Shown here: positions 1 to 64,000 of the stretch, one piece after another | Layout: each line of letters begins with the position of its first letter | How positions within the stretch are numbered: the stretch's first letter is position 1 | NCBI GenBank assembly: GCA_947492235.1 | Contig: CANLLZ010000001.1 | Span: forward strand, 124,001 to 188,000 | Direction of reading: 5' to 3' | Length of the DNA stretch: 64,000 nt | Source of the DNA: an uncultured Altererythrobacter sp. | GTDB taxonomy: Bacteria > Pseudomonadota > Alphaproteobacteria > Sphingomonadales > Sphingomonadaceae | Position numbers and translations under genes: made by a program | The notes under the pieces: generated by a model | The model's database searches: none | What the model was told of the DNA's origin: nothing | Seen by the model: only the letters and a program-made list of their open reading frames with translations

Positions 1-1013
1 GAGACTTCGGGCGGCGCGTCGGCGGTGGCCAGCACGTCGCCGCGGCTGCAGTCGACTTCGTCTTCCAGCGTGATGGTCAGCGATTGACCGGCAAAGCCTT
101 CTTCCAGCTCACCCTCGAAAGTGACGATGGATTTGACCTTGCTGGTCTTGCCTGATGGCAAAACCCGCAATTCGTCGCCCGGACGGACAGTGCCGCTGGA
201 CACGAGGCCGGAGAAGCCGCGGAAATCCAGATTGGGGCGATTGACCCATTGCACCGGCAGGCGGAACGGCTTCTCGCGGTTGACCGCGCTCGACACTTCG
301 ACCGTTTCCAGATGGTCGATCAGGGTCGGGCCTTCATACCAGCTGGTCGCTTCGGAATTGGTCGTGATGTTGTCACCGGCGAGACCCGAAATCGGGATCG
401 CGGTGAAGTCTTCGATACCGATTTCATTGGCGAAGGCGCGGTAATCGGCAACGATGTGCTCGAAGGTGGGCTGATCGTAATCGACCAGGTCCATCTTGTT
501 CACCGCCAGCACGATGTTGCGAATGCCCAGCAGCTTGCACAGGAAACTGTGGCGGCGTGTCTGGACCAGCACGCCCTTGCGCGCATCGATCAGAATGATC
601 GCCAGATCGGCGGTGGACGCCCCGGTCACCATATTGCGGGTATATTGCTCGTGACCCGGGCAATCGGCGACGATGAATTTGCGTTTCTCGGTTGCGAAGA
701 AGCGGTAGGCGACATCGATGGTGATGCCTTGCTCGCGCTCTGCGGCCAGACCATCCACCAGCAGGGCAAAATCGATTTCCTGCCCCTGCGTGCCGACCTT
801 CTTGGAATCGCTTTCGAGTGCGTCCAGCTGATCTTCGAAGATCATCTTGGAATCGTAGAGCAGCCGCCCGATCAGGGTCGATTTGCCGTCATCCACACTG
901 CCGCAAGTGATGAAGCGGAGCATGCTCTTGTGCTGCTGGGCTTCCAGATAGGCGTCGATGTCGTCCGCAATCAGCGCTTCGGTCTGGAAGTTGGACTGTG
1001 TCTGGTCGGTCAT
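1..1013 (-). CDS. cysN: Sulfate adenylyltransferase large subunit (CysN or CysNC), 3' end outside window
   Basis: GTPase subunit of ATP sulfurylase, which drives formation of adenosine 5'-phosphosulfate together with CysD. About 337 N-terminal residues are present; the frame runs off the left edge, so fusion to an APS kinase (CysNC) cannot be judged. The reverse-strand translation begins MTDQTQSNF and carries an EF-Tu-type G domain: P-loop GSVDDGKST near residue 38, [12 protein letters not shown] (G3) and NKMD (G4), followed by domain II (FRLPVQWV). It lies downstream of cysD on the same strand, but the 123-bp gap is wider than usual for this pair and holds strong hairpins. Assignment is secure; only the C-terminal extent is unknown. 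Confidence 0.95.
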
Positions 1014-1080
1014 TTTTTGCTCTCGTCATCCCGGCAAGCGCTGGGAGCTTTCTCGGCTAGGTATTTCTCGGCTGGGCGAG

Positions 1081-1140
1081 GCCCCGGATCGGGTCCGGGG
1101 CTAACCCTTCGTCACCCTGTGGGGTGACGTGGCGGGTTAG
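1081..1140. repeat. Two adjacent palindromic hairpins between cysD and cysN
   Basis: Seen directly: an 8-bp perfect inverted repeat (gccccgga/tccggggc, 1081-1088 and 1094-1101, 5-nt loop), followed by another (cgtcaccc/gggtgacg, 1110-1117 and 1122-1129, 4-nt loop). The second is enclosed by a further arm pair ctaaccc/gggttag (1101-1107, 1134-1140), which overlaps the cysD stop codon. There is no T tract, so a classical terminator is unlikely. Such elements could be mRNA-processing or stability signals, or members of a dispersed palindrome family. Confidence 0.75.
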
Positions 1141-2042
1141 AAATACCCTTCCTGCTTTTTGTCTTCCATCGATGCGCTTTCGCCCTTGTCGATTGCGCGG
1201 CCCTGACGTTCCGAACCGGTCGCCAACAGCATTTCCTGCACAATCTTGGAAAGGTCGGTCGCGTCGCTCTCGGTCGCGCCGGTCAGCGGATAGCAGCCGA
1301 GCGTGCGGAAGCGGACATTGCGCGTGACCGGCTTCTCGCCCTCTTCCAGACGGAACCGTTCATCGTCGACTATCAGGATCTGCCCCTCACGCTCCACGGT
1401 CGGCTGAGGGCTGGACATGTAGAGCGGCACAATGTCGATGTTCTCGGCCATGATGTACTGCCAGATATCCAGCTCGGTCCAGTTGGAAATCGGGAAGACA
1501 CGGATGCTTTCGCCCTTGTTCTTGCGGGCGTTGTAGATGTTCCAAAGCTCTGGCCGCTGGTTCTTCGGGTCCCAGCGGTGGGACGATGTGCGGAAGCTGA
1601 AAACGCGTTCTTTCGCACGGGCTTTTTCTTCGTCTCGGCGGCCGCCGCCAAAGGCTGCATCGAAGCCATGCTCGGTCAGAGCGGCTTTCAGCGGATCGGT
1701 CAGCTGGGCCTGCGAATACAGCGCGCTGCCGGTGTCGAACGGGTTGATACCCTGTTCCTCGGCATGCTCGTTCTTCGCGACGATCAGCTCCAGCCCGTAT
1801 TCTTCCACGGTCTTGTCACGGTGATCCAGCAGGGCCTGAAAATCCCAGCCCGACGCAACATGCAGCATGGGGAACGGGATGGGTCCGGGATGGAACGCCT
1901 TGCGCGCAAGGTGCAGCATCACGGAGGAATCTTTGCCTACGGAATAGAGCATTACCGGCTTGGTCGCCTCGGCGACGACCTCGCGCATAATGTGAATGCT
2001 CTCGGCCTCGAGGCGTTCGAGATGGGTCAGTGGTCTGGTCAT
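1137..2042 (-). CDS. cysD: Sulfate adenylyltransferase subunit 2
   Basis: Catalytic small subunit of the heterodimeric ATP sulfurylase: ATP plus sulfate gives APS and pyrophosphate in the cytoplasm. The 301-residue protein has the usual family length. The PP-loop [12 protein letters not shown] sits near residue 35, and conserved blocks [33 protein letters not shown] and [13 protein letters not shown] follow, ending in the typical KKQEGYF. A small oddity is HVASGWDF where E. coli CysD has HVDTGWKF. It is first in a cysD-cysN order on the minus strand. The product could feed the two sulfotransferases in this window as well as assimilatory sulfate reduction. Confidence 0.97.
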
Positions 2043-2206
2043 GGAAAGCTGTGGGCGTCCGTCATATTACAAGGGGGGCTCGTTGGCCCGATGATGCGAC
2101 GGCAACGGCCCATGCCAAACTATGCTGCAAATGCGAAGGAATTTTTCTGTGTGCGTCCCGTTTTGCGCGCCTGATTGCGGCATTCCTGCGGTGACTGGAT
2201 ACCTAT

Positions 2207-3217
2207 TCAGGCCGAACAGCTGGCTCCGCCAAGGACGCAGAACCGCGCGCAATGGGGATGGTTCAGCTTCACCGGTTCGCTGGCCTGCGCCAGAGAGTCG
2301 CCGAGATCGAAGCCGGGATCGTAGGGAATGAGCGTACAGGCTGCGACGCGGGGTGCCGATTCGCCCTTGCGATGGACGACCATCCGGCTTGTGGCGCACA
2401 TGATCTGGGCCGGGTCCTTATCGAGGATCGACCAGCAGGCGGTGGTAATCTCCGCGATGTCCTTGTCCTCGTCCATTTCGGGAAACAGGACGAGCCGCAT
2501 TGGATCGGTCGCATCCACGGCAATGCCTTCGGCGGCGAACAACGCGGCGTAGCCTGCGCGCTCGTCGGCCTCGCTCTCGCCCGGCAGCATCCGGCCTGCG
2601 ACTGCGATGGAGAACCCGTGTGCGCTCAGCCATTGAAGCCCGTCGATGGCGACGTCCCAGCTGTTCGCCCCGCGTTCGGCCTCGTGCACGCGCTTTGTAT
2701 GATGATCGAGGCTGACGCGGATGGTCAGCCGGTCACCATGCTCCGCGCGAAGTGCCAGAAGGGCGGTCTCATGCCGCCGCATCGGCTTCATCGCATTGGA
2801 CAGCACCAAAGCCTCGAACCCGCGCTCCAGCGTATCTTCCAGCATGGGCAGGAATTCGGGGTTCATGAAAGGCTCGCCGCCGGTAAAGGCGATCTCGCGT
2901 GTGCCCAGGCCCGTTTCGGCGATCTCATCCAGATACGCCGCCACGTCGCTTTGCCGGATATAGATCAGCGCATCATTGGTCGGGCTGCTTTCGATGTAGC
3001 AGCTCGCGCAGGCCAGATTGCACAGCGTGCCGGTGTTGAACCACAGAGTGTCCATCTTCACCAGCGGGACGGACGCGCGCGGTTCGCCCTTCGCAGTCAC
3101 ATCGGGATCAGTAAATTTCGCAGGCGGAAGCTTTGCTCCGGCCACTGCAAAGGGCGAGGGTCCGGCCGGAGCATTTCGGCTCTTGGTGCGGCTTTTTGTG
3201 CGGGTCTGGCTGGTCAT
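2207..3217 (-). CDS. Radical SAM protein with probable auxiliary Fe-S cluster
   Basis: A 336-residue radical SAM enzyme of unknown reaction. The cluster motif CNLACASC gives C66, C70 and C73 (CX3CX2C) and is followed by TGGEP, the SAM amino-group motif. Further cysteines near the C terminus (a Cys in IMCATS, one in AACTL, then C323, C327 and C334) suggest a SPASM-like auxiliary cluster. The first 40 residues are basic and low complexity. Its start lies only 4 bp after the stop of the flavoprotein gene at 3222-4640, so the two are probably co-transcribed, flavoprotein first. It is not a clear ArsS: the family motif around the cluster differs. Confident as radical SAM, substrate unknown. Confidence 0.85.
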   Translation of the reverse strand: MTSQTRTKSRTKSRNAPAGPSPFAVAGAKLPPAKFTDPDVTAKGEPRASVPLVKMDTLWFNTGTLCNLACASCYIESSPTNDALIYIRQSDVAAYLDEIAETGLGTREIAFTGGEPFMNPEFLPMLEDTLERGFEALVLSNAMKPMRRHETALLALRAEHGDRLTIRVSLDHHTKRVHEAERGANSWDVAIDGLQWLSAHGFSIAVAGRMLPGESEADERAGYAALFAAEGIAVDATDPMRLVLFPEMDEDKDIAEITTACWSILDKDPAQIMCATSRMVVHRKGESAPRVAACTLIPYDPGFDLGDSLAQASEPVKLNHPHCARFCVLGGASCSA

Positions 3218-3221
3218 GGGA

Positions 3222-4640
3222 TCAGGCGAAGGTCCGGCGGACCTTGGCCACGAAAGCGGCGTATTTCTTGGGCAGCGATCCGAACACCGTCGGCTCCCAT
3301 GCGCTGAACGCGGCAGCCTTGGTGATCTCGCTGCGGGTTGGGTAGCTGATGATGGCAGAGCCCATGTCGAAGGTTCCGCTTTTGCCGGTTATCATCTGGC
3401 TGAAGGGCAGGAGCAACTCGCCGGCATTCTTGCCCACGATGCTCGCGCCGATTACTTTCTTCCCCTTCAGGATGACTTTCATCTGGCCCTTGGTTGCATC
3501 CTCGGCAATCGCCCGTTCGTTATGGTCGAAGCCTTCGGTTATGACGGTGATCTTGTCGCCCAGTTCGGCGCGTGCTTCGGCCTCGGTCATCCCGACCTGC
3601 GCAACTTCGGGTTCGGTAAAGGTGCACCATGGCAGCGCCTTCCAGTTCACTTTCGTGGGCAGGCCGGTGACGATTTCCAGCGCCACGTTCGATCCTTCAT
3701 AACCCGACACATGGGTCAAGCGCGGCCCGTCGCGGCAATCGCCGATGGCGTAGATCGATTTGATCGAGGTCCGGCGGCGCGCATCCACCTTGATGCCGTT
3801 GCGCGCCATTTCGACGCCGAGCTCTTCCAGCCCGAAGCCCGAAGTGTTGGCCTTGCGTCCCACCGCGACCAGCACATGCGTCCCTTTGATTGTCTCTCCA
3901 TTATCGACTGCGATCTCGATAGCGCCGGCCTTGCCCGACACGCTGTCTGCCTTACCTTTGACGAAAGTCACGCCCTCGGCCTTCATGGTGTCGATCACGA
4001 CTTTCACATTGTCCTGATCGTCGCGGCCCATCGGATTTTCCGGTTCGATCACCGTCACTTCGCTGCCCAGACGGCGGAAACTCTGGGCCATTTCCATCCC
4101 GATCACACCGCCGCCGATAATCAGCAAATGGCCCGGCTGCTCGGTCAGGTCGAACAGGTTCTCGTTGGTGAGGTAGGGGACGGTATCGAGCCCGGGGATC
4201 GGCGGGACAAACGGCTTGGACCCGGTCGCCACCACGATGCGCGGGGCGGTGAGCGTTTTGCCGCCAACCTCGACCGAATGTTTGCCTGTAATGCGCGCCC
4301 AATCGCGGATGACTTCGCAACCCATCTCCTCGAAGGTTTCTTCACTGTCATGCGGGGCGATATGCGCGATGGCATCGTGAATGTGCTTATGAACGCCCGA
4401 CCATTCCACCTTGGGCGCGGCCAGCGTCACCCCGTGCAGCGTTTCCGTCCGCGCTTCGGCAGCGCGTTTTGCCGCCGTGATAATCGCCTTGCTGGGCACA
4501 CAACCATTGTTGAGGCACTCGCCGCCCATCTTGTGGCCTTCGATCAGCGCGACCTTAAGGCCGAACAGCGCGCAGCCGCCCGCCGCGGTCAATCCGGCAG
4601 CTCCGCCGCCGATAACAATAACATCATGGGTGAATTTCAT
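3222..4640 (-). CDS. MerA/dihydrolipoamide dehydrogenase-like FAD disulfide oxidoreductase
   Basis: A 472-residue pyridine nucleotide-disulfide oxidoreductase. FAD motif GGGAAG is at residues 11-16, the redox-active pair C42/C47 in GGECLNNGCVPSK, and the NAD(P) motif GGGVIG at 176-181. Near the C terminus the His-Pro-Thr...Glu signature of lipoamide dehydrogenase reads YPTRSE (Y433), the Tyr variant seen in mercuric reductase, but the MerA C-terminal Cys-Cys pair and the N-terminal HMA domain are both absent. It is therefore probably not a mercury reductase. The start MKFTHDVIVIGGG is chosen because the Rossmann fold begins at once; longer in-frame starts add nonconserved residues. The radical SAM gene follows at 4 bp. 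Confidence 0.88.
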   Translation of the reverse strand: MKFTHDVIVIGGGAAGLTAAGGCALFGLKVALIEGHKMGGECLNNGCVPSKAIITAAKRAAEARTETLHGVTLAAPKVEWSGVHKHIHDAIAHIAPHDSEETFEEMGCEVIRDWARITGKHSVEVGGKTLTAPRIVVATGSKPFVPPIPGLDTVPYLTNENLFDLTEQPGHLLIIGGGVIGMEMAQSFRRLGSEVTVIEPENPMGRDDQDNVKVVIDTMKAEGVTFVKGKADSVSGKAGAIEIAVDNGETIKGTHVLVAVGRKANTSGFGLEELGVEMARNGIKVDARRRTSIKSIYAIGDCRDGPRLTHVSGYEGSNVALEIVTGLPTKVNWKALPWCTFTEPEVAQVGMTEAEARAELGDKITVITEGFDHNERAIAEDATKGQMKVILKGKKVIGASIVGKNAGELLLPFSQMITGKSGTFDMGSAIISYPTRSEITKAAAFSAWEPTVFGSLPKKYAAFVAKVRRTFA

Positions 4641-4781
4641 AACCGGCCCCTCTACATGCCCCGTAACCAAATGTCTCTGAAATGCGAATCTCCTCTGACT
4701 CTCTGAGCAATGGAGCATCGCGATCTGCATGACTGTTCGGCCGGGAAGGGCGCTTCGTTACATGAGCTTCGAAACAAACTG

Positions 4782-5795
4782 ATGCATATCCTCGTAACCG
4801 GGGCCGCGGGCCTCATCGGCGGTGAAGTGTGCGCGCGTCTGGTGGATGCGGGGCACCGCGTCACGGCGATGGTCCGCTCCAATCCCGATGTCCTGTCGAA
4901 TGACGGGAAGACAGCGCGGGTGGACCGGATCGTGACGGGCGACCTCGCCTATGAGGGGATGCGGCTTGGCGCGGACGATTCTGCGCATCTGGCATCGGGC
5001 GTCGATCTGGTGATCCATTGCGCGGCACTGACGCGGTTCGATCTGGAGAAAGCGGATTACCGGGCGACCAATGTTGAAGGCACACGCCGGGCGCTGGAAT
5101 TGGCGCGGCGCAATGGCGCTGGCTTCATGCATGTCTCCACCGCCTATGTTTGCGGTGGGCGAACCGGCCCGGTGCTCGAAGATGATGCATTGCCGACAGG
5201 CGGTTTCACCAATGGCTACGAGGCAAGCAAGGCGGAGGCCGAGGGGCTGGTGCGGGCGAGCGGAGTGCCTTTCGTGATTGCGCGCCCCAGCATTGTGGTG
5301 GGCGACAGCCGCACCGGGGCGATCCGCCAGTTCGACACGATTTATGCCGCGTTCAAGCTGATTGCGGAAGGGCGCGTGCGACATATGCCGGTGGCTGCGG
5401 GCGCGACGCTCGATTTTGTGCCGCTGGACCATGTGGCGGCCGGGATCGTGGCATTGGCGGAGGGGCACGAAACGGCGGCTGGAGGGACTTATCATCTGGT
5501 CTCCGGAGGCCCGGTGCCCGTGGAGGTATTTGCGCAGGCCATCGGCAGTTTCGAGGCGTTCTCAGCGCCCGTACTGGTGGAGGCCGAGGGTTTCGACCCG
5601 GCAACACTGCCAGCGATGGAGCGGCGGCTCTACAAGCGCGTGGCGGGGCTCTACGCCAATTACTTCCAGCGCGACCCGCGCTTTGATGATCGCAATCTGT
5701 GTGAGTTCACGGGCTTGCAAGCAGCGCCGATGGACCTCGCCATGCTGCGTCGGCTGATCCAGTATTGCGTCGATGTGGGATTCCTGAAGGGCTAA
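4782..5795 (+). CDS. NAD(P)-dependent extended SDR / epimerase-family protein
   Basis: A 337-residue extended short-chain dehydrogenase/reductase. The nucleotide-binding motif TGAAGLIGG is at residues 6-14; the catalytic Ser/Thr (VSTAYV, about 118-123) and YxxxK (Y146, K150) are intact. The internal DLVIHCAA and the STAYVCG stretch resemble thioester-reductase or acyl-CoA-reductase-type SDRs and nucleotide-sugar epimerases. The start at MHILVTG is chosen because the Rossmann motif starts there; no strong ribosome site is visible. It is transcribed divergently from the MerA-like gene and converges on the glycosyltransferase at 5799-6533, so it probably belongs to the same locus. Substrate unknown. 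Confidence 0.85.
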   Translation: MHILVTGAAGLIGGEVCARLVDAGHRVTAMVRSNPDVLSNDGKTARVDRIVTGDLAYEGMRLGADDSAHLASGVDLVIHCAALTRFDLEKADYRATNVEGTRRALELARRNGAGFMHVSTAYVCGGRTGPVLEDDALPTGGFTNGYEASKAEAEGLVRASGVPFVIARPSIVVGDSRTGAIRQFDTIYAAFKLIAEGRVRHMPVAAGATLDFVPLDHVAAGIVALAEGHETAAGGTYHLVSGGPVPVEVFAQAIGSFEAFSAPVLVEAEGFDPATLPAMERRLYKRVAGLYANYFQRDPRFDDRNLCEFTGLQAAPMDLAMLRRLIQYCVDVGFLKG

Positions 5796-5798
5796 GGT

Positions 5799-6533
5799 TC
5801 AACGCACATCGGGATAATGCGCACCCATCCTGTCCCGCATTCCGAAGGCCCACAGCATACCGACTTTGAAGTAAATCCAGTTCGCTTTCAGCGGGCCCCA
5901 AGCGGCAATCCGGCGGTCCGAAGTGCGTACCACCCGGCGGACCATTTTGGTGCGGCCCAGCGCAGCAAATTTCACGCACAAATCCGCCTCTTCCATAATC
6001 GCATCGCCCGGCGTGCAGCCGCCGATTTTCAGGAAGTCGTCGCGCCGGAAGAACATCGCGTGGTCGCCAAACAACAGCCGCACACCGCGCACAAAATGGT
6101 GCGGACGGGTTATCAGCGGAGCGTACCAGGTCTTGATGAAGTTGTGTGCGCTGGTGAACCAGCGGGTCTTGGTGCCGGTAATCAGCGGGGTGAAACTAGC
6201 GAGCGCGTTTTTCGGATTGGCGAGCGTTTCGCGGATGACCCGCACCATATCGGCAGGCGGAATTGTATCGGCGTGCAGCACACAGATGTAATTTGCCGTC
6301 GCTGCTTCTACGCCTGCATTGATCTGACGCGCGCGGCCTTTGTTGGCAGCGATCAGGGTCCACCCTGCATCGCGCACCAGCGCAGCGGTGGCATCCATGG
6401 ACCCGCCATCGACGGCGATGATCTCGGCAGGCTGCGGGTCCAGCGTGGCGAGGGCTTCGATGAGCGCGGGCAAGGCCGCTTCCTCTTCGAACAGGGGGAT
6501 GACCAGCGCGACAGTCGCTGTAGTATCGCTCAT
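5799..6533 (-). CDS. TIGR04283-type family 2 glycosyltransferase
   Basis: Small soluble GT2-fold glycosyltransferase of 244 residues. It matches the pattern of the family named arsenosugar biosynthesis-associated glycosyltransferase: VIPLFEEE at the N terminus, VDGGSMDAT, then KGRARQINAG and LHADT (metal-binding DxD-like region), followed by GDHAMFFRR. The start MSDTTATVAL is set by a 4-base ATGA overlap with the stop of the upstream gene (6530-7111), so the two are translationally coupled. Acceptor and sugar are unknown; the arsenosugar link is by family name and neighbourhood, not by direct evidence. Confidence 0.88.
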   Translation of the reverse strand: MSDTTATVALVIPLFEEEAALPALIEALATLDPQPAEIIAVDGGSMDATAALVRDAGWTLIAANKGRARQINAGVEAATANYICVLHADTIPPADMVRVIRETLANPKNALASFTPLITGTKTRWFTSAHNFIKTWYAPLITRPHHFVRGVRLLFGDHAMFFRRDDFLKIGGCTPGDAIMEEADLCVKFAALGRTKMVRRVVRTSDRRIAAWGPLKANWIYFKVGMLWAFGMRDRMGAHYPDVR

Positions 6534-7111
6534 AGCAGGAACTCCGGCCAATCGTCCAAGTCTTCCGGTTCATCCACGTCGGACAATTCCGGTAGCATGG
6601 CGGGCGTTATGCCATGCGCCTGACACGCGGCCAGCGTTGCGGGCATTACGGCATCGGTGCTCCACGCAATGTCCTCGAATAGCCACGGCAACGGCTCGCG
6701 GTATCCGATCAGCCAGTATCCGCCATCGCTGGCCGGGCCGATGGTGACTGGCGCTTCGGTCAGAGCGTTGGCGGCGTCCCGTAACAATCCGGGAGTCAGG
6801 CCCGGGCAGTCACTGCCGATGGCCATGCCCGGCGCAGGGGCGCGTTGCAGTTTGGCCGTCAGATCGCCGTCACCCTGCTGCGCCACTGGCACATCGGAGC
6901 CCAGCCATTCCTGAAATTCCGCCTCGCCGGCACCGGTTGCCCGCAATTCGAACGGCAGGCCCGAAGCGCGCACGATCTCCAACGTATGCACCAGCAGCTT
7001 GCGATAGACCGCGACAGCGCCCTCCGGCCCGAACGCCGGGATCAGCCGCGTCTTTGCCTTGCCGGCTTCCGGCCAGCGAGCGAAGATGGACACAGTCGGC
7101 TGGCCAATCAT
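6530..7111 (-). CDS. TIGR04282-type glycosyltransferase (nucleotidyltransferase-like)
   Basis: A 193-residue protein with the hallmark FARWPEAGKAKTRL at the N terminus, GSDCPGL in the middle and GPASDGGYWLIG, all typical of the small DUF2064/TIGR04282 family that accompanies TIGR04283. The fold is related to CobY/MobA-like nucleotidyltransferases. It overlaps both neighbours by 4 bp (ATGA): the MATE gene upstream and the TIGR04283 gene downstream. The three therefore form one compact operon: exporter, TIGR04282, TIGR04283. Start MIGQPTVSI is fixed by that overlap. The exact chemistry of the family is not established. Confidence 0.88.
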   Translation of the reverse strand: MIGQPTVSIFARWPEAGKAKTRLIPAFGPEGAVAVYRKLLVHTLEIVRASGLPFELRATGAGEAEFQEWLGSDVPVAQQGDGDLTAKLQRAPAPGMAIGSDCPGLTPGLLRDAANALTEAPVTIGPASDGGYWLIGYREPLPWLFEDIAWSTDAVMPATLAACQAHGITPAMLPELSDVDEPEDLDDWPEFLL

Positions 7112-8490
7112 GCGGCTTGGGTTTCCGCAGGGGGTTCTGCGTCCTTGCGCGTATCCGGTTTGGCCTTCAGCACCCACCAGACCACCACCGCCGAAACGAG
7201 CCCGCCGAGCACATTGGCCGCCAGTTCGGCTCCGTATACAGCATCCGCCCCCCAGCTGCCGCGCAGGAACCATGCGAAGGGCAGCATCACCAGAAACACG
7301 CGCGCGCAGCTCTGCGCCAATGCCAGTCCAGCCTTGCCCACCGAATTGAGCACTCCATTGCCCACGATCAGCAGGCCGTATCCGGCATAGCCCCAGGCCG
7401 CGATGGTCAGATAGCGCGCGAACTGCTCGATCACGGCGGCTTCCTCGGTGAAGAAATCGGCAAACCACTCGCCGAACGAGAAGAGCACGGCAGCAATCGC
7501 CAGCCCGTATCCGACCGAGAAGACGCCGGCATAGACGACCGCCTTGCGCGCGCGGTCCAGCTTATTGGCGCCCCAGTTCTGGCCGACAATGCCGCCGATT
7601 GCGCCCGACAAGGCGAGCAGCGGCACGACAGCGAAACTCTGCAAGCGGCCCGCCGCACCGAAACCGGCCACCGCCGCCTGCCCCTCGATGGCCACGAGCG
7701 CGGTCAGGATGGAAAGGCCGATGGGATTGATTGCGTTGGAAAACGCCGCCGGTCCCGCGACGCTGAGGATGGCACTGGCCGACTCGCTGACCCCGCAGCG
7801 CTTCAGCAATTTCAGATCGAATGGCAACGGGGTCCGCCGCAGCAAGTAGAACGCCATTGCAATCCCGCAGGCCCAGCCAATCGCGGTGGCATAGGCTGCC
7901 CCGGCAATTCCGAAACCTTCGAACCCGAACGCGCCGGTGATCAGGATCGGGTCGAGCACCCAGTTGGCGGCGGCATAGGTGAGCGAGACGAGCGAGGTTT
8001 TCTGCGCCTCCCCCTGACCGCGCAGCACGCCGTTGATGCCCATGATGGCCAGCAGCAGCGGGAAACTGATCGCAAAGGGCTTCATATAGGTGCGGATGAA
8101 CGGCATCAGCGCTTCGTCCGCATTCATCAGGCGGAACAGCGGGTCCATCAGCAAGAACAGCGCGAGGCCCAGAACCACACCGCAGCCCACTGCGAAGACG
8201 ATCCCGAAATTCGCCCGCCGCGCTGCCCGGTCATCATCGCCAGCGCCGAGCGCCCGTGCGACCACCGAATTGATGCCCACCATGATGCCGACACCCAGGC
8301 TGGAGAGCGCCACACTGATCGGAAAGATGAAAGAAATCGCGGCCAGTTGCTGCGAGCCCAGCTGCCCGATGAAATAGGAATCCACCAGACCGATCGACAT
8401 GATCGCGGCCACTCCGATGATCATCGGTGCCGTCTGGCTGACAAGATGGCCCGGAATGCTTCCGCGCGTCAGTTTCGCGTTCTGGCTCAT
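7108..8490 (-). CDS. MATE family efflux transporter
   Basis: A 460-residue integral membrane protein of the MatE/NorM type, with about twelve hydrophobic segments in two repeats. Characteristic stretches are ISFPLLLAIMGINGVLRGQGEAQK and the SVGKAG region in the second half. It should export organic cations or metabolites driven by Na+ or H+. It is the promoter-proximal gene of the operon with the two small glycosyltransferases (4-bp overlap at its stop), which suggests that it exports the product or handles its toxicity. The 143-bp gap to the divergent aldolase gene holds the promoter. Confidence 0.9.
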   Translation of the reverse strand: MSQNAKLTRGSIPGHLVSQTAPMIIGVAAIMSIGLVDSYFIGQLGSQQLAAISFIFPISVALSSLGVGIMVGINSVVARALGAGDDDRAARRANFGIVFAVGCGVVLGLALFLLMDPLFRLMNADEALMPFIRTYMKPFAISFPLLLAIMGINGVLRGQGEAQKTSLVSLTYAAANWVLDPILITGAFGFEGFGIAGAAYATAIGWACGIAMAFYLLRRTPLPFDLKLLKRCGVSESASAILSVAGPAAFSNAINPIGLSILTALVAIEGQAAVAGFGAAGRLQSFAVVPLLALSGAIGGIVGQNWGANKLDRARKAVVYAGVFSVGYGLAIAAVLFSFGEWFADFFTEEAAVIEQFARYLTIAAWGYAGYGLLIVGNGVLNSVGKAGLALAQSCARVFLVMLPFAWFLRGSWGADAVYGAELAANVLGGLVSAVVVWWVLKAKPDTRKDAEPPAETQAA

Positions 8491-8633
8491 CGGGTCTCGC
8501 TCATCATCAGGGCGTTAGCGGCGGGGTGTGCCCTAGGAAAGGGGGACGAAGGGACGGCGGGACGCTAGCACCTTGTGCGATAGCGCCTGCCCGTGCGATA
8601 AAGTTCCCAAACATCGTTTAAGGAGAACCGACC

Positions 8634-9398
8634 ATGGCGACGCAGCTGAAACCGAAAGAAGAGTATAGCAAGGAAGAATGGCAGGCCCGTCTCGACCTCG
8701 CCGCATGCTATCGCATCTTCGACCATCTCGGCTGGTCGGAATCGATTTACAACCACATCAGCGTGGCTGTTCCGGGCGAAGACGGGGCGTTTCTGATCAA
8801 TCCCTTTGGGCTGCTGTATGACGAAGTGACCGCTTCCAATCTGGTGAAGATCGATGTCGAGGGCAATAATATCGGCGGCTCGCCCTATCCGGTAAACAAG
8901 GCCGGCTTCACGCAGCACGCCTATTTCCACAAGCATCTGGGCGAGAAGGCGAATGCGATCTGCCACGTCCACACGACGGCCACCATGGCGGTGTGCAGCC
9001 ACAAGGACGGGCTGTTGCCGACCAATTTCTACGCCTGCAATTTCCAGGGCCAGATCGGCTATCACGATTTTGAAGGCGTGACGGTGCGCGAGGAAGAGGG
9101 CGAGCGGCTGGTACAAAATCTGGGTGACCATTCGATCCTGATGCTGCGCAACCATGGCCCGGTGGTGATGGACAAGACGATCCCCGGCATGTTCGTGAAA
9201 ATGTGGGCGCTCCAGCGCGCCTGCGAGATCCAGATTGCCACGCTGAGCCAAGGCGGCCCCAATGTCGTCCCCAGCGAGGTGGTCGACGTGCATCAGCGCG
9301 ACATCTCGGTGATGCAGACGCAAGGTGGCGCGGGCCTGTTCGATTTCGAAGCGTGGAAGCGCAAGATCGACCGGATCGACGATAGCTGGCGCAGCTAA
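8634..9398 (+). CDS. Class II aldolase/adducin family protein
   Basis: A 254-residue zinc aldolase-fold protein. The metal-binding HVHTTAT (two His) and a later His in RNHGPVV are present, as are LINPFGLLYDEV and SIYNHIS at the nucleotide/phosphate side. Members related to fuculose-phosphate aldolase act on sugar phosphates, but many of this subgroup have no known substrate. An excellent ribosome site (aaggaga) lies 8 bases before ATG 8634. A ferredoxin-type gene starts 31 bp downstream on the same strand and may be co-transcribed. Family certain, substrate unknown. Confidence 0.88.
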   Translation: MATQLKPKEEYSKEEWQARLDLAACYRIFDHLGWSESIYNHISVAVPGEDGAFLINPFGLLYDEVTASNLVKIDVEGNNIGGSPYPVNKAGFTQHAYFHKHLGEKANAICHVHTTATMAVCSHKDGLLPTNFYACNFQGQIGYHDFEGVTVREEEGERLVQNLGDHSILMLRNHGPVVMDKTIPGMFVKMWALQRACEIQIATLSQGGPNVVPSEVVDVHQRDISVMQTQGGAGLFDFEAWKRKIDRIDDSWRS

Positions 9399-9429
9399 GC
9401 CGGGCGTAACCGCGTAGGGGGGCGGCGCA

Positions 9430-9972
9430 GTGCCGCGCATGACCGTGAATGACCGGCCCGTCGAGTATCTGCTCGACGGGGACACGCCATTGCTGTGGGC
9501 GCTGCGCGAGGCGTCCAACCTCACCGGCACCAAGAATGGCTGCGGCAAGGGGGATTGCGGCGCCTGCATGGTGCTGGTCGACGGGGCTGCACTGCGCAGT
9601 TGCCTGATTACGATCGACGAGGCGGAAGGGCGCTTCATCACGACTATCGAGGGGCTGTCGCGCGACCGCTCGCATCCGGTGCAGCAGGCTCTGGTGGCAG
9701 AGCAGGCTATCCAATGCGGGTTCTGCACCCCCGGTATCGCCATGGCCGCTGCTTCGCTGCTCAGCCGCAATGCGGGGCCGAGCGAGGCGGAAATCCGTGA
9801 GGCGATCCCCAATCTGTGCCCGTGCGGCGTCCAGCCCCGGCTGGTCCGCGCGATCCAGCGCGCCGCAGCCGTAACCCGCCGCGAGGAACGGATCAGCGCA
9901 GCGCCCGCACCGGGCATTACCGCTGAGGACGCGGCCGAAGCCGTTCCTGCAATGACGCCTCCCGAAGAATAG
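9430..9972 (+). CDS. Orphan 2Fe-2S subunit of the xanthine oxidase/isoquinoline oxidoreductase family
   Basis: 180 residues with the two 2Fe-2S domains of the small subunit of molybdenum hydroxylases (IorA/CoxS type). The plant-ferredoxin cluster is GCGKGDCGACMV plus a later Cys; the second cluster is CGFC and CPCG. The usual CRCG in the latter is CPCG here, with the cysteines kept. A Pro/Ala/Glu-rich tail of about 40 residues follows. The start is GTG 9430 after a G-rich ribosome site; ATG 9439 (MTVNDRP) is an alternative. Notably no molybdopterin-binding large subunit is nearby, so the partner must be encoded elsewhere or be absent. Confidence 0.85.
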   Translation: MPRMTVNDRPVEYLLDGDTPLLWALREASNLTGTKNGCGKGDCGACMVLVDGAALRSCLITIDEAEGRFITTIEGLSRDRSHPVQQALVAEQAIQCGFCTPGIAMAAASLLSRNAGPSEAEIREAIPNLCPCGVQPRLVRAIQRAAAVTRREERISAAPAPGITAEDAAEAVPAMTPPEE

Positions 9973-9976
9973 CGCA

Positions 9977-9998
9977 CGTCCCCGCCTGCGCGGGGACG
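9977..9998. terminator. Perfect 9-bp hairpin between convergent genes
   Basis: cgtccccgc (9977-9985) and gcggggacg (9990-9998) form a GC-rich stem with a 4-nt loop, immediately after the stop of the 2Fe-2S gene and before the stop of the siderophore receptor. There is no T run on either side, so termination is likely but not proven. Confidence 0.55.
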
Positions 9999-10007
9999 CG
10001 GTGCGGC

Positions 10008-12152
10008 TCAGAAGCGACCGGTTATCGCAAACCGCGCATTGATCGGCGCACCCACGCTTGCCTGATGCGTCGCATGGGCGTTCGGGAAATAGAGCGTATC
10101 GGTCAGGTTCTCGACATTCACCTGCACCCGGAGATTGTCGCTCACATCGTAGAACGCCGCCGCATCGAGGCGGGTATAGGCGGGCAGCACGGCATTGTTG
10201 CCATTGTCGATGAAACTCTCGCCCTGATGGGTCAGGCCGAAGCCGAGGCCGAAGCGGTCCGTCACCTGCACCTGATTCCAGATCGAGAACATGTTCTCCG
10301 GCAATTCGCGCGGGCGCAGGCCTGTCGCTCCGGCCTGATCGACTTGCTCGCCATCGAGGTAGCTGTAGCCGGCGGACACGGTCCAGCCGGTCATCACCTC
10401 GCCTTGCAGCTGCAGTTCGAAGCCCTGAATGGTCGAATCGACCACCACCAGACGGCTCGGATCGGTATCGTCGACTTCGGGCGAACTCTGCTCGATCTCG
10501 AAAATGGCCGCCGTCAGGCTGAGGCTGTCGGCAAAGTCCCACTTCACTCCGGCTTCGAGATTGGTGAAAGTGTCGGGGTCGAGCGCATCCGCTCCGCCGC
10601 CCAGGCTGGCAAACTGTTCGCCGGAGCGGGGGAGGAACGTCTCCGAATAGCTTGCATAGATCGACAGGTTTTCCTGCGGCTTGAAAATGATCCCGCCGCG
10701 CGGCGAAAATTCCTCGTCTTTGCGCGTCAGGAAGGTGCCGTTCTTGAGGTCATCGACCTTGATCTCGAAACTGTCGAAGCGCCCGCCGATCACCACGTTG
10801 AGCCAGTCGGTCAGCTCGATCTCGTCCTGGATGTAGAACGAGAAAACATCGAGTTCGACCTGTGTCGAATCGTTCAGATTGGTGAAGGCGACCCGCGTCG
10901 GATTGCCCGCCGCATTGACGCCCACTCCGCCGCTCAGCGCCAGAGGGCGCATGATCGCAAACACTTCATTGTCGTCACTGGTCTGGTCCCACACCGGATT
11001 GAGACGGTCCTGATCCGAGGATGTGGCGATATATTCGCCGCCGACCAGCAAGGTGTGCGCCACGCTGCCGGTATCGAACTCGCCGACCAGATTGGCCGTG
11101 AAGGACAGGTTCTCGCGCTGCGTGGTGTCGATATATCCATCGGTCGTCACCACGCCCGGCGTGTTGGCCTGATCGTATCCCGAAGCATAGAAGTTCGAAT
11201 AGACCTTGTCGTAATCGCCGTAAAACGCGCCGATCACGGCCTTCCAGCTGTCGGAGAACTGGTGCTGCAAATTGGCGCGCACGATATGCGCTTCCAGCCG
11301 GGTGAAGTTCAATTCCGGGTCGCCGAAGACGATATCCTTGAATGCTTCCACCGGGCGACCATCGGTGCCGGTCGGAATGCCGCGATCGATGAAGCGGTCA
11401 TGATCGGCATATTCGTAGGACAGGTCGAAAGTCGTCGCCTCGCCCAGCGCGACCCGCATCGTCGGATTGATGCCGATACGCTCGCCATCGTAGAAGTCGC
11501 GGTGATTGTTCAGCCCCTCATAGGCTGCGTTCAGGCGCAGCGCGACGGTATCGGATGCGGCAATGTTGAGATCGCCTTGCACACTGAATTCGCCGAATGT
11601 GTCCAGCGCAACCTGTCCGCCGCCAAAGGTCTCGCCCAGACGCCCCTTCTTGGTCACACGGTTGAGGATGCCGCCGGTGCCGCCGCGCCCGAACAGCAGC
11701 GCGTTGGGTCCGCGCAGTATTTCCACCTGCTCCAGATTATACAGTCCGCGATAATACTGAACGTCGTCGCGCATACCGTCGATGTAGAAATCGGCCGTGG
11801 AGCGGATGCCGCGAAACACGATGGCGTCGCGGTGGCCTTCACCCTGAGAGGTGTTCACCCCCGGCGTGTAATCGACGATCTGTCCGATGCTGGTGAAGCC
11901 CCGGTCGAGGATTTCTTCCTCGGTGGTGATGGTGAGGCTTTGCGGAACATCGATAATCGGCGTCGGCGTCTTCACCGAATTCAGCTGGTCGGAATAAAGA
12001 ACCTCCCCGGTTACCACGATCTCGCCGGGGCGGTTCTCGGCCAGATTGGCATCATCGATGCTGTCATTGGCCATGCTGTCACTTGCATGGGCAGGCACGG
12101 TGAAGAGGAGGGCAGCACCGGTCATCAGGGCGGTGCGGCGGGAGATCGTCAT
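10008..12152 (-). CDS. TonB-dependent catecholate-type siderophore receptor
   Basis: A 714-residue outer-membrane receptor for ferric siderophore uptake. Signal peptide at residues 1-23 (cleavage after AHA), a TonB-box-like EIVVTGE at 44-50, a plug domain (VPQSLTI, YTPGVNTSQGEGHRD, FRGIRSTADFYIDGMRDD, VEILRGPNALLFGRGG) and a 22-strand barrel ending in GRF, the usual aromatic C terminus. The plug resembles Fiu/FhuA-type siderophore receptors. Two Fur-like boxes lie 15-63 bp upstream of the start, consistent with iron repression. It is divergent from arsC. Confidence 0.93.
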   Translation of the reverse strand: MTISRRTALMTGAALLFTVPAHASDSMANDSIDDANLAENRPGEIVVTGEVLYSDQLNSVKTPTPIIDVPQSLTITTEEEILDRGFTSIGQIVDYTPGVNTSQGEGHRDAIVFRGIRSTADFYIDGMRDDVQYYRGLYNLEQVEILRGPNALLFGRGGTGGILNRVTKKGRLGETFGGGQVALDTFGEFSVQGDLNIAASDTVALRLNAAYEGLNNHRDFYDGERIGINPTMRVALGEATTFDLSYEYADHDRFIDRGIPTGTDGRPVEAFKDIVFGDPELNFTRLEAHIVRANLQHQFSDSWKAVIGAFYGDYDKVYSNFYASGYDQANTPGVVTTDGYIDTTQRENLSFTANLVGEFDTGSVAHTLLVGGEYIATSSDQDRLNPVWDQTSDDNEVFAIMRPLALSGGVGVNAAGNPTRVAFTNLNDSTQVELDVFSFYIQDEIELTDWLNVVIGGRFDSFEIKVDDLKNGTFLTRKDEEFSPRGGIIFKPQENLSIYASYSETFLPRSGEQFASLGGGADALDPDTFTNLEAGVKWDFADSLSLTAAIFEIEQSSPEVDDTDPSRLVVVDSTIQGFELQLQGEVMTGWTVSAGYSYLDGEQVDQAGATGLRPRELPENMFSIWNQVQVTDRFGLGFGLTHQGESFIDNGNNAVLPAYTRLDAAAFYDVSDNLRVQVNVENLTDTLYFPNAHATHQASVGAPINARFAITGRF

Positions 12153-12166
12153 AGGGCTGAGGCTTT

Positions 12167-12215
12167 CTTGCGAGTAATTCTCAATGGCATCCCGCTATTG
12201 CGAGTTATTCGCAAT
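12167..12215. promoter_or_regulatory. Tandem Fur-like boxes
   Basis: A perfect 7-5-7 palindrome attgcga-gttat-tcgcaat spans 12197-12215. A related copy, cttgcga-gtaat-tctcaat, spans 12167-12185, with 5 of 7 arm positions paired. Both fit the alphaproteobacterial Fur pattern TGCGAnTnATTCGCA. They sit between the siderophore receptor (start 12152, minus) and arsC (start 12294, plus), close to the receptor. Confidence 0.75.
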
Positions 12216-12293
12216 TGCAACCCTGCATTCGCACTTGGCGCGGTTTTTCCGAAAGACTAGAGAACGGGCCACACCTGTTTCCGGAGAGAACCC

Positions 12294-12638
12294 ATGAAAG
12301 CGACCATCTGGCACAACCCGAAATGCGGCACGTCTCGCAATACGCTGGCGATTCTTCAGGAGCGCGAGGGCGTGGATGTGACGGTGGTCGAATATCTCAA
12401 GACGCCGCCAAGCCGGGACAAGCTGGCCCAGCTGTTTGCCGACGCTGGAATGTCGCCGGCCGAGGGACTGCGGATGCGCGGGACCGATGCGGCCGAGCGC
12501 GGTCTGCCTGATGCCGACGCCGACACGGTGCTGGACGCAATGGTGGCAGAGCCGATCTTGATCGAGCGGCCGCTGGTCGAGACCGACAAGGGCGTGCGCC
12601 TGTGCCGCCCCAAGGAAACGGTCGAGGAAATTCTCTGA
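12294..12638 (+). CDS. arsC: Glutaredoxin-type arsenate reductase
   Basis: 114 residues, the typical ArsC length. HNPKCGTSRNT places the catalytic cysteine at C11, and the anion-binding arginines are represented by R60/R62, R92 (IERPLV) and R105 (LCRPKE). It reduces arsenate to arsenite with glutathione and glutaredoxin; arsenite export would need a transporter elsewhere. The ribosome site ggagagaa lies before ATG 12294. The next gene, an MFS transporter, is convergent, so this is a single-gene unit. A few homologues (YffB/Spx-like) have other roles, but the Arg set favours ArsC. Confidence 0.88.
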   Translation: MKATIWHNPKCGTSRNTLAILQEREGVDVTVVEYLKTPPSRDKLAQLFADAGMSPAEGLRMRGTDAAERGLPDADADTVLDAMVAEPILIERPLVETDKGVRLCRPKETVEEIL

Positions 12639-12654
12639 GCCGATCCCTCTGAGG

Positions 12655-14055
12655 CTAGGTCCGCTCGCGCGTCAAATCCTCGTCCGCCTGCAATCCGCGC
12701 CAGCCGAGCAGCAGCGTGACGAGGCAAAACAGCACCACGGTGATAAAGGCCAGCCAATCGGAATGGCCATACAGCCACACGCCCAGTGCAGGCGCATAGA
12801 CAAAGCTCGCTCCATTGATCGACGCGACCTTGCCAGACACCTGCCCCTGTTCGGGCCGGGTGACGGCCAGCGAAGCCCCCGCGGTAAACCCGGGCCGGAA
12901 CAGGCCGAAACCGAGCGAGGCAATCCCGAAGCCGAGCGAAATCGCGTGCAGATCATCGGCCACCGCAAACAGCGCCACGCCGATAATCGCCAGCACCATG
13001 CCCCATAGCGTTGCCGCCCGCGGCCCCAGATGCAGCGTCGGGATCAGGCCCCATTGGGCAAGCAAAGTCGCCACCGCGCCCACCATAAGCACGATACCGA
13101 CCGGCCCAGCGCCCAGAAGCGGGTCACCCCGCAACCCCAGCCTGTCGAGAACGAGAAAACCCGAAATGCCCAAAATCATCGCCTGCGCATGGCCGCCAAG
13201 CAATCCGGCAATATACCACGGCGTCGTGCGCGGATCGCGCCAGGCAAGATCCGGTATGTCCGCCGGTAGCGCCCCATCATCGGCGTCATCATCCTCGTCG
13301 CTGCTGTCGACATTCTCGCCCTTGCGCGCATGATCGCGCCGGGACGATCCGCTGTTTCCGTAAGGCGCATCGAAGGCCGACCCCCGCGCGGCAAATTGTG
13401 GTTCGTCATTCGGCAGCCGCAGTCGCAGCGCCACCAGCGTCACCAGTCCCACAGCGGCAAAGGCAATGAACGGGCCGGTCAGGCCGAGCAGCGGGAAGAT
13501 CAGCAACGGTGCGAGTGCAGGCCCGACAACCGTGCCCAGCCCGAAGCTGGACGATATCAGCGACAGCGCCTGTGTTCGCTCCGCACGCGGTGTCCGGCTC
13601 GCCACATAGGCCTGCACGGCGGGCGGGGCGGCTGAACCCAGCAGTCCGTAAAATGACCGCGCCAGAGCAAACAGGATCAGCGTCCACACCGCCGGGATCA
13701 ACCCGGCAAGGCCAGCCCATAGCACCAGTCCGCACAGACCCATCGACAGGGCAAAGCCCCACAGGCCCACTGCCATCATCGCCTTGCGCCCGCGCTTGTC
13801 GCTGCGCTTGGCCCAGATCGGCGCGCAGGTGACCCACAGGATCGCCGACCAGCTATAGGCAAGGCTGATCCACACATCCGATACACCCAGCGCCGTGCCG
13901 ATGCTGGGCATCACCGATTGCATGGCCGTATTGCCCGCAGCAGTCACCAGCATAACCGTAAACAGGAGCATTAACCGCCCGCGCGAAATGGTGCGCGGGC
14001 GCGCCAGCGTCGGGGCTTGCGCAATGGGCGGGGGAGGGGGATCGGCATCGGCCAT
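12655..14055 (-). CDS. Major facilitator superfamily transporter with acidic central loop
   Basis: 466 residues with twelve predicted membrane spans in two six-helix halves. The N-terminal half has the MFS motif A form WAKRSDKRGRK between spans 2 and 3, and the SFYGLLGSAAPPAVQAYVA region follows. The cytoplasmic loop between the halves (about residues 225-270) is unusually long and rich in Asp/Glu (SSDEDDDADDG). The N-terminal tail is Pro-rich. Drug or metabolite efflux is likely; the substrate cannot be read. It converges on arsC with a 16-bp gap and diverges from the methyltransferase at 14173. Confidence 0.85.
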   Translation of the reverse strand: MADADPPPPPIAQAPTLARPRTISRGRLMLLFTVMLVTAAGNTAMQSVMPSIGTALGVSDVWISLAYSWSAILWVTCAPIWAKRSDKRGRKAMMAVGLWGFALSMGLCGLVLWAGLAGLIPAVWTLILFALARSFYGLLGSAAPPAVQAYVASRTPRAERTQALSLISSSFGLGTVVGPALAPLLIFPLLGLTGPFIAFAAVGLVTLVALRLRLPNDEPQFAARGSAFDAPYGNSGSSRRDHARKGENVDSSDEDDDADDGALPADIPDLAWRDPRTTPWYIAGLLGGHAQAMILGISGFLVLDRLGLRGDPLLGAGPVGIVLMVGAVATLLAQWGLIPTLHLGPRAATLWGMVLAIIGVALFAVADDLHAISLGFGIASLGFGLFRPGFTAGASLAVTRPEQGQVSGKVASINGASFVYAPALGVWLYGHSDWLAFITVVLFCLVTLLLGWRGLQADEDLTRERT

Positions 14056-14172
14056 GAGAATGTTGGCGGGCTACGCCGGGTCCGTGCGGCTGGCAATGGC
14101 CTGTTGCAATCAACGGGCTTGCTAACCCGCCCGGGCTTTGCGAATCTGAGGACTGACCAATGGAGGAATAGA

Positions 14173-14802
14173 TTGTCCGATAACGATTTTCTTGCGCTGT
14201 CCCGCTTGCGTGACCGACTGGCAGAGCGAGCTGGTCGGCTCGGCGGCCAGTGGGGCGTTTTTCTGCGTGGCTTTATCGAACACCCGCGCATGGTCGGATC
14301 GGTGATCCCGTCCTCGCGCTATACGGTCGAAAACATGCTGGGGCCGGTCGACTGGGCGAATTGCAAGCTCTTCGTGGAGTACGGTCCCGGTGTTGGCACA
14401 TTCTGCCTGCCGGTGCTGGAGAAATTGCCCGCCGATGGCGCGCTGATCGCGATCGATACCAACCCGCTCTATGTCGATTACCTCAACCAGACGATCCGTG
14501 ACAGCCGGTTCACCGCCGTGCTTGGCTCGGCCGAAGATGTAGAGGACATTGTCCGGTCGGGCGGGCATGCCCATGCGGATTACATTCTTTCCGGCCTGCC
14601 CTTTTCGACGCTGCCCGGCGGTGTCGGCCCCGCAATCATGGAGGCAACCCACCGCATTCTGCGGCCCGGCGGTGCGTTCATGGCCTATCAGTTCACCGCC
14701 GCTGTGCGTGATCTGATGGCGCAGGAGTTTGCCCGCATCGACGACGGTTTCGAGTTCTGGAATATCCTGCCCTGCAAGCTGTTCTGGGGCTGGAAGGACT
14801 GA
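14173..14802 (+). CDS. PmtA-like class I SAM methyltransferase
   Basis: 209 residues. The SAM-binding motif VEYGPGVGTFC (motif I) and DYILSGLPFS (motif IV-like) resemble phospholipid N-methyltransferase PmtA and rRNA adenine dimethylase-like proteins; the HPRMVGSVIPSS stretch before motif I is typical of this group. It may methylate phosphatidylethanolamine toward phosphatidylcholine, but this is inferred from family likeness only. The start is TTG 14173: a strong tggagg ribosome site ends 6 bases before it, and the residues upstream show no conservation. Confidence 0.75.
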   Translation: MSDNDFLALSRLRDRLAERAGRLGGQWGVFLRGFIEHPRMVGSVIPSSRYTVENMLGPVDWANCKLFVEYGPGVGTFCLPVLEKLPADGALIAIDTNPLYVDYLNQTIRDSRFTAVLGSAEDVEDIVRSGGHAHADYILSGLPFSTLPGGVGPAIMEATHRILRPGGAFMAYQFTAAVRDLMAQEFARIDDGFEFWNILPCKLFWGWKD

Positions 14803-14808
14803 CTGCCC

Positions 14809-15669
14809 TCAGTCGTCTTTCTTCACGCGCGGCACGCTGGGCATGCTGGCGCGCGTGGCATGGCCCGACAATTGGCGATGCGCCGCCGCCATCACGGAGA
14901 GGAACACCACCACGCTAACCGCATTGACCAGCGCGCCGATAATCGCAGTCCCGATCAAGGCGACGGAATCGCCCGCGAGAGCGAGAATGAGCCCGACAAT
15001 CATTGTCACGATAAGTCCGACAATCCCGATGGCCAGCATCAGCAAAAAGTAGAAAAGGAACAGGCGGAACGAATTGCCCTTTGTGAGACCCCATGACCGG
15101 CGCACCGCCTCCACCGGATTGCGCATGTCTTCCACCGCGATCACCGGTGCCAGCAGTGAAATCTTCACATAAACATAGATCATCACGGGAATGGCCAGCA
15201 CAATCGGCAATGCGGCGAGGGCCTGCGATCCGGTGAGCGAGAATAGCATCACCAGCATGGTGAGGACCAATATGAGTGCCACACCGACCAGAATATTGGC
15301 GGCCAGATAAGGCAGCAATCCGGCCAAACCTGTGCCCAGCGCCTCTCCGGCAGTCGGTCTGCCCTCGCGGCCCATTAAAACCAGCAGCCCTAGGGTGCCT
15401 GCTGCCTGAATGACCGTGAGCAACAGGAACACCCACCAATATTGCAGGAAAGCGGCCTCCATCGCCGCCATTGCTGCATCGGGATCGTTGCCCATCGACC
15501 GGGTGCCCAGAACAGCGCCCATATCGGGCACCAACAGGCTGATCGCGAGATAGGGCAGGAAGAAGAACACGCCCGCCACGCCCAGCACGACTTGCATATT
15601 CGCGCGCAGCAACGCGGTGGCTTCTTCCCACGCGCGGCTCATGTCGAAGGAATTGCTCTGCGCCATCAT
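14809..15669 (-). CDS. Multi-span membrane protein, GDPD-membrane-domain-like
   Basis: 286 residues, about six hydrophobic segments, a short soluble N terminus (MMAQSNSFDMSRAWEEA) and a soluble basic C terminus. The EAVRRSWGLTKGN stretch before the final spans is typical of the DUF975/glycerophosphodiester phosphodiesterase membrane-domain group. The function is unknown; no catalytic residues are visible. The start is placed at MMAQ because a gggag ribosome site precedes it. It converges on the methyltransferase (6-bp gap) and diverges from lipB. Confidence 0.7.
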   Translation of the reverse strand: MMAQSNSFDMSRAWEEATALLRANMQVVLGVAGVFFFLPYLAISLLVPDMGAVLGTRSMGNDPDAAMAAMEAAFLQYWWVFLLLTVIQAAGTLGLLVLMGREGRPTAGEALGTGLAGLLPYLAANILVGVALILVLTMLVMLFSLTGSQALAALPIVLAIPVMIYVYVKISLLAPVIAVEDMRNPVEAVRRSWGLTKGNSFRLFLFYFLLMLAIGIVGLIVTMIVGLILALAGDSVALIGTAIIGALVNAVSVVVFLSVMAAAHRQLSGHATRASMPSVPRVKKDD

Positions 15670-15716
15670 ATTCTCCCTGCCTGCCCTCTTGATAAGCACG
15701 GGCAGCTGGGCCAGCA

Positions 15717-16385
15717 ATGCCGGTGATGGACCTTTCCGGCAAGACAATCGAATGGAGCTGCGAGCAGGCACCTGTGCCCTATCGCGCCGCGCTCGCCGAA
15801 ATGGAGGCGCGCAATGCCGCGATTTCGGCGGGCGAAGCGGCTGAGCTAATCTGGTTGCTGGAGCATCCGCCAGTCTACACCGCCGGAACCAGCGCCGATC
15901 CTGCCGAAATGCTCGACCCGCGTTTCGAGGTGATAGAGACAGGGCGCGGCGGGCGCTATACCTACCACGGGCCGGGGCAACGCGTGGGCTACGTACTGCT
16001 CGATCTGAAGGCGCGCGGGCGCGATGTCCGGCGTTTCGTCCACTCGCTGGAAAGCTGGGTCATCGCAACCTTAGCCACATTAGGCGTCGAGAGCTGGGCA
16101 ATCGATGGCAGAGTGGGCATCTGGACCCGCGACACCGACGGATCGGAAGCGAAAATCGGCGCAATCGGCGTGCGCGTGCGCCGGTGGGTCACGATGCACG
16201 GTTTTTCGGTCAATTTGTCGCCCGACCTCACACATTTTGGTGGCATCGTGCCGTGCGGGATCGACACGCTGGGCGTGACCAGTCTGGATAAACTGGGCAT
16301 TGCGCTGACGCCCGCAGAATGGGATGCGGCGCTGATGGACACCGCGCCCGCATTCTTTGCCGCGCTTTCCGGAGAGACTGTATGA
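15717..16385 (+). CDS. lipB: Lipoyl(octanoyl) transferase
   Basis: 222 residues, normal LipB length. Transfers octanoyl from acyl carrier protein to lipoyl domains of 2-oxo-acid dehydrogenases, the first step of lipoate assembly. Seen motifs: [24 protein letters not shown], the catalytic Lys in AKIGAIGVR and the acyl-thioester Cys in GIVPCGI. ATG 15717 is taken as start; ATG 15726 (MDLSGK) is an alternative. Its stop overlaps the start of a small lipoprotein gene by 4 bp. Confidence 0.95.
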
Positions 16386-16666
16386 TTCGTAAGCCTTTTT
16401 CGCGCTCTGCGCTTTTGCTTTCATCCGCACTGATGTTGGCGGCGTGCGGATCGGATGCCGAGGCACCGGCGGAAGGCGCAGCCGACGGATCGGGCGCTGC
16501 GGGCGATGTCCAGGGCGGCTCGATCAGCGACGATATGCTGCCACTGGAATCGGTCACATCGAAAGCCCCTTCGCGTGGCGGCGATGATGAAGAGGGTGAT
16601 GGGGAAGAAGGCGGCGAAGAGGACGACGCCGAAACTGACGATGCCGGGGCTTCCGAAGGCAACTAG
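16382..16666 (+). CDS. Small acidic lipoprotein
   Basis: 94 residues. A type II signal peptide with lipobox LAAC (Cys at 21) follows a basic N terminus and a hydrophobic core. The mature part is disordered: Gly/Ala-rich, then a strongly acidic tail of Glu, Asp and Gly. No domain is recognisable. ATG 16382 overlaps the lipB stop (ATGA), so it is translationally coupled to lipB. It converges on the CitE-like gene, overlapping it by 4 bp at the ends. No function can be assigned. Confidence 0.7.
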
Positions 16667-17547
16667 CCTTCTGCCAGAAGCGCTCTCGCCCGGGCCAGCT
16701 CTCCGCGATCCGCTGCGTGCCGATCGACCGAGACCACCAGCGCTTCCGGCTGCAAATCAAACGCGGCGACAATGGTGGCGGCACGCTCGCGTTCTTCGGG
16801 GGTAGGGGCGAAAATCTCGCCGATGGGTTTGACCTGCGCGGGATGGCGCGCGACCATCGCATCGAAACCGGCGGCGCGGGCCTCGGTGGCGATATTGCGG
16901 AAAATATCGGCATTGCTGGTGACATTGCTTGCTGTTTCCAGAGCGAAGAGACCGCCTGCGCGCGCGGCCAGAACCACTGCATTCCGCACCTGCGCGAAGG
17001 GCGCGGGCCAGCGCCGCACGCCCTTGCCAAAGGGGCGCATTCCGCCCGAGGCCATCAGGGCATCGGCATCCCATGACAGACCGGAAACGCGGGGATGCGG
17101 ATCGCTCGCCAATTCGTTGATGGCGAGCGCACCGGCCGGTGTGTCCCCCACTTGCGGTACGATACGCACCGAGTTGAGTTCTGCCGGGGTCTTCTGCTCC
17201 AGCTCGTAGATCTCTGCGGCCAGTTGGGTGATATCCGCTGCACCCGTGGCGCGCGGCAGGACAATCCCGTCGGGCACGCCGGGCATGACCGCGACCAGAT
17301 CCTCGCGCCAATGGGCACTGCCCAGCGGATTGATCCTGACCCAGCGCCGCGCGCCGGGAAGGCCCGGAGGTGGGGCGGGGCGGGTGGAGAGGAATTCGGC
17401 AGCCGAGCGCCGCGCGTCGGCCTTCGCCCCTTCGGCCACGCAAGACAGGTCCAGCAGAATGACATCTGCATCCAGCCCCGCGACCTTCTCCAGCTTGGCC
17501 GGTTCGTCGGCAGGGACCACCAGCCAAGATCGCATTTTTGCCGTCAT
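16663..17547 (-). CDS. Divergent CitE/HpcH-like CoA ester lyase family protein
   Basis: 294 residues of the citrate lyase beta/malyl-CoA lyase TIM-barrel family. RSWLVVPADEPAKLEK and RWVRINPLGS (acyl-CoA and carboxylate binding) are recognisable. The usual LDLEDAV signature reads LDLSCVA (residues 32-38), so the acidic pair is replaced by Ser-Cys, and the GxEDL block reads LSWDADAL. The metal-dependent lyase chemistry may therefore be altered or lost. It stands alone on the minus strand, preceded by the Old Yellow Enzyme gene with a 49-bp gap, and could share its transcript. Confidence 0.75.
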   Translation of the reverse strand: MTAKMRSWLVVPADEPAKLEKVAGLDADVILLDLSCVAEGAKADARRSAAEFLSTRPAPPPGLPGARRWVRINPLGSAHWREDLVAVMPGVPDGIVLPRATGAADITQLAAEIYELEQKTPAELNSVRIVPQVGDTPAGALAINELASDPHPRVSGLSWDADALMASGGMRPFGKGVRRWPAPFAQVRNAVVLAARAGGLFALETASNVTSNADIFRNIATEARAAGFDAMVARHPAQVKPIGEIFAPTPEERERAATIVAAFDLQPEALVVSVDRHAADRGELARARALLAEG

Positions 17548-17596
17548 GCTGATCCAATCCTCACCCTGAGCTCACACTGATGCGGGGAAACTGGCC

Positions 17597-18709
17597 TCAA
17601 CCCGTAGCCGCCAATTCCTCTTCCATCGTCGGATAGTCGATATAGCCTTCCGGGCCGGGCAGATACCAGCTTTGCGGCACATTGGTGTTTTCCGCCCATT
17701 CGGCGCCGTTGCGAATGCGCTCTTCGAGATCGGGATTGGAGATATAGGGCCGCCCGAACGTCACTGCATCGCATTTGCCGGAGGCGATATCGGCACTGGC
17801 TTCTGCGGCAGTGTAATCGCTGTTCAGGACCAGCGGGCCGGTAAAGGCAGCGCGGATCATCGGGCTTTGTTTGGGCACATCGGTGCTGCCGAAAGTGCCG
17901 TCCGGGCCGGGCTCGCGCAGTTCGAGGAAGGCCAGCTTGTGCTTCTGGGCGATGCTGGCCGCAACGCCGAATGTGGTCTCCGGATCGGGATCGTCGCACC
18001 CTTGCGTCTCTCCATTGGGGGAAAGGCGCAGGCCCACACGGTCGGCGCCCCACACATCGACCAGCGCGGTCAGCACTTCATCGAGGAAACGCGTGCGGTT
18101 TTCCGCAGTGCCGCCATATTCGTCGGTCCGCAGATTGGTGCTGGAGCGGATGAACTGGTCCACCAGATAGCCATTGGCCCCGTGCAGTTGCACGCCGTCA
18201 AATCCGGCCTTTTTGGCATTCTCCGCAGCATGACGGTAATCGCCGACCACGCGGGCAATCTCGGCGACCGACAATTCGCGTGCCTGTTGGTGATCCTGCC
18301 GCCCGGTGGGCGTGTGCGCATGGCCAGGCGCAGTTGTTGCGCTGGCAGAGACGGGCGCATCGCCATCGAGAAAGTCCGGGTGGACCAAACGGCCCATATG
18401 CCAAAGCTGCAGGACAATCAGACCGCCTTCCTCATGCACGGCCTCGGTCACGGCTTTCCAGCCTTCCACCTGCTCGTCGCTCCAGATGCCCGGCGCGGCG
18501 GGCCAGCCCAGACCTTCGCGGCTGATGCCGGTTGCCTCGCTGATTATCAGGCCTGCACCGCTGCGCTGGCGATAATAGGTGGCCATCATCTCGTTCGGGA
18601 TCGAATTGGGCTGCGTCGCGCGGCCACGGGTCAGCGGGGCCATCATGATGCGGCTGCGCGCTTCCAGAGCGCCCATGGTGATCGGCTCGAACAGATTTTC
18701 CTGTGGCAT
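17597..18709 (-). CDS. Alkene reductase, Old Yellow Enzyme family
   Basis: 370-residue FMN-dependent ene-reductase (NemA/XenB group) reducing activated C=C bonds or nitro-esters with NAD(P)H. Visible: MAPLTRGRA at the N terminus (FMN phosphate side), QLWHMGR, the substrate-binding His/Asn pair in LHGANGYLVDQF, the NRTRFLDEV stretch and FGRPYISNPDL near the C terminus. Start ATG 18709 gives the usual MPQENLFEPI. A single gene, or the head of a two-gene unit with the CitE-like gene downstream. Substrate not predictable. Confidence 0.92.
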   Translation of the reverse strand: MPQENLFEPITMGALEARSRIMMAPLTRGRATQPNSIPNEMMATYYRQRSGAGLIISEATGISREGLGWPAAPGIWSDEQVEGWKAVTEAVHEEGGLIVLQLWHMGRLVHPDFLDGDAPVSASATTAPGHAHTPTGRQDHQQARELSVAEIARVVGDYRHAAENAKKAGFDGVQLHGANGYLVDQFIRSSTNLRTDEYGGTAENRTRFLDEVLTALVDVWGADRVGLRLSPNGETQGCDDPDPETTFGVAASIAQKHKLAFLELREPGPDGTFGSTDVPKQSPMIRAAFTGPLVLNSDYTAAEASADIASGKCDAVTFGRPYISNPDLEERIRNGAEWAENTNVPQSWYLPGPEGYIDYPTMEEELAATG

Positions 18710-18840
18710 GATGGTATCGGTTTCCCCGTTGACTTCAGACTGGTTGGTTGGAGTGGGTGTTTGAGCGAAAGGCTAAGGCGCGGCTATGTTCAGGGCAACC
18801 GTAGAAAGTTGGGCCTGCGCGCTCTTCCGGTAGCGATGTA

Positions 18841-20175
18841 TCATTCATGCGCAGCCTCGTCCCAGAACGATTTGGCGAATTTCTTGGCGTGTCCTTCAAA
18901 TTGCTCGAGGTCCGGGCCCTGCAGCACCAGCCGCGCTTGCTCGGCCAGCAAGCGGCCTTCTTCGCGCAAGAGAGATTGCCGCTTTTCATCGCGGATGGGC
19001 GTGGCTGCATTCGAAAGCGTGTCCAGCATCACCTCTGCGGCAATGGGTGAAGTCGCCACCGCGCTGCGGATCGAGCCAAAACCGCGTTTGACGTAGTGAT
19101 CGAAACCGTCGGGCAGGGGGATGACCGGGCAATCATCCGCATCACCGCCGCAAATATCCTTGCGCAAGTCGCGCCGCCCGATATCCGCCGTTGCCGCGCC
19201 CAGCCAATGAAGCGCAGTGATGGCGGTGAAGGGATCGTTTATTCCCGGCGAAAGCGCGCGCAGGCCGATCTCGACCAGCTCGTCGATCAGGAACTGCGGG
19301 TCCTGGCTGGGTGTGCGAAATGCTCCCAAGGTAAAGCAATCACGGACACGCGCTTCGACGTCTTCCGGCTGGCATCCGTCGATCTCCATCAAGGGAATAT
19401 CGCGGTGGACGAAGTCGCCGGTACGCACCTTGAGCGAAAAGGTGCATCCGCATTTCTTGGCAATGGCTTCCAGATCTTCGAAGTCGATCATCTGGACATA
19501 GCCGGAATCCCAAGCGACCAGCGGCTCCCCGACCTGCTGCTCAACCGCATCGCCGAACTCGTCCTCGACCGGATAGGTCTCGCGAATGGCCAGGATCAGG
19601 CGGCGGCCGATCCCTTCCAGCACCTTGTTGATGCGGATGCTGGACGGGATGTGGTTGAGGAAAAACACCAGCACCGCAACGCACAGCGCCATCATCGCAT
19701 AGGCGACCAGAAGCGATAATTGCGGGACAAAGCCGGGCAGGGCAGTGGCGGCGGCCTCTGCGCCCGAACCGGGCGTTTCGTCCTCTGCGCGCACGCTGCG
19801 CAGCACGATCAGCGCGTAGACAAAGGCCCCGATAAAGACGCTCAGGCTCAGCTGGTTGCCGCGATCCTCCAGAAAATTGGTCAGCAATCGCGGGCCGTAG
19901 TTGCCGCTGGCATAGGTCACCGCGACCAGCGTGATGGAAAACACCGTTGAGGCCACCCCGATCATGCTGCCCGCCATCACGGTGAGCATATCGGCGGCGC
20001 CCTTGGGCCTGCTGGGAATCAGCCAGTCAGCGTCGTTCAGAAAATCCGCCGCCCCGCTGCGATCCAGCCACAGCATGACAAAGGCGAGAGCCGCCGCGCA
20101 GATCGAAAGAAGGGCGGGGAAGAACCAGTAATTCGCTGTCAGGCGTTCCCAGAAAAAGCGAATTTCGGCGGTCAT
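18841..20175 (-). CDS. DUF2254 family membrane protein
   Basis: 444 residues. Four membrane spans lie in the first 190 residues (around 17-37, 65-87, 109-128 and 150-175), followed by a large cytoplasmic domain. The segment ALSPGINDPFTAITALHWLG is characteristic of the DUF2254 family, as is STVFSITLVAVTYAS. The family has no established function. The 131-bp stretch between it and the reductase gene at 18709 shows nothing recognisable. Confidence 0.8.
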   Translation of the reverse strand: MTAEIRFFWERLTANYWFFPALLSICAAALAFVMLWLDRSGAADFLNDADWLIPSRPKGAADMLTVMAGSMIGVASTVFSITLVAVTYASGNYGPRLLTNFLEDRGNQLSLSVFIGAFVYALIVLRSVRAEDETPGSGAEAAATALPGFVPQLSLLVAYAMMALCVAVLVFFLNHIPSSIRINKVLEGIGRRLILAIRETYPVEDEFGDAVEQQVGEPLVAWDSGYVQMIDFEDLEAIAKKCGCTFSLKVRTGDFVHRDIPLMEIDGCQPEDVEARVRDCFTLGAFRTPSQDPQFLIDELVEIGLRALSPGINDPFTAITALHWLGAATADIGRRDLRKDICGGDADDCPVIPLPDGFDHYVKRGFGSIRSAVATSPIAAEVMLDTLSNAATPIRDEKRQSLLREEGRLLAEQARLVLQGPDLEQFEGHAKKFAKSFWDEAAHE

Positions 20176-20214
20176 GGGGTGTGAACGCGCGGGTCGAGGA
20201 TTGGTTGCCGTTCG

Positions 20215-20622
20215 CTATTCGCGGGCGGGGCAGAGGGGAAGAGCCTCGAGAGAAGGCAGGACCATAGATTTGCGCTCTTCAGAGGAGAACGCGAGTTTCC
20301 CGCCGAGCAGCGCCAGCGCGCGTTCTATGTGCCATGCCCCCGATCCGCCCGACTGGGCACGCCTGTGCGCGGCAACACTGCGGGCGAAGGAACGGTCCAC
20401 AAGGCTCTCGCGGCTGTCGCTATGCGCTTGGTCGATGCAACCGAAGCCCGGCGTATTGAGCGCACCGCCCGCCACCGCCGCGTGCACTTCGAGCACGGTG
20501 TAGAAAGTGATCATGCCCAGCATCAGTACTGCGCCCAGCATCGCCTTGCGCAGGAAGCGCGGCAGGATGCGTCGCCAATTGTAGTCGAAGTCCCTCAGGC
20601 GGAGAATGTCCGACCAGCGCAT
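20215..20622 (-). CDS. Small single-span membrane protein next to nadA
   Basis: 135 residues, no family recognised. A basic N terminus (WRRILPRFLRK) precedes a single hydrophobic span at about residues 28-50, then a soluble region. Start ATG 20622 is 9 bp after the nadA stop on the same strand, so the two are very likely co-transcribed. The codon usage resembles neighbours. The role is unknown; linkage to NAD synthesis is positional only. Confidence 0.65.
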   Translation of the reverse strand: MRWSDILRLRDFDYNWRRILPRFLRKAMLGAVLMLGMITFYTVLEVHAAVAGGALNTPGFGCIDQAHSDSRESLVDRSFARSVAAHRRAQSGGSGAWHIERALALLGGKLAFSSEERKSMVLPSLEALPLCPARE

Positions 20623-20631
20623 GATGCGGGA

Positions 20632-21618
20632 CTAAACCTTCCCCAGATCTCCCTGACCCACCGTCCCACTCGCCAGTTCGAGCATCTTGTCGAGGCTCTT
20701 CTTGGCTTGCAGGCGGAGGCCTTCCTCGATTTCGATCCGGGGCTCCAGATCGCGCAGGCAGGCGGAGAGCTTCTCCATCGTGTTGAGCGCCATGTACGGG
20801 CAGATGTTGCAGCTGCAATTGCCGTCGGCGCCGGGCGCGCCGATGAAGTTTTTGTTCGGCAGCGCCTTTTCCATCTGGTGGATGATGTGCGGCTCGGTCG
20901 CGACGATCAGCGTGTCGCCTTCGAAGGTCTCGGCGAATTGCAGGATGCCGCTGGTCGAGCCGACATAGTCCGCATGGTCGACAATAGTCGGCGGGCATTC
21001 CGGGTGCGCGGCGATGGGCGCGTCGGGGTGTTGCTCTTTCAGTTTCAGCAGTTCGGTTTCGCTGAAGGCTTCGTGCACGATGCAGACACCGGGCCACAGC
21101 AGCATCTCGCGGTCGAATTTGCGGCTGAGATACCCGCCCAGATGCCGGTCGGGGCCGAAGATGATCTTCTGGTCCTTGGGGATCTGCTGCAGGATCGTTT
21201 CCGCGCTGGAACTGGTGACGATGACGTCGCTGAGCGCCTTCACCTCGGTCGAGCAGTTGATATAGGTCAGCGCGATGTGATCGGGGTGCTTCTCGCGGAA
21301 GGCCTTGAATTTCTCCGGCGGGCAGCTGTCTTCCAGACTGCACCCGGCGTCCATATCGGGCAGGACGACGATCTTCTCCGGCGACAGGATCTTGGCCGTA
21401 TCGGCCATGAATTTCACGCCGCAAAAGGCGATCACATCGGCATCGGTTTCCGCCGCCATCTGGCTGAGCTGGAGCGAATCGCCGACAAAATCGGCCAGAT
21501 CCTGAATGTCCGGCGTCTGGTAATAATGCGCCAGAATAATCGCGTTCTTCTCCTTGCGGAGGCGGTTGATCTCGGCGAGCAGGTCTTCGCCGGTGGGCAG
21601 TTTGGTTTCGGCTTTCAT
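20632..21618 (-). CDS. nadA: Quinolinate synthase
   Basis: 328-residue [4Fe-4S] enzyme condensing iminoaspartate with dihydroxyacetone phosphate to quinolinate in de novo NAD synthesis. Conserved elements: AHYYQTPDIQDLADFVGDSLQLSQ at the N terminus, FCGVKFMADTAKIL, AGCSLEDSC, HPECPP, GSTSGIL and GNCSCNICPYMALNT, which contain the cluster cysteines. No nadB or nadC is adjacent. It heads a two-gene unit with the small membrane protein gene downstream. Confidence 0.97.
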   Translation of the reverse strand: MKAETKLPTGEDLLAEINRLRKEKNAIILAHYYQTPDIQDLADFVGDSLQLSQMAAETDADVIAFCGVKFMADTAKILSPEKIVVLPDMDAGCSLEDSCPPEKFKAFREKHPDHIALTYINCSTEVKALSDVIVTSSSAETILQQIPKDQKIIFGPDRHLGGYLSRKFDREMLLWPGVCIVHEAFSETELLKLKEQHPDAPIAAHPECPPTIVDHADYVGSTSGILQFAETFEGDTLIVATEPHIIHQMEKALPNKNFIGAPGADGNCSCNICPYMALNTMEKLSACLRDLEPRIEIEEGLRLQAKKSLDKMLELASGTVGQGDLGKV

Positions 21619-21691
21619 TCTGTGTCCTGTCTAATGGCGTATATGCAGGCGCTTCATACACATAACGGACGCGGATGGCAGGGCGTTCCGC

Positions 21692-22477
21692 CTACATCGT
21701 GAAACCCGGCGGCAGGAAGGCCTCCATCGGGCGCTGCGCGCCAGGCGTGCCCGCGAGATAGCTTTCGGTCAGAGCAATGCCGAAGGGCGAATAGGCGAGC
21801 ACCATCGAGACCGTGAACACCGCCACATAAATGCCGAGCCCCCACCAATAGGCGGGATGCACCGCGCCGCGCGCCCGCTTGTCAGCGATCATTCCGATTA
21901 CGGGGAACAGGAACGTAATGATCTGGGTGATGAGCCACGCATTGGGGATCATCAGCGGCATGGGCAGCAGACGCCCGATCCCGGGGCCGAGCAGTACGGC
22001 CATCGCGCACAGCATAAGTCGGCGGTGCCATCCCGTGTAGCGGCGGCGCTTGAGTGCCCACCATGCGAGGCCCGCGAAGCACCACAGAACCGCGAGGTTG
22101 CTGAACAGAAACTCGCTTTTGTGGAAGAAGAACGGCCCTCCGGTACGCTGCGCCACCACCAGCATCACCCACGTGCCGGTCAGTGCCATCAAGGGCACCC
22201 AGAGATAAGCGAGCTTGCCCAGTCGGATATGCCACTCGCGCACGCCCGCGTGGATGGTCGCGTGCTGGCCGAGATACAGAGCGATCCAGCCCATGAAAAC
22301 GACGCCGTGCACGTGATAGGCCGCCGGAACGTCAAAGCTGGAGCGGCCTGCGGCGAGATTGACGACGAACCCCGCCACAATCAGCAGCGACATGACCACC
22401 GCCATGATCAGGAAAAACCGCGTATCCTGAAGTTCGCCGCGCCCCGTGACGCGTGCATCATCCGCTATCGTTGCCAT
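21692..22477 (-). CDS. Seven-span integral membrane protein of unknown function
   Basis: 261 residues dominated by hydrophobic segments (about seven), with several membrane-adjacent histidines (HVHGVV, HATIHAGVREWHIRLG, GWHRRLM). This arrangement recalls DUF2306/cytochrome b561-like proteins, but no exact family is claimed. ATG 22477 is chosen because gccggagggatta gives a strong ribosome site just before it; an upstream ATG at 22492 lacks one. A stand-alone gene between nadA and the sulfotransferase gene. Confidence 0.65.
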   Translation of the reverse strand: MATIADDARVTGRGELQDTRFFLIMAVVMSLLIVAGFVVNLAAGRSSFDVPAAYHVHGVVFMGWIALYLGQHATIHAGVREWHIRLGKLAYLWVPLMALTGTWVMLVVAQRTGGPFFFHKSEFLFSNLAVLWCFAGLAWWALKRRRYTGWHRRLMLCAMAVLLGPGIGRLLPMPLMIPNAWLITQIITFLFPVIGMIADKRARGAVHPAYWWGLGIYVAVFTVSMVLAYSPFGIALTESYLAGTPGAQRPMEAFLPPGFTM

Positions 22478-22520
22478 TAATCCCTCCGGCAAGCGACCCG
22501 AAGACGATTGCTAGGCAAGG

Positions 22521-24494
22521 TCAGGCAGTGGGGTCAAGCGCGCCCAGCGCGGCCTTCAGATCGCCCAGCCATGGCTCGAACGGCTTCCATGCGCCTTGGC
22601 CTGCGCGGTTGATCGGCTGGCGGACTTGCTCGGACGAGGCGGTGCGCACCGCGCGGTCGGTCTTGTGAAAATCGACGCAGGCTTGTTCGAACGGCAGCCC
22701 GCAATGGTCCAGCATCTGGCGCACCTGTCCCTCCAGATCGTCGAGCACATCCTCGTGCTGGACGCGCAGGACCTTGCCCGGCAGCACCGTATCCCAATGC
22801 GCCATCAGATCGACATAGTCGGCGTAATAGCGCCCGAGCTCGGTCAGCCCGTAAGTGAACTCCTGCCCCTCCGCGAAGAGCTGTTTGAAGCCGGAAAAAC
22901 AGCAATCCATCGGATCGCGCCGCGCATCGATAATCGTCGCATTGGGCAGGATCAGGTGGATCAGGCCGATATGCCGGAAGTTGTTCGGCATCTTGTCGAT
23001 GAAGAACGGTGCGCCCTGCCGGTGGACGCGGGTATTTTCGATAAAGTCCTCGCCGAATTGGGCCAGTCGCTCCGGCGCGAGTTCGTGGAGAATTTCCGGA
23101 TAGCGTGACTGGCCCGCTTTCCGTCCGCGCAGCCGGTGGGCGAGCGAGAGGATATTGGGCAATTCCAGCGTGCCGTCCACTTGGCTGTGGCTGGCGAGGA
23201 TCTGTTCGAGCAGCGTCGAACCCGCGCGCGGCAGGCCGAGGATGAAGATCGGGTCGGGGGCGGGGTGCCCCGCGCCCTCATGCTTCGCAAACAGTTCCGG
23301 CGTGCAATGCACTTTCTGCCTGGCCAGCTCCGCGCTCATCTGGTCGGCGCTGTAGCGGGTCTGGGCACGTTTCAGCGCATTGCCCTGCTCGTAATGGGCG
23401 AAGCTGTCGGCGTATTCCTCGCGGTCCTCATACGCCTTGCCGAGGGCGAAGGAGAGATGAACCTTGTCCATGAAAGCCAGATCAGGCCTCTCCAGCTGGG
23501 CGCGCATGGCGGCGATTTCGTCATCGGTGAAGCGATAGGTCTTGAGATTGGCCAGCGCATACCACGCATCGCCGTGATCGGGCTTGGCGGCGAAGGCGGC
23601 GCGGTAGCTGGCGACGGCGTCCCCGGTCTGCCCGGTCGTCTTCAGCGCATGGCCGCGGCTGGTCAGAGTGGCGGGATCTTCGGGCAGTTTTTCCAGCACG
23701 GCATCGAACAGCGTGAAGGCACGCTCGTAATCGCCCGTTTGCATGCTCTCGACCGCCAGATGCGACTGGAACAGCGGGCTGTCGGGGTCGCGGTTGTACA
23801 GCGCCTCGGCCTGCTCGCGCGCCTGTTCGAATTTCTGGCGGCGGCGAAGCGCGTCAATGTAGTCGAGCCGCAACTGCACATTGTCCGGCTCGAATGTGAC
23901 GGCGCTTTCCAGCAGGAATTCGGCATCGTCCAGAATGCCCAGCTTGATCCCTATCTGTGCGAGCAGCCGCATGCCTTCCACATTGCGGGGATGTTTAAGC
24001 AAGAAGGCGCGGCAAATCTGCTCGGCATGGAGCACGCGCCCTTCGTGCAGATGATGGGTCACGGCGACCAGTTCGCGCGGCAGAGCGCGCAGGCGCTGGC
24101 TCTGGGCGGCAGCGGCCTCAGCCTCGGCAGTGTACCCGGCGGCGGCCAGCAATTCGCTCTGCGCGCGCCAGCTTGCCTCCAGCGCCGGATTGAATTTTAC
24201 CGCACGGCCATAAGCGGCAATCGCGATATCGTTCTTGCCCTGATCTCGCGCGAGATGGCCGTCCTCCTGCCATGCGCGCCCGAATTCGGGCGATGCGGTG
24301 TGAAGCCGGGAAAGCACGGCATCGGCCTTTGCGTATTCCTTGCAATAACGATGCGCGACTGCGGCGATGTAGAGCGCCTCGATGTCATCGGGCGCGCTGG
24401 CCAGCACGTCTAATGCGCGGTCGCGACCGGCCGCGAAATCGCCGCTCTGCAGCGCTTTTTGCGCCGCTGACAGATCATCGTCTCGTGTGCTCAT
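22521..24494 (-). CDS. TPR-repeat sulfotransferase
   Basis: 657 residues. The N-terminal two thirds (about 5-400) is a TPR solenoid (for example RAFTLFDAVLEKLPEDP and the GDAWYALAN turn); the C-terminal domain from about residue 425 is a PAPS-dependent sulfotransferase with the 5'-phosphosulfate loop GLPRAGSTLLEQIL and the 3'-phosphate segment DARRDPMDCCFSGFKQ. In sphingomonads such genes commonly accompany TonB receptors, and the gene directly upstream on the same strand is one. The sulfate acceptor is unknown. An intrinsic terminator separates the two genes, so expression may be only partly shared. Confidence 0.9.
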   Translation of the reverse strand: MSTRDDDLSAAQKALQSGDFAAGRDRALDVLASAPDDIEALYIAAVAHRYCKEYAKADAVLSRLHTASPEFGRAWQEDGHLARDQGKNDIAIAAYGRAVKFNPALEASWRAQSELLAAAGYTAEAEAAAAQSQRLRALPRELVAVTHHLHEGRVLHAEQICRAFLLKHPRNVEGMRLLAQIGIKLGILDDAEFLLESAVTFEPDNVQLRLDYIDALRRRQKFEQAREQAEALYNRDPDSPLFQSHLAVESMQTGDYERAFTLFDAVLEKLPEDPATLTSRGHALKTTGQTGDAVASYRAAFAAKPDHGDAWYALANLKTYRFTDDEIAAMRAQLERPDLAFMDKVHLSFALGKAYEDREEYADSFAHYEQGNALKRAQTRYSADQMSAELARQKVHCTPELFAKHEGAGHPAPDPIFILGLPRAGSTLLEQILASHSQVDGTLELPNILSLAHRLRGRKAGQSRYPEILHELAPERLAQFGEDFIENTRVHRQGAPFFIDKMPNNFRHIGLIHLILPNATIIDARRDPMDCCFSGFKQLFAEGQEFTYGLTELGRYYADYVDLMAHWDTVLPGKVLRVQHEDVLDDLEGQVRQMLDHCGLPFEQACVDFHKTDRAVRTASSEQVRQPINRAGQGAWKPFEPWLGDLKAALGALDPTA

Positions 24495-24527
24495 GTCCGC
24501 CCCAGTGCCAGAACGCGCGCTAAACGC

Positions 24528-24561
24528 AAAACGGCGGGCAAGGCTGTTCGCCCGCCCGCCG
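24528..24561 (-). terminator. Rho-independent terminator after the TonB receptor
   Basis: On the minus strand an 8-bp stem (cggcgggc, 24554-24561, pairing gcccgccg, 24532-24539) is followed by TTTTGCG (24525-24531). It lies after the receptor stop and before the sulfotransferase start, so it could attenuate read-through. Confidence 0.7.
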
Positions 24562-24587
24562 CTTCGCGTGTTCCGTGCGGGAACCGA

Positions 24588-27236
24588 TCAGTAGTCGAAC
24601 CCGACCCGGATGCCGACCGTCGCCGGACGGTTGGTCGTAATCCGCTCGCGGTCATTGATGAAGTTGCCGGCAATTTCGGCACGCTCGTCAAAGATGTTGT
24701 CGGCGAACAGCTCGATGTTCCACTGGTCCTTCTTGACACCCATGGAGAAGCCGACCGTGGTGTAGCTGTCCAGCTCGATCGTGTTGATCGAGATGATGTC
24801 GGTCTTCTTGCTGGAGGAATGCGTGGCCTGCGCCTGCAGGTGATATTCCAGCGGGCCGGAGAACCACTCGTAACGTGCGCGTGCATTGCCCTGGAAGCTG
24901 GGTGCATAGGCCAGATCGCTGCCAACGATGACGTCGGTCGTTGGCGTCAGAACCTCGGTAATTTCGGTGTCGAGGAAGCTGAACGCGCCGGTGACGGTCA
25001 GGCCGGGCACCGCATAGGGGGCGACCGTGAATTCACCTTCGACGCCCTTGATCTCTGCATCCGCAGCGTTGTCGCTGAAGAACAAATTGGTGATGCTGGG
25101 ATCGAAGATCGTCGTCTGCAGGCGACTGATATCGACATAGAAGGCGCTGGCGTTGAAGCGCAGCTGGCCGTCCAGAAGATCAAGCTTTGCACCCAGTTCG
25201 TAGTTCTTCACCTCGTCGGTTTCGAGCTCGAAGGGAACGGTGAAACCCGCGCCATTGGTCGCGCCGCCGGGACGGTTGAGCAATCCGGGACGGAAGCCTT
25301 CCGAATAGGTGGCGTAGAACAGCGTATCCGGCGTCGGCGTCAGGGTAATGGTACCCTTGTAAATCGCACCTTCGGCCTTCGCCACGTCCGGTGCCTGCAA
25401 CGCGTTGAACACCTGCTGGGCCTGACCTGCCGAGAGACCGGCGGCCTGAATGTCGGCAATCGTGTCGCCGGCATTGAACGTCTGGCGGAGGGCTGGGTTA
25501 CAGCTGCCGATAAAAGTGAACTGGCCGTCGCCATCATACAGATCGTTGATATCCGTACCGAACGCGTTCTGGTCGGTCGCGCTGAAGCTGTTGCAGAAAG
25601 AGCCGTTGGCGCTGCCTTCGAAATCGACTTCGATGTTGTAATAGCGCGCGCCGAAAGTGAACGTCAGCAGATCGGGCACGATGTCGAAGCTGGCTTCACC
25701 GAACAGGCCGAACTGCTCGTCCGTCCGGCGGATATCGTTGCGGAAGATCGTGTCTGCCGGGAACGGGCCGGGCTCGGTGGTGAAACCTTCCTGCGGGAAG
25801 TTCGGTTTGAACGGGCCAAACGGCTGCGCGATAACGTTGCCGGGATAGGCAAAATCGTTGCGCTCTTTCAGTTCCAGATCGGAATAGAATGCACCCGCGG
25901 TCACGCGGAAACGCTCGTCGGCAGGCGTGTTGAAGCGCAGTTCCTGCGTGAACACGGTCGTCTCGCTGTCCGAGGTGACATACAGGTTCGGCGGTTGACA
26001 CACGCCGGACGGTGCAACGCCCGTGCCGGGGTAGGTCACGCTGCCGTCACAGATGTAATAGGGCAGATACTGGCCGACAAACAGGTAGTCGGTGTAATCG
26101 ACGCGCTGCTCGGTCTGACGGTCGGTGTAGGCGCCGGTGTAGACGATATCGAGCATCGCCAAGCGGCCTTCGACTGTCCAGCTGGTGTTCGAGAAATCGT
26201 CTTCCAGATCATCGTCTTCGAAACGCTGAACATTCAGCCCGTCGAGACCACCGAGTTCCGGATCGGCGAAGAACACGCCGTCGCTCTCGACGCTCTGGCG
26301 GGCGTGGCTGACAGTCAGCTGCCAGTCGGGCGTCATTTCCCAGCGCGCGCTGGCGCGGAAACCGGCATATTGCGTGTCGTTGAAATCTTCCTCGACCAGC
26401 CCGTCATTGCGGGTGCGCAGGAAGCGGACACCGCTAAGGTCCTGTCCGGCCTGGAAACCGCCACGCAATGCGTTCACGGGCACTCCGTTCGAGCGTACGG
26501 TCCCGGCTGGGCGGAAGCGGGCGCTGCGGGCTGCAGAGCGAACGCCTGCGACATTGTCGATATAGCCGCCCTGATCGTCGAGATAGGCCACGAAACGCAG
26601 GCCGACACTGTCGGTCACCGGCACGTTGACCATGCCTTCGGCCTTGTAGCTGGCTTCGCCGCCCTTGGTGAAGGACGTTTCCAGATCGAAACCGGCATCG
26701 AAGCCGCTCAGGTCGGGCTTGGCGGTGATCAGGCGGACCACACCGGCCTGCGAGCTCGCGCCGAACAGCGTGCCTTGGGGCCCTGCCAGAACTTCGATCC
26801 GCTCCAGGTCGGCGGCGTAGACATCGAGGTTACGGCCCGGCTGCGCCAGCGGCTGGTCGTCCAGATACAGCGCGACGTTGGGGGCGAGGCCTGCAACACC
26901 GGCGGTGGTCAGGTTGGGCGTAGTGGAGGCGAGGCCGCGCACATAGATTGTGCTTTGGCCCGGGCCGGAACCGCCAGCTGTGACGCTGGGCAGTTGCTCC
27001 AGGTAATCGTCGAACGTGGCAACGCCCAGCTCGTCGAGAGCTTCGGCACCAATGGCGTTTACCGAAATGGCAACGTCCTGCAGGTCTTCGCTGCGCTTGG
27101 TTGCGGTCACGACGATCGTCTGGACGCCGCCCTGACGAGCTTCGGTTGTTTCAGAAGCGGCGTCTTGGGCGAAGGCTGGCGTGGCAGTTACGGCTGCAAG
27201 CACGCCCAGCGAGACGCTGGCGCGGAGAGATTTCAT
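24588..27236 (-). CDS. TonB-dependent receptor
   Basis: 882-residue outer-membrane receptor. Signal peptide 1-23 (cleavage after AFA), TonB box TIVVTATKR, a plug domain (VAISVNAIGAEALDELG, STIYVRGL, VEVLAGPQGTLFGASSQAG) and a barrel ending in VGFDY. The substrate is not deducible; these receptors may take up carbohydrates, aromatic compounds or steroids as well as iron complexes. Start ATG 27236 gives a proper signal peptide; longer in-frame extension does not. It is paired with the TPR-sulfotransferase downstream. Confidence 0.92.
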   Translation of the reverse strand: MKSLRASVSLGVLAAVTATPAFAQDAASETTEARQGGVQTIVVTATKRSEDLQDVAISVNAIGAEALDELGVATFDDYLEQLPSVTAGGSGPGQSTIYVRGLASTTPNLTTAGVAGLAPNVALYLDDQPLAQPGRNLDVYAADLERIEVLAGPQGTLFGASSQAGVVRLITAKPDLSGFDAGFDLETSFTKGGEASYKAEGMVNVPVTDSVGLRFVAYLDDQGGYIDNVAGVRSAARSARFRPAGTVRSNGVPVNALRGGFQAGQDLSGVRFLRTRNDGLVEEDFNDTQYAGFRASARWEMTPDWQLTVSHARQSVESDGVFFADPELGGLDGLNVQRFEDDDLEDDFSNTSWTVEGRLAMLDIVYTGAYTDRQTEQRVDYTDYLFVGQYLPYYICDGSVTYPGTGVAPSGVCQPPNLYVTSDSETTVFTQELRFNTPADERFRVTAGAFYSDLELKERNDFAYPGNVIAQPFGPFKPNFPQEGFTTEPGPFPADTIFRNDIRRTDEQFGLFGEASFDIVPDLLTFTFGARYYNIEVDFEGSANGSFCNSFSATDQNAFGTDINDLYDGDGQFTFIGSCNPALRQTFNAGDTIADIQAAGLSAGQAQQVFNALQAPDVAKAEGAIYKGTITLTPTPDTLFYATYSEGFRPGLLNRPGGATNGAGFTVPFELETDEVKNYELGAKLDLLDGQLRFNASAFYVDISRLQTTIFDPSITNLFFSDNAADAEIKGVEGEFTVAPYAVPGLTVTGAFSFLDTEITEVLTPTTDVIVGSDLAYAPSFQGNARARYEWFSGPLEYHLQAQATHSSSKKTDIISINTIELDSYTTVGFSMGVKKDQWNIELFADNIFDERAEIAGNFINDRERITTNRPATVGIRVGFDY

Positions 27237-27631
27237 GGATGTGTTCCCTGTGTGGACTGTGGCGGTCACGCGAAATTTGCGAACCAAGCCGTGCGACAAA
27301 ATGAAAAAACGGAATTTCTGACGATTCCGGTTCTGTGACAGGGCAGCTAACAAGCAGAATCGGCGCAGGCCACCGCAGTTATTAAGATTAGCGGCATCAA
27401 TGTCAGTGTGTTGTAAAATGACAACAGGATTCCGCGCGGGCGTTGATTTTGTGTATCAGGCTGCTGTAATTTTGATGATCGCCAAGAAGGGTCGTATTAT
27501 CTTAAAATCGGCCTTCAAAAGGGCTAGTAATATATAATAATAATAGATTTTTATTTACATTAATCTATTTAATCTGATGTAGCTCGGCAAGTGCGGGTCA
27601 TGAAAAGAAAATTCGCGACTTGGCTTGGACT
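27237..27631. other. AT-rich 395-bp intergenic region with two inverted repeats
   Basis: No gene is visible. The stretch 27490-27585 is markedly AT-rich against the surrounding high GC. It contains a perfect 6-6-6 palindrome tgttgt/acaaca (27409-27414, 27421-27426) and an 8-bp inverted repeat aatagatt/aatctatt (27542-27549, 27562-27569). It carries the promoter of the TonB receptor (leftward) and lies downstream of the BCCT gene. Confidence 0.6.
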
Positions 27632-29350
27632 TCACGAGGCTTTGGCCGCGGCCTCTTCCAGAATCACGGGGCAGTGGGTTTCCACCCCGTCACGCTTGCG
27701 CCGCACGTCATAGATCACCGCTTTCAGGATAGAGACCGCCATCAGCGCGACTACTCCAGAGAACGGCAGTGCGCCGATGATCATCGTGATGCGGATCGCA
27801 TCGATCCCCCCGAGGATCAGCATACTGCCCACGACCAGCGCGATGGCAGCGCCCCAGAACAGAATGTGGTGGCGCCGCTCGGTTCCTTCTTCCCCTTCGC
27901 CGCCCGCGCCGTTGATCGTGTTGACGATCAGGATCGCGCTGTCGGCCGAGGTGATGAGATAGGTCATCAGCAAAATGACCACGAGCCCCGACAGCAGGCT
28001 GGCAATGCCGGAGCTGAACAGGCTGGACAGCGTGGCGTAGAGCTGGTCCGAAATTGTGGCCGCCATGATCGCACCATCGTCCGCGCCCGAAAGAACCAGC
28101 TCGATGGCCGTTCCGCCAGCCAGCGCCATCCAGATGAAGCACATGAGGGAGGGCACCAGAACCACTCCGAAAACATACTCACGGATGGTCCGGCCCCGCG
28201 AGACACGGGCAATGAACATGCCCACGAATGGCGCAAAGGCGATCCACCAGGCCCAGTAGAAGACCGACCAGTCCAGCTGCCACTGGGCAAGCGCATCGCC
28301 GGTTTCGGTGCCATCGGCTGTCCACAAAGTGAGCGCGTCGCCCGGTAGAGAAACAAGGTAATCGGCGATCGAGGTGAACAGCAGCGTGACCCCGCCAATC
28401 CCCGATCCGAAAATGAGGAAGACGGACAGCAGGATGAAGCTGAGTGTCATATTGAGATTGGAGAGCCATTTGATTCCGCGCCCCACGCCCGAAATCGCCG
28501 AGAGGGTCGAGGCCCCGACCAACACAATCAGCGCCACGATAATCGCCGCGACAGAAGCCGTGCCTGCGTCGTTCAGCAGCCAGTCGCCTAGGCCCAGACG
28601 GCTGAGTCCGGCAACGAATTGCTCCACGCCCAGGCTCATCGTGACCGCGACACCCAGAATGGTCGCCACCACCGCCACCAGGTCGACCAGATGCCCCCAG
28701 AAGCCGGACATGCGCAGTCCGAACAGCGGAGCAAGGCCCGACCGGATAGTCAGCGGCAAGCCGCGGCGATAAGCGACATAGCCCACGGCCAGTCCGACCA
28801 ATGCGTAAGTCGCCCAGGCGGCAAAACCCCAATGCAGGAAGGTGTAGCGATAGGCGGACTGGATAGTCTCTGCCGACATCGGCTCGACCACGCCGCGAAT
28901 GGTGTCGGGATTGGTGCCGAAATGCGATAGCGGCTCGCCCGTGGCATATGTCAGCATACCGATGCCGATCCCGGCACCGAACAGCATGGCGAACCACGAG
29001 AAGCGGCCGAATTCGGGTTTTTCGCCGGGCGCTCCGATGCGCAAGGATCCCGATTGCGGGACGATAGCCAGCACCAGCGCGACCAGCATCAGGAACGCGA
29101 CCAGATAGACATACCACCCGGCAAATTCGCGGATCAGTGTGGCATTGGCGAGGGCCAGCGTGTCATTTGCATGGACTGGAAACAGGATCGCCCACAGGAT
29201 CAATGCTGCGACGATCACCTTGGCGGAGATCGTCACAAGCTTGTTGAAGCCGTGGTAAAACCCGCTGTCCGCCGTGTTGATCGGCAAGTCGCACAGGGGC
29301 GGGTCCATCGCATCTGTAGGGGCGACGTTATCAGCCGGTTGCGTACTCAA
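27632..29350 (-). CDS. BCCT family betaine/carnitine/choline transporter
   Basis: 572-residue secondary transporter with about twelve spans, for osmoprotectant or related quaternary ammonium or sulfonium uptake. Signature: FGAGIGIGMLTYATGEPLSHF and the span-8 segment FYWAWWIAFAPFVGMFIARVSRGRT. In BetP the last aromatic of that segment is Trp377; here it is Phe, so the substrate may differ. The start is TTG 29350 with a gaggg ribosome site 8 bases before; no better ATG lies nearby. It is a single-gene unit. Confidence 0.92.
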   Translation of the reverse strand: MSTQPADNVAPTDAMDPPLCDLPINTADSGFYHGFNKLVTISAKVIVAALILWAILFPVHANDTLALANATLIREFAGWYVYLVAFLMLVALVLAIVPQSGSLRIGAPGEKPEFGRFSWFAMLFGAGIGIGMLTYATGEPLSHFGTNPDTIRGVVEPMSAETIQSAYRYTFLHWGFAAWATYALVGLAVGYVAYRRGLPLTIRSGLAPLFGLRMSGFWGHLVDLVAVVATILGVAVTMSLGVEQFVAGLSRLGLGDWLLNDAGTASVAAIIVALIVLVGASTLSAISGVGRGIKWLSNLNMTLSFILLSVFLIFGSGIGGVTLLFTSIADYLVSLPGDALTLWTADGTETGDALAQWQLDWSVFYWAWWIAFAPFVGMFIARVSRGRTIREYVFGVVLVPSLMCFIWMALAGGTAIELVLSGADDGAIMAATISDQLYATLSSLFSSGIASLLSGLVVILLMTYLITSADSAILIVNTINGAGGEGEEGTERRHHILFWGAAIALVVGSMLILGGIDAIRITMIIGALPFSGVVALMAVSILKAVIYDVRRKRDGVETHCPVILEEAAAKAS

Positions 29351-29461
29351 AATAGACCCTCTTTCCCGTCAGGCGCGCACGCCGCCGGGATGGCAACAGG
29401 CACGACTTCCTCGCAGCGTATGGCATGCTGCGCCGGTTATCGTTGCCTGCGCGTTGCCAGA

Positions 29462-29490
29462 TAAAAGGTGGGTAGGGCAACCCCGCCTTT
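29462..29490 (-). terminator. Probable intrinsic terminator after the DUF4230 gene
   Basis: Read on the minus strand, aaaggcggg (29482-29490) pairs with cccaccttt (29464-29472), 9 bp with one mismatch, and is followed by TTTTAT. It lies just beyond the stop of the gene at 29510. Confidence 0.5.
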
Positions 29491-29509
29491 GGTGGCTGCC
29501 TGTTTCCGC

Positions 29510-30190
29510 TCAGTTTCCGGCTGGGGTGATTTGCCCTTCAAAGCGTACGTCCACTTTGACATCGCCATAGCCCGCCACCTGCATCGGGATGGCCAAATTC
29601 TGCTGGACGGCGGCCACCGCCGCCTCGCGTGCCAGCGCCAGAATTTCCGGGTTCTTGGCAAAGGCGCTCGCCTTGCGCTCCGCCTGTTGCGAATTGTTGC
29701 GCGCCAGATCGGTGGAGGCATCGCGGGTGACCCAGGCGCCCTCGGTAAAGACCCGCGCCTGTGCCTCGTCGATATTGGGCTTGCTGGTCTGGATTTGCGG
29801 CAGCGTCACTGTCAGAGTCTCGCCCTCGGCGTCCCATGCAAAATCATCGCGGTCCATACCGGACAGGTCAAGCCGGTATTCCACGCTCGCCGGGACAATG
29901 GTCGCCTGACGCGACTGCAAAATCGGCACGCCCAAGACGCCGCGCGTATCTTCGCTTTCTGCCACAACTTCGAACCGCGAACTGAAGACGGTGAGGGCAT
30001 TCTGCTTCTCGAAAGCGAGCATCGCGCTGCCCACCGGATCGCCTTCTTCCTGATAATAGAAAGCGCGCCAGCCCAGCCATGCCACCGCGCCGATCAGCGC
30101 GATGACGATCAGCCACGGCACCGCCTGAACGCGGGCGAGGTTCGGAGAAGTGGTCTCTGCGGATTCGGAAGTTTTCAGATCGTTTGCCAT
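29510..30190 (-). CDS. DUF4230 membrane-anchored protein
   Basis: 226 residues. A single N-terminal membrane span at about 25-45 is followed by a periplasmic or extracytoplasmic domain with VEYRLDLSGM and the LTVTLPQIQ strand typical of DUF4230. The function of the family is unknown. Its start overlaps the end of the metallo-hydrolase gene by 16 bp on the same strand, so the two form an operon with the hydrolase first. Confidence 0.78.
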   Translation of the reverse strand: MANDLKTSESAETTSPNLARVQAVPWLIVIALIGAVAWLGWRAFYYQEEGDPVGSAMLAFEKQNALTVFSSRFEVVAESEDTRGVLGVPILQSRQATIVPASVEYRLDLSGMDRDDFAWDAEGETLTVTLPQIQTSKPNIDEAQARVFTEGAWVTRDASTDLARNNSQQAERKASAFAKNPEILALAREAAVAAVQQNLAIPMQVAGYGDVKVDVRFEGQITPAGN

Positions 30191-31062
30191 GTCTCTTCCG
30201 AACGGCTGACCATGCCGCGACGTTCCAGATCAATGAGATGCGCACTCACGCTCATCTGTGCAGCCTTGTCGAGACGGGGGTCCAGCCCTTTGTACATCAG
30301 CGGGATGAATTCGGGCAGGGAGCGCGGTGCCTCGCCCAGAAGGCGCAGGATCTGATTCTCACGCTGGCGGCGGTGACCCATCATACCGCGCACCAGCTGG
30401 CGCGGTTTTTCCATCGGCGCGCCGTGGGCTGCATAATAGACGCGGTCTTCCCGCGCATAGAGCTTCTCCAGACTGGCCATGTAATCACCCATATCGCCAT
30501 CGGGCGGCACCACCACGCTGGTGGACCAGCCCATCACATGGTCGCCGGTGAACAGCGCGCCGGTTTCCTCCAGAGCAAAGCACAGATGGTTGGATGTGTG
30601 GCCGGGCGTGTGGACCGCGCGCAGGGTCCAGCCCGGGCCCGTCATCGCCTCGCCATCCTCCAACACCCGGTCGGGCGCATAGGTGGTGTCGAAGCTTTCA
30701 TCCAGACGCGGGCCATCCAGAAGCGGGTCGGCGCCCTCCAGCACCAGCGGCGCGCAGCCGACAATCGGCGCGCCAGTGCGCTGCGCCAGCGGCGCGGCAG
30801 CGGGCGAGTGGTCGCGGTGGGTGTGGGTGCACATGATCGCGGCGATTCTGGCTTCGCCAACGCCGGCGATGATGGCATCGATATGGTCGGGCTCGTCCGG
30901 GCCCGGATCAATCACGGCCACAGCGTCACCGGTGCCGACGATATAGGTCTGCGTGCCTGTAAAGGTGTAGGGTGATGGATTGGGTGCGAGCACGCGGCCG
31001 ACCAGCGGCTCTGGGCGTTCGACAAGGCCGGTGGGCCACGGTTTGGGCGGTATTTCTGCCAT
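30175..31062 (-). CDS. Metallo-beta-lactamase-fold hydrolase (LACTB2-like)
   Basis: 295 residues. The binuclear-zinc motif THTHRDH, the VHTPGHTSNHLC block with its His, and the FTGDHVMG Asp are intact. A C-terminal winged-helix-like region (ILRLLGEAPRSLPEFIP) fits the LACTB2/hydroxyacylglutathione hydrolase-like group. The substrate may be a thioester, an RNA or another ester; this cannot be decided. Start MAEIPPKPW (31062) is used, as the residues upstream are not conserved. Divergent from glpK, with an 81-bp shared promoter region. Confidence 0.88.
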   Translation of the reverse strand: MAEIPPKPWPTGLVERPEPLVGRVLAPNPSPYTFTGTQTYIVGTGDAVAVIDPGPDEPDHIDAIIAGVGEARIAAIMCTHTHRDHSPAAAPLAQRTGAPIVGCAPLVLEGADPLLDGPRLDESFDTTYAPDRVLEDGEAMTGPGWTLRAVHTPGHTSNHLCFALEETGALFTGDHVMGWSTSVVVPPDGDMGDYMASLEKLYAREDRVYYAAHGAPMEKPRQLVRGMMGHRRQRENQILRLLGEAPRSLPEFIPLMYKGLDPRLDKAAQMSVSAHLIDLERRGMVSRSEETWQTI

Positions 31063-31143
31063 GATCTTGCATATGGGGGCCAAGCTGCTCCATGTCACGC
31101 GGCCAAACAGCGGCCCGCGCAGGAGCCGCCTCGGGAGAGAGAT

Positions 31144-32610
31144 ATGGCCGACCTGATTCTGGTGCTCGATGAAGGGACCACTTCGACTCGCGCAATCCTA
31201 TTTGCGATGGATGGCAGCGTGCACGGAACCGCGCAGGCCGAACTGACCCAGCATTATCCAAAACCGGGCTGGGTTGAGCATGATGCGGGCGAGATTTGGG
31301 ACCGCACGCTGGCCTGTGCTCAGGAATTGGTGAACAAGGTCGGAGCCGACCGGATTGCCTGCATCGGCATCACCAACCAGCGCGAGACGGTGGTGGCGTG
31401 GGACCGCGAAACGCTGCAACCGCTGGCCCGCGCGGTTGTCTGGCAGGACCGGCGCACCGCAGATTTCTGCGCCGATCTGCGTGACGCTGGTCATGAAAAT
31501 CTAGTGCAAGACCGCACTGGCCTGCTGCTCGATCCGTATTTCTCCGGCACCAAGATGCGCTGGCTGATCGATCACGAGCCTGCTGTGGCGGAAGCGGCGA
31601 AGGCGGGGCGGCTGGCGCTGGGCACGGTGGAAAGCTGGCTGGTCGCGAAATTGTCGGGCGGGACGCATATTTCCGACGCCAGCAATGCCAGCCGCACGCT
31701 TTTGCTACCGCTGGAGGGTGCGGAGTTCGATCCTGCGCTTTGCGACCTGCTGGGCGTGCCTGCGGACGCATTGCCGCAGGTCACCGACACGCATGGCGCG
31801 CTAGCAGAGACAGATGCGGCTCTGTTCGGGCGGGCAATTCCGATAACGGCCATGGTCGGCGACCAGCAATCGGCCACCATCGGACAAGGCTGCTTTGCGC
31901 ATGGCGAAACCAAGGCGACCTATGGCACCGGTGCCTTCGTGCTGGCGAATAACGGGCAGGTGCCGCCACGTTCCACCCACCGGATGCTGGGCACGGTTCT
32001 TTATCAGGAAGGCGGCGCGCGGACCTATGCGATCGAGGGATCGGTGTTTGTCGCGGGCAGTCTGGTCCAGTGGCTGCGCGATTCGCTGGGCATTATCGGT
32101 AGCGCGGCAGAGACAGAAGCGCTGGCCCGGTCGGTCGAGGACAGCGGCGAAGTGGTGATCGTGCCTGCGCTGGCGGGACTGGGCGCGCCGCATTGGCGGG
32201 CCGATGCGCGCGGGGTGATTGCCGGGCTCAGCTTTAACAGCGGCAAGGCGCAGATCGCCCGCGCCGCGCTGGAGGCGATGGCGCACCAGACGCATGATCT
32301 GGCGCAGGCCTTTGCCGCCGACGGGGCCGAGTGGAAAACCCTGCGCATCGATGGCGGGATGAGCGCGAATGACTGGATGGCGCAGGACCTCGCCAACATG
32401 CTGGGGCTAACTGTGGAGCGGCCCGATTTCGTCGAAACAACCGCACTGGGCGCGGCAATTGCCGCATCGGTGGGGGCCGGCCTGCATCCCGATTTGCCGA
32501 GCGCTGCTCAAGCCATGCGCGGCGGCGTACGCAGCTTTGAGCCGGCGATGGGGAATGCTGTGCGCGATGCCCGGCTCGCCCGCTGGAAGAAGGCGCTCGC
32601 GGCAGCCTGA
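31144..32610 (+). CDS. glpK: Glycerol kinase
   Basis: 488-residue FGGY kinase: glycerol plus ATP to sn-glycerol 3-phosphate. Markers include LDEGTTSTRAILF at the phosphate-binding N terminus, GITNQRET, VWQDRRT, the YFSGTKMRWL stretch, GTGAFVLANNG, and RIDGGMSANDW with TTALGAAIAA in the C-terminal domain. gggagagag provides a ribosome site before ATG 31144. No glpF or glpD is adjacent, so the kinase gene stands alone between the hydrolase (divergent) and rcdA (convergent). Confidence 0.97.
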   Translation: MADLILVLDEGTTSTRAILFAMDGSVHGTAQAELTQHYPKPGWVEHDAGEIWDRTLACAQELVNKVGADRIACIGITNQRETVVAWDRETLQPLARAVVWQDRRTADFCADLRDAGHENLVQDRTGLLLDPYFSGTKMRWLIDHEPAVAEAAKAGRLALGTVESWLVAKLSGGTHISDASNASRTLLLPLEGAEFDPALCDLLGVPADALPQVTDTHGALAETDAALFGRAIPITAMVGDQQSATIGQGCFAHGETKATYGTGAFVLANNGQVPPRSTHRMLGTVLYQEGGARTYAIEGSVFVAGSLVQWLRDSLGIIGSAAETEALARSVEDSGEVVIVPALAGLGAPHWRADARGVIAGLSFNSGKAQIARAALEAMAHQTHDLAQAFAADGAEWKTLRIDGGMSANDWMAQDLANMLGLTVERPDFVETTALGAAIAASVGAGLHPDLPSAAQAMRGGVRSFEPAMGNAVRDARLARWKKALAAA

Positions 32611-32617
32611 ACCGTGC

Positions 32618-33091
32618 TTAAAGCCGGGTGACAGCCTGACCGAGGCGCTCGCGCAGACGGTGGATTGCACTGGTCCCGTCGGGATTTTGCTGCGCGCGTT
32701 CCGCCTGCCACGCCGCATCAAGCCGTGCGACGCGCGTGTGCAGCCGCGTGGTGTCGACAATCAGCTCGCGCGTCATCGGCTCCAGCATCATAAGCGATTC
32801 GGGATCGGGCGCACGGTCGGGCGGCAAATGGCCGGTGCGCTGCAGCTGGAACTCGGACATATCGCCTTTAAGATAGGCCCGCTGGTTCAATAGCCATGCC
32901 AGCACATGCATCACGCGGGTTGTGGCCTTCAAACCCTCGCTCGACAGCGCAATGCGCCAGTGGTCGCGCGGCAGGCCGGTTTCCTTGGCAGGCGCCAGAT
33001 CGAACGCCGCACGCACATCATCGGCGAGCAACAGCGCCTCGCCGTAAAGCGATTCAATGATCGCCGGATTGATGTTGCCTACGCCCGTCAT
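32618..33091 (-). CDS. rcdA: RcdA-type regulator of CtrA degradation (DUF1465)
   Basis: 157 residues, all-helical, with ESLYGEALLLADDVRAAFD and the MTRELIVDTTRLHTRVARLDAAW block typical of DUF1465. In Caulobacter RcdA is a ClpXP adaptor that helps destroy the cell-cycle regulator CtrA. The window offers no other cell-cycle gene, so the role is inferred from family. The long region upstream of its start (33092-33454) is noncoding and highly structured. Confidence 0.82.
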   Translation of the reverse strand: MTGVGNINPAIIESLYGEALLLADDVRAAFDLAPAKETGLPRDHWRIALSSEGLKATTRVMHVLAWLLNQRAYLKGDMSEFQLQRTGHLPPDRAPDPESLMMLEPMTRELIVDTTRLHTRVARLDAAWQAERAQQNPDGTSAIHRLRERLGQAVTRL

Positions 33092-33454
33092 TTGTATCCG
33101 CCGCTAAGCCTGTGCAGCGATGCTGGAAAGGCCTGCGAACGGGATATCCCGCAACGGGACCGAGCCTGTCCCGCGTTGAAACGGTTTTGCGCCTTTGTCT
33201 CATATGCGAAGTTTCTTGTCTCATGCGCCCACATCCGTGGGCGCGTCCTCGGGGCTGTTCCTCCGCTCCGCTACGGGCCCCTGCGGGCGGGCGGTCGCCC
33301 TCTGTCGGTCGCTGGTCGCGACCGAGGTCAGTTCAACTTTCGGAGCTGGCGAAAGTATCGTCGCCCTAGGCGACGACAGCGCGCGACCGCGCGCCGCCGC
33401 CCCTGCGGCGTAGCAAGCGGGGCGGATGCCCCGCGCCCGCAGGGCCCAAACAAA
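33092..33454. other. Structured GC-rich intergenic region, no gene found
   Basis: 363 bp between the start of rcdA and the stop of the DUF465 gene. Several perfect stems are visible: gcgcccac/gtgggcgc (33225-33244), tcgtcgcc/ggcgacga (33358-33376) and gcgggg/ccccgc (33417-33434). A long-range pairing of 33275-33289 with 33434-33447 has one bulge and encloses about 145 nt. No tRNA-like or tmRNA-tag sequence is seen. It could be an unannotated structured RNA or a repeat-derived element; rcdA's promoter must also lie here. Confidence 0.55.
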
Positions 33455-33652
33455 CTACGCGATTATATCGGGGATCAGCTGATCTTCGACCATCGCGATC
33501 TTGTCACGCAATTGCAGTTTGCGCTTTTTCAGCCGGGCGATTTGCAGCTGATCGGTTGATCCGGTGGCCTGCAGAGCGGTGATGGCGGCATCCAGATCGC
33601 GGTGCTCCGTGCGCAGCGTGTCGAGCCATTTGCGCAGTTCTGCCTCGCCCAT
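33455..33652 (-). CDS. DUF465 (YdcH-like) small coiled-coil protein
   Basis: 65 residues, predicted to be an antiparallel helical hairpin. The repeated charged pattern LRTEHRDLDAAITAL and LKKRKLQLRDKIAMVEDQ is typical of DUF465/YdcH. Such proteins are widespread in proteobacteria and their function is unknown. Its start (33652) faces a second DUF465 gene at 33839 across a 186-bp divergent spacer. Confidence 0.85.
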   Translation of the reverse strand: MGEAELRKWLDTLRTEHRDLDAAITALQATGSTDQLQIARLKKRKLQLRDKIAMVEDQLIPDIIA

Positions 33653-33838
33653 GATATCCGTTCCCTAACGTGCCCGCAGACAGCGCATATGCACGCAAAA
33701 CACTTCGTCGCGCAAACGCCTTTAACCGCCGCATCCGTATTTGTCAGGGCTTCGCAAAGGCCCTGCTTTGTGATTGTATGCAATTACGCGGCGCGCCCGC
33801 GATGGGCGATTCGCTTTCACTTGAAGGAGAGCACATCC

Positions 33839-33994
33839 ATGGCATCGTCACACGTCAACGCGCTTCAGTCCAAGCATGCCGGCCTCGAGGCCCAGATCGC
33901 TGCGGAAATGAGCCGTCCGGCCCCTGACGAGACCGCCTTGCGAGAGCTCAAGCGAAAAAAGCTGCGCATCAAGGAAGCGATTGCCGCGCAATAG
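33839..33994 (+). CDS. Second DUF465 small protein
   Basis: 51 residues, MASSHVNALQSKH at the start and a basic LRELKRKKLRIKEAIA helix at the end, matching DUF465. A strong ribosome site aaggaga precedes ATG 33839. It is divergent from the DUF465 gene at 33455-33652; the two look like ancient paralogues. The function is unknown. Longer in-frame upstream sequence is not conserved in character and is rejected. Confidence 0.85.
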   Translation: MASSHVNALQSKHAGLEAQIAAEMSRPAPDETALRELKRKKLRIKEAIAAQ

Positions 33995-34092
33995 AGCGCC
34001 CTCGCAACACAGGTCTCAGGGGCTCTAGCTTTCAGCGCCGAAACAAACCGGCGTTTCCCAAAATTCGCGCGATGCGGTAGGTGCTTTGATCT

Positions 34093-36363
34093 ATGAGCGC
34101 TGCCGCATCCGCCCGCGAGATTCTGACCCGCCTTCACGAGGTAATGGCCTCGCGCATGCACGCGCAAGGCAAGCTCGATCGCGTCGTCGATATCGTCGGG
34201 GAAACGCTCGATAGCGAAGTCTGCTCGATCTACCTTCTGCGCGAAGGGATGCTGGAGCTGTATGCGACCCGCGGCCTCAACAAAGAGGCTGTGCACATCA
34301 CCCGGATGGCGATGGGCGAGGGGCTGACCGGAACGCTCGTCAACAACAACGAAACGCTCAACCTGGCCGAGGCGACGGCGCACCCCGACTTTCAATACCG
34401 GCCCGAAACCGGCGAAGAGAAATTCCACTCCTTCGCCGGTGTGCCGATTGTCTACCGCGAACGTGCAGTCGGCGCGATCAACGTGCAGCATGTCGAACCG
34501 CGCCGGTATGAGGATGTCGAGATCGAAGCGTTGCAAACCTGCGCGATGGTCCTGTCCGAACTGATCGCCAATGCAGAGCTGGTGGACGGCGAGGCCGTGG
34601 CCGATCTGGATGACCGGCCCACCGGTCCGCAAACGGTCAACGGGCTCACTCTTGTGGGCGGATTGGCCAGCGGCGTGGCGGTCTTCCACCAGCCCCGTGT
34701 CACCATCGATCAGGTGGTGGCCGACGATATCGAAGTGGAGCGCCAGCGGGTCTACCGCGCCTTCGCCAAAATGCGCGACCAGATCGACGGCATGGCCCGC
34801 GATGTCGAATTCGGGGCGGGCGGGGAACACGAAGAGGTCCTGCAGACCTACAAGATGTTCGCCTATGACGAGGGGTGGGGCCGCCGCATCAATGAAGCGA
34901 TCGACAGCGGCCTGACGGCGGAGGCCGCGATCGAGCGTGTCCAGCAGCGTACGCGGATGCGGATGCGCGAGATTGACGATCCGCTGCTGGCCGACCGGAT
35001 GCATGATCTGGAGGACCTCTCCAATCGCCTGCTGCGGATCGTGTCGGGGCAGTTGGGCACCGCTGCGACGCAGGGCCTGCGCAAGGACGCCATTCTGATT
35101 GCTCGCAATCTGGGACCGGCGGAATTGCTGGAATATGACCGACGGCGCTTAAAAGGCGTGGTGCTGGAAGAAGGCTCGCTCACCGCGCATGTCGTGATCG
35201 TCGCACGGGCGATGGGTATTCCGGTGATTGGCCGTGTGCAGGGCCTTCGCGGAATTGTCGCAGAAGGCGATCAACTGCTGGTCGATGCCACAGTCGGTGT
35301 GGCGCATGTCCGCCCCGCACCATCATTGCTCGAGGCGTTCGAGGCGCGCTTTGCGAAAACGAAGGAGCGTCAGGCAACCTATGCTGGCCTGCGCGATGTG
35401 GAGCCTTTTACCCGCTGCGGAACGCGCATTCAGGTAATGATGAATGCCGGTTTGCGCGATGATATGGCCACACTGCCATTGGTCGGCGCAGACGGGGTTG
35501 GCCTGTTTCGCACGGAGTTTCAGTTTCTGGTGTCCGCCACTCTGCCCCAGCGGGAGCGGCAGACGCGGCTTTACCGCGATGTTCTGGATGCTGCGCAGGG
35601 CAAGCCGGTGATCTTCCGCACGGTCGATATCGGCGGCGATAAAGCCGTGCCCTATCTGATCGACCATACGGTGGACCCGGACGAGAACCCGGCCATGGGC
35701 TGGCGCGCCTTGCGGCTCGCGCTGGATCGCGGCGGGTTGCTGAAGGCGCAGGCGCGCGCATTGCTGGAGGCGAGCGCGGGCAGGCCCCTGTCGGTAATGT
35801 TCCCGATGGTGTCCGAGCCGTGGGAATTCGACGCGGCGAAGGCAGTGTTCGAGGATCAGGTGGCTTATTTCCGCAAGTCGAAGAAAGTGCTGCCGGAAAG
35901 CATTTCCTACGGCGCGATGCTGGAGGTGCCTTCGCTCGCCGAAGTGCTCGACCTGCTGATGCCGAAACTGTCGTTCCTGTCCGTCGGCACCAATGATCTG
36001 ACCCAGTTCCTGTTCGCTGCCGACCGGTCGAACCCGAAACTGGCTGAACGCTACGATTGGCTGAGCCCTGCGGTCCTGCGGTTCCTGCAGCGGATTGCGC
36101 AATCGACGCTGGGCCACCCGGTGGATATCGGCGTATGTGGTGAAATGGGCGGGCGGCGGCTGGAGGCTCTGGCGCTGCTGGGGCTGGGCTATCGCCGCCT
36201 GTCGATCACGCCTGTGTCCGTCGGGCCGATCAAGGAATTGATCCGGCGGGTGGATTTGAAAGAAATTGAGGCAACCATGACCGGCTGGCTCGCCGCGCCG
36301 CCGGCTTCCATCCGCGACGAGTTGACCCATTGGGCGGCTGAACGCGAAATCGAGGTGGATTGA
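34093..36363 (+). CDS. ptsP: Phosphoenolpyruvate-protein phosphotransferase PtsP (EI-Ntr)
   Basis: 756 residues: an N-terminal GAF domain (about 15-155), the PEP-utiliser phosphohistidine domain and the C-terminal PEP-binding TIM barrel. The phosphorylatable His is H366 in GSLTAHVVIVAR; C682 lies in GVCGEMGG at the active site. EI-Ntr passes phosphate from PEP to NPr and EIIA-Ntr, a regulatory chain linked to nitrogen, potassium and stress control. The partner genes (ptsO, ptsN) are not in the window. The start ATG 34093 places the GAF domain directly at the N terminus. Confidence 0.95.
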   Translation: MSAAASAREILTRLHEVMASRMHAQGKLDRVVDIVGETLDSEVCSIYLLREGMLELYATRGLNKEAVHITRMAMGEGLTGTLVNNNETLNLAEATAHPDFQYRPETGEEKFHSFAGVPIVYRERAVGAINVQHVEPRRYEDVEIEALQTCAMVLSELIANAELVDGEAVADLDDRPTGPQTVNGLTLVGGLASGVAVFHQPRVTIDQVVADDIEVERQRVYRAFAKMRDQIDGMARDVEFGAGGEHEEVLQTYKMFAYDEGWGRRINEAIDSGLTAEAAIERVQQRTRMRMREIDDPLLADRMHDLEDLSNRLLRIVSGQLGTAATQGLRKDAILIARNLGPAELLEYDRRRLKGVVLEEGSLTAHVVIVARAMGIPVIGRVQGLRGIVAEGDQLLVDATVGVAHVRPAPSLLEAFEARFAKTKERQATYAGLRDVEPFTRCGTRIQVMMNAGLRDDMATLPLVGADGVGLFRTEFQFLVSATLPQRERQTRLYRDVLDAAQGKPVIFRTVDIGGDKAVPYLIDHTVDPDENPAMGWRALRLALDRGGLLKAQARALLEASAGRPLSVMFPMVSEPWEFDAAKAVFEDQVAYFRKSKKVLPESISYGAMLEVPSLAEVLDLLMPKLSFLSVGTNDLTQFLFAADRSNPKLAERYDWLSPAVLRFLQRIAQSTLGHPVDIGVCGEMGGRRLEALALLGLGYRRLSITPVSVGPIKELIRRVDLKEIEATMTGWLAAPPASIRDELTHWAAEREIEVD

Positions 36364-36499
36364 GGGTAGCCTGCTCAGGACTCCGACAGGTTTGACCTGT
36401 TACCGTATTAATTCCGACGCCGGACAAAATGCCCGCTTGACAGGGTGGCAGGCGGCGGCGGAGAACAGGGCAAAAGAAAAACGGGTCCACGGGGAAAAC

Positions 36500-37429
36500 A
36501 TGGTTCAGGAAACCGACCACGGCGCTACGCCGGATGGTGAAGATATGGATGGTGACGTCAGTGGTGGTGACGTGATGGACGACGGCGATCCCGGTCCCGA
36601 TGCCGTGCCGGACGAACCGCGCACAGCGGGTGAACGCCTGCATGCTGCCCGCGAAGCACAGGGCCTGACGCTCGCTCAAGTCTCCGCCAAAACCCGTATC
36701 CCGGAACGCCATCTGGAAACGGTTGAAGCGGGCGAATTTTCGCAGCTCCCCGGCAGAACCTACGCCGTTGGTTTCGCCCGTACTTACGCCAAGACTGTTG
36801 ATCTCGATCAGCAGGAAATTGTCGAACTGGTGCGTCAGGAAATGGGCGTCGAAGAGACCGGCCGCGTCGCGGAGACCCGTGAAGGCAAGCTGGAGCCGGG
36901 CGATCCCACCCGCGTTCCCTCGCGCGGCTTGGCGCTGCTTTCGGTGCTGGCTCTCGCGCTTTTGGTATCCGGTGGTTTTCTTTTCTACCGGACCTACTTC
37001 GTTGCTGGGTCCGGGCCTGGCTCGCTGCTGACCGCAGAGCAACAGCGCGAGGCCGCTGCCGCTGCATTGGAAGAACGGATGGCGGCTCGCGGCGAGGGTG
37101 CAGGCAGCGCTGCAGGGCCCACCGGCGGTGCTGTGGTCTTCACCGCGCTGGAAGAAGACACATGGGTCAAATTCTACGACGCCAATGGCGATCAGCTGAT
37201 GCAGAAGGAAATGGCCAAGGGGGAACGCTACACCGTTCCTGCCGATGCCGAGGGGCCGCAAGTGTGGACCGGGCGCCCGTTTGCATTGGCGATCACAGTC
37301 GGCGGGCAATCTGTGCCCAAGCTGTCCGAAGTGGACGAGATTGTGAAAGATGTGCCGGTCACAGCAGAGGCGCTGCTGGCGCGTGCGCAATCGGGCGAGG
37401 CAGGCGAAGCACCCGCAACCGGGCAGTAA
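36500..37429 (+). CDS. RodZ-like helix-turn-helix membrane protein
   Basis: 309 residues. After an acidic N-terminal tail, a Cro/CI-type HTH (about 42-103, GERLHAAREAQGLTLAQVS...IPERHLETVEAGEF) precedes a single membrane span (143-163) and a DUF4115-type periplasmic domain (TWVKFYDANGDQLMQKEM). This is the RodZ plan, a protein that links the MreB cytoskeleton to the envelope; however many alphaproteobacterial members are uncharacterised. Start ATG 36500 follows ggggaaaac. It may be co-transcribed with the CpoB-like gene downstream (187-bp gap). Confidence 0.83.
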   Translation: MVQETDHGATPDGEDMDGDVSGGDVMDDGDPGPDAVPDEPRTAGERLHAAREAQGLTLAQVSAKTRIPERHLETVEAGEFSQLPGRTYAVGFARTYAKTVDLDQQEIVELVRQEMGVEETGRVAETREGKLEPGDPTRVPSRGLALLSVLALALLVSGGFLFYRTYFVAGSGPGSLLTAEQQREAAAAALEERMAARGEGAGSAAGPTGGAVVFTALEEDTWVKFYDANGDQLMQKEMAKGERYTVPADAEGPQVWTGRPFALAITVGGQSVPKLSEVDEIVKDVPVTAEALLARAQSGEAGEAPATGQ

Positions 37430-37616
37430 TTCTTGGCTATCCCGCGCGGTGCAACGGCTGATCCTTTGGGCCAAGCATTTCCACGGATATCGGGCCATTA
37501 ACCATAGACACGGGCGGCACGCTGCGTAATCCTGTACGGGCAGATCCGCCCATTCGTTCATTCGTGGTTCGACCGCGCCCGGGCATGGTCGAAAGATGAG
37601 TCACAGGAGCCCCCGC

Positions 37617-38582
37617 ATGAAGATCGCCGCCCGTCACCTGATGTCCGCCGCTGTAGGGGCCGCATTGCTGGTGCCTGCGACCCCCAGCTTCGCGCAGAGC
37701 GACGAGCAGGCGCGCATCCGCAAATTGGAAGCGGAAGTGAGCGCGCTGCAGCGGCGCGTCTTCCCGGGCGGGGATGGCCGCTATTTCGAGCCGGAAATCG
37801 GCGGCACCGCCGCGCCCAGCACGGCTGCGGCAGGCACACCTTCAACCACCGCGCTGACAGACATTTTGGCCCGGCTGGATGCCATGGAAGCATCGTTGCA
37901 AAGCCTCACGGGGCAGGTCGAAGTAAACAACAATATGCTGCAAGGGCTCAACACCCGGATGGCGGCGCTGGAAGGCGGCGGTACGGCGGTCGCCGCCTCC
38001 GGCAGCCCTGCTCCCACGCCGACACCGACACCGGCTCCGGCTCCGGCCACTTCGACAGGCTCCACCACCGGCAACAACCTGCTGGCGATGACCGGCGGTG
38101 CTTCCGCAGCCACGCCCGCCACGGCAAGCAGCGGGCCCAGTGCCAGCCGTCTTGCGGCAGTGCAGGCCATTGCGAAGCCGAAAACCGACGACGCGGCGGA
38201 TGACGAATATTCCTACGGTTTCCGCCTCTGGGACGCGGGTTTCTATCCCGAGGCGCAACAGCAGCTGACGATGTTCGTGGAGAAGTATCCGAGCCACTGG
38301 CGCACCACCTATGGCCGCAATCTGCTGGGCCGGGCCTATCTCGACGACGGCAAGCCGCGCGAGGCGGCCCCGTGGTTCCTCAACAATTATCAGGCCGACC
38401 GCAATGCGGCCCGCTCGCCCGACAGCCTGCTTTATCTGGCCGAGGCGATGATCGCGATGAACGACACCAACCGCGCCTGCATTGCACTGGCAGAGTTTGG
38501 CGAGAGCTATCCTGCGGTCGCCGCAGGCCGCTTGCAGAGCCAGTACGAGGCCAACCGCGCCAAGGTGACCTGTTCCAATTGA
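37617..38582 (+). CDS. CpoB/YbgF-like TPR periplasmic protein
   Basis: 321 residues. Signal peptide (cleavage near SFA), an N-terminal coiled coil (ARIRKLEAEVSALQRRV), a Pro/Thr/Ala-rich linker and three to four C-terminal TPRs (YGFRLWDAGFYPEAQQQL, AYLDDGKPREAAPWF). This resembles YbgF/CpoB, which coordinates Tol-Pal and peptidoglycan synthesis at division, but the pal-tol genes are not adjacent. ATG 37617 follows an aggag ribosome site. It is followed by tilS after 1 bp, an order frequent in alphaproteobacteria. Confidence 0.82.
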   Translation: MKIAARHLMSAAVGAALLVPATPSFAQSDEQARIRKLEAEVSALQRRVFPGGDGRYFEPEIGGTAAPSTAAAGTPSTTALTDILARLDAMEASLQSLTGQVEVNNNMLQGLNTRMAALEGGGTAVAASGSPAPTPTPTPAPAPATSTGSTTGNNLLAMTGGASAATPATASSGPSASRLAAVQAIAKPKTDDAADDEYSYGFRLWDAGFYPEAQQQLTMFVEKYPSHWRTTYGRNLLGRAYLDDGKPREAAPWFLNNYQADRNAARSPDSLLYLAEAMIAMNDTNRACIALAEFGESYPAVAAGRLQSQYEANRAKVTCSN

Positions 38583-38583
38583 T

Positions 38584-39606
38584 GTGACTGTGCCCTCAGC
38601 CGGGCAAGTCGAGCGGTTTCGCGCCGATCTGCTGGAGGTGTGGCCGCTGGAAGACCGCACGCCGGAGCATGACGGCACGCATCTGGGCCTCGCGGTGTCG
38701 GGCGGGGCGGACAGCCTTGCGCTGCTGCTGCTGGCCCATGCCGCGCTGCCCGGACGGATTGTCGTGGCCAGTGTCGATCACCAATTGCGGCCCGAAAGCG
38801 CGGACGAAGTGGAGATGGTGGCCGGCATATGCGCCAATCTCGGCATTCCCTGTCATAGGCTGACGGTCAATCTCGGCACCGGCAATGTGCAGGACCGCGC
38901 CCGCCGCGCGCGCTACGATGCCATGTTCGCGGCACTGGCAGCGCAGAATATCGGAGCCATTGCCACGGCCCATCATGCCGATGATCAGGCGGAAACGCTG
39001 CTGATGCGTCTCAATCGCGGGGCGGGGCTGCAAGGTCTGGCGGGCGTCCGTCCGCGAAGCTGGTACGGCGTCAATGATCCCCCGCTGGAGGGGGTGCTGG
39101 TGCGCCCGCTATTGAGCTGGCGGCGTGCCGATCTGGCGCAGATTGTGTCGGGCGCAGGACTGGTTCCAGCGCGCGATCCCTCGAACGAAGACGAGCATTA
39201 CGACCGCGTGCGTATCCGCAAAGCGATTGCCGAAGCGGATTGGCTGGACCCGCTGGCCATGGCGCAGAGCGCGCGGCATTTGGCCGATGCTGAGTATGCA
39301 ATTAGGGAGACCGCGATCAGTGTCCGCAACCGGTTCACATTTCGGCAGGGCGACGGGAGCGTTTACTTCCACTGGGGCCATCCGGACCTGATCGAGATCG
39401 AGGTCGTCCGGATGATCCTGAAAGACTTTGGCGCAGCGCCCGATCGCTCGGCAGTGGCGCGCATGACCGCGCAATTGAAGGCAGGCAAAGCGGCGTCTCT
39501 AGGTGGAGTGCTGGCGAAGCGCGCAATGCATCACAAGGACGTTTCCACCTCGTGCGACGCGTGGCATTTCCAGACCGAACCGCCGCGCAAAGCGGGCGAA
39601 TTTTAG
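38584..39606 (+). CDS. tilS: tRNA(Ile)-lysidine synthase
   Basis: 340 residues. Converts the wobble C of tRNA-Ile(CAU) to lysidine using ATP and lysine. The PP-loop SGGADS is at residues 39-44, followed by SVDHQLRPES and the AHHADDQAETLLMRLNRG block. GTG 38584 is the first possible start after the previous stop (one base between); GTG 38590 is an alternative. The ftsH gene that often follows is absent; an L,D-transpeptidase gene is convergent. Confidence 0.94.
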   Translation: MTVPSAGQVERFRADLLEVWPLEDRTPEHDGTHLGLAVSGGADSLALLLLAHAALPGRIVVASVDHQLRPESADEVEMVAGICANLGIPCHRLTVNLGTGNVQDRARRARYDAMFAALAAQNIGAIATAHHADDQAETLLMRLNRGAGLQGLAGVRPRSWYGVNDPPLEGVLVRPLLSWRRADLAQIVSGAGLVPARDPSNEDEHYDRVRIRKAIAEADWLDPLAMAQSARHLADAEYAIRETAISVRNRFTFRQGDGSVYFHWGHPDLIEIEVVRMILKDFGAAPDRSAVARMTAQLKAGKAASLGGVLAKRAMHHKDVSTSCDAWHFQTEPPRKAGEF

Positions 39607-39628
39607 TGCTCGCTACCGGACGAGCGCC

Positions 39629-40447
39629 TTAGAGGATCTGCTCGCCCATACCGAGCGTTTCGCCGCGAGTGATGATGACTTTGTCGCCCTTCTTCGCCAC
39701 CGCGAAGACCTTGGCCGCAAACTCGTCAGGCATGCCCACACAGCCATGGCTGGCATAGCCGTTCTGAACGTCGGAGCCGTGCAGCGCGATGCCGTCCGAT
39801 GTCAGAAACATGGAGTATGGCATCGGGGCATTGTCGTACTTCTCCGACACATTGTGCCGCATCTTGTAGCGGATCGGGAAGGTGCCCAGCGGGGTCGGGT
39901 GCTTGTCCGTGCCCAGCAGCACCGCAGATGCGCCAATTTCATGCCCGCCCTTGAAGACAGAGATCACCCGCGCATCGAGGTCCACGGTCATGACGATCTT
40001 GCCATTGGCGGGCGCGCGATCGGTGTTCCAGTGCCACTCGCCATATTTAATGGGTCCGTTGATCGGCAGAATGGATTTGACCCGGAATTCTTCGCTGTTC
40101 TGGCTTGCCTGCTGAAGGCGCGCTTCGCCGCTTGCCTGACCGGGTGCGGCGTCGGCTGATGCGGCCGTGGCCATATCCGCAGTGTCAGTGTCGGCCATGT
40201 CGCCAGTGTCGGCGTCCAGCGGCATTTCCTCGTCCGAGATCGCCTCGATTGTCGCGCCGTCTGCCGAAAGCATCGCCTCGTCGACCGGAATCGCGGTATC
40301 CATCGCCGCAATCGCCGGGGCCGTGTCCATCGGATCGGCCGCAATCGGGGCAGGTGTGTCCATCATCGATCCGGCAAGGGTTGCCCCGCCAAAGACCAGA
40401 AGCGTCGCGGCGGTCGCGCCGCCAATCCATTTGAGCATCGGTGTCAT
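39629..40447 (-). CDS. L,D-transpeptidase (YkuD domain)
   Basis: 272 residues. Membrane-anchored: N-terminal hydrophobic segment at 6-28, then a long Asp/Ala/Pro-rich linker, then the YkuD domain from about residue 150. The catalytic triad motif is H223...SHGCVGM with H234 and C236. It forms 3-3 peptidoglycan crosslinks or attaches proteins to the wall. The start ATG 40447 is used because upstream residues are not membrane-like. Its linker (30-120) is strongly acidic with many short repeats of DMAT-type. Confidence 0.9.
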   Translation of the reverse strand: MTPMLKWIGGATAATLLVFGGATLAGSMMDTPAPIAADPMDTAPAIAAMDTAIPVDEAMLSADGATIEAISDEEMPLDADTGDMADTDTADMATAASADAAPGQASGEARLQQASQNSEEFRVKSILPINGPIKYGEWHWNTDRAPANGKIVMTVDLDARVISVFKGGHEIGASAVLLGTDKHPTPLGTFPIRYKMRHNVSEKYDNAPMPYSMFLTSDGIALHGSDVQNGYASHGCVGMPDEFAAKVFAVAKKGDKVIITRGETLGMGEQIL

Positions 40448-40531
40448 GCCCACGGATATGTCGCAATTTTCGGCCTCGCGCCAGTGTGCTGCAGGCCTGC
40501 GTCCCGTGGCGAGACGCCCGATTGCCAAAAG

Positions 40532-41176
40532 TTAACGCGCCAGATTGGCCGCCTGACGCGCGGTTTCGGCAATCGCGATGTAATCGGGCGATCCGCTGTC
40601 CGTTTTCGGAGCGCAGACCCAGCTGCCGCCCACGCACAGGACCGGATTAAAAGCGAGCCAGTCCGCCACATTGTCCGGCCCGATCCCGCCTGTGGGGCAG
40701 AACCGGCATTGGTGGAACGGCGCGGCGAGGGCTTTCAGTGCGGGCAAGCCTCCCGCTGCCATCGCCGGAAAGAACTTGAAATGATCGAGGCCAAGATCGA
40801 GCCCGCGCATGATGTCACCGGCATTGGCGACGCCGGGGAGGAACGGTACGCCTTCGCGCACGGCTGCCTTGGCCAGTGGCTCGGTCAAGCCCGGGGAAAC
40901 GATGAATTCGCTGCCCGCATCGAGCGCGGCGGCCAGATCGTGCTGGCCGGTCACCGTGCCGGCCCCGACAATCGCGCCCTCGACCGATTTCATGGCCCGG
41001 ATCGCGTCCAGCGCGGCATCGGTGCGCAGTGTGACTTCCAGCACGCGCAGGCCGCCTTTCACCAGCGCCTCGGCCAGCGGGACCGCCTGCCGCACATCGT
41101 CGATCACAATGACCGGGATGACGGGCGCGTCCTGCATCAGATCGGCGATAGTGCGGGCGGTGTCGGTGTTGTTCAT
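40532..41176 (-). CDS. eda: 2-Dehydro-3-deoxyphosphogluconate aldolase
   Basis: 214 residues, standard length. Splits KDPG to pyruvate and glyceraldehyde-3-phosphate in the Entner-Doudoroff pathway. Class I Schiff-base Lys lies in HFKFFPA; EVTLRT, GAGTVT and PTGGI (phosphate site) are intact. The start ATG 41176 gives a normal N terminus. edd, zwf and pgl are not in the window. It is on the minus strand with the transglutaminase gene upstream; the 65-bp gap allows co-transcription. Confidence 0.94.
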   Translation of the reverse strand: MNNTDTARTIADLMQDAPVIPVIVIDDVRQAVPLAEALVKGGLRVLEVTLRTDAALDAIRAMKSVEGAIVGAGTVTGQHDLAAALDAGSEFIVSPGLTEPLAKAAVREGVPFLPGVANAGDIMRGLDLGLDHFKFFPAMAAGGLPALKALAAPFHQCRFCPTGGIGPDNVADWLAFNPVLCVGGSWVCAPKTDSGSPDYIAIAETARQAANLAR

Positions 41177-41241
41177 CAGGTTCGGATACCAGCGCACGGC
41201 CATGTCCACCAGCCCGGCGGATAGCTATTCAGGCGGCGGTT

Positions 41242-42042
41242 CTACCCGGTCTGTTTGACGCTGACGGTCTTCTCCAGAAATTCGGTCAGACCGAAACTGG
41301 TCATGAAGCTGACATCGGCGGCATCGCGGCCCACGCCGATCTTCACGATATCGGCCGGCTCGGCCATGCCCGTCGCATCCACCAGATACCACGCCCCGCC
41401 GCCCGGCGTGGTGGTGTCTTCGAGAAACACCTCCGCCACGGCGTGGAAATCCTGCGGAGTGACGCCGGGTGCAAAGCAGCTGACAAATCGCGCGGGGATA
41501 CCTGATGCGCGGGCGAGGGTAACGATGACATGCGAATAATCGCGGCAGATGCCACGCCGCTCCACAAAGCTGTCCAGGGCGGTCGTATTGGGTCCGCTGG
41601 CCCCGGGCACATAGGTGAAATGGTCCGCAACCCAGTCGTGAATAGCCAGTATCAGCTTGCCGCCGGTCAGATCGCCAAATTCGTCATCCACGAAGGAATG
41701 GAACTGCCCCGCCGCGCAATAGCGGCTGTCGAACAGATATTTGATCGTGTCTTCGGGCAGCGTGTGCGGGTCCATCTGGCGTAGACCACCCAGGGGCGTA
41801 AGCAGGCGATCAACCGCGACCTCGGCGCTGTAGCCCACTTCATAGCGGCCCTCCGCGCGAATCCACACGCGTTCGCCAATCGCATCCTGCGCCGGAAGCC
41901 GCGCGATATGCGGGCTTGGCGACAGGTCGGTGTGATGGCGCAGATGGTTCTGCTCGGGAATCATCGCCCCTTCGAAATGCAGCAGTACATCGGTTGGCTG
42001 GTCGGCCTGAAAGGCGAAGGAGACGTCAATGGCGAGAGGCAT
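41242..42042 (-). CDS. Transglutaminase-like cysteine protease-fold protein
   Basis: 266 residues. The Cys-His-Asp triad of the transglutaminase-like superfamily is visible: RRGICRDYSH (Cys), DFHAVAEVFL (His) and LVDATGMAEP (Asp). The N-terminal half is a beta-rich domain typical of bacterial single-enzyme members. Activity could be peptidase, amidase or crosslinking; genes of this kind often sit with ATP-grasp/alpha-E pairs, but none is present. Start ATG 42042 gives MPLAIDVSFAF. Confidence 0.85.
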   Translation of the reverse strand: MPLAIDVSFAFQADQPTDVLLHFEGAMIPEQNHLRHHTDLSPSPHIARLPAQDAIGERVWIRAEGRYEVGYSAEVAVDRLLTPLGGLRQMDPHTLPEDTIKYLFDSRYCAAGQFHSFVDDEFGDLTGGKLILAIHDWVADHFTYVPGASGPNTTALDSFVERRGICRDYSHVIVTLARASGIPARFVSCFAPGVTPQDFHAVAEVFLEDTTTPGGGAWYLVDATGMAEPADIVKIGVGRDAADVSFMTSFGLTEFLEKTVSVKQTG

Positions 42043-42212
42043 GGTGGGGATACGGTTGCCACCCGTGGAAGGTTTCCGCCCGTGGCAAGTTTAATCGCGA
42101 CCGCAAAATAATCTGCTGATTTTGTATCCCTTTGTACCATGTGGGATATTCAACGCCGCTGATGCCGTCCGTATCCGGTCCCCATTGAAACCTACAGTTC
42201 AAGGGATCGAAC

Positions 42213-43079
42213 ATGAAAAACTTGATTATCGCCGCCGCAGGCATTGCGCTTGCTTCCACCACAGTCACCCTCGGCACGAGCGCCCAGGCAGCCGAAGGAC
42301 CGTTTAGCGGTCTCAAAAAAGCAGCTAAGAAAGTAGAAAATGCCGCCAAAGACGTGGAGCGCGCCGACCGCGCTGTGAAAGAAGCAAAGCGCACCAAGGG
42401 GCGCTCCGTGCTTCGCGGCGCAGCAAGCGCAGCAACCGGCGGCTATGTCGGAACAACAGCCGGATCGAACTATCCCAGGACGGCCAGCCGGGGTGACTAT
42501 CTGGGGCGCCCCGGCGCGGCTCCGGCCAAATATGCCAGCATGACACAGTGCGCCAACACCGGTCTGGGTAACGCATTTGTTGCAGTTGCCCGCGACTACA
42601 CCTTCTCCAAAGGGCTGAGCACCGAAACGCGCAGCGGCCTGATCGAGCGCGAGCCAGTCTCCCCGTCGAATGGCTGCGTGCTGCCGGGCATGGGCTCGGG
42701 CGAGGTGGTGTATCTCGAGGTCGATACCGCCAAATACAACAAATACGACTATGCACTCCAATGCATATCATTCGATGGCAGCGAGCAACTCGACAACACC
42801 AACGCGCCCCGCACCAACAATTACAGCGGCCAGCACGTCATGCTCCATACCGGCCACTCGCTGGGCTACACACCCACCGCCAGCGGCCGCAATTCGGATC
42901 GCGGCGCGGCCTATGACAAGCACCTTGAATCGCGCGGCCGGTCGATGATCACTTTCAACATGCCCGAATTGCACACCGACAAGGGCGGCACGGATTTCTA
43001 TTGTCAGCACTACAACGAGAAAACCGGCCAGAGCCTGGTGGCGTTCACCTATCGCCGCGGCCCGGTCAGCCGCCCGTAA
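42213..43079 (+). CDS. Secreted protein of unknown function with four cysteines
   Basis: 288 residues. Signal peptide 1-26 (cleavage after AQA), a basic Ala/Lys/Glu helix at 33-63 (KKAAKKVENAAKDVE...), a Gly/Ala patch and a C-terminal globular region with four Cys (MTQCANTG, NGCVLPG, LQCISF, FYCQHY), which could form two disulfides. No family is recognised. A ribosome site aaggga precedes ATG 42213. It is followed 130 bp later by a small Cys-repeat protein on the same strand. Probably exported to periplasm or surface. Confidence 0.7.
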   Translation: MKNLIIAAAGIALASTTVTLGTSAQAAEGPFSGLKKAAKKVENAAKDVERADRAVKEAKRTKGRSVLRGAASAATGGYVGTTAGSNYPRTASRGDYLGRPGAAPAKYASMTQCANTGLGNAFVAVARDYTFSKGLSTETRSGLIEREPVSPSNGCVLPGMGSGEVVYLEVDTAKYNKYDYALQCISFDGSEQLDNTNAPRTNNYSGQHVMLHTGHSLGYTPTASGRNSDRGAAYDKHLESRGRSMITFNMPELHTDKGGTDFYCQHYNEKTGQSLVAFTYRRGPVSRP

Positions 43080-43209
43080 TTCCGCTCAAAATCGCGTAGC
43101 GCCGGATAGCGATCCCTCCGGCGAGACAGGGCGCACCGGCACGACTGACCCCCGCCGGTGCGCCCCACCCAGTTTCCCGAAATTTCGGGATCGATACGGA
43201 GAATTCCAG

Positions 43210-43515
43210 ATGAAATACCGCATCCTCACGCTCGCTGCTGCTCTGACTGTCGGCACAATGCCGCAGGCCGCGATGGCCCAGTCCAGCAGCACGGAAGTGC
43301 CCAAGAATGGCTCCTGCCCGACAGGCTTCAAATCGAGCGGTTCCAGCTGCGTTTCGACCAATGGCGATGTCGCCATCGTCAAGGTCGGCAGCTGCCCCAG
43401 CGGCTTCAAATCCTCGCAGAAATACTGCGTCGGCGACAGCGGTGACTATGCCGAAGTGCGCAATGGCAGCTGCCCCAGCGGCCTGAAGACGTCGATGAAA
43501 TACTGCATCAAGTAA
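43210..43515 (+). CDS. Small secreted protein with three 26-residue Cys repeats
   Basis: 101 residues. Signal peptide 1-23 (AMA cleavage). The mature part has three tandem repeats at 33-48, 59-74 and 85-100: NGSCPTGFKSSGSSCV, then VGSCPSGFKSSQKYCV, then NGSCPSGLKTSMKYCI. Each has two cysteines spaced C-x10-C, with an exact 26-residue period, ending just before a C-terminal Lys. Disulfide-stabilised mini-domains are likely. The family is not recognised and no catalytic site is visible. An intrinsic terminator follows. The gene upstream (42213) also encodes a secreted protein. Confidence 0.75.
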   Translation: MKYRILTLAAALTVGTMPQAAMAQSSSTEVPKNGSCPTGFKSSGSSCVSTNGDVAIVKVGSCPSGFKSSQKYCVGDSGDYAEVRNGSCPSGLKTSMKYCIK

Positions 43516-43549
43516 GGTTGTCTGTCTGCGACCCAGGCGACCCCAAGGG

Positions 43550-43578
43550 AAGGGCGTGTCTCCATGGCACGCCCTTTT
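43550..43578 (+). terminator. Rho-independent terminator after the Cys-repeat gene
   Basis: Stem aagggcgtg (43550-43558) pairs with cacgccctt (43568-43576) around a 9-nt loop, followed by TTTTCC. It lies 34 bp after the stop at 43515 and ends the secreted-protein unit before the regulator gene. Confidence 0.8.
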
Positions 43579-43700
43579 CCCGTTGAATTGCAGCGCTTTT
43601 CGCAGGCGATTATTGCCCCGCAAGGACTAATCCCCCAAAAAGCAGCCCCGCATGCGCTACCTGAGCCGCATCCACCGCGCCCGCCCTTTGGAGATCTGCC

Positions 43701-45365
43701 ATGTCAAGCAAGGCTGAACCCGATCTGGAAGCGGTTCTGGCGCGCGCCTATTCGGTTATCTCGCAGCCCGGAGACGCGGTCGATCTGCTGGAGGAATTGG
43801 CGCAAGTTGGCCGCGAAGCGGGCGCTTTGGGCGAGACGGCAGAGATGCATTTCAGCAATGCCGCCGACATTCTGGAAAACGTCTATCCCAACGATCAGGT
43901 CGATTACGGCACGCTGGACACCCAGCCATCGGATCGGCCCAATTGCGATCTGGCGCTGGACCGAAATTTTCGCGTTGTCTTCGCCAATCCCATGGTGTTC
44001 GAAAAGCATGCCCCGGCAAAGAACGAGGCAGCCCCGGAGTGGCTATTCGATCCCGCGACCTACTCCGCCGATCGTGAGCGCATGAAGGCACTGGAGGAGC
44101 AGAAGGAAGGAGAGTTCATCCGGCTGTTCACCGATCCGGACGATGAGAGCGGGCGGTGGTTCACGGTCCGCGCGGCCCGGGCGCGAGAGAGAAATGTCAT
44201 CGCGTTCGACGCGGTCCGTCTGCGCTGGAGCGAACGCAGCGGCAAGGCTTTCCGCGAGGCGCTGAACCTGACAGAAACGGAAATCGCGCTGGTCAAGCAC
44301 ATGGTCGGCGGGGGGACCGTGCGCCAGTTCGCCGATCTGCGCGGCCGATCCCTGGGCACGGCACGCAACCAGCTAAAGGCGCTCCAGCGCAAGCTATCGA
44401 TCAATTCCAAGGAGGATTTGCTGCTGCTCTATGCGGGCTTTCTCCATTCGCTGGAATTGCCTCCGGAGAGCGTGTGGGTCGATGTGCATCGCTGCCAGAA
44501 TTTGTGGCAATCGGGCGATGGTCAGATCATCGGATGGGAGGAATACGGTGATCCGTCCGGCGCGCCGGTGCTGTTTTTCCATCCGATCGAAGGCGCGCTG
44601 CTGACCGAACCTCTGGCGCAAGTTGCAACCGAAAACGGCCTCAGGATCATCGCACCGTGGCGGCCGTTTCACGGCGATACGACGGGGGCCATTCAAGGGC
44701 CCAAGACACCGGAAGATTTCGCCGACCGGCTGCCCGGATTTCTGGACCATCTGGAGGTGGACCAATGCACCGCGGTCACCACCCATGCGGGTGCGCCTTA
44801 TATGTTTGCCTTTGCCCAGCGGCATCCCGCGCGGGTGAAAGCGGCTGTCGGGCTGGGTGCCTTCGTGCCGATTTACGATGCCGAGGGCATGGGGATGCTG
44901 CGCAAGGCGCACAGGAAACAGCTGCGGCTTGTCCGCATCGCGCCGGCCTTTGCGAAAATCTATATGCGCGCCATGCTGGCGACCATCGGGACCGGCGAAT
45001 TCCACCGGTTCGTGCAGGAGTTCTATCAGGGCTGCGAGCGCGAGCTGGCCAGTATGCAAAGCCCCGCAATGGTCAGTCTGCTGCGCAGTTCGGCCAGCTA
45101 TGTCGTGCGCGGGCGGTTCACCGGCCTTGTCGATACGATGCTCAACTGGGCCGCCGACTGGAGCCCCTTGTGCAAGAACATTCAGGTGCCCGTCCACATG
45201 ATCTACGGGTCCGAGGATGCGACCACGAGCGCTGAACTCGCGCGCAAAGCGTGCGACGCATTCGGCTTTGCGGAGCCTGAATTCGTGCCCGATGCGGGCA
45301 GTTTCCTGCTACTCGACCAGCCCGAAATTGCCTGGGCGCGGGTGCGGGCGATTGCCGCCAACTGA
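43701..45365 (+). CDS. LuxR-type regulator fused to a catalytically dead alpha/beta-hydrolase
   Basis: 554 residues. Residues 60-175 look PAS-like, 183-250 form a LuxR/GerE-type HTH (LTETEIALVKHMVGGGTVRQFADLRG...), and 258-554 an alpha/beta-hydrolase fold (GWEEYGDPSGAPVLFFHP, the usual RIIAPWRPFHGDT oxyanion-type region). The nucleophile elbow reads VTTHAGAPY (359-367), without any Ser, and the His position reads DAGSFLLL (S534); D506 remains in GSEDATT. Ser and His are therefore missing, so a binding rather than hydrolytic role is inferred: a ligand sensor coupled to DNA binding. ATG 43701 follows a ggaga ribosome site. Adjacent to a secreted-protein pair upstream and rimO (convergent) downstream. 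Confidence 0.8.
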   Translation: MSSKAEPDLEAVLARAYSVISQPGDAVDLLEELAQVGREAGALGETAEMHFSNAADILENVYPNDQVDYGTLDTQPSDRPNCDLALDRNFRVVFANPMVFEKHAPAKNEAAPEWLFDPATYSADRERMKALEEQKEGEFIRLFTDPDDESGRWFTVRAARARERNVIAFDAVRLRWSERSGKAFREALNLTETEIALVKHMVGGGTVRQFADLRGRSLGTARNQLKALQRKLSINSKEDLLLLYAGFLHSLELPPESVWVDVHRCQNLWQSGDGQIIGWEEYGDPSGAPVLFFHPIEGALLTEPLAQVATENGLRIIAPWRPFHGDTTGAIQGPKTPEDFADRLPGFLDHLEVDQCTAVTTHAGAPYMFAFAQRHPARVKAAVGLGAFVPIYDAEGMGMLRKAHRKQLRLVRIAPAFAKIYMRAMLATIGTGEFHRFVQEFYQGCERELASMQSPAMVSLLRSSASYVVRGRFTGLVDTMLNWAADWSPLCKNIQVPVHMIYGSEDATTSAELARKACDAFGFAEPEFVPDAGSFLLLDQPEIAWARVRAIAAN

Positions 45366-45377
45366 TCCGGGCCGCGC

Positions 45378-46763
45378 TTAGACCGGCACGCCGAATAGAT
45401 CGTGCGCGTCGGCGTCTTCGATTGTCACATCGATAATATCGCCAGCGCTCAGCGTGGCGGCGACATTGCGCAAATACACCGCACCATCGATTTCCGGCGC
45501 ATCGGCCTGACTGCGCCCCGTAGCACCGATATCGCCATCTTCGTCCGGCTCGCCAACTTCGTCGATGATGACCGGCAGGGTCCGGCCCACTTTCGCTGCG
45601 AGTTTCTCGGCGCTGATCCGGGCGGTCAGTTCCATCAGGCGGGCGTAGCGTTCTTCCTTCAAAACCTCCGGCACGGGATCGGGCAGGGCATTGGCCTGCG
45701 CGCCCTCGACCGGCTCGAAACGGAATGCGCCTACCCTGTCGAGCTGCGCTTCTTCCAGCCAATCGCACAGATATTGGAAATCGTCCTCCGTCTCGCCGGG
45801 GAAGCCGACCACGAAGCTGGAGCGCACGGCGATGTCGGGGCAGATGGCGCGCCAGCTCTTCAGGCGTTCGAGCACCTTGGCCTCGTTCGCGGGGCGCTTC
45901 ATGCGCTTGAGAACAGACGGGCTGGCATGCTGGAACGGGATGTCGAGATAGGGCGTCAGCAGCCCCTCCGCCATCAACGGGATCACCGCATCGACATGCG
46001 GGTAGGGGTAGACATAGTGCAGGCGGACCCAAGGGGGCGAACCGTTCCCGATGTCGAGCCGGCCCAGCTCACGCGCCAGATCGGTCATGTGAGCGCGGGT
46101 TTCGCGGCCCTTCCACATCCGCGCCTCGTGCCGCGTATCGACCCCGTAGGCACTGGTGTCCTGACTGATCACCAGCAGCTCCCGCGTGCCCGCAGCGACC
46201 AGCTTCTCCGCTTCGCGCAGCACCGCGTCGATCCGGCGGCTGGCCAGCTTCCCGCGCAAGTCGGGAATGATGCAGAACGAACAGGAATGGTTGCAGCCCT
46301 CCGAAATTTTCAGATAGCTGTAATGGCGCGGGGTCAGCTTGATGTCGGGTTGCGGGATGAGGTCCACATATGGACCCTGCGAAGGCGGGGCGTGTTCGTG
46401 CACGGCCTCGACGACCTGCTCATATTGATGCGCCCCGGTCACCGCCAGCACCTGCGGATGGGCGGCGCGGATGGCATCTGCTTCGTCGCCCATGCAGCCG
46501 GTCACGATGACGCGCCCGTTTTCGGCAATCGCCTCGCCAATCGCGGCAAGGCTCTCTTCCTTGGCAGAGTCGAGGAAGCCGCATGTGTTGACCAGCACCA
46601 CATCCGCGCCTGCATAATCGGCGCTCATCGCATACCCGTCCGCCCGCAGCCGGGTGAGGATGCGTTCGGAATCGACCAGCGCCTTGGGGCAGCCGAGCGA
46701 GACCATGCCGACCTTCTTGGCGTCGGGGAGCGTTGTTGCCGGGGCTTGCGTTGCAGTGTTCAT
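45378..46763 (-). CDS. rimO: Ribosomal protein S12 methylthiotransferase
   Basis: 461 residues of the MiaB/RimO family, methylthiolating Asp of ribosomal protein S12. The N-terminal UPF0004 domain has [15 protein letters not shown] and TGCMG cysteines; the radical SAM cluster is CNHSCSFC. Blocks LKISEGC, RGKLASR and YPYPHVD follow, ending in a TRAM domain. MiaB would lack the KALVDSE motif, favouring RimO. Convergent with the regulator at 43701-45365 and divergent from the DUF1761 gene. Confidence 0.95.
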
Positions 46764-46831
46764 GATGGCCGCGCCCCTACACCTGCTTGGCTCTGCGCGC
46801 TATAGGGCAGGTTTGGATAGGGAGAGAGACG

Positions 46832-47230
46832 ATGGGCGAGATGAGCCTTCTGACAATAGTTCTGGCGGCGCTGGCCTTCTTTGTGGTCGGCGCGCTGTGG
46901 TACGGCGTGATCTTCGGCAAGGCCTGGCAGAAGGCGGCCGGGATGAGCGACGAGCAGATCCAGTCCGGCAGCATGCTGAAAATCTTCGGGCTGACTTTCC
47001 TGTTCGAGCTGCTGATCGCCACCGTGCTGGCCCACCAATTCGCCATGACCGGGGCGAGCGACCGCGCGATCATGATGATTTCGGTCGGCTTTGCCGTGGG
47101 CGTGATGATCCCCGCCATCGGGATCAATTACCTCTATCTGCGCAAGACAGCGGCGCATTTCTTTATCGATGCGGGCCATTTCATCGTCGGCATGACCGCG
47201 ATGGGCAGTGTGTTTGCGCTGATGAACTAG
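46832..47230 (+). CDS. DUF1761 membrane protein
   Basis: 132 residues, four hydrophobic segments. The motif FVVGALWYGVIFGKAWQKAAGMS is typical of DUF1761, as is INYLYLRKTAAHFFIDAGHF. No function is known. Start ATG 46832 follows a gagagag ribosome site. Its stop overlaps the end of the convergent channel gene by 4 bp. Confidence 0.8.
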   Translation: MGEMSLLTIVLAALAFFVVGALWYGVIFGKAWQKAAGMSDEQIQSGSMLKIFGLTFLFELLIATVLAHQFAMTGASDRAIMMISVGFAVGVMIPAIGINYLYLRKTAAHFFIDAGHFIVGMTAMGSVFALMN

Positions 47231-48342
47231 TCAGAGCTGTCCGCGTGGCGGCCGTTATGCCCGTCGCCGCGTTCTTCGCCTGAAGGGGTGGGGACGATTT
47301 CGACGATGATATCGCCCTTTTGCAGGTTCCGGCAGGCGTCTTCCCAGAAGCCCAGCGCCTCGCCATTGCGATAGACCCGCAGACCCCTGCCACCCGACGG
47401 CAGGTCGGAAATGGAGCAGCCGCATTCCTCGTCGGTGACTTCGCGCTCCACCAGCTGGACGCGGCCCGAAACGGAGGCAAGGTCGGCGAGATATTCGGCG
47501 ATATGCGCGCCCTTTGCGCTGCCCGCCAGCAACAGGCCGGTAAAGCGCACCGGGTTGATGACATTGTTCGCGCCGGCCTGCCGCGCGATCTGCTCGTTAT
47601 CGTCTGCGCGTACCACCATGCTGATCGGCACATTGGGGGCCAGCGCGCGCACGGTCAGCACGATCAGGATGGACGTGTCGTCGCGCCCTGCCGAGACAAG
47701 CACGTTCTGCGCTCTCTCGATCCGCACCGCCTGCAGCGTGCCATCGCGCGTGGCATCGGCGGTCATCACGTTGCAGCCCTGCGCCTCGGCCTCGATCAGG
47801 CGTTCCTCGCTGGGATCGACCACCACGATCTGCGCCGGATCGGTGCCGCGCTCGATCAGTTCCGCCACCGCTTCGGAGCCGGAGATGCCGTAGCCCAGCA
47901 CCACGATATGGTCCGAAAGCTGTTCCTGAATGCGAGCCATGCGGAAGCTCTCCCAACTGCGTTTGATGATGAAATTATAAGCGGTGCCGACAAAGATAAA
48001 GAACACGGCGAAACGGATCGGCGTGACGATCACGGCCTCTACCAGCCGTGCCCGGTCGGTGATCGGGGCGATATCGCCAAAGCCGGTGGTGGTGATCGAG
48101 ATCATGGTGAAATAGATCACGTCGGTGAAGCTGACTTCACCGTCGAGATTGTCGACCAGCCCGCCGCGATCCCACCAGTGGATCATGACGACGATGGCAA
48201 TCAGAAACAGCGCCAGCCCGATGCGGATTACCAGATCGCCCCAGACGGGGATATCGACCGCGCGGCGCAGCGGCTTGAATTTCGGCCCACGATAATGGCG
48301 CTCGCGCGGGCCGGTGCCGATCCTGTCTATCTGATCGCTCAT
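47227..48342 (-). CDS. Two-span potassium channel with RCK (TrkA-N) domain
   Basis: 371 residues. Spans at about 38-57 and 107-125 flank a pore loop whose selectivity filter reads TTGFGD (85-90) instead of the classic TVGYGD. A cytoplasmic RCK Rossmann domain follows from about 140 (VVLGYGISGSEAVAEL, VVDPSEERL, ADATRDG), and a C-terminal TrkA-C-like part ends in a basic/acidic tail. This is the Kch/MthK plan; K+ or monovalent cation permeation gated by ligand is likely. It converges on the DUF1761 gene. Confidence 0.88.
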   Translation of the reverse strand: MSDQIDRIGTGPRERHYRGPKFKPLRRAVDIPVWGDLVIRIGLALFLIAIVVMIHWWDRGGLVDNLDGEVSFTDVIYFTMISITTTGFGDIAPITDRARLVEAVIVTPIRFAVFFIFVGTAYNFIIKRSWESFRMARIQEQLSDHIVVLGYGISGSEAVAELIERGTDPAQIVVVDPSEERLIEAEAQGCNVMTADATRDGTLQAVRIERAQNVLVSAGRDDTSILIVLTVRALAPNVPISMVVRADDNEQIARQAGANNVINPVRFTGLLLAGSAKGAHIAEYLADLASVSGRVQLVEREVTDEECGCSISDLPSGGRGLRVYRNGEALGFWEDACRNLQKGDIIVEIVPTPSGEERGDGHNGRHADSSD

Positions 48343-48389
48343 TAAACTTTGCCCGCCCCTGGAAACGCCGTCCGGAAGAGGCGGTTAGC

Positions 48390-49169
48390 TCAATTCCCGC
48401 GTGCGGGCAATTTGGTTGCCGGATCGACATCGCGGCCATTGTGGCGGATTTCGAAGTGCAGTTCGGGGCGGGTGGCAATACCGGCATCGCCCGCCAGCCC
48501 GATCCGCTCGCCCACTTTCACGACCTCGCCCTTGCTCACCGTGATGCGCGACAGGTGGCCATAGCTGGTCTGCCAGCCATTACCGTGGTCGATCAGCACC
48601 TGCCGGCCAAAGCGGGTTTTCTCCGGCGCGGCGAACACCACCGTGCCGCTGGCAGCCGCGCGCACCATGTCGCCCATGCCGGTTTCGATATCGATCCCGT
48701 CATGCCCGCGCCCGAAGCCGAGCATCACGCGCCCATCATGGGGACGACGGAAATAGGGCGTTGTCCGGGGCGTTTGCGGGCGGATGGTGGTGTTGATGAC
48801 GGCGGGGATGATGACTTTCTGCCCCACGCGCAGCGAATAGGGCGCGGCAATATTGTTGGCCAGCGCGAGATTGGTCATCGCAACGCCGTACCGGTTGGCG
48901 ATGCCGCCCAGCGTGTCGCCCGATTTCACGGTGTGGACCCGCTGGCGGGGGATCGCCAAAGTCTGGCCCTTCTGGACGTAATACGGCTCCACCAGACCGT
49001 TGACCGCGGCAATCAGCGATGCGTCCACACCGGTGCGATTGGCGATGCCGCGCAGCGTATCGCCTTCTTTGACGGTGTAGGTGTTGGCGGTCGCGGGATT
49101 GGCGGCGGCGGGGCTGGCGATCAGCAGCGACGCGGCAGCGGCGGCGGCTATGGCAAGAAGGCGCGTCAT
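48390..49169 (-). CDS. LysM/M23 envelope protein (NlpD-like)
   Basis: 259 residues. Signal peptide 1-23, two LysM peptidoglycan-binding repeats (about 30-73 and 78-122) and a C-terminal M23/LytM domain. Metal-ligand positions H156, D160 (GHDGID) and H238 are present and H205 is in YGHLS, but the first His of the usual HxH is Glu236 (PELHFE). Such proteins may act as amidase activators rather than enzymes. It overlaps the surE stop by 4 bp (ATGA), so surE and this gene are translationally coupled. Confidence 0.87.
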   Translation of the reverse strand: MTRLLAIAAAAAASLLIASPAAANPATANTYTVKEGDTLRGIANRTGVDASLIAAVNGLVEPYYVQKGQTLAIPRQRVHTVKSGDTLGGIANRYGVAMTNLALANNIAAPYSLRVGQKVIIPAVINTTIRPQTPRTTPYFRRPHDGRVMLGFGRGHDGIDIETGMGDMVRAAASGTVVFAAPEKTRFGRQVLIDHGNGWQTSYGHLSRITVSKGEVVKVGERIGLAGDAGIATRPELHFEIRHNGRDVDPATKLPARGN

Positions 49170-49927
49170 GCGAACCGCTCCCCCAGATCGCCCAGAGATG
49201 CGTGGTGCGTCAGGTCCAGTTGCAAAGGTGTCACTGCGATATACCCCTCGTCGATGGCTTCCAGATCGGTGCCGTGATCCAGCGTGTGCTCGATCGCCTG
49301 CAAACCAAACCAGTAATAGGTGAAGCCGCGCGGGTCACGCCCCTCCACCACAGTTCCCCGCGAGTAATCGTGAAAACCCTGCCGTACAGCGCGAATTCCC
49401 TTCACCTCGGCGGAGGGAAGGGCGGGAAAATTGACATTGACCAGCGTGCGCGCTGGCAGCGGTGTGTCGAGCAGTGGCTGCAAAACCTTCGCGCCCCACC
49501 GGCGCGCCGCGTCGAAAGTATCGGCATCGGCAGCCCCGTCGCGCGCGATCACCTGGCTCATGGCGATAGAGCGGATACCGGCCAGCGCGCCCTCGATGGC
49601 GGCAGACACAGTGCCCGAATAGGTGATGTCGTCCGCCAGATTGGCCCCGCGATTGACGCCGGAGAGGATCAGATCGGGCGCACCGTCCATCACCTGACGC
49701 AGGCCCATGGTCACGCTGTCCGTGGGCGTGCCGGTGACGGAGAACCGCCGCTCGTCATGCTGGCGCAGACGGACAGGCCGGGTCAGAGTGAGGGCGTGGC
49801 CCATGCCCGATTGCTCCTCGTCCGGCGCGCAGATCCAGATATCGTCGGAAAATTCGGCCGCGATGGCTTCCAGCACTTCAAGGCCGGGGGCGCGGATGCC
49901 GTCATCATTGGTCAGGAGGATTTTCAT
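49166..49927 (-). CDS. surE: 5'-nucleotidase SurE
   Basis: 253 residues, metal-dependent nucleotidase/exopolyphosphatase. MKILLTNDDGIRAPG (metal-binding DD pair) and LSGVNRGANLADDITYSGTVSAA are invariant family blocks. The start is ATG 49927, since the conserved MKILLTNDD starts there and upstream residues are not part of the family. It lies between serS (upstream, 107-bp gap with palindromes) and the LysM/M23 gene (4-bp overlap), the conserved surE-nlpD neighbourhood. Confidence 0.96.
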   Translation of the reverse strand: MKILLTNDDGIRAPGLEVLEAIAAEFSDDIWICAPDEEQSGMGHALTLTRPVRLRQHDERRFSVTGTPTDSVTMGLRQVMDGAPDLILSGVNRGANLADDITYSGTVSAAIEGALAGIRSIAMSQVIARDGAADADTFDAARRWGAKVLQPLLDTPLPARTLVNVNFPALPSAEVKGIRAVRQGFHDYSRGTVVEGRDPRGFTYYWFGLQAIEHTLDHGTDLEAIDEGYIAVTPLQLDLTHHASLGDLGERFA

Positions 49928-49952
49928 GGCGCAGCTCGCTCTAACAGGAAGA

Positions 49953-50025
49953 TGCCGTTCGTGCTGAGCTTGTCGAAGCACGGGAAGAGAAGTGCAGCCC
50001 TTCGACAGGCTCAGGGCGAACGGGG
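49953..50025. repeat. Pair of inverted sphingomonad-type palindromic repeats
   Basis: ccgttcgtgctgagcttgtc-type sequence (49955-49983, with arms cgtgct/agcacg) is followed by a reverse-oriented relative, cccttcgacaggctcaggg-type (49998-50023). The two are near inverted copies of each other, so a large cruciform or stem is possible. This motif family (CTGAGCnTGTCGAAG) is common between genes in sphingomonads; it may act as a transcription or RNA-processing element between serS and surE. Confidence 0.75.
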
Positions 50026-50034
50026 TTGGGGTGC

Positions 50035-51462
50035 TTAGCTTTCCGACGGAGTGAGCCGCGTCACACCGCCCATATAGGGCGCCAGCACCTCGGGCACCTC
50101 CACGCTGCCATCGGCGCGCTGGTAATTTTCCAGCACGGCCACCAGCGTGCGACCCACGGCGAGGCCGGAGCCGTTGAGCGTGTGGACGAATTCGGTCTTC
50201 TTGGCCCCTTCCGGCCGGTAGCGGGCATTCATCCGCCGCGCCTGAAAATCGCCGGTGTTGGAGCAGGAGCTGATCTCGCGGTAAGCGCCTTGGCCCGGAA
50301 GCCAGACCTCTAGATCATAGGTCTTGCGCGCGCCAAAGCCCATGTCGCCGGTGCACAGCAGCATGGTGCGATAGGGCAGCTTTAGCGCTTCCAGCACGCC
50401 CTGCGCTGCGCCCAGCATACGTTCGTGCTCGGCAGCGCTGTCTTCGGGTTTAACGATGCTGACCAGCTCGCATTTCTCGAACTGGTGCTGACGGATGAAG
50501 CCCCGCGTATCGCGCCCCGCGCTGCCCGCTTCGGACCGGAAGCACAGAGTGAGGGCGGTAAGGCGCTGGGGCAGGGTGGTCTCGTCGAGGATCTGGTCCA
50601 TGACAGAGGCGGTCAGGCTGACTTCGGCGGTTGGGATGAGCCAGCGACGGGTCGCGTCTTCGCTCTCGCGGATAACCGAGAGCATCGACCGGAGTGCGCG
50701 TTTGCTTCGAGACGACCCAAGCTCCTCAATAACATGAGATTTGTGACCCAGATATGCGTTTAAGTTGTCGGCCTGTTTCTCAATCGACTCTCGTTGGACT
50801 GACGAAAAACTATCCTCTGCAAACTTCGGCAGCTTGTCCGTGCTGTACATCGCCTCGTCGCGCACCAGGACCGGCGGGTTGCATTCGGTGTAGCCGTTTT
50901 CGCGGGTTTGCCGGTCGAGCATGAACTGGCCCAGCGCCCGGTGCAGGCGGGCCATATCGCCTCGCAGGAAGGTGAAGCGCGCGCCCGACAGCTGCGTGCC
51001 GGTTTCAAAATCCATGCCCAGCGCAGGCGCAAATTCGGCGTGTTCCTGCGGCTCGAAATCGAAGTCCGGCTTCTCGCCCCAGCTTGAAATTTCGACATTG
51101 CCCTCTTCGTCCGCGCCTTCCGGCACATCCTCGAAGGGCAGGTTAGGGATGACAGCTAACGTAGCTTTGAGATCTTTCTCCAGCGTCTTCGCCGCGATCT
51201 CCAGCTCCAGCATCGTCTGTTTCAACTCGGCCACTTCGGCCTTCAGCTTCTCCGCGGTTTCCGTGTCGCCCTTGCCCATGGCCTGTCCGATGGCCTTTGA
51301 CGCTTCATTGCGGCGGGCTTGGGCTTCCTGTGCACGCGTGGTCAGCGCACGGCGTTTCTCGTCCAGTTCCAGAATGGACCGGGCAACAGGTTCCAGCCCC
51401 CGGCGGGCTAGGGCGGCATCGAAAGCGGCGGGATCGTCGCGGATCAGGCGGATGTCATGCAT
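50035..51462 (-). CDS. serS: Serine-tRNA ligase
   Basis: 475 residues, class II synthetase. The N-terminal coiled-coil arm (about 30-110, [22 protein letters not shown]) and catalytic motifs 2 ([22 protein letters not shown]-like region, FEKCELVSI) and 3 ([16 protein letters not shown]) are present. Normal length is about 425, so the protein is slightly longer, with an insert around 215-275 ([15 protein letters not shown]...). Start ATG 51462. The adjacent DNA on the plus strand is a sulfotransferase gene, divergent. Confidence 0.95.
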
Positions 51463-51554
51463 GCGGCCAGCCTATGCCGCCCCATTCGCGCCCGTGCAAG
51501 GAACCCGGACCGGTCTTGAACGCTGTATTGTTTTCTTTAGAGCACAATCTCTTC

Positions 51555-52889
51555 ATGCGACCCGGGGGCAAATATTTGGCATTCAATCCGACAACGCCCC
51601 CACGCCGGACGCCATTCATCGATTTTATGGACAAGGGACTGCGCGCCGGACGGCGTCTGGGCGCAATTGCGCCTGCCCGGTTGGACGCGGATTTCCTGAA
51701 AGAGCAGGCGATAGAGCAGGCAGGCGGGCTGGAGGATTTCGGCGATCCGTGGTTCGAACAGCCGCTGCAAAAGCTGCTCGAGGCGATTGAAAGCGAAGCG
51801 CGGCTGAATGCGGCGGGCGATCTGTCGGCTATGCTGCAGTTCCGGCAGGTATTGTTCCACCGCTTGCTGAGCGAATACTGGTTCAAACGGCATCCGGAAA
51901 TCCTCGAGCGACCGATGCGCAGCCCCGTCGTGATTGTCGGCCCGATGCGGTCGGGTACAACGCGAATGCACCGGCTGCTGGCGAGCGACCGGCGGTTCAG
52001 CCACATGCGTAGCTTCGAGACGATCAGCCCGGTCCCGCGCCGCGATTTCGAGGCGGTGCTGGCAGGCGAGGCGGAGGATTTCCGCCCCGTCTTGGCAAAG
52101 CGCATCATGCGCGTTGCCCGGCTGGCCAACCCGCGCACCTTGTCGATCCACCCGACCGGCCCGATGGAGCCGGAGGAAGAGCTCGGCCTGCTGGTCGCCA
52201 GCATGTACGGGATGAAGCACGAGGCACAGTGGCAGATCCCCAGCTATGGCCGCTGGAGCGAGGGCGTGGATGCGACGCCTGCCTACGCCTACATGGCGAA
52301 CCAGCTGCGGCTGATCGGGTGGAGCCAGCAGGTCAGCAGCATCCGCCCGTGGATCCTGAAAACGCCGCAGCACATGCTCGATTTGCCTGCGCTGCTGAAT
52401 GTCTTCCCCGATGCCCGCCTGATCTTCACCCACCGCGATCCGCAGCAAGTGACGGGCAGTGCGGCCAGCCTCGCCTGGAACCAGACGATCATATACTCCG
52501 ATGATGTCGATCCGAACGCCGTGGGTCAGGAATGGCTGCGCAAGACCCATTTGCAAGTGACCCGCATGATGGAAGCGCGCAAATCGATTGCGCCGGAGCG
52601 CATGATCGACGTCCAGTATGACGACATGGACCGCGACTGGCGCGGCACGATGGACCGGGTGTATGGTTTCCTAGGTTTGGAAATCGAACCGGCGGTTCCG
52701 GCGATGGAGGACTATCTGGAACGTAGCCGCGCTCTCAAGCGCAAGCCGCATCGCTACAGCCTGGAAATGTTCGGCCTGACACCGGGCGAAGTGCTGGAGC
52801 GGATGGGCGACTATATCCGCGCATTCGATGTGCCGATGGAAAGCAATTTTGGCGAGGGCGATGGCAAGCGGGCTGCGCGCAGTCGGTAA
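51555..52889 (+). CDS. Sulfotransferase family protein
   Basis: 444 residues. The 5'-phosphosulfate-binding loop VIVGPMRSGTTRMHRLL lies at 126-142 and the 3'-phosphate block FTHRDPQQVTGSAASLAWN in the middle; helical N terminus before. PAPS-dependent sulfation of an unknown lipid, sugar or protein. The start is uncertain: ATG 51555 is used, with TTG 51516 and ATG 51627 as options, and none has a good ribosome site. Independent of the TPR-sulfotransferase at 22521. The next small gene overlaps its end by 29 bp. Confidence 0.85.
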   Translation: MRPGGKYLAFNPTTPPRRTPFIDFMDKGLRAGRRLGAIAPARLDADFLKEQAIEQAGGLEDFGDPWFEQPLQKLLEAIESEARLNAAGDLSAMLQFRQVLFHRLLSEYWFKRHPEILERPMRSPVVIVGPMRSGTTRMHRLLASDRRFSHMRSFETISPVPRRDFEAVLAGEAEDFRPVLAKRIMRVARLANPRTLSIHPTGPMEPEEELGLLVASMYGMKHEAQWQIPSYGRWSEGVDATPAYAYMANQLRLIGWSQQVSSIRPWILKTPQHMLDLPALLNVFPDARLIFTHRDPQQVTGSAASLAWNQTIIYSDDVDPNAVGQEWLRKTHLQVTRMMEARKSIAPERMIDVQYDDMDRDWRGTMDRVYGFLGLEIEPAVPAMEDYLERSRALKRKPHRYSLEMFGLTPGEVLERMGDYIRAFDVPMESNFGEGDGKRAARSR

Positions 52890-53181
52890 GGGGCCCGCCA
52901 CTCCGCCCCGCAAGCCTCCTCCACGGCCTGCGCGGCTGGTGCATTATGTCGGTTTTCGCGATGATCCCGGCGGTATCCGCGCCGCCAATGCCGCCCGGAT
53001 CTACGGCCCGCCCGATATGGTCCATTCCAATTGGGACGTCTACGCCGCCAATGATGTCGCACCGGGCGATATCGTGATCCATGCCGATGGCGAATGGGAC
53101 CGTCCCCCGCGCAGTTTCAGCACAGAAGCCGCGCGAAACCGTCTGGCGCGAAAGGCAAACTCCGGAACCTCATGCGGGTGA
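52861..53181 (+). CDS. Small conserved-looking protein of unknown function
   Basis: 106 residues with a Pro/Arg-rich N terminus and a compact core beginning LVHYVGFRDDPGG, then IYGPPDMVHSNWDVYA and APGDIVIHADG. No domain recognised; the core resembles short uncharacterised sphingomonad proteins (from memory, not searched). Start ATG 52861 lies inside the sulfotransferase gene in another frame, a 29-bp overlap, so the exact start is uncertain and the true N terminus may be shorter. Confidence 0.6.
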   Translation: MASGLRAVGKGPATPPRKPPPRPARLVHYVGFRDDPGGIRAANAARIYGPPDMVHSNWDVYAANDVAPGDIVIHADGEWDRPPRSFSTEAARNRLARKANSGTSCG

Positions 53182-53211
53182 AACCGTTGATTAGGCAAAG
53201 GAGAATTGAAT

Positions 53212-53463
53212 ATGATCGGCAAGATTATCACAAGCTATATCGGCGGCAAGGCGGCCCAGAAATCCAGTGCACTCGGCGGCCCCGCCGGCATGGCGCTGGG
53301 CTTTATCGCGCCCATGATCCTGCGCCGCATCAGCCTGCCCGCAATGGCGGCGATGGCAGCGGGCGGATATGTCATGAAAAAGGTGCTCGATAATGGCGAG
53401 CGCGAGCAGGCTCCCCAGCCGATGAAGCGCGCCAAACCCGTGACCACCGCGCCCGGCGCGTAA
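53212..53463 (+). CDS. Small membrane-associated protein of unknown function
   Basis: 83 residues. The Ala/Gly/Met-rich stretch 25-60 (GMALGFIAPMILRR...LPAMAAMAAGGYVM) forms one or two hydrophobic helices; the C terminus is hydrophilic and basic (PMKRAKP). ATG 53212 follows aaaggaga with good spacing. A clear intrinsic terminator lies 26 bp after the stop. No family recognised. Confidence 0.7.
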   Translation: MIGKIITSYIGGKAAQKSSALGGPAGMALGFIAPMILRRISLPAMAAMAAGGYVMKKVLDNGEREQAPQPMKRAKPVTTAPGA

Positions 53464-53488
53464 ACGCCTTCAAACACTGCTTGAAATG

Positions 53489-53521
53489 ACGGCCTGCTCT
53501 CATACGAGAGCGGGCCGTTTT
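53489..53521 (+). terminator. Strong intrinsic terminator
   Basis: acggcc-t-gctctc pairs with gagagc-g-ggccgt around a 4-nt loop (12 pairs plus one mismatch, 53489-53518), followed by TTTT. It closes the unit of the small membrane protein, so the operon starting at 53706 has its own promoter. Confidence 0.85.
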
Positions 53522-53542
53522 GCTTTCCGCGTTAAGCACAGA

Positions 53543-53561
53543 TTGTAACCAGTTGTAACCA
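53543..53561. promoter_or_regulatory. Tandem direct repeat TTGTAACCA, one helical turn apart
   Basis: ttgtaacca occurs at 53543-53551 and 53553-53561 with a 10-bp period, 145 bp upstream of the start of the response-regulator gene at 53706. Direct repeats with this spacing commonly mark binding sites for a regulator dimer or oligomer; the protein is unknown. Confidence 0.5.
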
Positions 53562-53705
53562 AGGCCTGCTGTCGCGACTCCCCGACGGCGATGCCTTTGA
53601 AAACAGGCGATTTTTAATTCTGAGACTCGCGCTTTTCCCTAAGGCCGGTCTTGTCGATGAATTAACCTAATCCCGGTAGTCAGAATACCAACTCCGGAGG
53701 CCCAC

Positions 53706-54077
53706 TTGGCAAAGATACTTATCGCAGACGATGACGCGATTCTGACGGAAATGCTCCGTTTCAGGCTCGAGGGCGCACGCCATCAGGTCGTCACGGCTGC
53801 AGACGGGATGGAAGCGTTGGAAAAGGCGGGATCGGAAAACCCCGACCTGATCATTCTCGATTCCATGATGCCCGTGGTCGCGGGCCCGGAAGTTCTCGCC
53901 CGGCTGAGGGACGCTCCCCAGACCGCACGCACCCCCATCGTGATGCTGACCGCGCGCGATGGCGAGAAAGACGTGGTTGCGGCCCTGAAGAGCGGGGCGA
54001 ACGAATATATGACCAAGCCCTTCATTCCCAAGGAACTGATGGTTCGGATCCAGAAATTGCTGGTGCGGGCGGCGTGA
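53706..54077 (+). CDS. Single-domain response regulator
   Basis: 123 residues, receiver domain only. Acidic pocket DDD (8-10), phospho-acceptor D52, T82 and K104 (MTKPF) are intact, so it is a phosphorylatable CheY-like protein without output domain. TTG 53706 start with a ggagg ribosome site five bases before. Its stop overlaps the start of the TPR/beta-barrel gene by 4 bp (GTGA), so it leads a four-gene operon for a putative polysaccharide system. Its kinase is not in the window. Confidence 0.92.
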   Translation: MAKILIADDDAILTEMLRFRLEGARHQVVTAADGMEALEKAGSENPDLIILDSMMPVVAGPEVLARLRDAPQTARTPIVMLTARDGEKDVVAALKSGANEYMTKPFIPKELMVRIQKLLVRAA

Positions 54078-55219
54078 TCGGCGTGAAATCCCGCGCTCCT
54101 GCGATGCTTGTCTGGCTCGCACTATTCGCTGCGCTGCCCACGCAGGCACATGCGCAGGCACAGCCTGCTGCGGTTGATCGCGAGGCGGCACAACAGGCCT
54201 ATGTGGCCGGTGATTTCGACCTGGCCGATGATATTCTGCGCAAGCTTTTGCAGGACAACCCCGGCGACGCAGACCTACTTCGCCGCCATGCCGCTGTGCA
54301 GGCGGCCTTGGGCGATGTCGGCGCGGCACAAGGCACAATCGACCGGGCCATCGCCCTGTCACCGGGCGATCCCGACATCCAGCTTGCCCGTGCCAACATC
54401 CTGTTCTGGCGCGGTCAGCTTGCGGAAGCGCAGGCCCAGGCCGATCAGGTTTCGGCGCACTATCCCGGATATGCAGGGCTCGACCGTCTCTCCGCCTCGC
54501 TTGAGCAGGCCAGAAAGGACCGCAAACTCCGGCTTCGATCAATCAGTGTGGGCGGCTCTGTCTCGGACGCGACCTTTGCCTCGGGCCTCGATCAGACATG
54601 GTATGTCCAGCGCGGCGCGATTGCTGCCGGGTGGGGCAACGGGAATGTCGCGGCCTTCGGAATCGAGCGCGAGGAACGGTTGTCGACCGATACGCGGCTC
54701 TCGGCCCGGATCGATCTGCCCAGCGGCACGAACCGGTATTTCATCGCCGGCGGGGTCACGCCCAATCCCGATTTTCGGGAGAACTGGAGTCTGGGCGGCG
54801 GCGCGGAATTCGGCGTCAGCCCGGCAACCACTCTGCTGGTCGATGGACGTTTTGCCGAATATCGCAGCGATGATGTCGTGGCATTGGGTGCCGGATTGCG
54901 GCAGCGCTTCTCGCCGACGTTGGAACTGACAGCCAGCTCGATCCATCTGATTGGCGGGGGCGAGGACTACCGGTTGGGCGGAGCTCTGCGTGCGGATTAT
55001 CGCCATCCGCGCCTGCCCGAGATGTTCGCCGTTCTTGCCAGCTACCCTGACGCAGAAGTGGACGGGACGCGGCAATTGCGCGCAATTGCCGCAGGTGCAC
55101 GATTCGATGTGTCCGACACCCTGATGCTGGGTCTCACTGGTGAATACGAGTCTCGGGAGGACAGCTATGAACGCTCTGCTCTCTCGCTCGATTTGCGCTG
55201 GCGTTTTGGGGAGCGATAG
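54074..55219 (+). CDS. TPR and YaiO-like outer-membrane beta-barrel protein
   Basis: 381 residues. Signal peptide about 1-28 (AHA cleavage), two to three TPRs at 38-140 (DFDLADDILRKLLQDNPGDADLLRRHA), and a C-terminal barrel region from about 155 with alternating strands (SISVGGSVSD, YFIAGGVTPNPDF, AIAAGARFDV) as in YaiO. YaiO-type proteins and other TPR-barrels form the outer-membrane stage of exopolysaccharide export, with the TPR as periplasmic scaffold. GTG 54074 start overlaps the regulator stop; its own stop overlaps the HEAT gene start by one base. Confidence 0.75.
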   Translation: MIGVKSRAPAMLVWLALFAALPTQAHAQAQPAAVDREAAQQAYVAGDFDLADDILRKLLQDNPGDADLLRRHAAVQAALGDVGAAQGTIDRAIALSPGDPDIQLARANILFWRGQLAEAQAQADQVSAHYPGYAGLDRLSASLEQARKDRKLRLRSISVGGSVSDATFASGLDQTWYVQRGAIAAGWGNGNVAAFGIEREERLSTDTRLSARIDLPSGTNRYFIAGGVTPNPDFRENWSLGGGAEFGVSPATTLLVDGRFAEYRSDDVVALGAGLRQRFSPTLELTASSIHLIGGGEDYRLGGALRADYRHPRLPEMFAVLASYPDAEVDGTRQLRAIAAGARFDVSDTLMLGLTGEYESREDSYERSALSLDLRWRFGER

Positions 55220-56196
55220 TGGGGGCGCAGTTCGTCTTTTTTGTTTCCGCGATGGTGGCGTTGGCGATGCTGGTTGCCTTCGCCATCCTGTTGCTGCGCC
55301 GGTGGTATCAGGAGCGGCGCAAACGGGCCGAGAAAGACAATCTCACCGCGATCACGCGAAGCTATATGCGCAGGGTTTCCGGACAGGCGGATAACGAAGC
55401 GTCCGCAAAGTGGAGCGACGAGCTTAAACTGGAGGCTGTCAGTCATATCCATCTGCTGCTGCGTGGCGGAGAGCGGCAGCGACTGATGCAAATGGCCGAG
55501 CTCGACGGGCTGCTGAGAGCCACATTGCGAAAATCGGAAAGCTGGCGATCGGCCCGCCGGATCGACGCGATCCGTTTGCTTCAACAATTCGGTAGCGAGG
55601 CCTGCATCGCCCGGTTGCGGGAGATATTTGCGCGCGACCGCAACAAGGCGGTCCGGCTGGAAGCGGCCTTTGCACTGGCTGCCGTCCATGCCCTGCCGCC
55701 GCCGCGCGAGACAATCCGTATCCTCGGCATGTTCGAGCGTAAGATCAACCGGTTGGACAAGGCGCTGTTCCGGGCATCCGCGCCGCACTACTCCGAAGAA
55801 TTGGCGCTCTTGCTTGAAGACGATATTTCTCATGACCACCGCGCCCTGATCATTGATGCACTCGGCTGGTCTGAAGACCCGGACGTGCTTCCGCTCCTCA
55901 GGAAGGCGAGCCGGATGAACCATGCCGAGCTGAGAAGCGCCGCGCTGCGGGCCGCAGGGCAGCTTGGCGTGCCAACTGTGGAGCCATGGGTGCTCGAGCG
56001 CTTGCGCGACCCGGTAGAATTCGTGCGCATTCAGGCGGTCAATTGCTGTGCGGCTCTGGGTTTGCACGGCGCGATCCCGCACTTGAGGCTCTTGCTGGAG
56101 GATGAGGCCTTCTGGGTTCGCCTGCGGGCGGAGCACGCGCTGGAAGTGCTGGAAGAGCAATGGCCCGATCACGAGCAGCCGAGGCTTCGCGCATGA
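55219..56196 (+). CDS. Membrane-anchored HEAT-repeat protein
   Basis: 325 residues. An N-terminal membrane span (4-27, FVFFVSAMVALAMLVAFAIL) is followed by a basic coil and an alpha-solenoid of at least five HEAT-like repeats (SARRIDAIRLLQQFG, KAVRLEAAFALAAVH, AELRSAALRAAGQLG, EFVRIQAVNCCAALG, FWVRLRAEHALEVL). Such domains act as protein scaffolds. GTG 55219 start and 4-bp overlap with the glycosyltransferase start show tight coupling, so it probably bridges or regulates the synthase. Confidence 0.82.
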   Translation: MGAQFVFFVSAMVALAMLVAFAILLLRRWYQERRKRAEKDNLTAITRSYMRRVSGQADNEASAKWSDELKLEAVSHIHLLLRGGERQRLMQMAELDGLLRATLRKSESWRSARRIDAIRLLQQFGSEACIARLREIFARDRNKAVRLEAAFALAAVHALPPPRETIRILGMFERKINRLDKALFRASAPHYSEELALLLEDDISHDHRALIIDALGWSEDPDVLPLLRKASRMNHAELRSAALRAAGQLGVPTVEPWVLERLRDPVEFVRIQAVNCCAALGLHGAIPHLRLLLEDEAFWVRLRAEHALEVLEEQWPDHEQPRLRA

Positions 56197-57623
56197 CCTG
56201 GGCGGACCTTCAATTGGCGGCCGCCAATGCCGTCCTGTTTCTGGCTTTTGGCTGTTTTCTGGTGGTCGCGGCCCGCAACGGGATCAGCCTGTTGCAGCTC
56301 ATCGTCGCGGGCTGGGTATTCGCCACGCGCACGAAGCCGGGGCGCAATGCGGTCGAGCTGTGGAACCGTTATGGCGATCTTGCCTTTCCGGTGTCGGTGA
56401 TTGCGCCAGCGTTTAACGAGGAGCTGTCGATCGTCGATAGCGTGAAGGCGCTTCTGGCGCTCGAATATCCGCATCACGAGGTGATCGTCGTCAATGACGG
56501 TTCGAAAGACGATACGCTGGGCGCGCTCATCCGAGGCTTCGAAATGGAGCCCTATGAGCGGGAGCAGATTGCGGAACTTCAAACGACTAAAATCCTCGGC
56601 ACATACCGTTCCCGCCGCTTTCCCAATCTCTTTGTGGTCGACAAGGAAAATGGCCGGAAAGCCGATGCGGCCAATGCCGGGATCGGCTTTGCGCGCACTC
56701 CGCTGGTCTGCGTGATCGACGCGGATTCCATCATCGAGAGAGACGGACTGCTCCGCGCGGCCGAGCCTTTCATGCATGATGACGGGCGTCTGATTGCCGT
56801 GGGCGGGACCATCAGGATCGCCAATGGCTGCGAAATCGAAGGAGGCGCGCTGCGCAAGATCGGCGTGGACAAGAAATTGGTCCCTCGCTTTCAAGTTGTC
56901 GAATACTTGCGCGCCTTTCTTTCGAGCCGCGTTGCCAATGCGCATACCGACACGCTGTTGCTGATTTCCGGTGCTTTCGGGATGTTCCGGCGCGATGTGC
57001 TGATCGAAATCGGCGGGTATCGCCACGATACCGTCGGCGAAGACCTCGAGCTGGTCGTGCGCATGCACCGGTACATGCTTGAGCAGAAGCGCGACTACGC
57101 GATCAAATTCGTGCCCGACATCGTCTGCTGGACAGAGGCACCGGTTAACCTTGCCGGGATCAAGGGACAGCGCTCGCGCTGGCAGCAGGGTGCGCTCGAG
57201 ACATTGCAAAGGCATCGCCGGATGATCTTCAATCCGCGCTATGGCCGCATCGGCATGATCGGGATGCCGCAACTGATACTGGAGGACATTATCGGTCCGC
57301 CCGCGGAGGTCATCGGCTATCTGGTCGTGCCTGCGGCAGTCCTGCTCGGCATTCTCGATCCGATGATGGCGCTGGCCTTTCTCGGCGTGACAGTGCTGTT
57401 CGGAACGGGTCTCAGCTTTGGCAGCCTTGTGCTTGAAGAAATCCAGTTGAGGCGGCTCCAGAGCGCCCGCGATCTCTACCGGATCGGCGAAGCTGCCCTG
57501 CTGGAGAATTTCGGCTTCCGCCAGATGAACCTGATCTACCGCCTGCGCGGCATCCGCAGTTTCTGGCGCAATGATACAAAATGGGAAGCCGTGCCGCGTA
57601 TCGGTTTCGATCAGGCAAGCTGA
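56193..57623 (+). CDS. Processive membrane glycosyltransferase, family 2
   Basis: 476 residues. N-terminal span (about 8-28), cytosolic GT2 domain with NDGSKDDT, DADS (DxD metal site), GEDLELVVRMHR (catalytic base region) and QRSRW (QxxRW, processive synthase signature), and two C-terminal spans (after VVPAAVLLG). This set matches polysaccharide synthases such as PgaC/NodC and YaiP-like enzymes. The start ATG 56193 is fixed by the ATGA overlap with the HEAT gene. It is the last gene of the operon. Confidence 0.88.
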   Translation: MTWADLQLAAANAVLFLAFGCFLVVAARNGISLLQLIVAGWVFATRTKPGRNAVELWNRYGDLAFPVSVIAPAFNEELSIVDSVKALLALEYPHHEVIVVNDGSKDDTLGALIRGFEMEPYEREQIAELQTTKILGTYRSRRFPNLFVVDKENGRKADAANAGIGFARTPLVCVIDADSIIERDGLLRAAEPFMHDDGRLIAVGGTIRIANGCEIEGGALRKIGVDKKLVPRFQVVEYLRAFLSSRVANAHTDTLLLISGAFGMFRRDVLIEIGGYRHDTVGEDLELVVRMHRYMLEQKRDYAIKFVPDIVCWTEAPVNLAGIKGQRSRWQQGALETLQRHRRMIFNPRYGRIGMIGMPQLILEDIIGPPAEVIGYLVVPAAVLLGILDPMMALAFLGVTVLFGTGLSFGSLVLEEIQLRRLQSARDLYRIGEAALLENFGFRQMNLIYRLRGIRSFWRNDTKWEAVPRIGFDQAS

Positions 57624-57681
57624 GCGCGGCGATCTGTGCGCGGATGCGCGAATGCCGACTCTTTCAAGCCACGGGCATTTA

Positions 57682-57756
57682 TGGTGGGCGCGGCAAGGAT
57701 TGAACTTGCGACCCCACCCGTGTGAAGGGTGTGCTCTACCACTGAGCTACGCGCCC
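57682..57756 (-). tRNA. tRNA-Val, anticodon CAC
   Basis: On the minus strand the acceptor stem GGGCGCG/CGCGCCC, D-arm GCTC...GAGC, anticodon arm CACCC-TTCACAC-GGGTG (anticodon CAC) and T-arm GCAAG-TTCAATC-CTTGC all fold. CCA is encoded at 57682-57684. Intact cloverleaf of 75 nt including CCA. It lies between the glycosyltransferase operon and sppA. Confidence 0.95.
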
Positions 57757-57829
57757 GTATGGCGGCCTGCGCGGCGCACCTTACGAAGGGCCGCGCCTTT
57801 GCCACTTGGGCGGCGGGAAGGCAAGCGGG

Positions 57830-59704
57830 TTAGTCGAGCAGTTTGAAGAAACGCTCCAGCAGGCTCGCTTCCGAAGCCTTGGCGGATCGCTGCACCGGTG
57901 CCGGGCATTCGAGGCAATAGGCCTGCATTCCCCGTGTGGTCAGCAGGCGGCGGGCGTCGTCTTGCAGCCGCGCGATGGTGCGGCTCTGGCGGTTGGACAT
58001 CAGCGCGAAGACGTCTTGTGCCGGGACCCGCGCAGCATCCGGCATCAACAACGAGCGCAATACAGTGTCATAGGTCGCATCGCTTTCGCCCAGATAGGTC
58101 AGGTGCCAGCCATCTTCGGCGACACCGGCCTTGGCTGCGACCCATTCTGCCGCCGCGTCCAGCCCGCCATATTGATCGACCAGACCGATCTGGCGTGCTG
58201 TGCCACCGTCCCATACGCGCCCTTGCGCGATGCGGTCGACTTGCTCGGTCGTCAGATTGCGCGAGGCGGACACCCGCTCCAGAAAATCGGAATATCCATC
58301 CGCGATCGAGCTTTGCAGGATGGAGTCCACTTCGGGTGTGAAGCCGCCGATCAGATCGGGCTGGCCCGACAGGGGAGTGGTGCGCACACCGTCCGAATTG
58401 ACGCCGTATTCGGCAGCCAGATCCTCGAATGTCGGGATGACGGCGAAGATGCCGATGGAGCCGGTGATGCTTTCCGGTTCGGCGAAGATACGGTCAGCGG
58501 GTGTCGCCACCCAATATCCGCCGCTGGCCGCGACATTGGCCATGCTGACCGCTACCGGAATGCCCGCCTCGGAATGCCGCTCGATCGCCTCGCGGATCAG
58601 TTCGCTGGCCAGAACCGATCCACCCGGCGAATCCACCCGCACGATCAGTCCTGCCAGATCGGTGTCGAGCGCGTCGTCGATCAGAGCGGCAATCCGGTCT
58701 CCGCCGGCAAGCCCGGGGCCGGCATCGCCATCAACAATCTCGCCCGCGATGGTAACCACGCCGATGGCGCTGCCCGATGTGTCGGGCACATTGTCGGCCA
58801 GCCATGGCTCCAGCTCGGTATAGGCATAGCTGCCGGGGTAGGAGCCGTAGGGATCCTCGCCGACGATTTCCGCGACCCGGTCCCCGAATTCGGCATAGCT
58901 GCCCAGCTTGTCGACCAGCCCTGCTTCCAGGGCGGCGGTGGCCAGATCGCCGGACGCGCTTTCGATCCAGCCTGCCGGATCGGAAGTGACCGTAGCGATA
59001 TCGGTATCGGGGCGGGCCTTCTTCACATTGGCCTGCCATTCCTCCCACAAAGCGCCATAGAGCGCCGTGTAGTTCTCGCGCGCGGGTTCCGACATGGCGC
59101 TTTCGAGATAGGGCTCGACTGCGGATTTGTAGGTGCCGACGCGGTAGACGCGGGCGTTGATGTTCAGCTGTTCCAGCAGCCCGGCATAATACAGCCGTTC
59201 GCCGCCCGGCCCGGCGATAATTGCGCCGCCCAGCGGGTCGAGCCACACTTCGCTCGCATGGGCGGCAAGCATCATTCCGTCATCGGCATAACCCACGGCA
59301 TAGGCCAGCACCGGCTTTTCCGCAGCGCGCACCCGGTCGAGAGCCGCGCCGATGTCCTGCAAATGCGCCTGACCTGCGCCAAGGAAGCCCGACAGATCGA
59401 GCACAACCGCACCGATCCGATCGTCATCGACCGCACTGTCGATCGCATGGACCAGATCCTGCACATCGTATTCGCCCACCGGCGCTTCGCCCGAAATCAG
59501 TGCGTCGATGGGATCGATGACCGCGCGTTCTTCCACCACATAGCCATTCAGCTCCAGCAGCAGCGCACCCTCGCGCACCTGAGCGGGCGAGGGACGGGAC
59601 GTGAGCACAGCGTAAAGCGCCATGAAAAACAGCAGCATGAAGATCAGGACCAGAGCGTCCTTGATGCCCCTGAGCAGGCGCCAAACCGATTTTGCGAATG
59701 CCAT
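57830..59704 (-). CDS. sppA: Signal peptide peptidase SppA, 67-kDa type
   Basis: 624-residue membrane-bound serine protease with two tandem domains (about 50-310 and 330-600) that degrades cleaved signal peptides. A single N-terminal span (17-38) anchors it. The catalytic Ser lies in MANVAASGGYWVATPAD, and the Lys comes from the first repeat (AEKPVLAYAVG). Start MAFAKSVWRLL (59704) puts the span at the N terminus; longer extensions look unlike the family. Divergent from pyrB. Confidence 0.92.
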   Translation of the reverse strand: MAFAKSVWRLLRGIKDALVLIFMLLFFMALYAVLTSRPSPAQVREGALLLELNGYVVEERAVIDPIDALISGEAPVGEYDVQDLVHAIDSAVDDDRIGAVVLDLSGFLGAGQAHLQDIGAALDRVRAAEKPVLAYAVGYADDGMMLAAHASEVWLDPLGGAIIAGPGGERLYYAGLLEQLNINARVYRVGTYKSAVEPYLESAMSEPARENYTALYGALWEEWQANVKKARPDTDIATVTSDPAGWIESASGDLATAALEAGLVDKLGSYAEFGDRVAEIVGEDPYGSYPGSYAYTELEPWLADNVPDTSGSAIGVVTIAGEIVDGDAGPGLAGGDRIAALIDDALDTDLAGLIVRVDSPGGSVLASELIREAIERHSEAGIPVAVSMANVAASGGYWVATPADRIFAEPESITGSIGIFAVIPTFEDLAAEYGVNSDGVRTTPLSGQPDLIGGFTPEVDSILQSSIADGYSDFLERVSASRNLTTEQVDRIAQGRVWDGGTARQIGLVDQYGGLDAAAEWVAAKAGVAEDGWHLTYLGESDATYDTVLRSLLMPDAARVPAQDVFALMSNRQSRTIARLQDDARRLLTTRGMQAYCLECPAPVQRSAKASEASLLERFFKLLD

Positions 59705-59815
59705 GCGTATCCTTTGCGGGTAATCCTTCTGCAACCGACATAGGTGGCACGGGGCCGTCATGCCACCGCTTTCCCCTTGAGCGCCCCACGGGGCTCGACT
59801 AGAGGCTTGGGCTTA

Positions 59816-60886
59816 ATGACATCGGCAGCATCATCATCAGGCAGCGCAGGGGGCGGGGCCGGGGGCGGAGGCAGCCGCTATCCGGCGGGCGGCCATGCAT
59901 TTCCGCACCGTGATCTGACCGGCATTGCCCAGCTGGAACGGCACGAAATCCTCTATCTGCTGGATGAAGCCGAGCAGTGGGTGGAATTGAACCGCAGCGC
60001 GAACAAGCGGGCGGAGCACCTGTCGGGCCTGACGATCATCAATGCGTTTTTCGAAAACTCCACGCGCACGCTGCTGAGCTTTGAAATTGCCGGCAAGCGG
60101 CTGGGCGCGGATGTGGTGAATATGCACGCCGCCACGTCCAGCACGAAGAAGGGCGAGACGCTGATCGATACGGCGATCACGCTCAATGCGATGCGCGCCG
60201 ACGCCATCGTGATCCGCCATGGCAGCAGCGGCGCAGTGGACCTGATTGCCAGCAAGGTCGATTGCCCGGTTCTGAACGCGGGCGATGGCAGCCATGAACA
60301 TCCGACACAGGCGCTGCTCGATGCATTGGCACTGCGCCATGCGTTGGAGGAACGCGGGGAGGGTGCGGAGGACTTTACCGGCCTGACCGTGACGATCTGC
60401 GGCGATATCCTGCACAGCCGGGTGGCGCGCTCCAATATTCTGTGTCTGCAAGCGATGGGGGCCACTGTGCGCGTCTGCGCTCCGCCAGCGCTGATGCCCG
60501 CCGCGATCGAGCGGATGGGGGCAGAGCCGTTCACCGATTTTGACGCGGCGCTCGCGGGCAGCGATGTGGTGATGATGCTGCGTCTGCAAAGCGAGCGGAT
60601 GTCGGGGCAGTTTATCCCCTCGGCGCGCGAATATCATCACTTGTACGGGCTGACAGCAGACCGGCTGGACCGCGCTGCTCCTGATGCTCTGGTGATGCAT
60701 CCCGGCCCGATGAACCGCGGCGTGGAAATCGACAGCGACGTGGCCGACAGGCTCGACCGGTCGATCATCACCCGGCAGGTGGAAATGGGCGTCGCCATTC
60801 GCATGGCTTGTCTGGATATTCTGACCCGGCGTTCGCGCGGGATTGAAGGCTGGTCGGGCGAACTCGGCAAGGGCCAGTGGGTGTGA
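59816..60886 (+). CDS. pyrB: Aspartate carbamoyltransferase catalytic subunit, extended N terminus
   Basis: 356 residues. Condenses carbamoyl phosphate with aspartate, the first committed step of pyrimidine synthesis. Carbamoyl-phosphate loop [12 protein letters not shown] (79-90), [14 protein letters not shown] and [12 protein letters not shown] are present. An N-terminal Gly/Ser/Ala-rich extension of about 30 residues ([17 protein letters not shown]) precedes the domain, as in Pseudomonas-type PyrB with an inactive dihydroorotase partner. ATG 59816. Followed by that dihydroorotase-like gene after 10 bp. Confidence 0.95.
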
Positions 60887-60896
60887 GGGCGCGGGA

Positions 60897-62129
60897 ATGA
60901 AACAGCAGCGCGCTCTTACGATCACCAATGCACAACTGGTCACGCCCGGCGGCGTGGTCGATGGTTCGCTGCGCTGCGCCGATGGCGCACTTTTCGCGGT
61001 GGGCGATGTTGCTGCGGAAGGCGGCGATGAAACCGTCGACGCTAGGGGCGGACTTGTGCTGCCCGGCCTCGTCGATTTCGGCGTTTTTGCCATCGACAAA
61101 CCGGCGTTTCATTTTGGCGGGATCACCCGCGCGGCGCTGATGCCCGACCAGTCGCCGCCGCTCGATCTGCCGAGCCGGGTCAGCTATATCGCCAAGAGCG
61201 GGAAGCCCGATCTGTGGGTGCATCCGCTGGCCGCTGCAACGCGCGCTCTGGATGGTGAGCAACTGGCTGAACTGGGCCTGATGCAGGCGGCGGGTGCGCG
61301 CGGCATTGCGACAGGCCGCCGCTGGATTGCCGATAGCGGCACGATGCTGCGCGTGCTGCAATATGCCGCCATGCTCGATCTGGTGGTGGTCGCCCATGCA
61401 GAGGATGCCGCGCTGGCGGGGAATGCGGCGGCCACGGCGGGCGAAATGGCCACCCGGATGGGGCTGCCGAGCGCGCCCCCCGAAGCAGAAGCTTTGGCCG
61501 TGGCCCGCGATATTGCGCTGGCCGAGATGGCCGGTGCACGGCTGCATTTCCGGCAAGTGACCACGCGCGCCGCGCTCGATCTGGTGCGCACGGCCAAGGC
61601 AAGGGGGGTGGCCGTCACCGCCGGAGTAACACCGGCGCATTTCATGTTGTCCGATCTGGAAACCGGCGGCTTTCGCACCTTTGCCCGCCTGTCGCCGCCA
61701 CTGCGCAGCGAAGCAGACCGGCAGGCGGTCCGCGAGGCGATAGCCGATGGCACGATTGACGTTATTTCCAGTGGACACGATCCGCGCGGGGTGGAGGACA
61801 AGCGCCTGCCCTTCGCCGATGCGGAGCCCGGTATGGCGGGCGCGGAAACCCTGCTCGCGCTGTCGCTGACCCTGGTGCGTGACGCCGTGATCGACCACGC
61901 GCGGCTGGCCGACTTGCTTTGCGCTGCTCCGGCGCGGCTCTTAGGGATAAATGCGGGGTCCCTGGCACCCGGGACCGAAGCCGATATTGCTTTGGTCGAT
62001 CCCGATAAGCCATGGATAGTGAGCAGCGCCCGCATGCAGGCTGCGGCCGGGAACACCCCGTTCGACGGCCAGCCGGTGCAGGGGCGGGTAACAGCATTGT
62101 GGAAAGGCGGCGTGCATGTCGGCGGATGA
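60897..62129 (+). CDS. Dihydroorotase-like protein, probably inactive (PyrC')
   Basis: 410 residues of the amidohydrolase fold. The metal motif of dihydroorotase, normally PGLVDxHxHxR, reads PGLVDFGVFA (56-65), so both His ligands are lost, and the D in the DHAPH block is replaced (SSGHDPRGVEDK). Only the HAED His is kept. This is the pattern of the inactive PyrC' that supports PyrB assembly in Pseudomonas. A separate active dihydroorotase should exist elsewhere. Start ATG 60897 is 10 bp after the pyrB stop; PilZ overlaps its end by 14 bp. Confidence 0.87.
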   Translation: MKQQRALTITNAQLVTPGGVVDGSLRCADGALFAVGDVAAEGGDETVDARGGLVLPGLVDFGVFAIDKPAFHFGGITRAALMPDQSPPLDLPSRVSYIAKSGKPDLWVHPLAAATRALDGEQLAELGLMQAAGARGIATGRRWIADSGTMLRVLQYAAMLDLVVVAHAEDAALAGNAAATAGEMATRMGLPSAPPEAEALAVARDIALAEMAGARLHFRQVTTRAALDLVRTAKARGVAVTAGVTPAHFMLSDLETGGFRTFARLSPPLRSEADRQAVREAIADGTIDVISSGHDPRGVEDKRLPFADAEPGMAGAETLLALSLTLVRDAVIDHARLADLLCAAPARLLGINAGSLAPGTEADIALVDPDKPWIVSSARMQAAAGNTPFDGQPVQGRVTALWKGGVHVGG

Positions 62130-62454
62130 AGGCCACAAACCCCGTGCAGAACGCGCCACCGTCGGCGTTCAGGGCAAATACCGCCGTGGTTCCGGTGTTG
62201 CGCGCGATGTCTGGATCACCGATCTCTCGCAATCGGGCTGCCGTTTTTATGACCGTTTCGGCACCATGAAGCCGGGCACGGAGATTACTCTCCGGCTGGG
62301 CACATTCGGCCCGATCCCGGCGATAGTGCGGTGGTGGGACAACCAAGTTAACGGCGTGGAGTTTATGGAGCCGCTGCACATCTCCGTGTTTGAGCATGTC
62401 TGCAAGCAATTGTCGGACAAGCCTGTCGACCGGCAGGATCTCAGCAGGCTCTAG
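62116..62454 (+). CDS. PilZ domain protein
   Basis: 112 residues. A PilZ-type beta barrel: KYRRGSGVARDVWITDLSQSGCRFYD contains the basic arginines and the (D/N)xSxxG-like DLSQSG, normally the c-di-GMP contacts, though the RxxxR spacing is not perfect. It overlaps the PyrC' gene by 14 bp, so it may be co-transcribed with pyrB. c-di-GMP binding is likely but should be tested. No terminator with T run follows on the plus strand. Confidence 0.75.
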   Translation: MSADEGHKPRAERATVGVQGKYRRGSGVARDVWITDLSQSGCRFYDRFGTMKPGTEITLRLGTFGPIPAIVRWWDNQVNGVEFMEPLHISVFEHVCKQLSDKPVDRQDLSRL

Positions 62455-62470
62455 GCCGCTCCGCCCAAAC

Positions 62471-62506
62471 AAAAAAGCCCCTCCCGGCATGTGGACCGGA
62501 AGGGGC
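62471..62506 (-). terminator. Rho-independent terminator for the SPOR/TPR gene
   Basis: On the minus strand gcccct-t-ccgg pairs with ccgg-g-aggggc (one mismatch, 62477-62506) and is followed by TTTTTT. It lies beyond the stop of the minus-strand gene at 62548, fitting its transcription end. Confidence 0.85.
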
Positions 62507-62547
62507 ATGGTGCGGGAGTGATCCGCTTTAGATAATCTGTTGCTGCC

Positions 62548-63915
62548 TTAGCGGCTGGCCATGCGTACGCCGGTTTCCACGGCACCGGGCAGAGGCGCAT
62601 TCCTGGCCCAGGTGATGCAGCCCTGACCGCGGGTCTTCACAGAAGAGCACATGGAACGCGCGCTGCTGTTATCGAAACCGGCAGCCGAGACGCGGAAATA
62701 GGTCTTCCCGCGCACCACAGCCTTGGTGATGACCATCTGGTGGTCGGAAAGCTGTGAATAGCGCTTGGCGTAAATGCCCCAGGCGCGCTTTGCACCGGCT
62801 TCGGAACCGAAGCTGCCCAGCTGGACCAGATGGCTGCCATCGCTGCGCGAAACGGCTGCGCTGGAGGCGATGCTGCGCGTTTCGGGCTTGGCACCGTTGC
62901 GCACCGGCATCGTCTGGACGACCGGGTTGGAGACGAATTTGAGAGCGTTCGTGGCGACTTGCGCAACCGTGGCACCTTGCGGAGCCGGAGCGGCGAAAGC
63001 CTCTTCGAAGTCTGCCGGCGGCGCTACCGCCGGGGCCACATCGGCCACTTGCGGAACAGCGCGCGGTGCGGGGATATCGGTCAGCGGCGGCAATTCACGC
63101 GGCGAAGACTGCGCAACGAAACCGGTCGGTGCCGGAGTAGCCTGTGCAGGCATAGCCGGGGCCAATGCGGCGGCCTCTGCAAAGCGCTGCTCTTCAGCCG
63201 GCGCGATATTCAGCGCGAGTGCGGCGGGCTGGCCCGGATCGCGGGTCACGGGCACATTCAGCAGACCGGCAACCCGTTCCTGATGCGCGCCATCGGTGGC
63301 GGTGCGCGCCCAATCGGACAGGCGTTTTTCCAGCATATCGCCGGGAACGTCCTCTGCGGCCATTACGCGGGCTGCCCGCCAATTGCCCTGCAGGGCGTAA
63401 GCGTAGGCGAGGTTCTGGCGCACCTTGGCGTTGTTCTGGCCGCCGCGAAGGGCGTTGGCGAGGACATGGACACCGCGATCGGGATCGCCTGCCAATGCCA
63501 GAGCAAGGCCGCGATCGGCGGCCGGGATATCGTCGCGCCAGTCCGACAGCACGCCCAGAGCTGCGGTGCGATCACCCTTGCCGATCAGCGCGAGGGAATA
63601 GCCAAGCGCGGTGCGGGGCGAAGTGTCGCCGAGCGAAATCGCGTCCTGAAAGCTGGTCGCTGCCGAGGCGAAGCGGCCAGCGTCGAGATAGGCTGCGCCG
63701 AGCATTGCGCGGTAGGTCGCATTGCGCGCTTCCTGAGCCACGGCAGCTTCTGCATTGGCAACCGCGGAGGCCGATTTGCCTTGGGCAATCGCAACCCGTG
63801 CATCGCTGGCCGATGTATCCGCTCGCTTGCCGCCGGCTGCGGTGCAACCCGCGAGGGCCACTGTGGCGAGCGCGCTTGTCAGGGCAAGGCGGGTGAAGCT
63901 GTGCTTGCGGATCAT
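62548..63915 (-). CDS. SPOR/TPR lipoprotein
   Basis: 455 residues. A type II signal peptide with lipobox LAGC (Cys 24), TPR-like helices at about 40-200 (NATYRAMLGAAYLDAGRFASAATSF), a long Pro/Ala-rich linker and a C-terminal SPOR domain (from SHLVQLGSFGSEAGAKRAWGIYAK to RVSAAGFDNSSARSMCSSVK). SPOR domains bind denuded glycan at the division septum, so a role in cell division is likely. ATG 63915. A hairpin at 63958-63978 lies upstream, outside the gene. Confidence 0.85.
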   Translation of the reverse strand: MIRKHSFTRLALTSALATVALAGCTAAGGKRADTSASDARVAIAQGKSASAVANAEAAVAQEARNATYRAMLGAAYLDAGRFASAATSFQDAISLGDTSPRTALGYSLALIGKGDRTAALGVLSDWRDDIPAADRGLALALAGDPDRGVHVLANALRGGQNNAKVRQNLAYAYALQGNWRAARVMAAEDVPGDMLEKRLSDWARTATDGAHQERVAGLLNVPVTRDPGQPAALALNIAPAEEQRFAEAAALAPAMPAQATPAPTGFVAQSSPRELPPLTDIPAPRAVPQVADVAPAVAPPADFEEAFAAPAPQGATVAQVATNALKFVSNPVVQTMPVRNGAKPETRSIASSAAVSRSDGSHLVQLGSFGSEAGAKRAWGIYAKRYSQLSDHQMVITKAVVRGKTYFRVSAAGFDNSSARSMCSSVKTRGQGCITWARNAPLPGAVETGVRMASR

Positions 63916-63957
63916 TGGTATTCCCCTTGGGCGGTCATCATGCGTGCAAATGAGGGA

Positions 63958-63978
63958 GCGCGGGTCATTTGCCCGCGC
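63958..63978. repeat. GC-rich hairpin near right window edge
   Basis: gcgcggg (63958-63964) pairs with cccgcgc (63972-63978), a 7-bp stem with a 7-nt loop. It lies upstream of the SPOR/TPR gene and may be a terminator of a gene beyond the window. Confidence 0.45.
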
Positions 63979-64000
63979 CTTGATGTGGGACCTGTGCGGC

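What the first reader, a model, noticed from the sequence alone, without database searches (positions are those of the whole stretch)
43701..45365. LuxR regulator with a catalytically dead alpha/beta-hydrolase as putative sensor
PAS-like, HTH and alpha/beta-hydrolase domains in one chain. Ser is missing from the nucleophile elbow and the catalytic His is Ser, while the acidic residue remains. By analogy with receptor pseudo-hydrolases (for example GID1 in plants) it may bind a small-molecule ligand and switch DNA binding.
Basis: partly seen in the sequence, partly recalled or inferred. Interest (0 to 1): 0.75.

Follow-up and report, generated by a model that had tools for sequence, protein, structure and literature searches.

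The report
LuxR activator with dead-hydrolase domain
This bacterial gene switch carries a C-terminal domain that was once an enzyme but has lost two of its three catalytic residues; it belongs to a previously undescribed family (as far as I could search) that very probably uses the dead enzyme fold as a sensor, binds a DNA palindrome that I could identify, and turns on neighbouring genes for secreted or cell-surface proteins.

Summary
ORF 43701-45365 (+, 554 aa) is a one-component regulator: N-terminal helices, a PAS-like domain, a LuxR/NarL-type HTH and a complete alpha/beta-hydrolase fold. The catalytic Ser is His362, the catalytic His is Ser534, and the acid Asp506 remains. This is family-wide. 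Of 114 full-length fusions, 10 keep Ser/Cys-Asp-His, against 13 of 14 standalone relatives; no member of the query's own 30-row clade has the catalytic His. The dead domain is better conserved than the PAS-like domain.

New here: the regulator is tightly linked, in shuffled gene orders, to a secreted 288-aa protein (12 of 12 occurrences in 299 family genomes) and a secreted Cys-rich 101-aa protein (9 of 9). A dyad, TGTMCCANNTGGKAYATTC (window 42133-42151), lies in front of the 288-aa gene. It is the only such site in the genome. In 18 of 21 relatives it sits exactly 20 nt before a TA, placing its centre near -43, the class II activator position. In relatives the dyad precedes autotransporter genes. 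Paralogues flank YadA-type adhesins.

Best reading: a pseudo-hydrolase receptor fused to a LuxR activator of secreted/surface proteins. Ligand binding is inferred, not shown. New variant of a known kind.

The parts
42133..42151 (+). candidate operator dyad TGTACCATGTGGGATATTC (consensus TGTMCCANNTGGKAYATTC; symmetric core TGTNCCA-NN-TGGNACA)
   Evidence: conserved upstream of the 288-aa gene in 22 distinct loci; sole match with up to 2 mismatches in the 2.97-Mb genome
42172..42177 (+). -10-like element (TATCCG), exactly 20 nt after the dyad's ATTC
   Evidence: TA at spacing 20 in 18 of 21 loci, at most 2 at any other spacing
42213..43079 (+). secreted 288-aa protein of unknown function (signal peptide by eye), presumed main target
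   Evidence: linked to the regulator in 12 of 12 genomes that hold it; no Pfam family; no confident fold match
43210..43515 (+). secreted Cys-rich 101-aa protein with CPSGFKSS repeats
   Evidence: strong hits in 9 of 299 family genomes, all beside the regulator
43547..43580 (+). hairpin followed by a short T-run, terminator-like, between the Cys-rich gene and the regulator
   Evidence: fold energy z -4.3 against shuffles; not listed on the + strand by the simple terminator scan
43701..45365 (+). regulator, 554 aa: PAS-like / LuxR-type HTH / pseudo-alpha/beta-hydrolase
43941..44219 (+). PAS-like domain (residues about 81-173), preceded by a helical region
   Evidence: AF2 topology; profile hits to PAS structures
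44226..44447 (+). LuxR/NarL-type HTH (residues 176-249)
   Evidence: helices in the model; GerE in 19 of 31 relatives; T220, R222, Q224 and K226 invariant in the 30-row clade
44493..45362 (+). alpha/beta-hydrolase-fold domain (residues 265-554)
   Evidence: VIA-align Z 28.2, rmsd 2.9 over 281 residues to 9wlv; Foldseek E 1.1e-13
44784..44786 (+). His362 at the catalytic nucleophile position
   Evidence: alignment with 14 standalone hydrolases, 13 of them Ser here
45216..45218 (+). Asp506, retained acid
   Evidence: Asp in 29 of 30 clade members
45300..45302 (+). Ser534 at the catalytic His position
   Evidence: Ser in 24 of 30 clade members, never His; His in 14 of 14 standalone relatives

Best explanation
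A one-component transcription activator. A dimer of its LuxR-type HTH binds the 16-bp dyad centred near -43 in front of the 288-aa secreted-protein gene (42213) and turns on that gene, probably with the Cys-rich gene behind it. The C-terminal alpha/beta-hydrolase domain has lost catalysis but kept its fold and a conserved pocket rim; together with the PAS-like domain it works as the receptor for an unidentified small molecule whose binding changes dimerisation or DNA affinity. Shown by sequence and computation: catalytic loss, intact predicted fold, family-wide conservation, gene linkage, the dyad and its spacing. Inferred: that this protein binds that dyad, that it activates rather than represses, and that the pocket binds a ligand.
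For: Catalytic Ser and His are replaced while Asp506 stays. 73 of 114 fusions lack both and 10 keep Ser/Cys-Asp-His, against 13 of 14 standalone relatives. The hydrolase core is more conserved (51% close, 34% mid relatives) than the PAS-like part (37%, 20%), with H294, G298, P319, W320 and P322 invariant in the 30-row clade. The fold is confidently predicted (pLDDT blocks 76-98 over about 261-554; Z 28.2). Both secreted-protein genes stay with the regulator in changed orders: 12 of 12 and 9 of 9 genomes (chance below 1e-12 if genomes were independent). The dyad is unique in the own genome; all 9 exact matches in 299 family genomes fall in the 15 regulator genomes, 8 of them beside it. Fixed 20-nt spacing to a TA. 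The ninth exact match, far from the regulator in G093, precedes a PKD/autotransporter gene of the same kind that stands beside the regulator and behind the dyad in L069, L070, L072 and L082.
Against: No binding, expression or ligand data. The pocket was not measured: the model's coordinates were not at hand. The dyad could belong to another regulator that lives in the same clusters. In the query genome there is no second dyad in front of the regulator gene. Loci are related, so the probabilities overstate the evidence. The -10-like element is weak, and activation is inferred from its position alone.
Confidence: 0.6

Rival explanations
1. The dead hydrolase domain binds no ligand and serves as a dimerisation or protein-interaction module; the PAS-like domain (or a partner protein) is the only sensor.
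For: Alpha/beta-hydrolase folds often dimerise (general knowledge); in RsbQ-RsbP the hydrolase contacts the PAS domain (PMC3183031). Loss of catalysis needs no ligand. The region 391-488 (cap/lid) is less conserved in mid relatives (23%), as expected if no common ligand is held.
Against: Residues around the vestigial active site (H294, G298, P319-W320-P322, D506, S534) are among the best conserved of the domain, and the PAS-like domain is the least conserved part. A surface role alone does not explain a conserved pocket rim.
Confidence: 0.22
2. A repressor of the secreted-protein genes rather than an activator; the ligand releases it.
For: The dyad could also be read as lying inside the core promoter (TTGTAT, 17 nt, GATATT in the window).
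Against: The TA 20 nt downstream is conserved in 18 of 21 loci, while the reading with the dyad in the spacer needs a -10 within the dyad's own symmetric bases. The simple promoter scan finds no sigma-70 consensus, as for activator-dependent promoters. PAS-LuxR regulators bind a 16-bp palindrome in the -35 region (PMC9774167).
Confidence: 0.12
3. A catalytically degraded but still reactive receptor: it reacts once or slowly with its ligand (D14/KAI2-like), using another residue.
For: 8 members of the 30-row clade keep Ser at the nucleophile position and nearly all keep the acid.
Against: The His general base is absent in all 30 rows and the query has no Ser, Cys or Asp at the nucleophile position.
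Confidence: 0.04
4. Decaying fusion: the hydrolase part is under no selection.
For: Two catalytic residues are lost; what looks like a regulator fragment is seen in G249 (L022).
Against: Full-length open frames across many genera, with a hydrolase core better conserved than the sensor domain.
Confidence: 0.02

Closest known systems
PAS-LuxR regulators (PimM type, Streptomyces)
   Same: N-terminal PAS and LuxR HTH; pathway-specific; 16-bp palindromic operator in the -35 region (CTVGGGAWWTCCCBAG, PMC9774167)
   Different: They end with the HTH; here a hydrolase-fold domain of about 290 residues follows it; operator sequence differs (TGTMCCANNTGGKAYATTC); presumed targets are secreted/surface proteins, not antibiotic genes
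RsbQ-RsbP bipartite sensing module (Bacillus subtilis)
   Same: Alpha/beta hydrolase plus PAS domain as sensor of a signalling output
   Different: Two separate proteins, triad required, outputs are phosphatase, kinase or diguanylate cyclase, no DNA-binding output listed (PMC3183031)
GID1 gibberellin receptor and related pseudo-hydrolase receptors (plants)
   Same: Alpha/beta-hydrolase fold without a complete triad used as a hormone receptor (from general knowledge)
   Different: No DNA-binding domain; different hydrolase subfamily; ligand known there, unknown here
LuxR-type quorum-sensing regulators and LuxR solos
   Same: LuxR HTH; dyad operator near -42 (general knowledge)
   Different: No autoinducer-binding domain found (Pfam)
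Standalone alpha/beta hydrolases (e.g. 9wlv, arylesterases)
   Same: Fold of the C-terminal domain
   Different: They keep the triad; the query lacks Ser and His

Membership tests
PAS-LuxR regulators | N-terminal PAS domain | tested here: inconclusive
   No Pfam PAS in the query; PAS topology in the model; profile hits to FixL and other PAS structures at E 0.002-0.005
PAS-LuxR regulators | LuxR-type HTH | tested here: met
   GerE in 19 of 31 relatives, alignment of the HTH, model helices
PAS-LuxR regulators | chain ends with the HTH (N-terminal PAS, C-terminal HTH) | tested here: not met
   Residues 265-554 form a further hydrolase-fold domain
PAS-LuxR regulators | 16-bp palindromic operator in the -35 region | tested here: inconclusive
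   A dyad TGTNCCANNTGGNACA centred about -43 by spacing is conserved, with a sequence unlike the Streptomyces consensus; binding by this protein was not tested
catalytic alpha/beta hydrolases | alpha/beta-hydrolase fold | tested here: met
   Z 28.2, rmsd 2.9, 281 residues, on a predicted model
catalytic alpha/beta hydrolases | nucleophile-acid-His triad | tested here: not met
   H362 / D506 / S534
RsbQ-PAS module | hydrolase and PAS protein encoded by adjacent separate genes | tested here: not met
   Single open frame of 554 codons
RsbQ-PAS module | intact, required hydrolase triad | tested here: not met
GID1-type pseudo-hydrolase receptors | hydrolase fold with incomplete triad | tested here: met
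GID1-type pseudo-hydrolase receptors | small-molecule binding that alters a protein partner | not testable with these tools
   No ligand or binding data
LuxR quorum-sensing regulators | autoinducer-binding domain | tested here: not met
   Not found by Pfam in the query nor among the families shown for 31 relatives

The most novel reading that the evidence does not exclude
A widespread proteobacterial family of single-chain transcription factors that turned an enzyme into a hormone-type receptor on the same chain: the dead alpha/beta hydrolase reads small molecules, perhaps from other cells, and switches a conserved dyad in front of secreted and surface proteins (autotransporters, YadA adhesins, small Cys-rich proteins). 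Triad-bearing and triad-less versions of the same architecture exist side by side, so the step from enzyme to receptor can be followed.
Probability: 0.35. Interest if true: 0.88.

Novelty: new variant of a known kind. Interest (0 to 1): 0.72.

Why it matters
Annotation in plasmid-borne relatives calls these proteins simply alpha/beta hydrolases, so a family of transcription factors is being filed as enzymes. If the reading is right, it is a bacterial counterpart of pseudo-hydrolase receptors, with its operator and target genes already predicted. That makes ligand discovery directly testable: a reporter behind a known 23-bp site plus a single protein. The co-existence of triad-bearing and triad-less fusions offers a natural series for the enzyme-to-receptor transition.

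Tried and rejected
Single-protein scan of genome contigs found no relative because the peptide patterns were too specific; the alignment scan worked. I first took A363 as the nucleophile position; comparison with standalone hydrolases moved it to H362, and the counts were redone. 'Every fusion is dead' was rejected: 10 fusions keep Ser/Cys-Asp-His and 5 others have an Asp at the nucleophile position with His. 'The paralogues L002-L004 use the same dyad': not supported at the score used, since the consensus has no second site in the genome; a related core (CCANNTGG with symmetric flanks) does appear upstream of 6 of 80 more distant regulators, 0.3 expected. Structure of the secreted 288-aa protein: no confident match (Foldseek best E 4.6e-3 with TM below 0.3; best Z 5.1). 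Literature searches for LuxR/hydrolase fusions or bacterial pseudo-hydrolase regulators found none; most subscription papers were not searchable. No sigma-70 consensus was found between 42050 and 45450.

Full report
Observation. The ORF at 43701-45365 (+) encodes 554 aa. Pfam sees an alpha/beta-hydrolase domain (289-540, E 1.7e-6); GerE is found in 19 of 31 relatives though not in the query. The AlphaFold2 model (22 sequences, mean pLDDT 83, pTM 0.69) shows N-terminal helices, a PAS-like sheet (84-171), the HTH helices (178-249) and a complete hydrolase fold (267-554). The last part matches solved hydrolases with Z up to 28.2 over 281 residues. The PAS call rests on topology and on profile hits to PAS sensor structures at E 0.002-0.005; it is likely, not certain.

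Catalytic residues. Against 14 standalone relatives (13 with Ser at the nucleophile position, all 14 with Asp and His) the query has His362, Asp506 and Ser534. In 114 full-length fusions from whole genomes the counts are: 73 without Ser/Cys and His, 18 with Ser but no His, 8 with His but no Ser, 5 with Asp at the nucleophile position and His, and 10 with Ser/Cys-Asp-His. The nucleophile was read two residues before the conserved Gly column, because the aligner left gaps there in 12 rows. In the tree, the query lies in a well-supported clade of 30 rows, none of which has the catalytic His. The triad-bearing fusions lie elsewhere, many in one family of other proteobacteria (family code f188, same phylum). 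Long branches in the tree make the number of independent losses unsure.

The dead domain is under selection. Mean identity to the query in close / mid relatives is 51/34% for the hydrolase core against 37/20% for the PAS-like domain and 68/50% for the HTH. In the 30-row clade H294, G298, P319, W320 and P322 are invariant, Asp506 is present in 29 and Ser534 in 24. This is what a non-catalytic pocket would look like; the pocket itself was not measured.

Neighbours. Immediately upstream lie a 288-aa and a 101-aa Cys-rich protein, both with signal-peptide-like starts. They remain next to the regulator although gene order changes: upstream in Erythrobacter-like genomes, downstream in Sphingopyxis and Parasphingorhabdus relatives, divergent or convergent in others. 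In 299 family genomes the 288-aa protein occurs in 12, all beside a regulator copy, one of them apparently a fragment; strong hits of the Cys-rich protein occur in 9, all beside it. The hypergeometric values are below 1e-12, but treat the genomes as independent.

Operator. In front of the 288-aa gene every locus examined carries a match to TGTMCCANNTGGKAYATTC, an inverted repeat TGTNCCA-NN-TGGNACA. The window's copy is 42133-42151. In the own genome it is the only match with up to two mismatches; matches with three are near the control level. Exactly 20 nt after ATTC there is a TA in 18 of 21 loci, against 0-2 at any other spacing, in otherwise unconserved sequence. If this TA starts the -10 element, the dyad centre lies at about -43, the class II position known for LuxR-type activators (general knowledge). 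In 299 family genomes all 9 exact matches are in the 15 genomes with the close regulator, 8 of them beside it. Loci not used to define the motif carry it beside the regulator as well, e.g. L064, L069-L072 and L082.

Targets. In L069, L070, L072 and L082 the dyad precedes large PKD/Ig-repeat proteins near the regulator, with autotransporter domains in L069 and L070. The one exact match far from a regulator, in G093, also precedes a signal-peptide-bearing PKD/autotransporter gene. This unlinked hit on the same gene type is the best independent support that the dyad defines the regulon. The own genome's three paralogues stand beside YadA-type trimeric adhesins, as do relatives in five other genomic regions. 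Other relatives stand beside autotransporters (L208) or PAN-domain secreted proteins (L196, L198). The common theme is regulation of what the cell secretes or displays; several other relatives have no such neighbour.

Mechanism. Most likely: a dimer binds the dyad and recruits polymerase; the pseudo-hydrolase (with the PAS-like domain) reads a small molecule. Shown: catalytic loss, predicted fold, conservation, linkage, dyad. Inferred: direct binding, activation, ligand. Main rival: the domain is only a structural or interaction module.

Known relatives. PAS-LuxR regulators of Streptomyces share PAS, HTH and a 16-bp palindrome in the -35 region (PMC9774167) but end at the HTH. The RsbQ-PAS module pairs a hydrolase with a PAS domain (PMC3183031), but as two proteins and with a required triad. 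GID1 is a mechanistic analogy from general knowledge. I found no paper on this fusion in the open-access library.

Verdict. Real, family-wide and functionally placed; the sensor role remains inference. New variant of a known kind.

Noticed in passing
L192 (G000:C1:1856000-1872000), L193 (G000:C2:75000-88000): Own-genome paralogues (L002, L004, L003) are interleaved with or divergent from large YadA-type trimeric autotransporter adhesin genes; more YadA genes lie at the ends of contigs C1 and C2.
   Followed up: partly
L199-L203: Relatives of these paralogues in other genomes are also flanked by YadA-like genes, up to five around one regulator (L202).
   Followed up: partly
G249:C5:105000-110000 (L156, L022, L105): The 288-aa secreted protein and its dyad persist beside what looks like a regulator fragment.
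   Followed up: no
L224:1230-4550 (G093:C1:667500-675500): An exact dyad far from any regulator precedes a 1079-aa PKD/autotransporter protein.
   Followed up: yes
L070, L071, L072: Two regulators in divergent orientation with the dyad between them; one of the pair keeps Ser at the nucleophile position, the other does not.
   Followed up: partly
L125, L130, L166, L167, L169, L173: Triad-bearing versions of the same architecture in another proteobacterial family (code f188); may be active enzymes or hydrolysing receptors.
   Followed up: partly
L038-L041, L128: Fusions with Asp at the nucleophile position and His retained, resembling dehalogenase/epoxide-hydrolase elbows.
   Followed up: no
window 42213-43079: Secreted protein family with invariant Cys residues and no Pfam or confident fold match.
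   Followed up: partly
L029, L133, L141, L173 (upstream of the regulator): A related dyad core CCANNTGG with symmetric flanks occurs upstream of distant regulators (6 of 80, 0.3 expected), suggesting family-wide autoregulation.
   Followed up: partly
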